Virus record (IMG/VR): IMGVR_UViG_3300042509_001125
Coordinates: 1-30,197 of that record
From: a virus
DNA: 30,197 bases
Strand: one strand, 5' to 3'
The notes beneath the pieces are model-generated. The model saw only the letters and a list, made by a program, of their open reading frames with translations. It was not told the DNA's origin and ran no database searches. The position numbers and the translations under genes were made by a program. Below are positions 1 to 30,197 of the stretch, one piece after another (positions within the stretch are counted from its first letter, which is position 1; every line of letters starts with the position of its first letter).

Positions 1-1
1 C

Positions 2-3000
2 GGTGACAGTTTAGCGGAAGGTATGCGTACAGCCAATCGGTTGGAGGGGTTGAGCCGTGTGGGTGCGGGGCCAAAGGAAGTTTTGGGGATGCTCCGCCGC
101 TACAGTGAGAATAATAGCTTGTCGGGGCGCAATGTATTTATTGGCACGGGGATGCCGAACATTCCCGAGCAGCGCAAGTTTATTGAAGAGCAGGTTGATT
201 TTGTCCGTCAGCAGGGTGGCAATCCGATATTGATGGGCGTAGGTCCGGGGACCAAGGTCAAACCTACGACAGGCCAGAATGAATTCTTGGCTGATTTATC
301 CAAGCGCAAGGGTTTGTCGTACATGGGTCCGTTGGTTAGTCGGTTCCCTGATATCACCAAAGATCCGATGGGTCTGCATTTGCGCGGTCCGCAGTACCAG
401 CAAATTTTCAAAGAATTTTCCACACCTTCTGCTGCTCCCCAACAGGCTCCGCGCTCCGAGTCGCGTGATATGACCTCCCAGTTTATTGCAGCGGTAATGC
501 AGGCGGAGAGTTTGGGTAAGCGGTATGGTAAGTCGGGGGAGTTGCTGACTTCGCCAAAGGGTGCCAAGGGTGAGATGCAGGTAATGCCGGGGACGATAAC
601 AGACCCCGGATTTGGTGTTCGCCCTGCTAAAGATAATAGCCCAGATGAGATTGCGCGTGTGGGTCGGGATTACGCTGCCGTGATGTTGAAGCGTTATAAC
701 AATGATCCCACGGTTGCTGCGATTGCATACAACTGGGGTCCGGGGAACGCGGACCGTTGGCTAAAGTCGGGGGCCAATTTTAATGCGTTGCCTAAAGAGA
801 CTTCGAATTATGTATCGCGGATCACGGGTCAGTTAGGGATAGCCCCTACGGCGAGGGTTCCGCAAACTTCTCCCAAGCGCGTGGAGACTGCGCCGTCGAT
901 GAAGAAGGTGGAGAGGGAGGACAAGCCGGGATCGACGTTGGAACTTGCCTCGCGGACCGCGCAGCCCCAACAGGATCAGATAACCCGTGCGGACATGGAG
1001 CGTATGGGTCCGGGGTATCAGGCGGCGTTTGCTGCAATGGCATTGGCAGATACTCGTGATGACGATGATGAGTATGACGATGATGAGACTATCTCTGAGC
1101 GGTATTTAGCGCGGCGTGAAGAGGAGATAGCAAGGGAAGAGTCTACGTTGGAGCAGGAGGAGCCTGCACGTACGTCGCCATTAGCGGGTCTTGACTTGTC
1201 GTATCAGTCGCCCTTTGGGGAAGAGCAGCCTGTCATGATGGCAGAGGGTGGGGAAGCCAAGTCCATGCTTCGCCGGATGTATGAGAGTGCGGTTCCTGCA
1301 CAGGTTCGGTTGTTTGCTGAAACGGCGTTGATGCCAGAGGATAAACGCGCAGCTTCTACGATCACGGAACAGGATTTTTCTCCAGATGAGCAGCGTCAGA
1401 TATTGGATGCAATTCAAAAGGCCCGTAGAACAAGAATGCAGGAGCGGGGTCTGGCGGATATAACAGAAGCAGAAATTAGACAAAAAGCACGAAAACAAGT
1501 GCTTCAGAAAAAGTATACAAAACTTTCCCCAGAGACGATGAAGGATTTGGAAGAGAGTTATAAAAAGCGACAAGCAGAGGATGCGTATTTCTTGTCAGGT
1601 AAAGGCACCGTATTTTATGGTGACTATCCAAATGCTTTTACAGGCAAGGTAGGTGCGCCTGTACAGAATCTGAGGGATTCGACATTGGGTAAAGAAGGCG
1701 CGATACGAAATACGCTAGGTCGTTTTGTGTACGAGACAACGCCTGAAGGAAAGATCAACATTAAAGAGCAGTATGATTTTGCGGATGACTTAGTCAAGGA
1801 GATGCACCAGCGTCCTAGTTCGGCGTATGAAGGTATGTCCACCGCGCAAAAATTGAATGCATTGTTGATGGATACACTGCATAACCCACTGGATAAACCG
1901 AATGAGTTGAGACCTAACTCTACTTTTAGCTATGGGATTTCTACTTTACCTAGTCGTGCCGGTAGTGCTTTTATCGGCAACAAGGGTCGTCCGGTTGATG
2001 TAACGATTGATCCCCGCGAAATAATGCCCGGGTATGCGGGGTATGCAAATGGTGGTGTGGTGCGCCGTGCCGAGGGTTCGCCGATAGGAGGAGAGGTTAA
2101 ACCAAGGGGAAGCACCTACACATATGAAGAATACATGGACAGCTTAAACCCCACGCTTCGGCAACAAGCGGGAGCAAGGCTTGCCGATATTACAACCAGT
2201 GGGTTAATTCATATGTATGATGCTGCACGGTTAGCTGAAGGTGCGTTGTCCTCCAAGAAATCAGCAGCTGAAAAAGAGCAGAAGATGTCAGCTGCTCACA
2301 AAATTTATTTGGATACCTTTGGGTTTAAAAACAGACGAGATCCAATAACCGCAGAATATTTTAATCCGCAGGAGCAAAGGGCAATTGCTGAATTGATTAG
2401 GCGCAAAGGGGGCGACAAAGGTTCAATTCAATATAAGGATTACGACGTTAGCAAACGGGTGGCAGATGAACAATCTGTTCTTTCCGGCCAGTTAGATCCA
2501 TATGTTTCTGTAAACAAATCACTGGGCCAGTTTAACTACGAATATGACCCAAAGAAAAAAGCGTATCGAATAACAGATGAATATGATTTCAATCCAATAA
2601 GAGAAGAAGGTCGGTTGATAACTTCTGACACTATGGGGGATTATGTGTCTAGCAGTTCGGGGCTATATAACAAAGCTCGTATTTACGGGGGTAGGCACAT
2701 GCCGCCGGGCACGGGTCGAAAGGTCGATTTTACAGTTGATCCAGTTGTTAATGTTACGCCTCTTTTTAATTCCCCCGTCAAACGTGCCGAGGGTTCTCCT
2801 ATCTACGGTGAAGTAGCGGATTCTGGCCCTATTACGGAAGACACACGCGCAGCATTTCGCAACATGAAGATGCCCGATGTCCGTGATGCACGTGAGGCAT
2901 TAAAGCTACTTAAGAGCATTGGTATGGGGGGCGTAAGTAACCTTGAATCGTTGGCTCGGGGGTCCGTGGCTGGTGTACCGGGCGTGGTGGGAGATGTGGA

Positions 3001-4981
3001 ATCCATATTTCGCGACGACAAAGCACGGCGGTTCGCGACCAGTGAAGAAGTAGAGCGCCAGTATTTGCCTAAACGTTTGACTGCGCCAACAAAGGAAGCG
3101 CAGGGGTTCGTTGAGATAGGCACGGCCATTGATCCGACCATTGCATTGAAAGCGGCCAAGCCCACAGCAAAAGCGGCATTAAAGGCGCTGAAAGAATCAG
3201 GCCCGCAAGTGGAATCAGTTTTAATGGGCAAGGCTCCTGCGGCACAGCCTATGGGAATTATTAGTGAAAGCAGAAAAGCGCTCATGGAAGTCCCCGAGTC
3301 TTCTTTGTTTGTAAGCAGGGTAGATGACTTTGTTGCCTCACAAAAGAATCCAGTGACTAAGCAACAATTGCTTGGCCAGATGAAGGGAAAGTTTAGGGAT
3401 TACGAAGTAGGCCGAGTATCTGAGGCATTGGCGGATTTGCCTGATACTGCCCGCGTGTTGCCCAACGAGTTACTCACAAGAGTTCAGTCGTCATATCCCA
3501 CCAGCAGGCTTAAAACTTATGTGTTGGAGCCCCAGAAAATGGACAGATGGGCTTCTCAAGATAACGTCTATTCTGATCAGCCTGTCGGTGTGGTAAACCT
3601 GCGTTTTGATACGCCGATGGACCAGATATATAGAGATGCAGCCAATAAAGATGCGTTGGAAAGTTTAACTTCTTTGACCAATAGCTCTAGGTTTGATGAG
3701 GTAACTCCAGAGCGCATAGCGGAATTAAAAAATATTATTCAAGGCCTCCCTAGTGCAAAGTCTTTGTCAAAATTATCTTCAGAATTGGATCTATTCCAAG
3801 AGGTAACAAAAAGGGCGAAAAGTTCTTCGGAAGAAATAGATAGTGCCTACAAGGCATATAAATATCCGGCAACAAAAGAAGAATGGAGGCCCGCTATTGA
3901 TGAGTATTTTAAGAAAAACCCCAAAGCTACTTTCCCAGAAGCACAGGAATATGCAAATAAGGCTGTTCAAGAAGCCGCTGATAAAAAGCTAAGAGACTAT
4001 GATATAGATATTCCAGACAAATCTTTGGATCCTGCCGAGTTTTTAAAAATACTTCAGACTAATGCAACTAATAGAATGAAGGAAATTCTGGAAGTTCAAA
4101 GAGGCGCATTTACCCGTTTGAACGACAATGTTCGTCCAGAGATGGAAACGGCGGCTAAAGAGCTGAAAAAAACCTCGTTATATGAGGGCCAGCATACGTC
4201 TTTGACCCCCAAGGGAACTCCAATTGCGTTTTCTCGTTTTGTAGACCATACCGTTAATCTCCCTGATAAAGGTGAGACAAAGGTTATGCACATGATTGAA
4301 CTTCAATCAGATCTGTTTGATGATATTTTTAAAGAAGGTACAAAGTCGGGCAATAGGCAAAAAGACATTGCAGAGATGGCAAAGCTACAGTCTAAAGTAG
4401 ATGACATTGTAAATAGCGACAAGAGGATAAAATCTGCGGCAGAAAAAATAAACCATATCAGGGCATCTTTCCCTTCTACTGCTCCCACTGAAAAGTCAGA
4501 AGAGATCACAAAGATCATCAAACAAAACCCAGAAATTGAAAAAGAATTAGTGGAATATTTGAAACTTACAAGTAGAGAAGGCAAATTAAGGGCAAGATCA
4601 GGATTTGGAAAATACAACATAGAAGAAGCTTTCCCGGGGATGGAGGGGTCCCCTCAGGTTCTTCAACAAATGATGATCAAAAATGCCATAGGCGGGGCTA
4701 TGCAACGCGGGGTGAATGCGGTTACTTTCCCCGGTAAAGAGTCAGCGCAAGCGCAGTTGTATGAGAAGTTATATCCAAACCTAAAGCAAGTAGTAAAGGA
4801 TCTAGGCCCCGGCTTCGATATACGACAAATAGAATTGTATGATGCATTCAACACGCCTTATTCTCATTGGGGCGTTGTATGGGATGATAGCACCGCGAAA
4901 AAAGTCTTAAACCAAGGCATCCGCTTTAATAAAGGGGGCCTTGTCGATAAACAAGACTCCGATAACAGAAAGTTTATCTAA
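2..4981 (+). CDS. Giant multidomain protein: SGNH hydrolase + lytic transglycosylase + duplicated module (5' partial)
   Basis: The reading frame is open to the left edge, so the true start lies outside the window; the ATG at 23 is internal. Residues below are counted from that ATG. Just before it the frame reads GDSLAEG (nt 2-22), the SGNH/GDSL nucleophile block. TGMPN (42-46) fits block III and GLHL (117-120) supplies the histidine. Residues 150-270 are a soluble lytic transglycosylase domain: QAES with probable catalytic Glu162, SPKGAKGEMQVMPGT (177-191) and AYNWGPGNADRWL (235-247). An Asp/Glu-rich linker follows (about 341-385). Then come two related modules, each closing with RAEGSPI-x-GEV (RAEGSP at 682-687 and 921-926). 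The C-terminal ~700 residues are charged and helical, with HMIELQSDLFDD near 1425, and end in FNKGGLVDK. The likely role is peptidoglycan opening during DNA entry or virion maturation. Confidence is high for the transglycosylase, moderate for SGNH, low for the rest. Confidence 0.85.
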   Translation, partial: GDSLAEGMRTANRLEGLSRVGAGPKEVLGMLRRYSENNSLSGRNVFIGTGMPNIPEQRKFIEEQVDFVRQQGGNPILMGVGPGTKVKPTTGQNEFLADLSKRKGLSYMGPLVSRFPDITKDPMGLHLRGPQYQQIFKEFSTPSAAPQQAPRSESRDMTSQFIAAVMQAESLGKRYGKSGELLTSPKGAKGEMQVMPGTITDPGFGVRPAKDNSPDEIARVGRDYAAVMLKRYNNDPTVAAIAYNWGPGNADRWLKSGANFNALPKETSNYVSRITGQLGIAPTARVPQTSPKRVETAPSMKKVEREDKPGSTLELASRTAQPQQDQITRADMERMGPGYQAAFAAMALADTRDDDDEYDDDETISERYLARREEEIAREESTLEQEEPARTSPLAGLDLSYQSPFGEEQPVMMAEGGEAKSMLRRMYESAVPAQVRLFAETALMPEDKRAASTITEQDFSPDEQRQILDAIQKARRTRMQERGLADITEAEIRQKARKQVLQKKYTKLSPETMKDLEESYKKRQAEDAYFLSGKGTVFYGDYPNAFTGKVGAPVQNLRDSTLGKEGAIRNTLGRFVYETTPEGKINIKEQYDFADDLVKEMHQRPSSAYEGMSTAQKLNALLMDTLHNPLDKPNELRPNSTFSYGISTLPSRAGSAFIGNKGRPVDVTIDPREIMPGYAGYANGGVVRRAEGSPIGGEVKPRGSTYTYEEYMDSLNPTLRQQAGARLADITTSGLIHMYDAARLAEGALSSKKSAAEKEQKMSAAHKIYLDTFGFKNRRDPITAEYFNPQEQRAIAELIRRKGGDKGSIQYKDYDVSKRVADEQSVLSGQLDPYVSVNKSLGQFNYEYDPKKKAYRITDEYDFNPIREEGRLITSDTMGDYVSSSSGLYNKARIYGGRHMPPGTGRKVDFTVDPVVNVTPLFNSPVKRAEGSPIYGEVADSGPITEDTRAAFRNMKMPDVRDAREALKLLKSIGMGGVSNLESLARGSVAGVPGVVGDVESIFRDDKARRFATSEEVERQYLPKRLTAPTKEAQGFVEIGTAIDPTIALKAAKPTAKAALKALKESGPQVESVLMGKAPAAQPMGIISESRKALMEVPESSLFVSRVDDFVASQKNPVTKQQLLGQMKGKFRDYEVGRVSEALADLPDTARVLPNELLTRVQSSYPTSRLKTYVLEPQKMDRWASQDNVYSDQPVGVVNLRFDTPMDQIYRDAANKDALESLTSLTNSSRFDEVTPERIAELKNIIQGLPSAKSLSKLSSELDLFQEVTKRAKSSSEEIDSAYKAYKYPATKEEWRPAIDEYFKKNPKATFPEAQEYANKAVQEAADKKLRDYDIDIPDKSLDPAEFLKILQTNATNRMKEILEVQRGAFTRLNDNVRPEMETAAKELKKTSLYEGQHTSLTPKGTPIAFSRFVDHTVNLPDKGETKVMHMIELQSDLFDDIFKEGTKSGNRQKDIAEMAKLQSKVDDIVNSDKRIKSAAEKINHIRASFPSTAPTEKSEEITKIIKQNPEIEKELVEYLKLTSREGKLRARSGFGKYNIEEAFPGMEGSPQVLQQMMIKNAIGGAMQRGVNAVTFPGKESAQAQLYEKLYPNLKQVVKDLGPGFDIRQIELYDAFNTPYSHWGVVWDDSTAKKVLNQGIRFNKGGLVDKQDSDNRKFI

Positions 4982-4991
4982 AGGTTAGACC

Positions 4992-7370
4992 ATGCCAATA
5001 GAACGCGTAAACAGTTTGCCTTCGGGCGAAGATATTGAAATCATGCTGGAAGGCGAAGGTGAGCCACCAGAGATTGAAATCGAGCTTGAAGAAGATGGCA
5101 GCGTTGTCGTCAATATTGGCGAGGAAGAAGATGCGGATGTGCCGTTCGACGCGAACCTTGCAGAGGTTTTGCCGGACGAAGTCCTGACCTCTATCTCGAA
5201 TGATCTTATGATGCTCTTTGAGGCGGATAAGTCTTCGCGGGAGCAGTGGGAAGAGCAGTATGCCAAGGGTTTTGAGTTGCTTGGCTTCTCAATGGAGGAG
5301 CGCACCAAACCATTCAAGGGCGCGTGTGGCGTGTACCACCCACTGCTGTCAGAGGCCATTATTCAGTTCCAAGCACAGGCATTGAAAGAACTCATGCCCG
5401 CGGGCGGGCCCGTGCGTACGCAGGTACTGGGTAAGGAGACGCGTGAGCGTTTGGCCCAAGCGCAGCGGGTCAAGGAGTACATGAACTACCAGATCACCAC
5501 CAAGATGCCGGAATACACCCCGGACTTTGATCAAATGCTGTTCTATGTTGGCTACGGTGGCTCGGCGTTCAAGAAGGTCTACTACGACTATGACAAGGGC
5601 CGCATGGTCAGCAAGATGATCCCGGCGGATAACCTGTATATCCCGTATAACGGCTCGTCAGTAATGGCTGAATGCGAGCGCATTACCTACCGCTTCCCTA
5701 TGTCCACCAACACCTACCGCAAGGCGGTAGTACGTGGGATTTATTTGGACGGGGCACAGGAGTCTGATGCACAAGAGACAACGCAAGTTCAGGATGAAAG
5801 GGACAAGCGAGTCACTGGGGTAACACCGTCAGGGGACGAAGAGGAAATGATGTTCTTGGAGTTCCAAGTGGATTATGACTTGGAAGGCTTTGAGCACACG
5901 GATGAGGAGGGTGAGCCTACTGGCATCAAGTTGCCCTACATCATTACGATTGATGAGGTATCGCAGAAGGTTATCGGTGTTCGCAGGAACTGGAAAGAAG
6001 GCAACGAAGAGAAGAAGCGCAAGGAATACTACATTCATTACCTGTTAGTCCAAGGCCCCGGTGCGTATGGCTTGGGCTTTTTGCATTTGATTGGTGGTCT
6101 GTCAAAGACGGCATCTGCTGCACTGCGCCAGCTGACCGATGCGGGTACGTTGAACAATCTACCTGCGGGCTTTAAGGCCAAGGGCGCTCGAATCGAGAAT
6201 GACGATGTGCCGATTTCGCCGGGCGAATGGCGAGATATTGATGCGGGCGGCTTGGATTTGCAGCAGTCTTTGCTGCCACTGCCGTATAAGGAGCCTAGCC
6301 AGACCCTGTTTGCGCTGATGGGTTTTTGCGTGGATGCCGGTCGCCGTATGGCCTCGATCACCGATTTGCAGGTAGGTGACAGCAATCAAAATGCTGCGGT
6401 AGGTACCACGATTGCGTTGCTGGAGAAGGGTTCTTCGGTCATGTCGGCGGTCCACAAGCGACTGCACTACAGCCAGAAGCTGGAGTTTGAACTATTGGCA
6501 GAAGGATTTGCCGAGTACTTACCGGATGAGTATCCTTATGATGTCCCGGGCGAGACTCGGAAGATCAAGAAAAAGGACTTTGATGATCGAATCGACGTTC
6601 TGCCGGTGTCCGATCCCAATATTTTTTCGGTGGCGCAGCGGATCACTATGGCGCAAACGCAACTCCAGCTTGCCCAATCTGCACCCCAAATGCACAACAT
6701 GTATGAAGCCTATCGCCGTATGTATGAAGCGATTGGAGTTAGAGATGTAGATGCAATTCTAACAAGTCAGGACATTGATAAGCCCAAGGACCCAACAAGC
6801 GAGAACGCACAGGCGCTGGATGGTTCTCCGCTGAAGGCATTTGCGGGGCAGCAGCATGACGCTCACATTATGAGCCACCTGTTGTTTGGTCTGTCCCCAA
6901 TTGTTGCGTCAATGCCCAATGTGGCTATTTCGCTCCAGAAGCACATTTTTGATCACATTAGCAAGAAGGCCGAGGAGCAGGTGGAAGCTGAATTGTTCCG
7001 GCAATACGGCATGGACCCAGATAGATTGGTGTCTCCGCTCCAACGTGAGGCAATGGTGGCGTTGAGATGTGCAGAGTTCTTCCAGCAGGTCAAGCAGCTT
7101 CAGGATCAGTTGTCTGGCGCAGGGCAGGAGCAGCCTGATCCCTTGATTGAACTGAAGAAACAGGAACTGGCACAGTCTGCACAGCGGGATCAAATGAACG
7201 CCCAGATTGATCAGGCCAAGCTATCCTTTGATCAGCAGCGTGAACAGAACGATGTGGCCATGGATCAGGCGCGTCTCCAGCAGGCGGAGCAGCTTACGAT
7301 GGCCAAATTAACCCAAAACCAGCAGAAAATGGCACAACAAGGAGGCCGAAATGCCCAAAAAACCCAGTAA
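4992..7370 (+). CDS. Portal protein (P22-type head-tail connector)
   Basis: This 792-residue protein is the expected dodecameric portal through which DNA is packaged and ejected. An acidic leader (1-75) precedes a portal core recognised by its general pattern: FKGACGVYHPLLSEA (about 110-124), then the QAQALKELMPAGGPVR segment, and IPADNLYIPYNGSS (about 215-228). The last ~110 residues are Gln-rich and helical, as in the C-terminal barrel/coiled coil of large podovirus portals. P22 portal is 725 residues, so the size fits. The ATG has an AAGG just after the previous stop (4979-4981). It sits directly upstream of the scaffold and capsid genes. Assignment to the P22 rather than another podoviral portal family is by overall look, not alignment. 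Confidence 0.88.
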   Translation: MPIERVNSLPSGEDIEIMLEGEGEPPEIEIELEEDGSVVVNIGEEEDADVPFDANLAEVLPDEVLTSISNDLMMLFEADKSSREQWEEQYAKGFELLGFSMEERTKPFKGACGVYHPLLSEAIIQFQAQALKELMPAGGPVRTQVLGKETRERLAQAQRVKEYMNYQITTKMPEYTPDFDQMLFYVGYGGSAFKKVYYDYDKGRMVSKMIPADNLYIPYNGSSVMAECERITYRFPMSTNTYRKAVVRGIYLDGAQESDAQETTQVQDERDKRVTGVTPSGDEEEMMFLEFQVDYDLEGFEHTDEEGEPTGIKLPYIITIDEVSQKVIGVRRNWKEGNEEKKRKEYYIHYLLVQGPGAYGLGFLHLIGGLSKTASAALRQLTDAGTLNNLPAGFKAKGARIENDDVPISPGEWRDIDAGGLDLQQSLLPLPYKEPSQTLFALMGFCVDAGRRMASITDLQVGDSNQNAAVGTTIALLEKGSSVMSAVHKRLHYSQKLEFELLAEGFAEYLPDEYPYDVPGETRKIKKKDFDDRIDVLPVSDPNIFSVAQRITMAQTQLQLAQSAPQMHNMYEAYRRMYEAIGVRDVDAILTSQDIDKPKDPTSENAQALDGSPLKAFAGQQHDAHIMSHLLFGLSPIVASMPNVAISLQKHIFDHISKKAEEQVEAELFRQYGMDPDRLVSPLQREAMVALRCAEFFQQVKQLQDQLSGAGQEQPDPLIELKKQELAQSAQRDQMNAQIDQAKLSFDQQREQNDVAMDQARLQQAEQLTMAKLTQNQQKMAQQGGRNAQKTQ

Positions 7371-7494
7371 GCCATCAACTTATCGTGAAACCAAGCCCGG
7401 TAAGGTCAAGAATGTTCCACGTGAAACAGTGAGCGACCCTCGGGTAAGCTACGTTTACCGGAAAGATGCATTCAAAAAGGTTAAAATTGCTTAA
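7351..7494 (+). CDS. Small basic protein, 47 aa, overlapping portal 3' end
   Basis: A short open frame begins MPKKPSKPSTYRETKPGKV and ends FKKVKIA. It overlaps the last 20 nt of the portal gene in another frame. A good Shine-Dalgarno GGAGG (7341-7345) lies 5 nt before the ATG and has no other gene to serve. The protein is strongly basic (Lys/Arg-rich, few acidic residues), suggesting contact with DNA or with an acidic partner such as the portal leader. No known family is recognised. The overlap plus SD make it likely real; its function is unknown. Confidence 0.6.
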   Translation: MPKKPSKPSTYRETKPGKVKNVPRETVSDPRVSYVYRKDAFKKVKIA

Positions 7495-7520
7495 AAAGTA
7501 CTGCCATTACATAACAAAAT

Positions 7521-7535
7521 GTGCATAATGCACGT
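7521..7535 (+). promoter_or_regulatory. Shared 15-bp leader element, copy 1 (candidate promoter -10 region)
   Basis: GTGCATAATGCACGT matches GTGTATATTGCACGT at 11250-11264 in 13 of 15 positions. Both lie in non-coding leaders. The CATAAT hexamer (7524-7529) has CTGCCA 17 nt upstream (7501-7506), a plausible sigma70-like pair. The first 13 nt also form a perfect palindrome, GTGCAT-A-ATGCAC, so an operator role is equally possible. Confidence 0.45.
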
Positions 7536-7543
7536 GTAGCCTT

Positions 7544-7565
7544 CAGACAGGGCCGGTACTGTCTG
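7544..7565 (+). promoter_or_regulatory. Hairpin in 5' leader
   Basis: CAGACAG (7544-7550) and CTGTCTG (7559-7565) form a perfect 7-bp inverted repeat around the 8-nt loop GGCCGGTA. There is no T-run after it, so it is not a standard terminator. It ends 17 nt before the ATG at 7583 and would stand in the transcript leader, where it could affect RNA stability or translation. Confidence 0.4.
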
Positions 7566-7582
7566 CAAACTTGGAGTAATCC

Positions 7583-7768
7583 ATGCTCGAATTTACAGAA
7601 AAAGTACTTTATGCCATCCGTACGCTTCGGAAACAATCTGAAGAAATGGTAATTGCGGGCGGCGTGAAGGATATGGAGCACTACAAGTTCTTGATGGGTC
7701 GGATTGAAGGCTACAAGTTCGTTGAAAACGAAGTTTTGGACCTTTTAAAGAAAAATCCCAACTCATAA
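7583..7768 (+). CDS. Small conserved-type phage protein, 61 aa, unknown function
   Basis: This 61-residue protein (MLEFTEKVLYAIRTLRKQ...) looks mostly helical and mildly charged, with a central AGGVKDMEHYKFLMGRIEGY segment and no membrane segment or signal. The SD TGGAG lies about 8 nt before the ATG. It is the first gene after the leader that carries the shared 15-bp element, and it is followed 12 nt later by the GroES-like gene, so the two are probably co-transcribed. Small helical proteins at this place, between portal and scaffold, recur in aquatic podovirus-like genomes, but I cannot assign a function. Confidence 0.75.
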   Translation: MLEFTEKVLYAIRTLRKQSEEMVIAGGVKDMEHYKFLMGRIEGYKFVENEVLDLLKKNPNS

Positions 7769-7780
7769 GGACTTAGCACC

Positions 7781-8233
7781 ATGACACAAACCGCGTTGGA
7801 GCAGAAATGGGCACAAGAAGAGAAGGAAAAAGTTCCTTCTTTAGATGATGCTTATTCAGAGGATGGCAGTTTATCTGTTGAAAACCTTCAAGAGTCCGTT
7901 GTGGACCGCATTCCCCAGCCCACAGGCTGGCGCGTCATCATTCTCCCTTACCGTGGGGCAGAAAAAACCAAGGGCGGCATTGTTCTGTCCGACCAAACCC
8001 GAGAAAAGCAGCAATTGACCACCGTTTGTGGCTACGTTTTGGCCGTGGGTGATCTTGCCTACAAGGATGAAGCAAAATTCCCCAACGGTGCGTGGTGCGC
8101 GAAGGGAGATTGGGTGATTTTTGGCCGTTACGCGGGTGCGCGTATTGGCTTGGACGGCGGCGAGATTCGGATTCTCAACGATGACGAAATCTTGGCTCGA
8201 ATTAACAACCCAGAAGACATTCTGCATATGTGA
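7781..8233 (+). CDS. GroES-like co-chaperonin (Cpn10)
   Basis: The 150-residue protein has a Cpn10 fold pattern after a ~45-residue acidic N-terminal extension. Residues 50-60 read WRVIILPYRGA (first strand). The mobile loop EKTKGGIVLSD (61-71) contains the hydrophobic tripeptide IVL (67-69) that in GroES docks into GroEL. VLAVG (86-90), KGDWVIFGRYAGARI (108-122) and RILNDDEILARI (130-141) match the later conserved blocks. GroES is about 97 residues, so the extra length is the N-terminal extension. Phage co-chaperonins such as T4 gp31 replace host GroES so GroEL can fold the capsid protein; the position just before scaffold and capsid genes fits. No GroEL gene is in the window, so the host's GroEL would be the partner. 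The SD AAGGA precedes the ATG. Confidence 0.85.
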   Translation: MTQTALEQKWAQEEKEKVPSLDDAYSEDGSLSVENLQESVVDRIPQPTGWRVIILPYRGAEKTKGGIVLSDQTREKQQLTTVCGYVLAVGDLAYKDEAKFPNGAWCAKGDWVIFGRYAGARIGLDGGEIRILNDDEILARINNPEDILHM

Positions 8234-8241
8234 GGACGATG

Positions 8242-9177
8242 ATGACTAATACAGTACCCGACAATCAGCTGGAATTCGACCTTGGAGAAGGCGAAGAAGC
8301 CGTAGTGGTGGATTTGGAGGAAGAGTCTTCTGAAAAAGACAAAAAGGAAGAGTCCACGATCCTTACGTCTGCGGAAGCTCCTGCTCCTGACACACAAAAA
8401 CAGCATAGTGATGAACTGGACAACGTCAGTGAGAACGTCCAGCGCCGTATTTCAAAGTTGACAGCAAAAATGCGGGAGGCAGAACGCCGCGAGCAGGCTG
8501 CTTTGGAATACGCTCGCAGTGTTCAGGCCAAGGCGCAAGAGTTGGAGCAAAAGCTGGTAGTAACAGATACCAGCCGCTTGAACGAAGCCAAAACCCGCAT
8601 GGAAACGCAGACGGCCACGCTCAAAGCCATCATCAGGCGGGCGCGGGAAGAGGGCGATATTGACACAGAGACAGAAGCGCAGGAAAGGCTGATGGAATTA
8701 GCCTATGAGCAGCGCCAAGTTCGTGATTGGCTGGAACAGCAGCCGTCTCAGCAACAAGTTCCTCAACAGCAGGTTCAGCAGGTTCCTCGTCAGCAGCCAC
8801 AGCAGGCTCCGGCTCCTTCTCCTAAGGCGGATGCATGGGCAGCTAAGAATGAATGGTTTGGCAAAGACAAGACCATGACCTATGCAGCATGGGGAATCCA
8901 TGCGACTATGGTGGAAGAAGAAGGATTTGACCCGGAATCAGACGAGTACTATACTGAATTAGACAACAGGATCAAACAGGAGTTTCCTCACCGATTCCAA
9001 GCTGTCCAACAAACTTCACAGAGACAACGGCAGAACGTGCCCGCTGTTGCTCCTGCTGCCCGTAGTTCGGGTATAAGTAGCGCACGCCGTTCGGTGAAAC
9101 TATCACCGAGTCAAATTGCTATTGCAAAGAAACTGGGTGTACCTCTTGAAGAGTACGCTAAATATGTGAAGGAGTAA
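8242..9177 (+). CDS. Capsid scaffolding protein
   Basis: About 311 residues. The N-terminus is acidic (EFDLGEGEEAVVVDLEEE), then comes a long predicted coiled coil (about 60-165: REAERREQAALEYARSVQ and on), a Gln/Pro-rich linker (about 170-200), a small folded region, and a basic C-terminal tail ending KKLGVPLEEYAKYVKE. This order and the helical basic tail are typical of internal scaffolds that bind the capsid shell by their C-terminus. A GTG at 8230 in frame would overlap the previous stop, but GAGG (8232-8235) is well spaced only for the ATGs at 8239/8242; I choose 8242. It lies three genes before the capsid gene. Confidence 0.8.
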   Translation: MTNTVPDNQLEFDLGEGEEAVVVDLEEESSEKDKKEESTILTSAEAPAPDTQKQHSDELDNVSENVQRRISKLTAKMREAERREQAALEYARSVQAKAQELEQKLVVTDTSRLNEAKTRMETQTATLKAIIRRAREEGDIDTETEAQERLMELAYEQRQVRDWLEQQPSQQQVPQQQVQQVPRQQPQQAPAPSPKADAWAAKNEWFGKDKTMTYAAWGIHATMVEEEGFDPESDEYYTELDNRIKQEFPHRFQAVQQTSQRQRQNVPAVAPAARSSGISSARRSVKLSPSQIAIAKKLGVPLEEYAKYVKE

Positions 9178-9180
9178 AAA

Positions 9181-9651
9181 ATGAGCCAAGACAAACTTAC
9201 TATCGACCGCGCTCCTCGCGCAAACCGCGAAAAAGAGGCGCGTCGCAAGCCTTGGACTCCTCCCTCGCGCTTAGATGCACCCCCTGCCCCTGAAGGCTAC
9301 CAGCATCGCTGGATTCGTTCAGAGATCAATGGGTTTGAAGACAAGCAGCACGTTTATGGCCGTCTTCGTGAAGGCTATGAATTGGTGCGTAATGAAGAGC
9401 TTCCTGAAGAGTATCGCAACACGTTGCCAACCATTGAGGATGGCAAACACGCTGGTGTGGTCTCGGTAGGCGGTCTGATGCTTGCTCGAATCCCTGTTGA
9501 AACACTAAAGGAACGCAATGCTCACTACGCTAGTAAGGCGCGGGATCAAATTCACGCAGTAGACAATGAGTTGATGCGTGAAAACGCTCACTCGACAATG
9601 CGTATCCAGAACCCCGAAAGGAGTTCTCGCACTACTTTTGGTAGTCGTTAA
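9181..9651 (+). CDS. Conserved head-cluster protein, unknown function
   Basis: 156 residues. A basic N-terminus (RAPRANREKEARRKPWTPPS) is followed by APPAPEGYQHRWIR, a central EDGKHAGVVSVGGLMLARIP segment and a C-terminal NELMRENAHSTMRI tail. I recognise this as a recurring protein between scaffold and capsid genes of uncultured aquatic phages, always without a function. The gene starts 3 nt after the scaffold stop, with AAGGAG inside the end of that gene. It has no membrane segment or enzyme motif. The context suggests a minor head protein or assembly factor. Confidence 0.8.
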   Translation: MSQDKLTIDRAPRANREKEARRKPWTPPSRLDAPPAPEGYQHRWIRSEINGFEDKQHVYGRLREGYELVRNEELPEEYRNTLPTIEDGKHAGVVSVGGLMLARIPVETLKERNAHYASKARDQIHAVDNELMRENAHSTMRIQNPERSSRTTFGSR

Positions 9652-9678
9652 GACTACATAACCCTTTAGGAGCTATTT

Positions 9679-10260
9679 ATGGCAAACGTTGATAAAGCCT
9701 ATGGTCTCCGCCCTATGGGTAACTTGTCTGCTACTGGTGCACAGAAGCAGTACGGTTACATCATCGCGGACAACCAATCGGGCGCTATTTATCAGGGTGA
9801 CCTAGTTACCCTTGTTGCTGGCTATCTCGTTAAGTACGTTAGTGGCACTCACGCCACTGCTGTTGGCGTATTTAATGGTTGCAGCTATGTTGATCCAACC
9901 TCTGGCAAACCAACTTGGAGTAACTACTACCCCGGTTCGGTGAACATCACGACAGGTCAAATCGTCGCTGAAGTGCTGGATGATCCTAATCAGCTGTTCG
10001 TTGTTCAGGCTGATGAAGATGTGGTTCAGGCAGATATTGGTCAGAACGCTGCTGTTACTTCTACCGCTGGTAGCTCGGTAACTGGTGTTTCGGCTATGGA
10101 ACTCGATTCCTCCACCATCCTCACCACAAATACCTTGGTCCTGAAGATTGTTGGTCTGTACAACATTCCAAACAATTCTTTGGGTGAAAACTTCACTCAG
10201 GTTATCGTAAAGATCAATGCGCATCAGTACGGTAGCATTGGTGTTGCTGGCCTGACCTAA
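9679..10260 (+). CDS. Probable capsid decoration/stabilisation protein
   Basis: 193 residues, beta-rich by composition, with few charged residues. The N-terminus ANVDKAYGLRPMGNL followed by IADNQSGAIYQGDLVTLVAG is the style of small proteins encoded immediately before capsid genes in many podovirus-like genomes and assigned to capsid decoration. The SD AGGAG is well placed before the ATG. The capsid gene follows 13 nt later with its own strong SD, which supports stoichiometric co-expression. The assignment rests on context and general look. Confidence 0.6.
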   Translation: MANVDKAYGLRPMGNLSATGAQKQYGYIIADNQSGAIYQGDLVTLVAGYLVKYVSGTHATAVGVFNGCSYVDPTSGKPTWSNYYPGSVNITTGQIVAEVLDDPNQLFVVQADEDVVQADIGQNAAVTSTAGSSVTGVSAMELDSSTILTTNTLVLKIVGLYNIPNNSLGENFTQVIVKINAHQYGSIGVAGLT

Positions 10261-10273
10261 TAGGAGCTAAATC

Positions 10274-11197
10274 ATGGCTATTTCCCGTTCGCAACTCGTA
10301 AAAGAGCTAGAACCCGGCCTGAACGCTCTGTTCGGGATGGAGTACAAGCGTTATGAAAACGAGCATGAGGCAATCTTCTCGATTGAATCCTCGGACCGTG
10401 CTTTTGAAGAAGAGGTCATGTTGACCGGCTTCGGCGAAGCCCCAACCAAGAACGAAGGCGCTGGTGTCAGCTATGATTCCGCGCAGGAATCGTTCACTGC
10501 TCGTTATTCCCACGAGACCGTCGCTCTGGCGTTCGCACTGACTGAAGAGGCTATCGAGGACAACCTCTATGACCGTCTGTCGGCTCGCTACACCAAAGCA
10601 CTGGCTCGTTCCATGGCCTACACCAAGCAGGTGAAAGCCGCTTCGGTGCTGAACAATGCGTTCAACACCACTGGTGCCTACAACGGCGGTGACGGCGTGT
10701 CGCTGTGCAACAGCGCACACCCAACTGCTCTGGGTCCTAACTTCAGCAACGTGCCTACAACGGCTGCCGACCTGAATGAGACCTCTCTGGAGCAGGGTAT
10801 CATCGACGTAGCAGGTTTCACCGACGAACGTGGCCTGAAGGTCGCTCTCTCGGTTCGCCGCATGATCATTCCTAAGGAACTGCAATTTACCGCAGAGCGC
10901 CTGATGAAATCGACCCTGCGTACCGAAACCGCAGATAACGACATCAACGCCATCAAGTCGATGGGCATGGTCCCCGAAGGTTACTTCGTGAACCACTTCC
11001 TGACCGACCCAGACGCATGGTTCCTGATGACCGACGCGCCTAACGGCATGAAGATGTTCCAGCGTTCCAACATCAAGACCGCTTTCGAAGGCGATTTCGA
11101 TACTGGCAACGTTCGTTACAAGGCCCGTGAGCGTTATTCGTTCGGCTGGTCAGATCCCCGCGCAATCTGGGGCTCTGAAGGCTACACCCCAGCCTAA
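10274..11197 (+). CDS. Major capsid protein
   Basis: 307 residues with HK97-fold-type features: a helical N-terminal arm (SRSQLVKELEPGLNALFG), a loop with acidic and Gly residues, a long spine-type helix region (AIEDNLYDRLSARYTKALARS, about 96-117) and the GGDGVSLCNSAHPT block (about 137-150), which resembles the DG-x-x-LF-x-x-x-H pattern of Mu gpT-like head subunits. The gene is GC-richer with strongly biased codons compared with the fibre genes, as expected for the most abundant virion protein. It is preceded by TAGGAG and followed by a strong terminator. No delta-domain protease is seen in the window; the separate scaffold gene explains this. Confidence 0.9.
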   Translation: MAISRSQLVKELEPGLNALFGMEYKRYENEHEAIFSIESSDRAFEEEVMLTGFGEAPTKNEGAGVSYDSAQESFTARYSHETVALAFALTEEAIEDNLYDRLSARYTKALARSMAYTKQVKAASVLNNAFNTTGAYNGGDGVSLCNSAHPTALGPNFSNVPTTAADLNETSLEQGIIDVAGFTDERGLKVALSVRRMIIPKELQFTAERLMKSTLRTETADNDINAIKSMGMVPEGYFVNHFLTDPDAWFLMTDAPNGMKMFQRSNIKTAFEGDFDTGNVRYKARERYSFGWSDPRAIWGSEGYTPA

Positions 11198-11208
11198 TTA
11201 GGGGAACG

Positions 11209-11239
11209 AGAAAAGGGGCCGATTGGCCCCTTTTCTTTT
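11209..11239 (+). terminator. Intrinsic terminator after capsid gene
   Basis: AGAAAAGGGGCC (11209-11220) pairs perfectly with GGCCCCTTTTCT (11225-11236) over 12 bp, with a GATT tetraloop and a T-rich tail. It begins 11 nt after the capsid stop and would end the head transcript. Confidence 0.92.
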
Positions 11240-11249
11240 ATTGGCAATA

Positions 11250-11264
11250 GTGTATATTGCACGT
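11250..11264 (+). promoter_or_regulatory. Shared 15-bp leader element, copy 2 (candidate promoter -10 region)
   Basis: GTGTATATTGCACGT matches copy 1 (7521-7535) at 13 of 15 positions. It contains TATATT (11253-11258), a good -10 match, but no clear -35 box lies at 17 nt. It sits directly after the capsid terminator, where a new transcript must start. An inverted repeat GCAATA...TATTGC (11244-11260) overlaps it. Confidence 0.5.
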
Positions 11265-11266
11265 AT

Positions 11267-11336
11267 CCCGGGGCTTCCCGGCGTATTTGACAGACCCGGC
11301 TGACGACATGCAGACGAATACGCCCAACTCGCATGT
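11267..11336 (+). promoter_or_regulatory. Structured 5' leader with possible H-type pseudoknot
   Basis: Three sets of complementary arms lie in 70 nt. CCGGG-GCTT-CCCGG makes a tetraloop hairpin near 11268-11280. GGCGTATT (11280-11287) pairs perfectly with AATACGCC (11317-11324). ACATGC (11306-11311), inside that loop, pairs with GCATGT (11331-11336), outside it. The A-B-A'-B' order is that of an H-type pseudoknot. Its last arm touches the GAGG (11337-11340) of the ATG at 11346, so folding could hide the ribosome site. Confidence 0.4.
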
Positions 11337-11345
11337 GAGGATAAT

Positions 11346-11837
11346 ATGGCACGTACTACCTTTTCAGGTCCGGTAGCGTCGGACAATGGTTTTATTCAAT
11401 TAAGCGATAACAACAAAGGCATCACTGTTCAAGCTCCAGCAGCTTTAGCGGCGGATTATGTCCTTACACTTCCACCTAATGACGGCACCAATGGTCAGCA
11501 ACTGACGACTGACGGCGCGGGCGTACTGTCGTGGGCCTCGGCTGGTGGTACCGGCACGGTTACCCAAGTTAGTACTGCGGGCACTGTTAGTGGCCTGACC
11601 CTGACAGGTGGTCCAATTACTGGCTCCGGCACTATTACGCTGGGGGGTAACCTTGCGCTTACCGCAGACACAGTTGCAAACCTAGAAGCCATTGGAAACG
11701 CAATTAACACCACCGGTAAGTACACCGGGAAGATGGTTGTTGTCTTGGCCAGCGGGCTAATTTTTACGGCTACTGGTTCGGCTGCAAGCGCTGCTTGGAA
11801 AGCTTCTGACGGTACCACGACTGCCACACCGGTCTAA
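11346..11837 (+). CDS. Fibre-like virion protein
   Basis: 163 residues rich in Gly, Thr, Ala and Ser with almost no Lys/Arg in the centre. It carries LAADYVLTLPPNDGTNGQQL (about 33-52) and TDGAGVLSWASAGGTGTV, a module common in phage fibres where it precedes a trimeric beta shaft. The short C-terminal domain begins near NTTGKYTGKMVVVLASG. Placement next to head genes rather than with the other fibres suggests a head fibre or small appendage, but a tail appendage is possible. It is the first gene after the capsid terminator and the structured leader. Confidence 0.65.
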   Translation: MARTTFSGPVASDNGFIQLSDNNKGITVQAPAALAADYVLTLPPNDGTNGQQLTTDGAGVLSWASAGGTGTVTQVSTAGTVSGLTLTGGPITGSGTITLGGNLALTADTVANLEAIGNAINTTGKYTGKMVVVLASGLIFTATGSAASAAWKASDGTTTATPV

Positions 11838-11849
11838 TAGGAGGTCGCC

Positions 11850-12128
11850 ATGGGATACATGAGCGATGTACAAAGTACCTACCGGACTACCGATGGGGCG
11901 ATATTTACTGGACGAACCCGGGTTAAGGCGATTTATGTATCGCCTGATGCGGGCGTAGGCGCAGTAAGCATCACCAACGGTAGCGGTGGCCCTGTTTTGT
12001 ATCGAATAGACGTTCCCGCGGGGAGTAGCGCCATCTACATGAACCTCCCTGAGGACGGTATTTTGTTTACAAACGGTGCGTATGCCGATCTAACAACTGT
12101 TATTTCGGCAACATTCTTCTGGGCATAA
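11850..12128 (+). CDS. Small beta-rich virion-type protein
   Basis: 92 residues with a beta pattern: RTRVKAIYVSPDAGVGAVSI, SGGPVLYRIDVPAGSSA and NLPEDGILFTNGAYADLT. No charged helices, signal or membrane segment. AGGAGG (11839-11844) is 5 nt from the ATG at 11850, which decides against the second ATG at 11859. This looks like a small jelly-roll or single-sheet capsid/appendage protein of the kind found in aquatic phages after the capsid gene; no proven function. Confidence 0.65.
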   Translation: MGYMSDVQSTYRTTDGAIFTGRTRVKAIYVSPDAGVGAVSITNGSGGPVLYRIDVPAGSSAIYMNLPEDGILFTNGAYADLTTVISATFFWA

Positions 12129-12138
12129 GGAGCAGATC

Positions 12139-12423
12139 ATGATGATGAAAATGAACAAAAAGCGTAAGAAATCGGGCATGTCGATGGATAAAGGCATGAA
12201 AATGGCCAAATCCACTAAAAAGGGCATGGCGGGCGATGACATGTACAGCATGGACTCTATGCCTATGTCAAAAATGGGTGGCGGCATGATGGGTTATGCC
12301 AAAGGTGGTGATGTCAGCCCACGTAAGAAGATGGCCATGGGTTATGCATCAGGCGGTTCGGTGCAGATGGTTGACTCGCGTGGCAATGGCGCGGCTCGCG
12401 GTAAAAAGACTCGTATCTGCTAA
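12139..12423 (+). CDS. Met/Lys/Gly-rich small protein with Gly-Gly motifs
   Basis: 94 residues of low complexity: about a fifth Met and a fifth Lys in the first 60 residues (MMMKMNKKRKKSGMSMDKGM), then YAKGGDV and YASGGSVQMVDSRGNGAARG. The C-terminus is GKKTRIC. The SD AAGGAG precedes the ATG. The Gly-Gly motifs recur in three other genes here. High basic charge and disorder suggest nucleic acid or virion association. Short basic proteins with the 'GNGAARGKKT' type tail recur in uncultured aquatic phages, to my recollection without known function. Confidence 0.7.
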   Translation: MMMKMNKKRKKSGMSMDKGMKMAKSTKKGMAGDDMYSMDSMPMSKMGGGMMGYAKGGDVSPRKKMAMGYASGGSVQMVDSRGNGAARGKKTRIC

Positions 12424-12425
12424 AA

Positions 12426-12713
12426 ATGGCTTCCCGTAAGGAAAAGCCGATAGCCACTTCGGTCAAGTCGGGCAATTTTCGTCCGACAAAGACCGGAGCG
12501 GGTATGACCAAACAGGGTGTTGCAGCGTACCGAAGGGCTAATCCCGGCAGTAAGTTGCAGACAGCGGTCACGGAGGACAATCCCACGGGCAAACGTGCAA
12601 CGCGGAGAAAGTCCTATTGTGCTCGCAGTGAGGGCCAGATGAAACAGTTTCCGAAGGCAGCGGCAGATCCGAATAGTCGGTTGCGACAGGCCAGAAAACG
12701 GTGGAAGTGCTAA
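12426..12713 (+). CDS. Conserved basic phage protein (DUF6321-like)
   Basis: 95 residues, very basic. The blocks GAGMTKQGVAAYRRANPGSK, RKSYCARSEGQ and the C-terminal ARKRWKC are the hallmark of a small family spread through cyanophages and other aquatic phages, which I recall as DUF6321 (name from memory). No function is established. Two Cys (in SYCAR and at the C-terminus) are conserved, so metal or disulfide binding is conceivable. The gene starts 2 nt after the previous stop with only a weak SD, implying translational coupling. Confidence 0.8.
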   Translation: MASRKEKPIATSVKSGNFRPTKTGAGMTKQGVAAYRRANPGSKLQTAVTEDNPTGKRATRRKSYCARSEGQMKQFPKAAADPNSRLRQARKRWKC

Positions 12714-12956
12714 ATGGAAATGGTACTGTGGAACGCGCTTTTATCCTTCCTGATTGCGGTATGCGGATGGATCGTGCGCGAAAAATCGGCGGAGCTTCAG
12801 CGTATTCAAATTCTTTTGAATCGTACGAGGGAAGAAATTGCCAAGGAATATGTGACAAAAACAGAAGTTCATGCGGATATCAATCGGGTATTGGATCGAT
12901 TAGATCGATTAGACGCCAAGATTGATAGGTTGATGGAGGTAAGAAATGCCAGCTAA
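12714..12956 (+). CDS. Small membrane protein with coiled coil (holin or spanin candidate)
   Basis: 80 residues. One N-terminal membrane segment (VLWNALLSFLIAVCGWIV, about 4-21) is followed by a charged amphipathic helix with heptad-like spacing, ending VLDRLDRLDAKIDRLMEV. This plan fits class III or XhlA-like holin accessories and inner-membrane spanins, and it also fits many small phage membrane proteins of unknown role. The ATG directly follows the previous TAA. No endolysin or outer spanin is adjacent, so a lysis role is unproven. Confidence 0.7.
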   Translation: MEMVLWNALLSFLIAVCGWIVREKSAELQRIQILLNRTREEIAKEYVTKTEVHADINRVLDRLDRLDAKIDRLMEVRNAS

Positions 12957-13278
12957 AAGCGCCAAGCAGAAGAAGTTGATGGATGCGGCAGCGCATAGCC
13001 CGTCTTTTGCCAAAAAGGTGGGGATTCCGACGAAGGTGGCAAAGAAATTTAGCAGCACTAGCAAGGGCATGGAATTTAAAAAAGGTGGGTCTATCAATCG
13101 CGTAGGCGATGCGGTTACCCCTAGTCGTCGTGACCCGGACATTGGCAAGATGATTAAAGAGGTCAAGACCCCCAATGTCAAGCATAGTGGTAAGGCAGGG
13201 CTCAACCAGAGTAAATTTGGGGGCTCAAAAGGAACACGTTATGCTTCGGGCGGCATGGCGAAGAAAAAAGGATGCTAA
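12946..13278 (+). CDS. Basic phage protein with Gly-Gly motifs
   Basis: 110 residues, Lys-rich. The N-terminal region MPAKSAKQKKLMDAAAHSPS followed by FAKKVGIPTKVAKKFSS is a helical module I recognise from many phage small proteins of unknown function. The second half is disordered and carries FKKGGSI and the C-terminal YASGGMAKKKGC. The start overlaps the preceding gene by 11 nt, with GGAGG upstream inside it. Together with 12139-12713 it forms a run of small basic proteins, suggesting a shared role such as DNA binding in the head; this is inference only. Confidence 0.75.
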   Translation: MPAKSAKQKKLMDAAAHSPSFAKKVGIPTKVAKKFSSTSKGMEFKKGGSINRVGDAVTPSRRDPDIGKMIKEVKTPNVKHSGKAGLNQSKFGGSKGTRYASGGMAKKKGC

Positions 13279-13950
13279 ATGGCAACCTCTGGAACAACTA
13301 CCTTCAATTTAGAGTTTGATGATCTGATTGAAGAGGCATATGAGCGTTGCGGGCTAGAGAACCGCGATGGCTATGACATGAGGACTGCTCGTCGGTCCCT
13401 GAACTTGTTGTTTCTGGAGTGGGCGAATAGAGGGCTTAATCTTTGGACGATTGAGCAACGTCAGGTATCTATGGTGTTTGGGCAAGCTGAATACACGCTA
13501 CCCTTAGACACAGTCAACGTCCTTTCTGCTGTAATCCGTACAGGTTCTGGTCAAACGCAGCAGGATATTACGATTGACCGCATCAGCCAAAACGAATACC
13601 TGCATCTCCCCGACAAAAATACGCAAGCGCGACCAGCGCAGTATTACGTCCAACGAACAACTAGTCCAAAGCTGTTTGTATATCCTGCTCCTGATAATTC
13701 AGAGCCTTATATCTTCAGGTACTACGCGGTTCGGCGCATCGAGGATGTAGGAGCGTACACAAATACCGCAGATGTAGTTTTCCGGTTTTTGCCTTGCTTG
13801 GCAGCAGGCTTGGCGTACTACATATCGCTCAAGAAAGCGCCAGAGCGCACACAAATGCTCAAGCAGTTTTATGAGGAAGAGTTTGCGCGGGCGGCGATGG
13901 AAGATCGAGACATTGCCAGTGTGTATTTGACTCCAGATTTGGGGTACTGA
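13279..13950 (+). CDS. Head-tail adaptor / tail tubular A-type protein
   Basis: 223 residues. The N-terminal helical part (FDDLIEEAYERCGLENRDGY, then ARRSLNLLFLEWANRGLNLW) leads into a beta part with AEYTLPLDTVNVLSAVI and PAQYYVQRT...LFVYPAP, and a C-terminal helical part (about 160-210). This is the layout of podoviral adaptors that dock under the portal (P22 gp4, T7 gp11 type). It starts immediately after the previous stop. A second protein with similar layout is encoded at 14281-14943. Confidence 0.8.
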   Translation: MATSGTTTFNLEFDDLIEEAYERCGLENRDGYDMRTARRSLNLLFLEWANRGLNLWTIEQRQVSMVFGQAEYTLPLDTVNVLSAVIRTGSGQTQQDITIDRISQNEYLHLPDKNTQARPAQYYVQRTTSPKLFVYPAPDNSEPYIFRYYAVRRIEDVGAYTNTADVVFRFLPCLAAGLAYYISLKKAPERTQMLKQFYEEEFARAAMEDRDIASVYLTPDLGY

Positions 13951-13951
13951 C

Positions 13952-14284
13952 ATGGCTGGATATGCAGTAGGCAAATACTCGCTTGCCATATGTGACCAAT
14001 GTGGCCAGCGGTACATGCTGAAAGATTTAAAGAAGGAATGGACGGGCTTTAAGGTATGTCAGGAGTGCTACGAACCGAAGCATCCACAGCTTGAGCCAAA
14101 ACGTGGAATCAATGAGCCGATTGCTGTTTATGAGCCTAGACCAGATGTTATTTCTACCGTCAGGGTCTCGGTGTGGCAAGGAGGAGATTCTACGATTGCC
14201 TCTGTGGGTATGCAACCTGCTCCTATTGCGAAGCCTCTAACTGCTAATGGTATGTTGGCCAATGTTACGGTGGTCATTTCATGA
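13952..14284 (+). CDS. Zinc-ribbon-type phage protein
   Basis: 110 residues. Two CxxC knuckles, C14-x-x-C17 (CDQCG) and C36-x-x-C39 (CQECY), frame a ~20-residue spacer with KDLKKEWTGFKV, then EPKHPQLEP. This is a four-Cys zinc-ribbon pattern often found in small proteins next to head-tail joining genes, in front of a 'P-R-P-D' segment as seen here (EPRPDVIS). The C-terminal 50 residues look beta-rich. The likely role is structural, in or near the connector. Its last 4 nt overlap the next ATG (ATGA). Confidence 0.8.
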   Translation: MAGYAVGKYSLAICDQCGQRYMLKDLKKEWTGFKVCQECYEPKHPQLEPKRGINEPIAVYEPRPDVISTVRVSVWQGGDSTIASVGMQPAPIAKPLTANGMLANVTVVIS

Positions 14285-14943
14285 ATTACACAGAACTGAA
14301 AGATGCGATAGCAGACTATACGCAGAATGAGTTTACTTCTGCGGAATACGCTACGTTTACCAAGCAGGCTGAACAGCGCATTTACAACATGGCGCAGCCT
14401 GCCAACTTGCGTAAAAACGTTACAGGGACATTAAGCTCGGGGAATAGGTATTTGTCGTGCCCGGATGACTTCTTGTCTGTTTTCTCCATGGCAATCATAA
14501 AAGATAATGAATACATTTACTTGATTGACAAGGACGTAAACTTTATAAAAGAGGTTTACCCCTCTGCTGTTTCAACGGGAATACCCAAATACTATGCATT
14601 GTTTGGCCCTACTGTAACGAGTGGGACGGTGACAGATGAATTGAGTTTTATCATTGGCCCGACACCTAACAGTGGGTATACGGTAGAGCTTCACTACAAT
14701 CATTATCCAGAGTCGATTGCGGATGCGGCAGATGGCAGAACATGGCTTGGCGATAATTTTGACAGTGTCCTCTTGTATGGCGCGTTGGTTGAGGCTTACA
14801 CGTTCATGAAGGGTGAGCCGGATTTGATGCAGTTGTACGACACAAAGTTTAAAGAAGCTTTGATGATGTATAAAGAATTGGCCGATGGTAAGCAGCGTGG
14901 CGATGCTTATCGTGATGGGCAAGTGAAATATCCGGTGAAATAA
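14281..14943 (+). CDS. Second adaptor-type protein (SU10 adaptor-like)
   Basis: 220 residues. The order resembles the SU10-type adaptor family: an N-terminal helical pair (YTELKDAIADYTQNEF, KQAEQRIYNM), then RYLSCPDDFLSVFSMAI, then TGIPKYYALFGP with an FIIGPTPNSGYTVELHYNHY strand segment, and a C-terminal helix (about 175-205). It starts in an ATGA overlap with the zinc-ribbon gene. With 13279-13950 it suggests a two-layer neck between portal and nozzle. Confidence 0.8.
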   Translation: MNYTELKDAIADYTQNEFTSAEYATFTKQAEQRIYNMAQPANLRKNVTGTLSSGNRYLSCPDDFLSVFSMAIIKDNEYIYLIDKDVNFIKEVYPSAVSTGIPKYYALFGPTVTSGTVTDELSFIIGPTPNSGYTVELHYNHYPESIADAADGRTWLGDNFDSVLLYGALVEAYTFMKGEPDLMQLYDTKFKEALMMYKELADGKQRGDAYRDGQVKYPVK

Positions 14944-15362
14944 TGGCGATAACTCAAACATGGACGACAAGTTTCAAGCGTCAACTTCTTCTAGGAGAGC
15001 ATGACCTAGATACTGACGTTTTGAAAATAGCGCTTTACACAAGTGCGGCTATTTTAGGTCCAGATACCACGGTATATACCACGGTGGGCGAGACTAGCGG
15101 AACCGGATATACGGCAGGTGGAATCACTTTGACGAACGTTACGGTTAGTTCAGGCAATGGGATTGCTTACGTTGACTTTGACAATCCTTCGTGGGCAGGT
15201 GCTTCTTTTACCGCTAGAGGGGCATTGATTTACAACAGCAGTAAGAGTAACAAATCGATGTTTGTTCTTGATTTTGGCACAAACCAAACAGCCAATAATG
15301 AGAACTTTGTGTTGGACTTGCCCGCAAACAATCCAACTTTTGCACTAATCAAACTTTCCTAA
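14943..15362 (+). CDS. Conserved phage virion-type protein
   Basis: 139 residues, beta-rich. The run FKRQLLLGEHDLDTDVLKIA followed by LYTSAA, then GYTAGGITLTNV and ARGALIYNSS, is a pattern seen in a widespread phage protein family of tail regions, generally unannotated. No signal or membrane segment. The start overlaps the previous stop by 1 nt (TAATG). A minor tail or appendage protein is likely; the exact role is unknown. Confidence 0.75.
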   Translation: MAITQTWTTSFKRQLLLGEHDLDTDVLKIALYTSAAILGPDTTVYTTVGETSGTGYTAGGITLTNVTVSSGNGIAYVDFDNPSWAGASFTARGALIYNSSKSNKSMFVLDFGTNQTANNENFVLDLPANNPTFALIKLS

Positions 15363-15371
15363 GGAGTGATC

Positions 15372-15953
15372 ATGTCGATTGCAAAGGCAAAAACAGAAGA
15401 TGCGTTTCAGGTCGCTCTTCTTTCTTCGGTTCCACAAAAAGAGGCTACACGTGCTGGCGGCGTGTTCCATATTCAGTGTTTTGATAAAGATGGCAAGCTG
15501 AAGTGGGAAGAACGTAACCACAATCTGGTTGTCAATGAAGGTCTGCAAAGCATGGTATCCGTCTACCTTGACGCTTCGACGCAGATTACAACTTGGTACA
15601 TTGGTCTTGTTGAAGGCCCCGGTTCAGGCACCACTTTCAGCGCCAACGATACGATAGCTACCCACGGGGGCTGGACTGAATTGACTCCGGGTACAGCATA
15701 CACAGGCAACAGAAAAACAGCGACATTTGGCACTGCAACTACAGCCGATCCATCTGTGATTGATAACTCCGCATCCCCCGCAGATTTTTCAATACTAGGT
15801 ACGTACACAGTCGCTGGCGCGTTTTTGGCTTCTGTGGCCACAGGTACTTCTGGTGTGCTGTTTTCTGCTTCTGATTTCACCGGGGGTGACCGCTCCGTGA
15901 TCAATGGTGATACGGTTCGTGTTACTTACACCTTTAGCTTAGATGCAGCGTAA
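15372..15953 (+). CDS. Conserved phage virion-type protein
   Basis: 194 residues. GGVFHIQCFDKDGKLKWEER (about 29-48) is followed by NLVVNEGLQSM, TTWYIGLVEGPG and ATHGGWTEL. This set defines a common phage tail-region family that travels with the preceding gene. AAGGAG (15361-15366) is 5 nt from the ATG at 15372, so the in-frame GTG at 15366, which overlaps the SD itself, is rejected. The fold looks beta-rich; the function is unproven, probably structural. Confidence 0.75.
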   Translation: MSIAKAKTEDAFQVALLSSVPQKEATRAGGVFHIQCFDKDGKLKWEERNHNLVVNEGLQSMVSVYLDASTQITTWYIGLVEGPGSGTTFSANDTIATHGGWTELTPGTAYTGNRKTATFGTATTADPSVIDNSASPADFSILGTYTVAGAFLASVATGTSGVLFSASDFTGGDRSVINGDTVRVTYTFSLDAA

Positions 15954-15965
15954 TAGGAGATAACG

Positions 15966-16148
15966 ATGGCGACTAAATTTCAAAAAGGCGACGTTGTTCG
16001 CATGGTAATGGCAGTTCCTCCAGAGGGTCCGGTAGAAGGATTCAAGATGCTGGAGGATGGCACGGTTCTTTGCCGAATCACATGGACTGATGTTGATGGT
16101 AACTCGCACGAGAAGTGGGTTCGAGAAGATCGTCTCGTTAAGGTTTAA
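15966..16148 (+). CDS. Small beta-barrel protein (DUF2158-like)
   Basis: 60 residues: KFQKGDVVRMVMAVPPEGPV, a middle VLCRITWTDVDGNSHEKWV and the terminal REDRLVKV. The opening 'KxGDVVxx' and the closing 'W-x-D-x-DG ... F/W-x-E-D-x-L' match small SH3-like barrels of the DUF2158 type. Cytosolic, with no known role. TAGGAG precedes the ATG. It is followed 2 nt later by another tiny gene, so the two are coupled. Confidence 0.7.
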   Translation: MATKFQKGDVVRMVMAVPPEGPVEGFKMLEDGTVLCRITWTDVDGNSHEKWVREDRLVKV

Positions 16149-16150
16149 GT

Positions 16151-16333
16151 ATGAAAATTGATTTTTGCTTTGATACCCAGTACGGGCGTTTTTGCGACGC
16201 CCTACACTTCCCTGACGACCATACACACACGGACGCAGAGATTGAAGCAATGAAGCAACAGCGCTTAGATAACTGGATTGCAGTTATTCAAGCTCCACCG
16301 TCGGAAGAAGTAGAACAACCGCCACAGGAGTAA
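16151..16333 (+). CDS. Small phage protein, 60 aa, unknown function
   Basis: 60 residues: MKIDFCFDTQYGRFCDALHF, then DDHTHTDAEIEAMKQQRLDNW and an acidic Pro/Glu tail. The arrangement of an N-terminal beta pair plus one helix ('EIEAMKQQR-x-x-NW') recurs in phage fibre regions, to my recollection without a function. It has only a weak SD and lies 2 nt after the previous stop. Its end carries the AGGAG that serves the GTG-started adhesin gene. Confidence 0.65.
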   Translation: MKIDFCFDTQYGRFCDALHFPDDHTHTDAEIEAMKQQRLDNWIAVIQAPPSEEVEQPPQE

Positions 16334-16336
16334 GCT

Positions 16337-19300
16337 GTGGCGGACCGCTATTGGGTTGGTGGAACGGGTACTTGGAGCAGTACCAATACGGCTAACTGGT
16401 CTGCATCATCCGGCGGCCCCACAGGAGCATCAGTTCCAACGGCTGCGGATAACGTATTTTTCGATGCAGGTAGTGATTCTGGCGGTATCTTCACTGTTAC
16501 GATGGCAAACACCCCCCGTGTTTGCAACGACATCACAATCAGCGGTCTTGATTTTACGATGACACTAGCTGGCACAAGCATTGGCTTGACTATTAGTGGT
16601 TCATTATCTTTTCCAGCAACAAACTTAATAGTAAGCTATACAGGTACTACGACATTTGATGCTACGACTACAGGCAAAACAATTACGACTAACGGTGTGG
16701 CATTTGGCGGAAATGTTACGCTTAACGGTGTTGGTGGCGCGTGGACACTTGGCTCTGCGTTTAGCTGTGGTACTGACACATTAACAATAACGAGAGGAAC
16801 ATTTGATACTTCAGTAAGTAATTATGCGGTTACTGCTGCAAGAGTTCTTTGTTCAAGTCTTCTTACAAGATCAGTAATTTTAAATGGTTCAACTATAACC
16901 CTCAGTATTCAAGGACTTACTGTTTGGAATTTTTCAACTACTACGGGATTAACTTTTAATAGTGGAAGTTCTACTATTGTATGCACGGCAAATAACTTTA
17001 CATTTGAGGGAGGGGGGTTAATATACAACAACCTTTCTTTTACTAATACAAGTATTTTTAATTCTCCAAAAACAATTACCGGTTCCAATGTATTTAATGA
17101 CGTAACAATTTCTGGACCGTCTGCTGTTGGGGAAAATACCATAGAGTTTTCATCAAGCCAGATTATTAACGGAACCTTAACCATTAATGGTTCTCAAGGC
17201 AACCGTAGGTTACTTTTAATATCCAATGCAACAGGAACAGCCCGTACCTTAACTTGCGCAACTATTGCATCCATGACGGATGTTAGCTTCCGTGACATTA
17301 CGATAGCTGGCGCACACGGTACTTTGTCAGGCACTCGACTAGGTGATTGTGGTGGTAACAGCAATATTACGTTTGTAGCGGGGACAAATAAATATTGGAA
17401 CTTAGCTGCTGGGGGGAACTGGACTGCTACTGCATGGGCAACGGGGTCTTCTAGTGGATCACCAGCAACTACAAACCATCCACTACCACAAGACACGGCA
17501 ATTATTGAAAATACGGGTTTAAATACTGGAGCAACGATAACAATTAATGGGGCACAAAGCATTGGATCGTTAGATATGTCTGGACGAACTAATGCAATGA
17601 CGTTTACTAATGCTACTAATTTAAACGTATATTTTTATGGTAATTTTACCTTTGGTTCTGGCGTAACCCCAGCGGGATCTTCTACTTATAATTTTTCAAA
17701 TAGATCAACAAAGACACTTAATTCTGGTGGTAAAACATTTACGCAGGGCATAGCGATTGATGCTCCGAATGGTGGTATTCAATTACTCACCAATAACTTG
17801 ACGATTACTCCAACAACAACGCTTACTCGTGGAGAGCTTAATCTAAATAATTTAACGCTATCAACAGGTGTTTTTAGTTCAGGTAATAGCAACACCCGAT
17901 CAATTGCATTTGGCTCAACGGGCGGCATTACGTTAACAAGTACCTCTGTTGGGGCTACCGTACTGGCGATGGCAACCGCCACTAATTTCACATTTACCGG
18001 AACATCAAATATTAGTGCAGCAATGTCTGTTACAAGAACATTTAGCTTTGGGGGAACTGCGGGAGCAACAGCAAGCAATAGGCTTAATATCAACCTAACG
18101 TCAGGTTCGTCTGCCCCTACATTTATTGGGAGCTTCAGACAAATCAACTTCACCGGATCAACTTTTAACGCCGGTTCTCAAACTATTTCTTGTCATGGAT
18201 TTACATTAGCGTCTGGTGGTACGTATACATCCACTAGTTTCACGACGGTAGGCACAGGAACGCTTACACATACAGGAAAATCAATATTTACGCTTCTCAT
18301 CAACACAAGTGACATAACGACAACATTAGCTGATGCTGGTCAAAATGGGACTTTGACACTAACTAACGGAACGCTAGATTTAGCTGGCTTTACAATGACT
18401 TGTACAACCAGAGGTCAAACGGCAACTGGTACAAAAAATTTAACTTTTAATGGTGGGACATTAGTCATAAGTGGCGCAAACACGACCGCTTGGAATAACG
18501 CAGCACCTACAGGATTCACCACAACAGCAGGTACTGGCACTGGCACAATCAGTATGACATCCGCGAGTGCAAAAACATTTGTGGGCGGCGGATCAACATA
18601 CAACTGCACATTGAATCAAGGCGGCGCTGGAACCCTGACCATTACTGGCGCAAATACGTTTAACGATATTACTGAAACGGTACCCACCGCAAACCAGATC
18701 ACGTTCCCTGCTAGTATAACCACAACGGTTAATGCGTTTACATTGTCTGGATCGTCAGGCAACTTGGTTTCAATCCGCAGTTCTACTCCAGCCACGCGGT
18801 TCACACTGTCTAAGTCATCAGGCACGGTATCGGTTTCTTTCCTTGATATTCAAGACAGCAATGCTACTGGCGGTGCTACTTGGGAAGCGTTTACAAGCAA
18901 TGGTAACGTTAATAGCGGGAATAACCTCGGCTGGGTATTTGCGGGCGGCGCTATTCTTGTTTACATAACTGAATCGTCAATAGCAAGCGATTCAATAAGT
19001 ACGGTGCTTAGTAGATTTGGTGTTATAAGCGAATTAGCCACCGCAAGTGATTCAATAAGTACTGTACTAAGTAGAGTTGGTTCGGTAAGCGAAACAGCGA
19101 CAGCAAACGACTCTATCGCTTCAATACTTACTGCGGTGGGTGCTGTAAGCGAAACAGCTGCCGCAAGCGACTCTATCGCTTCAGTGCTTACTGCTATCGG
19201 AGCAGTAAGTGAGACGAGTACTATAAGTGAGACGACTAACAGCACCTTAGTGGGTGTTGGAAATATTGCAGAGACATCTACCATAGCCGATTCATCGGTA

Positions 19301-20968
19301 GGCAATGTAGTTGCTCCGGCCGCGTTGCTCGAATCGGCCACCATCAGTGACGCTAATGCTTCTATATTGACAGCAGTCGCCGCGGTCAGCGAGTCGTCCA
19401 CCTTGACTGATGCCACTACGTCTTCACTGGTTGCTGTAGGTCAGGCGAGCGAATCTGCAACAGTTAGTGATTCTGTTTCTGGAAACGCGGTGTTTCCAAA
19501 TGCTTTGTCAGAGTCTGCGACAGCTTCGGATTCAATTGTGGGCAATGCTACGCTTTTAGTTAGCTCCGATGAATCTTCTACGGTAAGTGATTCCCCGCAA
19601 TCTGTTCTGAGAAGAGTAGGTTCGGTATCAGAGTCTGCGGTTGTTTCTGATCAGGCTTCTTCTCAACTCACGGCGGTAGGCGTGGTATCGGAGCAGGTGT
19701 CAGGGGCAGATGCGGATACGGTTTCTTTGATCAGGGTGGGAAACATCCGAGAAGGGTTATTCTTCTACCAAGACACAGGCAGCCTGCCAACGGGCACGGC
19801 GTTCACAGGCTCCCCTGTTTTCAATAACACTTCCGCAGGCGGCGGATTGACGGTTGTGGCAAATGGCACAGGAACAGGGAGTTCTGGCGGGTTTAATGCG
19901 GGTAAAAACTATGTGCTGTTTACTGGCGCTAATACTCGTTCAATTAGAACAATTTCTTTGAATTTAGTTGACTGCCGATCAATCAGTTTTTCCCTTATAC
20001 GCGGTACTAGTAGCAATGGTGGGGAGACTCCAGACGCAGGAGAGAATATTGTTGTTGAATACAGCATAAATGGCGGAGCCGGTTATTCAACGATTACTAC
20101 TATTACTAACACAGCAGCGCCTACTACTTTCACCCGGCTTTCTTATAGTTTGCCGTTAGCGGCGCAGACATCCGCTACTATTATTAGATGGCGGCAAGTT
20201 ACAAGCACTGCTGGTACGTTTGACAATTACGGCATCCGCGATTTTTATTTTGGTGGGGTATTTGCCAGTGACTCAATAGCTTCACGATTAGTTAGGGTCG
20301 GTGCGGTCAGCGAGACAAGTACAGCGGTCGATTCAATAATCGCACGGCTAATCAGGGTAGGGTTAATCAGCGAGGCAAGCACTGCCAGTGATGCTGTTGT
20401 TACCGTGTTGCGTAGGATTGGCTTGATTTCTGAAACAAGCACGGCAAGCGATTCAATCGCTGCGGGGTTGCAAAGGGTTGGCGCGGTCAGCGAGACAAGT
20501 ACCGTGTCGGATTCCGCCGCCGCCGCGTTGCAGGGTTTGGGAGCCGTTTCTGAATCGGCCACGGTCAGCGATTCGGTTGCCTCGTTTGTTACCTTTTTGT
20601 GTACACTTATTGAGCAGGCGCAGGTGTCAGAAAGTGTGTCGGCGCAATTGACGGCGGTTGCAGCGATTCTTGAACAGGCCAGAGGGGCAGATCAGGTACT
20701 GGGGGCGCTCAGTTTTATGGCCCAAACGGCAGAAGGCGCGGCGATATTAGACCAAGCTTTGATTCGCTTTTATTGGGAATTAATAGAAGACAATCAGCTG
20801 CCTAACTGGCAGAATGCTTCAAATACGCAGACACCAAGCTGGACAGAGATTAACACATCGACAACACCGTCGTGGCAGAATGTTTCCAACAATCAAGCTA
20901 GTAGTTGGACAACAATTGACACCTCGGTGGACGGAAATTGGAATAACATAAATACTCGGCCCGAGTAG
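16337..20968 (+). CDS. Giant repeat adhesin / tail fibre, 1543 aa
   Basis: The gene starts with GTG, supported by AGGAG (16326-16330) 6 nt upstream and the typical opening ADRYWVGGTGTWSSTNTANW. Residues 1-870 are Thr/Ser/Asn/Gly-rich beta repeats, probably a right-handed beta-helix; a second Trp-rich opening (KYWNLAAGGNWTATAW) near 355 suggests two helix modules, and NSGNNLGWVF closes the region. Residues 879-1138 are thirteen exact 20-residue repeats, E-[ST]-x-T-x-S-D-S... ending V-G-x-V-S. A 167-residue beta domain (nt 19757-20257) interrupts the next repeat, then eight more repeats follow. The C-terminus has five Trp at 11-residue spacing. No signal peptide, so it is virion-borne rather than secreted. 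Role: receptor binding or surface adhesion. The beta-helix part is clearly AT-richer than the capsid genes. Confidence 0.85.
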   Translation: MADRYWVGGTGTWSSTNTANWSASSGGPTGASVPTAADNVFFDAGSDSGGIFTVTMANTPRVCNDITISGLDFTMTLAGTSIGLTISGSLSFPATNLIVSYTGTTTFDATTTGKTITTNGVAFGGNVTLNGVGGAWTLGSAFSCGTDTLTITRGTFDTSVSNYAVTAARVLCSSLLTRSVILNGSTITLSIQGLTVWNFSTTTGLTFNSGSSTIVCTANNFTFEGGGLIYNNLSFTNTSIFNSPKTITGSNVFNDVTISGPSAVGENTIEFSSSQIINGTLTINGSQGNRRLLLISNATGTARTLTCATIASMTDVSFRDITIAGAHGTLSGTRLGDCGGNSNITFVAGTNKYWNLAAGGNWTATAWATGSSSGSPATTNHPLPQDTAIIENTGLNTGATITINGAQSIGSLDMSGRTNAMTFTNATNLNVYFYGNFTFGSGVTPAGSSTYNFSNRSTKTLNSGGKTFTQGIAIDAPNGGIQLLTNNLTITPTTTLTRGELNLNNLTLSTGVFSSGNSNTRSIAFGSTGGITLTSTSVGATVLAMATATNFTFTGTSNISAAMSVTRTFSFGGTAGATASNRLNINLTSGSSAPTFIGSFRQINFTGSTFNAGSQTISCHGFTLASGGTYTSTSFTTVGTGTLTHTGKSIFTLLINTSDITTTLADAGQNGTLTLTNGTLDLAGFTMTCTTRGQTATGTKNLTFNGGTLVISGANTTAWNNAAPTGFTTTAGTGTGTISMTSASAKTFVGGGSTYNCTLNQGGAGTLTITGANTFNDITETVPTANQITFPASITTTVNAFTLSGSSGNLVSIRSSTPATRFTLSKSSGTVSVSFLDIQDSNATGGATWEAFTSNGNVNSGNNLGWVFAGGAILVYITESSIASDSISTVLSRFGVISELATASDSISTVLSRVGSVSETATANDSIASILTAVGAVSETAAASDSIASVLTAIGAVSETSTISETTNSTLVGVGNIAETSTIADSSVGNVVAPAALLESATISDANASILTAVAAVSESSTLTDATTSSLVAVGQASESATVSDSVSGNAVFPNALSESATASDSIVGNATLLVSSDESSTVSDSPQSVLRRVGSVSESAVVSDQASSQLTAVGVVSEQVSGADADTVSLIRVGNIREGLFFYQDTGSLPTGTAFTGSPVFNNTSAGGGLTVVANGTGTGSSGGFNAGKNYVLFTGANTRSIRTISLNLVDCRSISFSLIRGTSSNGGETPDAGENIVVEYSINGGAGYSTITTITNTAAPTTFTRLSYSLPLAAQTSATIIRWRQVTSTAGTFDNYGIRDFYFGGVFASDSIASRLVRVGAVSETSTAVDSIIARLIRVGLISEASTASDAVVTVLRRIGLISETSTASDSIAAGLQRVGAVSETSTVSDSAAAALQGLGAVSESATVSDSVASFVTFLCTLIEQAQVSESVSAQLTAVAAILEQARGADQVLGALSFMAQTAEGAAILDQALIRFYWELIEDNQLPNWQNASNTQTPSWTEINTSTTPSWQNVSNNQASSWTTIDTSVDGNWNNINTRPE
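18971..19750 (+). repeat. Thirteen tandem 60-bp (20-aa) repeats
   Basis: The units are exactly 60 bp, each encoding E-[STLQ]-x-x-x-x-D/E-x repeats such as ETAAASDSIASVLTAIGAVS. There is no indel between units. Some neighbours are near identical at DNA level (19091 and 19151 units); others have drifted, so the array is old with some recent copying. Confidence 0.9.
20258..20791 (+). repeat. Second array: half repeat plus eight 60-bp repeats
   Basis: It continues the first array after the 501-bp insert. The first unit lacks its first two residues, which stand before the insert (EG at 19751-19756). Eight full 20-residue units run from 20312 to 20791, the last three degenerate (EQAQ..., EQAR..., EGAA...). 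Confidence 0.85.
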
Positions 20969-20984
20969 TTAGTGAGGAACTAAG

Positions 20985-22154
20985 ATGCCTTCTACCTTTT
21001 CTCCCAATCTTCGGATTGAGCTCATTCCCTCTGGAGATCAGACGGGTACGTGGGGGACCACGACGAATAATAACCTTGGAACGTTGATTGAAAGCGCTAT
21101 TTCCGGGTATGTGTCTGTTTCAATTACTTCGGCCGACCAAGCTCTTACCGCATCGGATGGTGTTGCGGATCAATCGCGGAACATGGTAATCAATCTGACT
21201 ACCACAACCACTGCGCCGTTTAATGTCTATGTTCCCCCAGCAGAAAAACTCTATGTCATTCGCAACTCGAGTGCTTACGCCGCGACTATCTATTGCTCCA
21301 CTAGTTTAAATAACACAATAGCGGCGGGCGCGGGGGTCACGGTTCCCGCTAATAGAACCACCTTTATTTTCACCGACGCTACGGATGTGGTGATTGCTGC
21401 CAACTTCTTCCCTGCGATGAATTTGGCTTCTGCGCTTTCGGTGGCCAATGGTGGTACGGGTGCGACTAGTTTGACGAATGGAGCGATTCTTAAAGGTTCG
21501 GGTACTTCGGCGGTTACTACCGCAACGGCGGGCACGGATTACTTAGCACCGCCTTCTGGCACTGCGATTGTCAAGGCAAACTCCGGCGGAGCATTAGCGA
21601 ATGCGGTTGCGGGTACCGATTACTTAGCGCCGCCTTCTGGCACTGCGATTGTCAAAGCAAACTCTGGTGGGGCATTGGCGAATGCAACGGCAGGCACAGA
21701 TTATTTGGCACCCCCATCAGGCACAGCACTTCTTAAAGCCAACTCGGGCGGGGCGTTAGCCAACGCTGTTGCGGGTACAGATTATGTCAGCCCAACGGGG
21801 TCAGAAACACTCACCAATAAGACGCTAGATGGCCCGATTATTAATAATGGATATACGGAGGAGGTATTTGCGGTTACTGGTACCACGCCTGCGCTGTCTC
21901 CTACTAACGGGTCAATTCAGACATGGACGTTGTCAGGAAACTCTACTCCGACTGCGGGTACGTGGGCATCGGGCCAATCTATCCTTTTGATGATCGATGA
22001 TGGCACGGCATATACAGTGACATGGTCGTCGCTTTCAGTTACATGGAAAACGGGAGGAGGCACTGCGCCTACGCTACTGACTAGCGGATACACGCCAATT
22101 GTGTTATGGAAGGTAGATAGCACTATTTATGGTGCTCAAGTGGGGAATGCATAA
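20985..22154 (+). CDS. Tail fibre protein with 27-residue repeats
   Basis: 389 residues. The N-terminus FSPNLRIELIPSGDQTGTWG with TTTNNNLGTLIESAISGY is a typical virion-attachment module of aquatic phage fibres. A beta domain follows, then SVANGGTGATSLTNGAILKG and three 27-residue repeats (AGTDYLAPPSGTAIVKANSG plus GALANAV), nt 21528-21770, a plausible trimeric shaft. GSETLTNKTLDGPIIN leads to a ~100-residue C-terminal beta domain, the probable tip. It follows the adhesin after 16 nt with GAGGA before its ATG. Role: host recognition. Confidence 0.85.
   Translation: MPSTFSPNLRIELIPSGDQTGTWGTTTNNNLGTLIESAISGYVSVSITSADQALTASDGVADQSRNMVINLTTTTTAPFNVYVPPAEKLYVIRNSSAYAATIYCSTSLNNTIAAGAGVTVPANRTTFIFTDATDVVIAANFFPAMNLASALSVANGGTGATSLTNGAILKGSGTSAVTTATAGTDYLAPPSGTAIVKANSGGALANAVAGTDYLAPPSGTAIVKANSGGALANATAGTDYLAPPSGTALLKANSGGALANAVAGTDYVSPTGSETLTNKTLDGPIINNGYTEEVFAVTGTTPALSPTNGSIQTWTLSGNSTPTAGTWASGQSILLMIDDGTAYTVTWSSLSVTWKTGGGTAPTLLTSGYTPIVLWKVDSTIYGAQVGNA
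21528..21770 (+). repeat. Three tandem 81-bp repeats in tail fibre
   Basis: Units at 21528, 21609 and 21690, each 81 bp with no indel, plus a partial fourth (from 21771). Units 1 and 2 share a fully identical stretch of more than 20 bp around the codons for PPSGTAIV; unit 3 has diverged at synonymous sites. Confidence 0.9.
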
Positions 22155-23197
22155 TGCTTGCGGTAAAGGCTCTTTCGGCTGCCCGGTTTACATCAGAGTA
22201 CCTAGCCGTCGCTCATTCAAATTCCCCCTACGTTACTGTCTATCCTTGGACCTCTTCTGGATTTGGCGCTAAATTCAGTAATCCTTCTTCATTGCCACTA
22301 GGGGCAGGCAACGCAGTAGCTTTTCACCCTAATGGAAATGCCATTGCAATTGTTACCAATGAATCGCCTCCGGGGCCCTATGTACATGCCTATGCGTGGG
22401 GGCTATCTGGCTTTGGGAGTAAATTTAGTAATCCAAGTACGGGGCTTCTTGGCGATGGGTATGGCGTATCGTTTAATCCGTCTGGAAATGCTATTGCAAT
22501 ATCACAAGATAATTTGACAACCCCATTATTTATTTATGCTTGGTCAGGAGCGGGATTCGGCACTAAATTTACTAATCCGGGGGGATCTTATTCTTTCGGA
22601 GGAGGGAGCCCACGTTGGAGTCCAGCTGGAGACTACCTAGCTTATGCAAATGGCTATCTTTCTGGTTTGGGGGCAGCTGTGTGGCCATGGTCGGGGTCTG
22701 GAACAGGGACAAAAGTAGCCAATCCTTCTTCCCCTGTATCTGGAGATGCCAATGCGGTAGCGTGGACAACTTCTCAAAACGCGGTAGCTTGGGGATCTGA
22801 CACCTCTCCGTATATTTATGTTTATGCATGGTCTAGCGGATTTGGAAGTAAGTTCAGTGATCCTTCTACGCTGCCTCCCGGATCAGTAAGTTCAATAGTT
22901 TTTACCCCTGCCGATAATGCAATTTTAATGACTCATGCTGGCTCTCCTTATATTTCTGCGTATGCATGGTCTGGCTCTGGATTTGGAAGTAAGTTTAGTA
23001 ACCCCGGCACACTGCCGACAGGGGCAGGCGAAGTAGCATTAAATTTAAATGGAAATGCTGTTGCAGTATCACAAAGTGTCTCTCCTTATGTTTCGGTGTA
23101 CCCGTGGTCAGGATCTGGTTTTGGAACGAAGTTTAGTGATCCTTCTACGTTGCCCACGGGTATAGGGAGAGGAATTGCATTTGGAGCTATACAATGA
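22154..23197 (+). CDS. Seven-bladed beta-propeller protein
   Basis: 347 residues built from ~45-residue repeats. Each has a 'GNAVAFxPxGNAIA' strand pair, then SPYVxVYAWSGSGFGSKFSN-type strands and a PSTLPxGA loop. I count six whole blades plus an incomplete N-terminal one (EYLAVAHSNSPYVTVYPW) that is completed by the last strand (GRGIAFGAIQ), giving seven blades with Velcro closure. No signal peptide. It starts in a TAATG overlap with the fibre gene. It probably binds a cell-surface glycan or acts as a fibre cap; an unrelated enzymatic role is not supported by any visible motif. Confidence 0.8.
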   Translation: MLAVKALSAARFTSEYLAVAHSNSPYVTVYPWTSSGFGAKFSNPSSLPLGAGNAVAFHPNGNAIAIVTNESPPGPYVHAYAWGLSGFGSKFSNPSTGLLGDGYGVSFNPSGNAIAISQDNLTTPLFIYAWSGAGFGTKFTNPGGSYSFGGGSPRWSPAGDYLAYANGYLSGLGAAVWPWSGSGTGTKVANPSSPVSGDANAVAWTTSQNAVAWGSDTSPYIYVYAWSSGFGSKFSDPSTLPPGSVSSIVFTPADNAILMTHAGSPYISAYAWSGSGFGSKFSNPGTLPTGAGEVALNLNGNAVAVSQSVSPYVSVYPWSGSGFGTKFSDPSTLPTGIGRGIAFGAIQ

Positions 23198-23433
23198 TCA
23201 ATAATAACTACCGTAAAGAAATTCTTAGTGCTGCTGTAGATGCTCGAGTAAGAGAGATAACTGAATATCAAGTTAATATTGATAATTTTCGTTTAGCTAT
23301 CAATAAAATTGGAAATGACCAAGATCTACAAGAATTTAAACGACAATTAGAAGAACTACTTTCGTCTAGTTTATTGGAACAAGCTAAAGCAAGAATTATG
23401 TTTGAAGTTATTCAGTCTCAGTTAGAGGAATAG
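23194..23433 (+). CDS. Small helical protein, unknown function
   Basis: 79 residues, AT-rich, mostly helical: INNNYRKEILSAAVDARVRE, then QEFKRQLEELLSSSLLEQAK and a short C-terminal helix. The start overlaps the propeller stop (ATGA) and the next gene begins 3 nt after its stop, so it is coupled to both. The composition resembles small fibre-assembly or capping proteins, but I recognise no family. Confidence 0.65.
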   Translation: MINNNYRKEILSAAVDARVREITEYQVNIDNFRLAINKIGNDQDLQEFKRQLEELLSSSLLEQAKARIMFEVIQSQLEE

Positions 23434-23436
23434 ATC

Positions 23437-23910
23437 ATGTATGCAAAGATCGTAGACGGTCAGGTAAACAAGTATCCTTACTCTATTCTGGAGCTAAGAA
23501 AAGATAACCCACAAGTATCGTATCCAGAAAACCCAAATGAAGAAGTTTTAAATAGTCTGGGGATATTTTCTATAGTGCCTGAAAATCCTCCAACATATAA
23601 ACAGGCTACTCAGCGCTGTGATCGAGTATTGCCAACGTTTCAAAATGGAAGATGGGTAGAAACTTGGCAAGTCTCTGAATTATCGGAAGCAGAAAAAATC
23701 AAGGTGGATGAAGAAAAAGAACAAGACGTTCGGGCGATAAGAGATCGTCTTCTTGTTTTGAATGTAGATAGTATTAGCCACATTCGCTGGAGTCTTTTAT
23801 CAGAAGAGGAAAAACAGACAGTACTTGCATATCGCCAAGCGCTTCTTGACGTACCGCAGCAGGAAGGATTTCCTTGGGAAGTCTCTTGGCCAGAGCCGCC
23901 AGAGCTTTAA
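23437..23910 (+). CDS. Tail fibre / tail assembly chaperone-like protein
   Basis: 157 residues. MYAKIVDGQVNKYPYSILEL, then NPQVSYPENPNEEVLNSLGI, a Pro-rich linker and RWVETWQVSELSEAEK match the N-terminal domain seen in many phage 'tail assembly chaperone' proteins. A long helix follows, and the C-terminus has AYRQALLDVPQQEGFPWEVS and WPEPPEL, the usual closing motif. It follows the fibre and propeller genes, as is common for chaperones that help fibres trimerise. It is unlikely to be part of the finished virion. Confidence 0.75.
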   Translation: MYAKIVDGQVNKYPYSILELRKDNPQVSYPENPNEEVLNSLGIFSIVPENPPTYKQATQRCDRVLPTFQNGRWVETWQVSELSEAEKIKVDEEKEQDVRAIRDRLLVLNVDSISHIRWSLLSEEEKQTVLAYRQALLDVPQQEGFPWEVSWPEPPEL

Positions 23911-23931
23911 CGCTTTTAGCGAGGATACAAA

Positions 23932-25869
23932 ATGCCGCTCCAAAAGCTCCAATTTCGCCCGGGCATAAACAATGAGATAACCACGCTCGCTGGTAAAGGG
24001 GGCTGGTTTGATGGCGATAATATTCGTTTCCGCGCAGGCTACCCAGAGAAGATTGGAGGGTGGGCCGCGCTTACCTATACGCAATTCTTGGGCGTGGCAC
24101 GTTCTCTATGGAACTGGGTAACGCTGAAAGACTTCAACCTATTGGGCATAGGCACGAACCTAAAGTTCTATATCGAAAACGGCGGAACCTATAACGACAT
24201 TACGCCTATTCGTTCCACCACGCCTGCGGGAGCGGTTACTTTTGCTGCGGTAACGGTAGCACCTTTTTCCTCTACGATTACGGTGACAGATGCAGGCCAT
24301 GGCTGTAACACAGGGGACTTTGTTACCTTTAGCGGCGTAGATGCATCAGGCCTTGGCGGCAATATTACTGAAGCCATTTTGGAGCAGGAATATCAGGTCA
24401 CGGTAACCAACAGTAGCACCTACACTATCCAAGCCCGTGCCGTTTCCCCTGTGAGTTCCCCCGGGGCGGCAGTGTTATCCAATGCTTCTGATAGCGGCAA
24501 CGGCGGCGCATCGGTGGTTGCCGCCTACCAAATAAATACGGGATTATCTATTTACAGCGTAGGTACCGGTTGGGGTGCGGGTCCATGGAGCCGCGGCGGC
24601 TGGGGCTCGGGGTACACATCAGGAATCGGGGAACAACTTCGACTGTGGAGCCAAAAGAACTACGGAGAGGACTTGTTGTTCTCGCCTAGATACGGAGCGC
24701 TGTATGTTTGGCAGCCGGGCTCTGGTACCACTCCTGCTGTGGGCACTCGCGGAACATTGGTATCTGGCACAGACGTTCCTTCTGAGATTGGTCAGTTCCT
24801 TATCTCAGATGCTACACGTATTAGCATTGCCTTGGGTTCAAGCGATTACGGTGCATACGGCACAGCGGATTTTGATCCGATGTTGGTTCGGTGGAGTGCG
24901 CAGGAAGATTATCTAGATTGGACACCATCCGCTACTAATCAAGCAGGCAGCTTCCGCTTGTCTTCGGGGTCAGAGATTATTGGCGGGGTACAGACTCGTC
25001 AGGAAATCTTGATTTGGACGGATGCGGCTATTTATTCGATGCAGTATCTTGGGCCACCATTTGTGTGGGGCTTTAATATCCTCGCAGACAATATTTCGAT
25101 CATCAGCCCTAATGCAATGATCACCGCATCAGGCGCAACATTCTGGATGGGCGTAGACAAGTTCTACGTGTATTCAGGCCGGGTAGAGACCTTGCCTTGC
25201 TCTGTCAGGAAGTACGTGTTTTCTGATATCAATATAGATCAATCCTTCCAATCCTTTGCGGGCACGAATGAGGGGTTCTCGGAGATTTGGTGGTTCTATT
25301 GTTCTGCTAATTCAAACGTCATTGATCGCTATGTGATCTACAACTATTTGGATCAGGCATGGTACTTTGGGGAAATGGGTCGGACGGCATGGCTTGATTC
25401 GCCGTTGCGAAACCATCCTATGGCTGCGACCACGGGCGACTTGATTGTGTACCACGAAGCTGCTGTTGACGATGGTACAACCAACCCGCCTAGCCCAATT
25501 ACTGCGTATATCCAATCGTCTGACTTTGATATAGGCGAAGGCAATAATTATGGCTTTGTATGGCGAATGATCCCTGATGTGACGTTTAATGGATCGACGA
25601 CCGCGAACCCTTCTCATCCTGAGGTGACGTTTACCTTGCGGCCAAGAAGGAATCCGGGTTCTGCGTATACGGTAAACAATAGCCCTGAAGTTGCTTCGAC
25701 ACAAAGTTATCAGTCGCAGCAGTACTACACTGTTCAGGAGTTCACAGAGAGTGTGTACACGCGAGCGCGTGGACGACAGATGGCATTAAAGATTGAGTCT
25801 AGTACGTTGGGTACGCAGTGGCAATTAGGTGTGCCGCGTATGGATATTCGTTCAGATGGCAGGCGTTGA
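23932..25869 (+). CDS. Tail nozzle / DNA stabilisation-type protein (P22 gp10 / T7 gp12-like)
   Basis: 645 residues. The N-terminus QFRPGINNEITTLAGKGGWF with DGDNIRFRAGYPEKIGGW is the hallmark of a large podoviral nozzle/stabilisation family. An inserted Ig-like beta domain (about 95-190: FSSTITVTDAGHGCNTGDFV) is followed by propeller-like strands (WSAQEDYLDWTP, then EILIWTDAAIYSMQYLGPP) and a C-terminal beta domain. The protein would form the short tail tube below the adaptors. Its stop overlaps the next ATG (TGATG). Confidence 0.8.
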   Translation: MPLQKLQFRPGINNEITTLAGKGGWFDGDNIRFRAGYPEKIGGWAALTYTQFLGVARSLWNWVTLKDFNLLGIGTNLKFYIENGGTYNDITPIRSTTPAGAVTFAAVTVAPFSSTITVTDAGHGCNTGDFVTFSGVDASGLGGNITEAILEQEYQVTVTNSSTYTIQARAVSPVSSPGAAVLSNASDSGNGGASVVAAYQINTGLSIYSVGTGWGAGPWSRGGWGSGYTSGIGEQLRLWSQKNYGEDLLFSPRYGALYVWQPGSGTTPAVGTRGTLVSGTDVPSEIGQFLISDATRISIALGSSDYGAYGTADFDPMLVRWSAQEDYLDWTPSATNQAGSFRLSSGSEIIGGVQTRQEILIWTDAAIYSMQYLGPPFVWGFNILADNISIISPNAMITASGATFWMGVDKFYVYSGRVETLPCSVRKYVFSDINIDQSFQSFAGTNEGFSEIWWFYCSANSNVIDRYVIYNYLDQAWYFGEMGRTAWLDSPLRNHPMAATTGDLIVYHEAAVDDGTTNPPSPITAYIQSSDFDIGEGNNYGFVWRMIPDVTFNGSTTANPSHPEVTFTLRPRRNPGSAYTVNNSPEVASTQSYQSQQYYTVQEFTESVYTRARGRQMALKIESSTLGTQWQLGVPRMDIRSDGRR

Positions 25870-27266
25870 TGACGACCAATATTGTTACGACAGAACTGAC
25901 GCAACTAGGCAGGACGAGAGCGCCTGCTTTGCCTTTTGCGCCAGTTGAATACGACAGACGGTACCAAGATGATCTCAACAACATCCTGCGTTTGTATTTC
26001 AACACGCTAGATAACTTTATTGCGCAGCTTATGGCTAATACATCGACCCTCCCGATATCAATTGGTGGCACCAATACGGATGCCTTTGGGCGACTGCGGG
26101 TAAGTGAGCCGTATACGCTGTTTGATAGTCAGAGCCGGTACGCTACAGATAATCAGTTTGATACATCCACATCAGGTACGGGTTCGTCTACTTTTAATTC
26201 CAACCAATCCAGCGTAAGTTTGGCAGTGACGAGTGGTGGTGTGGGTTCCGTGGTCCGCCAAACTTATCGCTCGTTTCCCTACCAGCCGGGTAAGGGCTTG
26301 CTTTTGTTGGCGACATTCTTGATGGATAACGGAACGTCTGCCAATCTGAACCAAAAGGTGGGGTACTTCAACACACAGAACGGCGTGTTCTTCCAGCGAA
26401 CTTCTGGAGTCAACTCGTTTGTTATGCGCTCCAATACATCGGGCACTCCCTCAGACTCTCGTTCCGCGACTCAAGCAAATTGGAATGGCGATAAATTAGA
26501 TGGCACGGGGGAAAGTGGCTACACGTTGGATTTGACCAAGCCTCAGATTCTTTGGATGGACTTTGAGTGGTTGGGCGTTGGTTCTGTCCGCTGTGGATTC
26601 ATCATTGACGGCCAGTACATTGTTTGCCACACATTCAATACAGCCAATACATTCGGCACCACGGTCTACATGACCACGGCAATCCTGCCAGTACGATATG
26701 AGATCACTACAACGACTTCAGCGGTAGCCGCTACGCTTGTGCAGATTTGTTCGTCGGTTGTCTCTGAGGGCGGTTTTGAGCAGACTTCAATTGACCATGT
26801 GGCGCGGCGCACCACAACATTTTCTGGAATTGACACAGCGGCCACCTTCTATCCCATCGTCTCTATCCGGTTAGCTTCTGGCCGACTAGGTTCAGTGGTG
26901 CTGCCAAACAAGGTACAGTTTTTGCCGCTAACCAACCAGAACTATGAGATAGCGCTGTTGAAGAATCCGACATTGACCGGGGCTACATGGGCGGCTACGG
27001 TGCCCAGCGACAGTAATGTGGAATATGATGTGGATGCCACAGCAATCTCTAGTGTAGGTACGATTGCTCAAACGGACTACGTTACCAGCACAGGCAGTGG
27101 CGGAACAACTAACACTTCGGTAGCAACGGGATATAACTGGGACTTGCAGCTTGGCGCATCATTGACGGACGTTAGTGACATTTACACGCTGGCGGTTCGC
27201 ACGGTCAGCGGGGCAACAACCGGTAGTGGCGTAGGGTCACTTTCTTTCTATGACCTAACGCAATAA
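25869..27266 (+). CDS. Conserved phage virion protein
   Basis: 465 residues. GGTNTDAFGRLRVSEPYTLF, FPYQPGKGLLLLATF, LDGTGESGYTLDLTKPQ and ILWMDFEWLGVGSVRCGF form a strongly conserved block I recognise from many large aquatic phages, where the protein is structural but not pinned down. The likely start is the ATG at 25869 in the TGATG overlap; an in-frame ATG at 25818 would add 17 residues overlapping the nozzle gene by 52 nt and has no SD. Mostly beta. It sits between the nozzle and the internal-type genes, so a tail or capsid-surface protein is plausible. Confidence 0.8.
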   Translation: MTTNIVTTELTQLGRTRAPALPFAPVEYDRRYQDDLNNILRLYFNTLDNFIAQLMANTSTLPISIGGTNTDAFGRLRVSEPYTLFDSQSRYATDNQFDTSTSGTGSSTFNSNQSSVSLAVTSGGVGSVVRQTYRSFPYQPGKGLLLLATFLMDNGTSANLNQKVGYFNTQNGVFFQRTSGVNSFVMRSNTSGTPSDSRSATQANWNGDKLDGTGESGYTLDLTKPQILWMDFEWLGVGSVRCGFIIDGQYIVCHTFNTANTFGTTVYMTTAILPVRYEITTTTSAVAATLVQICSSVVSEGGFEQTSIDHVARRTTTFSGIDTAATFYPIVSIRLASGRLGSVVLPNKVQFLPLTNQNYEIALLKNPTLTGATWAATVPSDSNVEYDVDATAISSVGTIAQTDYVTSTGSGGTTNTSVATGYNWDLQLGASLTDVSDIYTLAVRTVSGATTGSGVGSLSFYDLTQ

Positions 27267-27290
27267 ACTATCATTTAGGTCATTATTTTT
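27250..27290 (+). terminator. Intrinsic terminator overlapping gene end
   Basis: ATGACCTAA (27250-27258) pairs perfectly with TTAGGTCAT (27275-27283). The 16-nt loop holds the stop codon (27264-27266), and the tail is TATTTTTA. The left arm is coding sequence. The loop is long and the stem AT-rich, so termination may be partial. Confidence 0.6.
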
Positions 27291-27300
27291 AGAGGCAGAC

Positions 27301-29784
27301 ATGGCTATTAACGATCAAGGCATCATGGCCCTTCCCACGGAGCAAGCCGCAGTCCCTGAGATCAGTCTTCAGGACTCCTATGGCGCGATGCGCGAGGCCC
27401 TGCAAGAGGCGCGTCCTGACGCGGATATGGAACTGCAAGAGGCGCTGGCCGAGATCAAGTCTGAACTCAAGGATGTCACCGATCAGCAACTAGAAGACCT
27501 GATTGCGGCTATTCAGTCTCTGTACGACAACCCTGAAACCTATGCCCAAGAAGTTGCTCAATTGGCGGCCGATGGGGAGATTGAGGCCGGGGACTTGCCA
27601 GAAGCGTACGACGAAGAGTTCCTAGCTGCCGTGTTGATGGTGTTGATTGATGAGCAACGTTCTCGTCAGTCGGCGGGTATGCCTCCTGAAATGGCAACCA
27701 TGATGCCTCCACAGCAGTTTGCTCGAGGTGGTATTGCAGAGGCGGCAAGAATGCTGGCAAGCAAGGGTCGCCGTGGCGATACCATGCTGGCGCATATCAC
27801 GCCTCGCGAAGCGCGGTTACTGAAGGCGCGTGGCGGCTCGGGGACCATTAATCCGCAGACAGGCTTGCCTGAGTTTTTCCTTAAAAAGATTTTTAAGGCG
27901 GTCCAGAACACGTTTAAGCGAGTAGTCAATGCGGTTAAAACGGTGCTTAAAAGCCCAGTTGGCAGAGTCCTTGGCACCATTGCGTTGGGCATGGTCCTCG
28001 GACCTGCTGTCATGACCATGTTTCCTTCAATGGCGGCGGTGGGAGGAGGACTCACTGCCATGGGCTCCGCAGTTACAGGCGCGTTAGCCTCGGGCACCGT
28101 AGCTGCTCTTTCGGGCGGGGACCTTAAATCCGTTTTGACTTCTGCCGCAGTGGGCTTCTTGGGTGCTCCCGGCGGTCCTGTGGGCAATTTCGTGGGTAAA
28201 TACACTGCCCAAGTAGGTGTGACCAATGCTGCTGCGAATGCTGCGCTTACCGGTGCTATTGTTGGCACTGGCGCAGGCTTAGTATCTGGTCAGAATTTAA
28301 AGGAGTCGTTGAAGAGTGGCTTGACAGAGGGGGTTATTTCAGGCGGCATGGCTTACTTTAGCGGTGCACCGAAGGTGGATGTAGACAATGCGGCAGCTAC
28401 TGCGGCCAGAGATGCGGTGGACACGCAGACATATGTGGATGAGTTTGGAGGCCTCACCAAGCCCGGTAACAAAGGGACAGCGGGTCAAGCTGCGAAATAC
28501 CAGAATATGGATGACGCGATAATGGGCCAAACCCTCGAAAGAGGGAAACAGTATGTTGCCCCTGATGGAAACATAACTACCTTTGTGGGCATGGATAAAG
28601 CTACGGGGGAAAATATTTTTGAAGGTGGCGTTGGCGGGCAGTACAAAAGAAATGCAATTGATATTGTGTCTGAAAGACCACCAGCACAGGCTCCAGTTGC
28701 TGCGGGACCTTCTACCTACAAAGGGACAGAAATACCCACCGATATATTTGCGCCAAAGACCAAAGCTGAGACTTACTTCTCGGGAGCACCAAACCTCCCT
28801 GCTTTAAGTGGAAGAGGAGTGCCGCAGGTTACCCCCGATACTTATTTTCCGGGACCCGTTCAACCACCTAATTTAAGTGGAAGAGGAGCACCTCAAGTTA
28901 CTCCCGATAGTTATTTTTCGGGGCAGGTTCAACCGCCTAATTTAAGTGGAACAGTGGAAGGAGGTGATTTTGTCTCTTCTCCTGCTGTCTCGTCCGCTCC
29001 TTCGCCATACAGGGTCCCTGAGGTAGGAGCCTCACTCAAAAAAGCTATAACACCGGGGACCATGATGGAAGGTTTGGGCGAGTTGTTTATGCCCGGACCT
29101 TCTTCAGCGCAGTACAAAGAAATGATTGATGATGTTTTGGCAAAAAACCCTCGGTTTACGCCAGATCAAGCTGCTGACTATTTAAATAAAACCGGGGCAG
29201 TTCCGGGCATGTTGCGCACCTACGGTCCCGGTGTTGCAGCGGGCATTGGGGCATTAGGTTTATTCGGTGGATTTACGCCAAAAACCCCGCCACAAAGCGA
29301 GTTTGCTGGACAAATGCGCCAGCCTATAGACCTATCTGGCGACCCCAGCAAGTACTATATTCAAGGTCTTCCGGGAGTCCAATACGGCCCTCGAGGCGAG
29401 ATTATTGGTTCCTCCCCAATGGGGCTTCCAGATGTTTCGCAAAATGTTTTGGTGGCAGGACGAAGCTATCTTCCGCCAATGAACAACCCAATGATGTACC
29501 GTTCCCCAATGTTCATGAACCAAGGCGGCTCCATTAGTTCCGTGCCCCCTAGAGGTTCGGCGGGTATTGCTAGTTTAGCAGGAGGCGGATATCCTAGACG
29601 TATCGGACAGATTGAAGGACCGGGGACCGAGACCTCCGATGATATCCCCGCCATGCTTTCAGACGGTGAGTTTGTCATGACCGCACGTGCAGTGCGAGGA
29701 ATGGGCAACGGTAGCCGTCGAAAAGGGGCGAAAAAGATGTATGCGCTCATGCATCAGCTAGAACGTAACGCGGCACGAGGATAA
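27301..29784 (+). CDS. Internal/ejection-type virion protein with Gly-Gly motifs
   Basis: 827 residues. The helical N-terminus (about 1-115) is followed by FARGGIAEAARMLASKGRRG and AHITPREARLLKARGG. A Lys-rich amphipathic stretch (FFLKKIFKAVQNTFKRVVNA) precedes a glycine-zipper-like hydrophobic region (about 222-275) and two further apolar segments near 317 and 641. Three ~23-residue Pro-rich repeats (YF-x-G...NLSGRG-x-PQVTPD) lie at nt 28774-28950. The C-terminus carries FMNQGGSI, IEGPGTETSDDIPAMLSDGE and FVMTARAVRGMG, a motif found in many phage virion proteins. Membrane-seeking segments in a protein with no signal peptide suggest an ejected protein that forms part of a DNA channel. An alternative is a tail-tip protein. 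Confidence 0.65.
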   Translation: MAINDQGIMALPTEQAAVPEISLQDSYGAMREALQEARPDADMELQEALAEIKSELKDVTDQQLEDLIAAIQSLYDNPETYAQEVAQLAADGEIEAGDLPEAYDEEFLAAVLMVLIDEQRSRQSAGMPPEMATMMPPQQFARGGIAEAARMLASKGRRGDTMLAHITPREARLLKARGGSGTINPQTGLPEFFLKKIFKAVQNTFKRVVNAVKTVLKSPVGRVLGTIALGMVLGPAVMTMFPSMAAVGGGLTAMGSAVTGALASGTVAALSGGDLKSVLTSAAVGFLGAPGGPVGNFVGKYTAQVGVTNAAANAALTGAIVGTGAGLVSGQNLKESLKSGLTEGVISGGMAYFSGAPKVDVDNAAATAARDAVDTQTYVDEFGGLTKPGNKGTAGQAAKYQNMDDAIMGQTLERGKQYVAPDGNITTFVGMDKATGENIFEGGVGGQYKRNAIDIVSERPPAQAPVAAGPSTYKGTEIPTDIFAPKTKAETYFSGAPNLPALSGRGVPQVTPDTYFPGPVQPPNLSGRGAPQVTPDSYFSGQVQPPNLSGTVEGGDFVSSPAVSSAPSPYRVPEVGASLKKAITPGTMMEGLGELFMPGPSSAQYKEMIDDVLAKNPRFTPDQAADYLNKTGAVPGMLRTYGPGVAAGIGALGLFGGFTPKTPPQSEFAGQMRQPIDLSGDPSKYYIQGLPGVQYGPRGEIIGSSPMGLPDVSQNVLVAGRSYLPPMNNPMMYRSPMFMNQGGSISSVPPRGSAGIASLAGGGYPRRIGQIEGPGTETSDDIPAMLSDGEFVMTARAVRGMGNGSRRKGAKKMYALMHQLERNAARG
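28774..28950 (+). repeat. Three 69-bp repeats, Pro/Gly-rich
   Basis: Units start at 28774 and 28843, with a partial third at 28912. Each encodes YF-[SP]-G-x-x-x-x-P-x-LSGRG-x-PQVTPD-[TS]. They form a flexible linker inside the internal-type protein. Confidence 0.85.
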
Positions 29785-29786
29785 TC

Positions 29787-30197
29787 ATGGCGGAAATCAC
29801 CGAACAAATAGTCCGGGAAGCCCCGGAAATTGAGAAGATCAAACTGGGTCTTCTCCAATCCGCACAGGCGCTTCCTTCTCCAGCCCTCCCTGCATACCAA
29901 GTAGCAGGCTTTAATCCTGAACAAATCGCTGCTATGCAGCGGGGTATTGAGGGTATTGGGTCTTATCTTCCCTATATGCAAGGGGCACAAACTGCTGCAA
30001 CCGCAGGGGCGGGAACCATTGCCCAAGGCGCAGATATCCTCCGTGGCGCAGATACTCGGGCAAGGTACGAGCAAGCCCAGCAGGTACTGGGGCAAGCAGG
30101 TATTCCTATTTCCCAGATGGGCAATTTAGCCTATTCCGCGGGCCAAGGAGCACCATTGATTGGCCAAGCAGCGCAGGGGTTGGGTACAGCGCAGCAA
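29787..30197 (+). CDS. Internal virion-type protein (3' partial)
   Basis: An open frame begins ATG at 29787, 2 nt after the previous stop, with GAGG about 7 nt before it, and runs off the right edge after 137 codons. It reads MAEITEQIVREAPEIEKIKL, then a Pro-Ala stretch, YQVAGFNPEQIAAMQRGIEG and IGSYLPYMQGAQTAATAGAG. The 'AGF-x-P-x-Q ... GIG-x-Y-x-PYM-x-x-A' opening recurs in aquatic phages next to internal-type proteins like the one upstream. It is Ala/Gly/Gln-rich and likely helical. Role unknown; probably packaged inside the head or part of the ejection apparatus. Confidence 0.7.
   Translation, partial: MAEITEQIVREAPEIEKIKLGLLQSAQALPSPALPAYQVAGFNPEQIAAMQRGIEGIGSYLPYMQGAQTAATAGAGTIAQGADILRGADTRARYEQAQQVLGQAGIPISQMGNLAYSAGQGAPLIGQAAQGLGTAQQ

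Follow-up and report, generated by a model that had tools for sequence, protein, structure and literature searches.

A short peptide motif centred on two glycines recurs far above chance in four otherwise unrelated proteins of an IMG/VR virus record of 30,197 bases (the whole stretch of DNA analysed, hereafter the window), and it is confined to genes of the virion or morphogenesis module. The motif is enriched, conserved at the level of the peptide, attached in a modular way to unrelated domains and, where modelled, predicted to be disordered. We tentatively interpret it, at a little below an even chance, as a short linear docking tag that would bring interior or ejected proteins to the particle during its assembly.

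Results

A Gly-Gly tag recurs in four genes of the window

By comparison of portal proteins, the nearest annotated relatives of the window are phage DSL-LC04 (61%), the Pelagibacter phages HTVC027P and HTVC023P, phage 023Pt_psg01 and the Roseobacter phages CRP-901 and CRP-902. A preliminary description had listed eight aromatic-x-x-Gly-Gly sites in the window. All eight are present and in frame, with coordinates correct to within 1-2 nt, but a ninth strict match, MAEGGEA at 1238, was overlooked, and the site given as FMNQGGSI at 29512 reads better in the register MNQGGSI from 29515. The recurrence in four window proteins likewise stands, but the motif reaches beyond them, being widespread in related and unrelated viruses. 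The genes and sites concerned are as follows.

2..4981, plus strand: giant multidomain protein, 1659 aa, 5′ end lost at the window edge; precedes the portal gene and has an SLT domain and three tags
1238..1258, plus strand: tag MAEGGEA, in an internal linker of the giant protein
2042..2062, plus strand: tag YANGGVV of the giant protein, followed by a second recurrent linker motif, RRAEGSPIGGE
4925, plus strand: tag FNKGGLV, start of the C-terminal tail of the giant protein
4925..4978, plus strand: constant C-terminal tail FNKGGLVDKQDSDNRKFI of the giant protein, conserved in 19 non-redundant homologues with unrelated upstream sequence
7781-8233: phage GroES-like co-chaperonin in the head gene cluster, with the loop KTKGGIVLSD
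12139..12423, plus strand: 94-aa basic small protein with two tags and the tail SRGNGAARGKKTRIC
12295 and 12343, plus strand: tags YAKGGDV and YASGGSV of the 94-aa protein
12426..12713, plus strand: 95-aa DUF6321 protein (Pfam DUF6321, E=1e-12), ending RKRWKC; without a tag in the window
12946..13278, plus strand: 110-aa protein with a predicted three-helix N-terminal head (residues 1-38), a largely disordered tail and two tags, ending KKKGC
13075 and 13240, plus strand: tags FKKGGSI and YASGGMA of the 110-aa protein
27301..29784, plus strand: 827-aa tape-measure-like protein, with PHROG tape-measure matches at residues 753-804 and two conserved blocks beginning with or following a tag
27718 and 29515, plus strand: tags FARGGIA and MNQGGSI of the 827-aa protein

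The pattern of the preliminary description, [YF][AKN]xGG, has seven matches in the window against 1.16 expected, and none of 1,000 within-protein shuffles reached seven; the frequency in shuffled proteins, by which that description proposed to be judged, is thus far below the observed one. Residue enrichment was scored for all residues at all offsets from GG, against shuffles, in 739 non-redundant proteins of related loci that are not Gly-rich. Over-representation was 2.1-2.6-fold for Y, F, M or H at -3, 2.0-fold for A at -2, 1.7-fold for K at -1 and 2.7-fold for V at +3. The refined pattern [YFMH]-[AKNR]-x-G-G-x-[VIA], with the x after GG coded [^GP], was chosen in the light of these proteins, and as this set and the 13 genomes described below overlap, its enrichment there and in the window (nine matches against 0.36 expected, in four genes, with none of 1,000 shuffles reaching either count) is not fully independent; collection-wide scans with permuted control peptides provide the independent check. 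The reversed pattern has one match (0.34 expected), and bare [YF]xxGG is enriched only about twofold. Bare matches in a Gly-rich 1543-aa protein and in a 139-aa protein are ordinary and not the refined motif.

Part of the V signal at +3 comes from the GroES family (KGGIVL), which supplies none of the signals at -3 and -2. The tag might itself mimic the mobile loop of GroES (GGIVL) and hand tagged proteins to GroEL, and GroES genes are indeed annotated in the nearest relatives as well as present in the window. However, the GroES loop lacks the aromatic residue or Met at -3 and the Ala at -2, and it is defined by GG followed by three hydrophobic residues, whereas in the tag positions +2 and +4 are variable and +4 is often charged rather than hydrophobic. 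Chaperonin docking is, in our view, very improbable.

The tag is restricted to morphogenesis genes

Among 13 related genomes or long contigs, the refined motif had 60 matches in 43 genes of the structural class (4.2 expected; none of 100 shuffles reached 60) and none in the 370 genes of the early/replication class (1.4 expected), the classes being set by annotation, homology and position, with labels that are partly positional. In the structural class, the reversed motif gave 5 matches against 4.6 expected and the shifted motif 4 against 4.7. Counted by families (single linkage), the motif occurs in 29 of 231 structural, none of 240 early and one unassigned. The kinds of protein that bear it are the pre-portal lytic-transglycosylase protein, tape-measure-like proteins, DNA-transfer proteins and small basic proteins. 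An equal rate in non-virion enzymes, which the preliminary description had named as its other possible refutation, is thus not what we observed.

Genes were called by a longest-ORF script that misses some small genes, the 95-aa gene included. Three of the 43 tagged structural genes are chance matches in TerL, and a few others are possibly spurious ORFs; the result is unchanged by these. In TerL, the RFRQGG of three phages arises by substitution at a conserved site, RFRQGNF in homologues, and matches in DNA polymerase (HAGGGNLD), portal (HLIGGL) and primase do not fit the refined motif. By the annotation of DSL-LC04, the motif is absent from the large conserved portal, scaffold-position, capsid, adaptor, stabilization and GroES families of the 13 genomes. 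The PHROG profile of genes adjoining tagged small genes is dominated by portal, tail and virion proteins; we did not count it as support, because control neighbours are likewise rich in structural genes.

The peptide recurs across the IMG/VR collection

IMG/VR was scanned with exact back-translated peptides. YAKGGMV was found in at least 120 stretches against 12 for the permuted KAYGGMV, FNKGGMV in 117 against 4 for NFKGGMV, and YAKGGVM in 41. Most in-frame control matches, such as KKAYGGMVKKKQGG and SYANFKGGMV, look like tags of this kind with the register shifted, and the true contrast is therefore larger. The 97 in-frame carriers of YAKGGMV comprise 57 distinct codings (21-mers) and 30 homology clusters once the motif is masked. 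This variation of codons rules out a signal at the level of DNA and indicates that the peptide is what selection acts on. YAKGGMV occurred in 80 stretches, 54 of them in frame, among the genomes of 84,980 bacterial and archaeal species; by inspection, the bacterial matches are ordinary, mostly longer proteins, with no small basic tails among them.

A tblastn search of annotated phages with the 94-aa protein gave no match, a consensus tail gave three records and no plasmids, and searches of the PDB with the 827-aa, 94-aa and 110-aa proteins returned nothing meaningful. In lambda, the single strict match lies in the tape-measure protein gpH, which holds FATGGFT and YATGGYV (tags at 733 and 778). 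gpH is an ejected virion protein that exits the tail ahead of the DNA (PMC10721106, PMC11101478). The classical podovirus T7 has no strict match; the tag is therefore no general requirement for internal proteins.

A constant tail is joined to varying domains

The giant protein matches the Pfam SLT domain (E=9e-12, above the cut-off) and lytic transglycosylases in the PDB, and it carries the lytic transglycosylase domain that marks an SLT-bearing ejection protein; its PHROG matches are to virion structural proteins and to internal virion proteins with an endolysin domain. At 26 of 37 loci the protein encoded just upstream of the portal has the constant tail at its C-terminus; the other 11 lack it by the filter used. 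Nineteen non-redundant examples give the consensus F-A-K-G-G-M-V-E-R-x-x-x-D-N-R-[KR]-Y-L-stop, with E and R at 0.95 and identity of 0.5-1.0 in most tag and tail columns, against about 0.16-0.47 upstream; the examples were chosen for GG near the end, which makes the GG, but not the flanking residues, invariant by selection. Pre-portal proteins join one tail, FAKGGMVERxxxDNRRYL, to varying domains. One virus found by the tag alone (L225) has the same layout, with a transglycosylase-like domain, a FAEGGEA linker and a C-terminal YAKGGMV tail. The giant protein also has two copies (2066 and 2783) of the second recurrent linker motif, R-A-E-G-S-P-x-x-G-E, which in homologues often stands directly after the GG tag (YAHGGVVHRAEGSPMYGEG).

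The tags of the giant protein sit between its domains and near its C-terminus, as they might if a maturation protease cut at or after GG, trimming tails or splitting the protein, and lambda gpH, itself a motif carrier, is cleaved in tail maturation (PMC3224144). However, the conserved VERxxxDNRRYL runs on after the GG as far as the stop codon, the annotations of DSL-LC04, HTVC023P, HTVC027P, 023Pt_psg01 and CRP-901 include no maturation protease, and residues 818-842 of gpH, downstream of both its tags, belong to the modelled part of the mature lambda virion (PMC10721106). We therefore give proteolytic processing a low probability. Nor do the window tags, which are internal or C-terminal, resemble the N-terminal leader ending in GG of C39 peptidase substrates.

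The tag opens a longer block in a tape-measure-like protein

The 827-aa protein matches the tape-measure profiles phrog_23013 (E=8e-7) and phrog_25241 (E=3e-6) through its C-terminal block only (residues 753-804). Its 70 homologues conserve a block led by FARGGIA and the C-terminal GPGTETSDDIPAMLSDGEFV block, whereas the middle mostly reaches about 0.1-0.3; the second tag, MNQGGSI, which precedes the GPGTETSDDIPAMLSDGEFV block, is itself poorly conserved. AlphaFold gave pLDDT below 50 at residues 140-146 and 749-779, so that the first tag is conserved yet predicted to be disordered, where low pLDDT is indirect evidence of disorder only and the alignments behind the models were shallow (70 and 19 sequences). 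By eye, the stretches at 27718-27870 and 29590-29710 resemble an internal duplication (GDTMLAHITPREARLL and TSDDIPAMLSDGEFVM).

These copies bear on the main rival to docking, a structural module. The aromatic-x-x-Gly-Gly would open a block of about 50 residues (YAxGG...GPGT.TSD.IPAMLS.GEFV) of tape-measure or ejection proteins, acting in self-assembly inside the tail or ejection tube, and the copies in small proteins would be detached halves. A C-terminal Gly-Gly...GEFV block is known from PHROG tape-measure families and lambda gpH, where it reads FATGGFTGTGGKYEPAGIVHRG, and it is this block that the 827-aa protein matches. Both tags of the 827-aa protein accompany conserved blocks that look alike by eye, the order YAKGGMV...GPDDG..L..GEYV is found in unrelated viruses, and the fact that the tag opens a longer conserved block in tape-measure-like proteins counts against a free tag, as it may be part of a structural module there. 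However, tape measures are a minority of the tagged proteins, both in the window and elsewhere; the GEFV partner is missing from most small carriers and from the giant protein; and the block is predicted to be disordered at the tag. On this evidence we consider a structural module an unlikely explanation.

Small basic carriers and their neighbours

Of 67 non-redundant small carriers from viruses, 61 have a positive net charge (median +13), and the tag lies no more than 30 aa from the C-terminus in 46 of them (19 expected). In the window such carriers adjoin capsid genes. AlphaFold predicts a helical head for the 110-aa protein and, outside it, a low-confidence tail without secondary structure that holds both tags. 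PHROG virion structural proteins have N-termini that match this head, which also turns up in tagged proteins from other viruses, and tails are swapped, with 110-type heads found on 94-type GAARxxxxIC tails. Some tagged small proteins combine a DUF6496 head (HEFKxGxLHSGSKKGPxVKNxKQAIAIALSEAG) with a YAKGGMV tail (viral contigs L115:8423-8785 and L158:397-891).

With such charge, and with many tails reading RGxGxAxRGxTKG, the small carriers could bind or condense packaged DNA through basic, Gly/Arg-rich aromatic tails in the manner of an RGG box, the motif being a by-product of composition. Yet shuffles that preserve composition do not yield the motif, reversed and shifted motifs with the same residues stay at chance, and the tail of the giant protein is position-specific and not Gly/Arg-rich. 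This makes nucleic-acid binding a quite improbable source of the motif. An aromatic residue beside basic flanks could also suggest membrane targeting, which the preliminary description had proposed along with packaging and processing. The surroundings of the tag are hydrophilic, however (within 20 residues, the best 19-mer has a median Kyte-Doolittle value of -0.04 and a maximum of 0.78), the small carriers are mostly strongly basic, and only 3 of the 67 have a TM-like stretch; a membrane signal can be given almost no credence. Of that description's three suggestions, a signal shared within the virion module holds and packaging or docking fits it best, processing is weakly disfavoured, and a membrane role is disfavoured.

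DUF6321, found in the 95-aa protein, occurs in 34 of 120 loci fetched for YAKGGMV only and in none of 80 bacterial or 80 tape-measure loci, a contrast that is indicative rather than a test, as the control loci span other genome regions. In other viruses DUF6321 proteins adjoin tagged proteins, and some carry an N-terminal tag themselves. The DUF6321 protein is a candidate companion or binding partner of the tagged proteins. Three adjacent small proteins of the window end in Cys: the 94-aa protein (TRIC, stop at 12421-12423), the 95-aa protein (RWKC, 12711-12713) and the 110-aa protein (KKGC, 13276-13278). Cys is the most over-represented last residue in small proteins of portal loci (5.7% against 1.9%) and ends 57 of 67 DUF6321 proteins; a C-terminal thiol link or a metal site is possible.

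Discussion

We favour a docking motif because the tag is degenerate yet position-specific, disordered where modelled, repeated, and placed on unrelated domains within one gene module. Its carriers, putative virion components in this lineage, resemble interior or ejected proteins; shell and vertex proteins are without the tag, and the lambda match lies in gpH. Packaging by docking is therefore the best reading. The tag would be placed in disordered termini and linkers of otherwise unrelated morphogenesis-module proteins, and would be held by one conserved reader at the portal vertex or in the procapsid, with the untagged portal, scaffold and capsid as candidates. The SLT protein, small basic proteins, tape-measure-like proteins and DNA-transfer proteins would thereby enter the particle, multiple copies per protein may add avidity, and constant tails such as GGMVERxxxDNRRYL may be lineage-specific elaborations.

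Several known systems offer comparisons. Encapsulin cargo-loading peptides are short, usually C-terminal and carried on disordered linkers by unrelated cargo, and an HK97-fold shell binds them on its inner face. The tag is likewise a largely C-terminal motif of unrelated proteins on a disordered linker, the disorder being modelled for the 827-aa and 110-aa proteins only, and phage capsid families are present in the window. Its consensus differs, however; the carriers are phage morphogenesis proteins, and binding to the shell is hypothetical. In T4, a short capsid targeting sequence common to several interior head proteins directs them into the prohead (PMC7697877). The tag is common to many families of the structural module, whose interior location is putative. 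The T4 sequence, of about 10 aa, is N-terminal and removed by the head protease, whereas the tag, in most cases C-terminal or in a linker, often occurs in several copies and has further conserved residues after it; none of the window tags is N-terminal. In the Photorhabdus virulence cassette, a terminal peptide targets payloads of unrelated kinds to the lumen of a particle resembling a phage tail (PMC11495950); those signals are N-terminal and an AAA ATPase is involved in loading, neither of which is seen for the tag. The tag looks undescribed as a sorting or docking signal: among open-licence PMC papers we found no published account of it, whether as this motif, as a Gly-Gly virion motif or in connection with DUF6321/DUF6496.

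The same observations might extend to a general virion-sorting code, which we regard as possible but doubtful. Many tailed phages, marine and freshwater ones especially, would label particle-bound proteins with a disordered [YFM]AxGGxV that is read by a conserved assembly component, cargo domains being swapped onto a constant tag. If so, lytic enzymes, effector-like domains and small DNA-associated proteins would be new cargo, and virion or ejected proteins could be predicted straight from the sequences of uncultured viruses. Except in T4, little is known of how assembling phages select their interior and ejected proteins. A tag that can be recognised in sequence by itself would give a handle on the 'hypothetical' virion proteins of environmental phages and on the exchange of cargo between phages, and it may be useful for loading chosen proteins into phage particles.

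Follow-up and report, generated by a model that had tools for sequence, protein, structure and literature searches.

Results

Organization of the locus

The window, that is, the whole stretch of 30,197 nucleotides that was analysed (positions 1 to 30,197 of IMG/VR record IMGVR_UViG_3300042509_001125), carries in this order genes for an SLT-containing internal protein, the portal, the capsid, an SU10-type adaptor (PF24175, E 9e-24), the repeat protein studied here, a fibre-like protein, a tail-assembly chaperone and nozzle/stabilisation-like proteins. It belongs to the genome of a podovirus-like phage, and the repeat gene lies within the tail module, near a tail-fibre assembly chaperone (PF16778). 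The capsid protein is closest to those of the cultured pelagiphage HTVC023P (76%) and DSL-LC04 (73%). The N-terminal module of the repeat protein is closest to Limnohabitans and Methylophilaceae phages, a similarity that hints at a freshwater betaproteobacterial host. Further downstream, the ORF at 27301-29784 contains a 69-bp tandem repeat (2.2 copies, 28803-28951).

The repeat gene is a plus-strand ORF (16337-20968) of 1543 codons with a GTG start; its relatives read MADRYW at this point. The parts of this ORF described below lie on the same strand. The translation begins with VADRYWVGGTGTWSSTNTANWS and opens on a beta-rich N-terminal module (residues 1-878, 16337-18970), which is followed by a first block of 13 units of 20 residues each (residues 879-1138, 18971-19750). 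The fourteenth unit is split: its first two residues, E-G (residues 1139-1140, 19751-19756), are separated by a 167-residue insert (residues 1141-1307, 19757-20257) from its other 18 residues, VFASDSIAS... (residues 1308-1325, 20258-20311). A second block of seven clear 20-residue units (residues 1326-1465, 20312-20731) leads to a degenerate transition unit, EGAAILDQALIRFYWELIED (residues 1466-1485, 20732-20791), in which WELIDD is conserved in relatives. The protein ends with a Trp tail (20774-20965).

The next gene (20985-22154, plus strand) encodes a fibre-like protein with the conserved N-terminus MPSTFSPNLRIELIPSGDQTGTWGTTTNNNL, which we propose as the partner of the repeat protein. A gene with this TWG N-terminus directly follows the repeat gene in 57 of the 72 relatives whose contigs leave room for it, at a median distance of 9 nt, and the homologue in Planktothrix phage Pag-Yong1 is annotated as a tail spike. 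Within the window, this fibre gene itself contains an 81-bp tandem repeat (3.2 copies, 21528-21784) encoding AGTDYLAPPSGTAIVKANSGGALANAV units.

An old 20-residue repeat under length constraint

In order to evaluate the periodicity of the array, its identity autocorrelation was compared with that of shuffled sequences. At lag 20 it reached 0.46 in the first block and 0.44 in the second, and lesser peaks appeared at lags 40 and 60, while the best value of 200 shuffles over all lags was 0.20-0.21. The periodicity is thus far beyond chance. The initial annotation had described 22 exact 20-residue repeats. Thirteen units, the split unit and seven clear units were indeed found, with zero indels between them, but the last unit is degenerate and "exact" applies to length only. 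On its own, the transition unit scores 0.3 bits, and it was recognized solely through its homology to ESATASDAIARRLLWELIDD in contig L006.

The mean pairwise identity of the window units is 37% at the amino acid level and 43% at the nucleotide level, from which we conclude that the array is old; Tandem Repeats Finder (TRF) detected two copies and no more. Given the low identity at the DNA level, recent slippage was rejected as an explanation for the bulk of the array. The length of the array is under constraint.

About 1000 units of the family give the consensus E-T-A-T-[GA]-[ST]-D-[SA]-[VI]-S-A-x-x-x-[FY]-x-x-x-[VI]-S, in which E1 (97%) and D7 (92%) are nearly invariant and E1, D7, F15/Y15 and V19/I19 are all conserved in kind at about 0.9 or more. 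Position 5 is either G (0.47) or A (0.38). In the first half of the unit, odd positions are small, acidic or hydrophobic and even positions are mostly Ser or Thr, an alternation that, as far as residue pattern can tell, is that of a beta strand. An antifreeze-like TxT face formed by the Thr and Ser residues of the even positions was considered and dropped, as no evidence supported it.

A phage family of variable length and exchangeable ends

Neither Pfam nor NCBIfam contains a family for the 20-residue repeat, in agreement with the initial annotation, which could not assign it to any named family. Matches of the repeat to the TPR_15, CTD and F420 profiles were weak and scattered, and were rejected. 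In PHROGs, the window protein itself had no match; its short relatives weakly matched phrog_12240 (unknown; best E 4e-6, 8 of 23 members), and single short relatives gave weak matches to phrog_29955 (appendage) and phrog_7809 (tail fiber protein).

When IMG/VR was searched, the C-terminal query retrieved 375 viral contigs or stretches, and more than 500 contigs were found to encode the 20-residue repeat. Among 84,980 bacterial and archaeal cell genomes, the repeat query recovered two contigs only, both from metagenome-assembled genomes (MAGs) and possibly viral, and the C-terminal query recovered none. The repeat is practically phage-only. One contig from an Armatimonadetes MAG (L185, CAIRTT010000188.1) carries a single ETAT-repeat gene with a six-Trp tail; it may be a contig of viral origin in a bacterial bin. 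A tblastn search of cultured phages with the short relatives found no homologous array, and matches to Paenibacillus tape-measure proteins (E 0.5) were attributed to chance. With the window protein, tblastn matches in phages were confined to the insert and to the N-terminal module, and none fell on a proven fibre protein.

The spacing of the units proved nearly invariant. Over 150 distinct arrays, 1519 of 1562 steps between units measured 20 residues; the 43 others measured 21 (41 steps), 22 (one) or 23 (one), so that changes of repeat length are rare; a few inserted stretches also occur. The number of units, counted in 76 arrays, ranges from 3 to 25. A near-fixed pitch combined with a variable unit number is what would be expected of a spacer whose structural pitch is fixed and whose length can be adjusted. 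The 21-residue units recur in L013, L035, L067 and L087, where a PGSTFNPSL-type second half defines a distinct unit subtype.

Most relatives are short (250-470 residues) and have neither the insert nor the 878-residue N-terminal module; as the initial annotation had suggested looking for, their arrays run uninterrupted. Instead of the RYWVGGTGTW module, most of them open with an aromatic triad (GGWGSGTWGQAGWG or FGFTPYAQAPYA), so that three variants of the N-terminus occur in the family: a WG triad, an FG triad or the RYWVGG module. In L068 and L080, an 18-residue WG triad is inserted between units. The repeat is also fused to a beta-propeller (SBBP) in L064 and to an Lcl_C domain in L042. These two proteins (L064 2645-4663, L042 4370-5221) are second proteins of their own genomes, with the N-terminus MP[IV]IQRLAAG.ARGFGFG, and the ETAT repeat serves in them as a linker.

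The N-terminal module of the window protein has no match in Pfam. Its relatives occur in Limnohabitans phage DC31 (36.5% identity over 60%) and in Methylophilaceae phage P19250A. The DC31 homologue lies on the minus strand (L102 2603-4120), in a region for which the record lists no more than small hypothetical genes, some of them on the opposite strand; it is probably misannotated. In L020 (7116-9056), the RYWVGG module seems to be a separate 647-residue protein near a short repeat protein.

HTVC023P gp68 and DSL-LC04 WJZ48131 (annotated as hypothetical) occupy the same slot before the TWG fibre gene, and both combine short beta-type repeats with an 11-spaced C-terminal Trp repeat. They differ from the window protein by a 22-residue VTG(V/I/S) repeat in place of the 20-residue ETATxxD unit, and they have neither the Reelin-type domain described below nor the RYWVGG module.

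The insert is related to Reelin subrepeat B

The insert matched the Pfam profile Reelin_subrepeat-B (PF21471) with an E value of 4.8e-17 and 62.4 bits against a cut-off of 27, over positions 12-127 of the 127 of the model. When compared by sequence with solved structures, the best matches were the Reelin crystal chains 2e26 and 3a7q (E 6e-13). Reelin 3a7q was also the top Foldseek match (probability 1.0 but E 0.04, obtained with a low-confidence model). From these profile and sequence matches, the insert is identified as a beta-sandwich domain of the Reelin subrepeat-B type (PF21471; structures 2e26, 3a7q and 2ddu), with a predicted jelly-roll fold. In Reelin, the subrepeats are jelly-rolls resembling carbohydrate-binding modules, which bind Ca2+ on their convex face (PMC4882317). 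The phage domain differs from Reelin in that it is a single copy set inside a phage stalk repeat, without subrepeat A or an EGF module: a Pfam search of the ORF showed one B-type domain only, and the A-EGF-B order of a Reelin repeat is absent.

The domain was found in five independent contigs or contig groups (the window, L009, L089, L095 and L096-L098), and the inserts of L095 and L096 also exceed the PF21471 cut-off. The complete inserts measure 167, 168, 168 and 170 residues, and both of their junctions fall at one position of the unit. E-G precedes the insert in the window as in L089, L095 and L096-L098, and GGV or GGA followed by A-A/S-D (G-V-x-A-x-D or close) comes after it. Since L009 ends at the contig edge, only its second junction is visible. 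The units before and after a complete insert number 13/9, 9/6, 8/5 and 6/9, the second figure including the split unit and the transition unit.

The initial annotation had placed the insert at 19757-20257, between positions 2 and 3 of the fourteenth unit, which translation confirmed, and had stressed that the repeat phase was preserved. The junctions are identical in relatives with a complete insert, and no displaced boundary was found among them. However, the preserved phase is largely a matter of definition: the inserts of relatives are of 168 or 170 residues, and the register follows from the way in which the ends are defined and carries little information. It is the conserved junction that is informative. 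L095 combines the Reelin-type domain with a short N-terminus, and therefore the modules combine freely.

A Reelin subrepeat-B domain (E 9e-13) was also detected in Synechococcus phage S-RIM8 (L101 6001-6342, record positions 64227-64568), within a giant virion structural protein (CDS 48783-67970). No paper on a Reelin domain in the tail fibre of a phage came up in a literature search.

Predicted fold of the stalk

The repeats were examined for disorder with AlphaFold2 monomers of a window segment and of a short relative. Both models showed two strands per unit, mostly of 6-8 residues, in a 20-residue rhythm, with a mean pLDDT of 43-45. The residue alternation and the predicted secondary structure thus concur on beta strands, in a model of low confidence. 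When this poor model was compared with BFVD by Foldseek, no match below 0.001 was obtained. Matches to designed helical repeats of the PDB (E 0.1-0.3) were dismissed as composition effects.

Adenovirus-type triple beta-spiral shafts and pentapeptide-repeat solenoids are long thin structures built from short strict beta repeats. The window array resembles both in its short strict repeats, and the signatures of both folds were sought. Among about 1000 units, no turn position was dominated by Gly or Pro, as the inter-strand turn of a triple beta-spiral would require. Likewise, the pentapeptide signature (period 5, central Leu or Phe, A(D/N)LXX) was not found: the autocorrelation has no peak at 5, 10 or 15, and the unit profile differs.

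As regards the fold of the stalk alone, the array could be no trimeric shaft but a rigid ruler in the form of a monomeric two-stranded beta-solenoid. The two strands per unit and the 20-residue periodicity of the monomer models would agree with such a solenoid, as would the hydrophobic or small residues at odd positions of the unit. However, the conserved E1 and D7 share the alternating face with these hydrophobic residues and are easier to place at subunit interfaces, the pLDDT values are low, and most phage shafts are trimers. We consider the monomeric solenoid less likely than not.

The Trp tail and the aromatic triads

The C-terminal tail contains six Trp residues exactly 11 apart (1480, 1491, 1502, 1513, 1524 and 1535) in a W-x-x-[IV]-x7 pattern, WELIDD opening the run after the last unit. 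Among 115 distinct complete tails, 113 contain three (n=20), four (n=47) or six (n=46) Trp residues, and none contains five or more than six. The two remaining tails, with two Trp each, are that of L131, whose ORF looks frameshifted, and an unrelated domain. The gap at five Trp persists after clustering of the tails at 60% identity.

Nearly all short relatives carry at their N-terminus aromatic triads (WGxxxWGxxxWG or FGxxxFAxxxFA) spaced exactly 5,5, which are repeated up to three times in L050 and four times in DSL-LC04 WJZ48131. Akin to these N-termini, a WGxGxWGxGxWG-type triad occurs in the phrog_3287 nozzle/stabilisation-like proteins of the window, L014, L016, L020, L030, L057, L087, L092 and L093. 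In the window this triad, WGAGPWSRGGWG (24571-24606, plus strand), lies inside the protein encoded at 23932-25869.

The nozzle of phage SU10 offers a precedent: in its "fiber dock loop", Trp 839, 847 and 857 form a pseudo-threefold star, each Trp touching one subunit of a trimeric short fibre (PMC9509320). SU10, a Kuravirus, has the adaptor family in common with the window, and the Trp triplets of the nozzle-like protein and of the repeat family recall its three-Trp dock. It differs in that its long fibres, which include a coiled coil, are attached through their N-terminus, and in that its Trp residues are spaced by 8 and 10. No sequence homology was shown between the repeat-protein system and SU10 gp12, gp13, gp16 or gp17. 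By this analogy, fibres may dock at the Trp tail and at the aromatic triads.

Docking might even be the main task of the protein, which would then hold trimeric fibres and not touch the host; the triads and the Trp tail would be docks that the array spaces, and the window protein would have swapped its N-terminal dock for the covalently fused RYWVGG module. The three-Trp star of SU10 argues for this, together with the strict 5,5 spacing of the triads at the N-termini of the short relatives and their presence inside the nozzle-like protein, the exact 11-residue spacing of the Trp residues with the avoidance of five, and the fibre gene directly downstream in most relatives. Against it, the four-Trp tails (47/115) fit poorly with simple triads, the Trp spacing is unlike that of SU10, the downstream partner is putative, the comparison with SU10 gp17 showed no homology, and the Reelin-type domain is left unexplained. 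We consider it rather doubtful that docking is the main task. A wider form, in which the protein would be a modular docking arm of aquatic podoviruses, seems unlikely: each Trp set would hold a trimeric fibre, the repeats would space the triads and the Trp tail, the repeat number would set the spacing and the dock number the fibres borne, and lectin-like domains of the Reelin type would be spliced in as a second binding function.

Discussion

We conclude, with a probability of about two in three, that the gene product is a tail-fibre component of the virion in a podovirus-like phage, made of an adjustable beta stalk, a spliced Reelin-type adhesion domain, an exchangeable N-terminus and a Trp-tail link. 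The 20-residue units would form a beta-structured stalk, whose length would shift as whole units are gained or lost. Into this stalk, the Reelin subrepeat-B-like jelly-roll would have been spliced as an independent domain, most likely displayed sideways and binding a carbohydrate or a receptor. The 878-residue beta-rich module would be a second, exchangeable module, and the Trp tail a constant end, probably connecting the stalk with a further part of the tail, for which the fibre encoded directly downstream is a plausible candidate. The repeat, the identity of the insert, the spread of the family, the swapping of modules and the gene context were established in this analysis; we infer the virion location, the oligomeric state, the adhesion function and the docking role of the Trp tail.

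A fibre with a side-mounted head had already been proposed in the initial annotation, as a regular stalk carrying a beta domain. The near-invariant unit length over 150 arrays, the Reelin jelly-roll recognized by sequence and the position in a tail-fibre module support it in part, and of the readings considered, a stalk bearing a beta domain on its side has the best support; that the head is the main receptor-binding part we can only infer. Since only a small minority of the repeat-protein relatives carry the Reelin-type domain, the core role does not depend on it. The initial annotation did not mention the 11-residue Trp repeat at the C-terminus, the 878-residue module at the N-terminus or the membership of the repeat in a large phage family.

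Two further observations count against the tail-fibre reading. Fibre proteins usually keep a constant N-terminus, whereas in the window family it is the C-terminus that is constant. In addition, the low AlphaFold confidence is compatible with disorder or with a fold adopted only in a multimer. The array could then be a flexible, largely disordered linker rich in Thr, Ser and Ala, whose period would reflect duplication only, in keeping with its low-complexity composition and low pLDDT. However, the units have diverged to about 37% identity while their length and E1, D7, F15/Y15 and V19/I19 were kept, which points to a structural constraint and makes a disordered linker improbable. Most improbable is a role outside the tail, such as head decoration or a phage-encoded secreted adhesin: in the inspected relatives the gene lies between the adaptor-side and the nozzle genes, and genes for a fibre and for a tail-fibre assembly chaperone are close by.

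A 20-residue repeat practically confined to phages, which neither Pfam nor NCBIfam lists, is defined here from hundreds of aquatic viral contigs. The array gives an example of stalks taking up whole domains while the repeat remains undisturbed. The Reelin-type domain, present in this probable phage fibre as well as in a giant cyanophage virion protein, is a concrete candidate for the recognition of hosts by uncultured aquatic phages. Finally, the strictly spaced Trp tail, together with the aromatic triads, constitutes a testable rule for possible fibre attachment in the abundant phages of the HTVC023P type.
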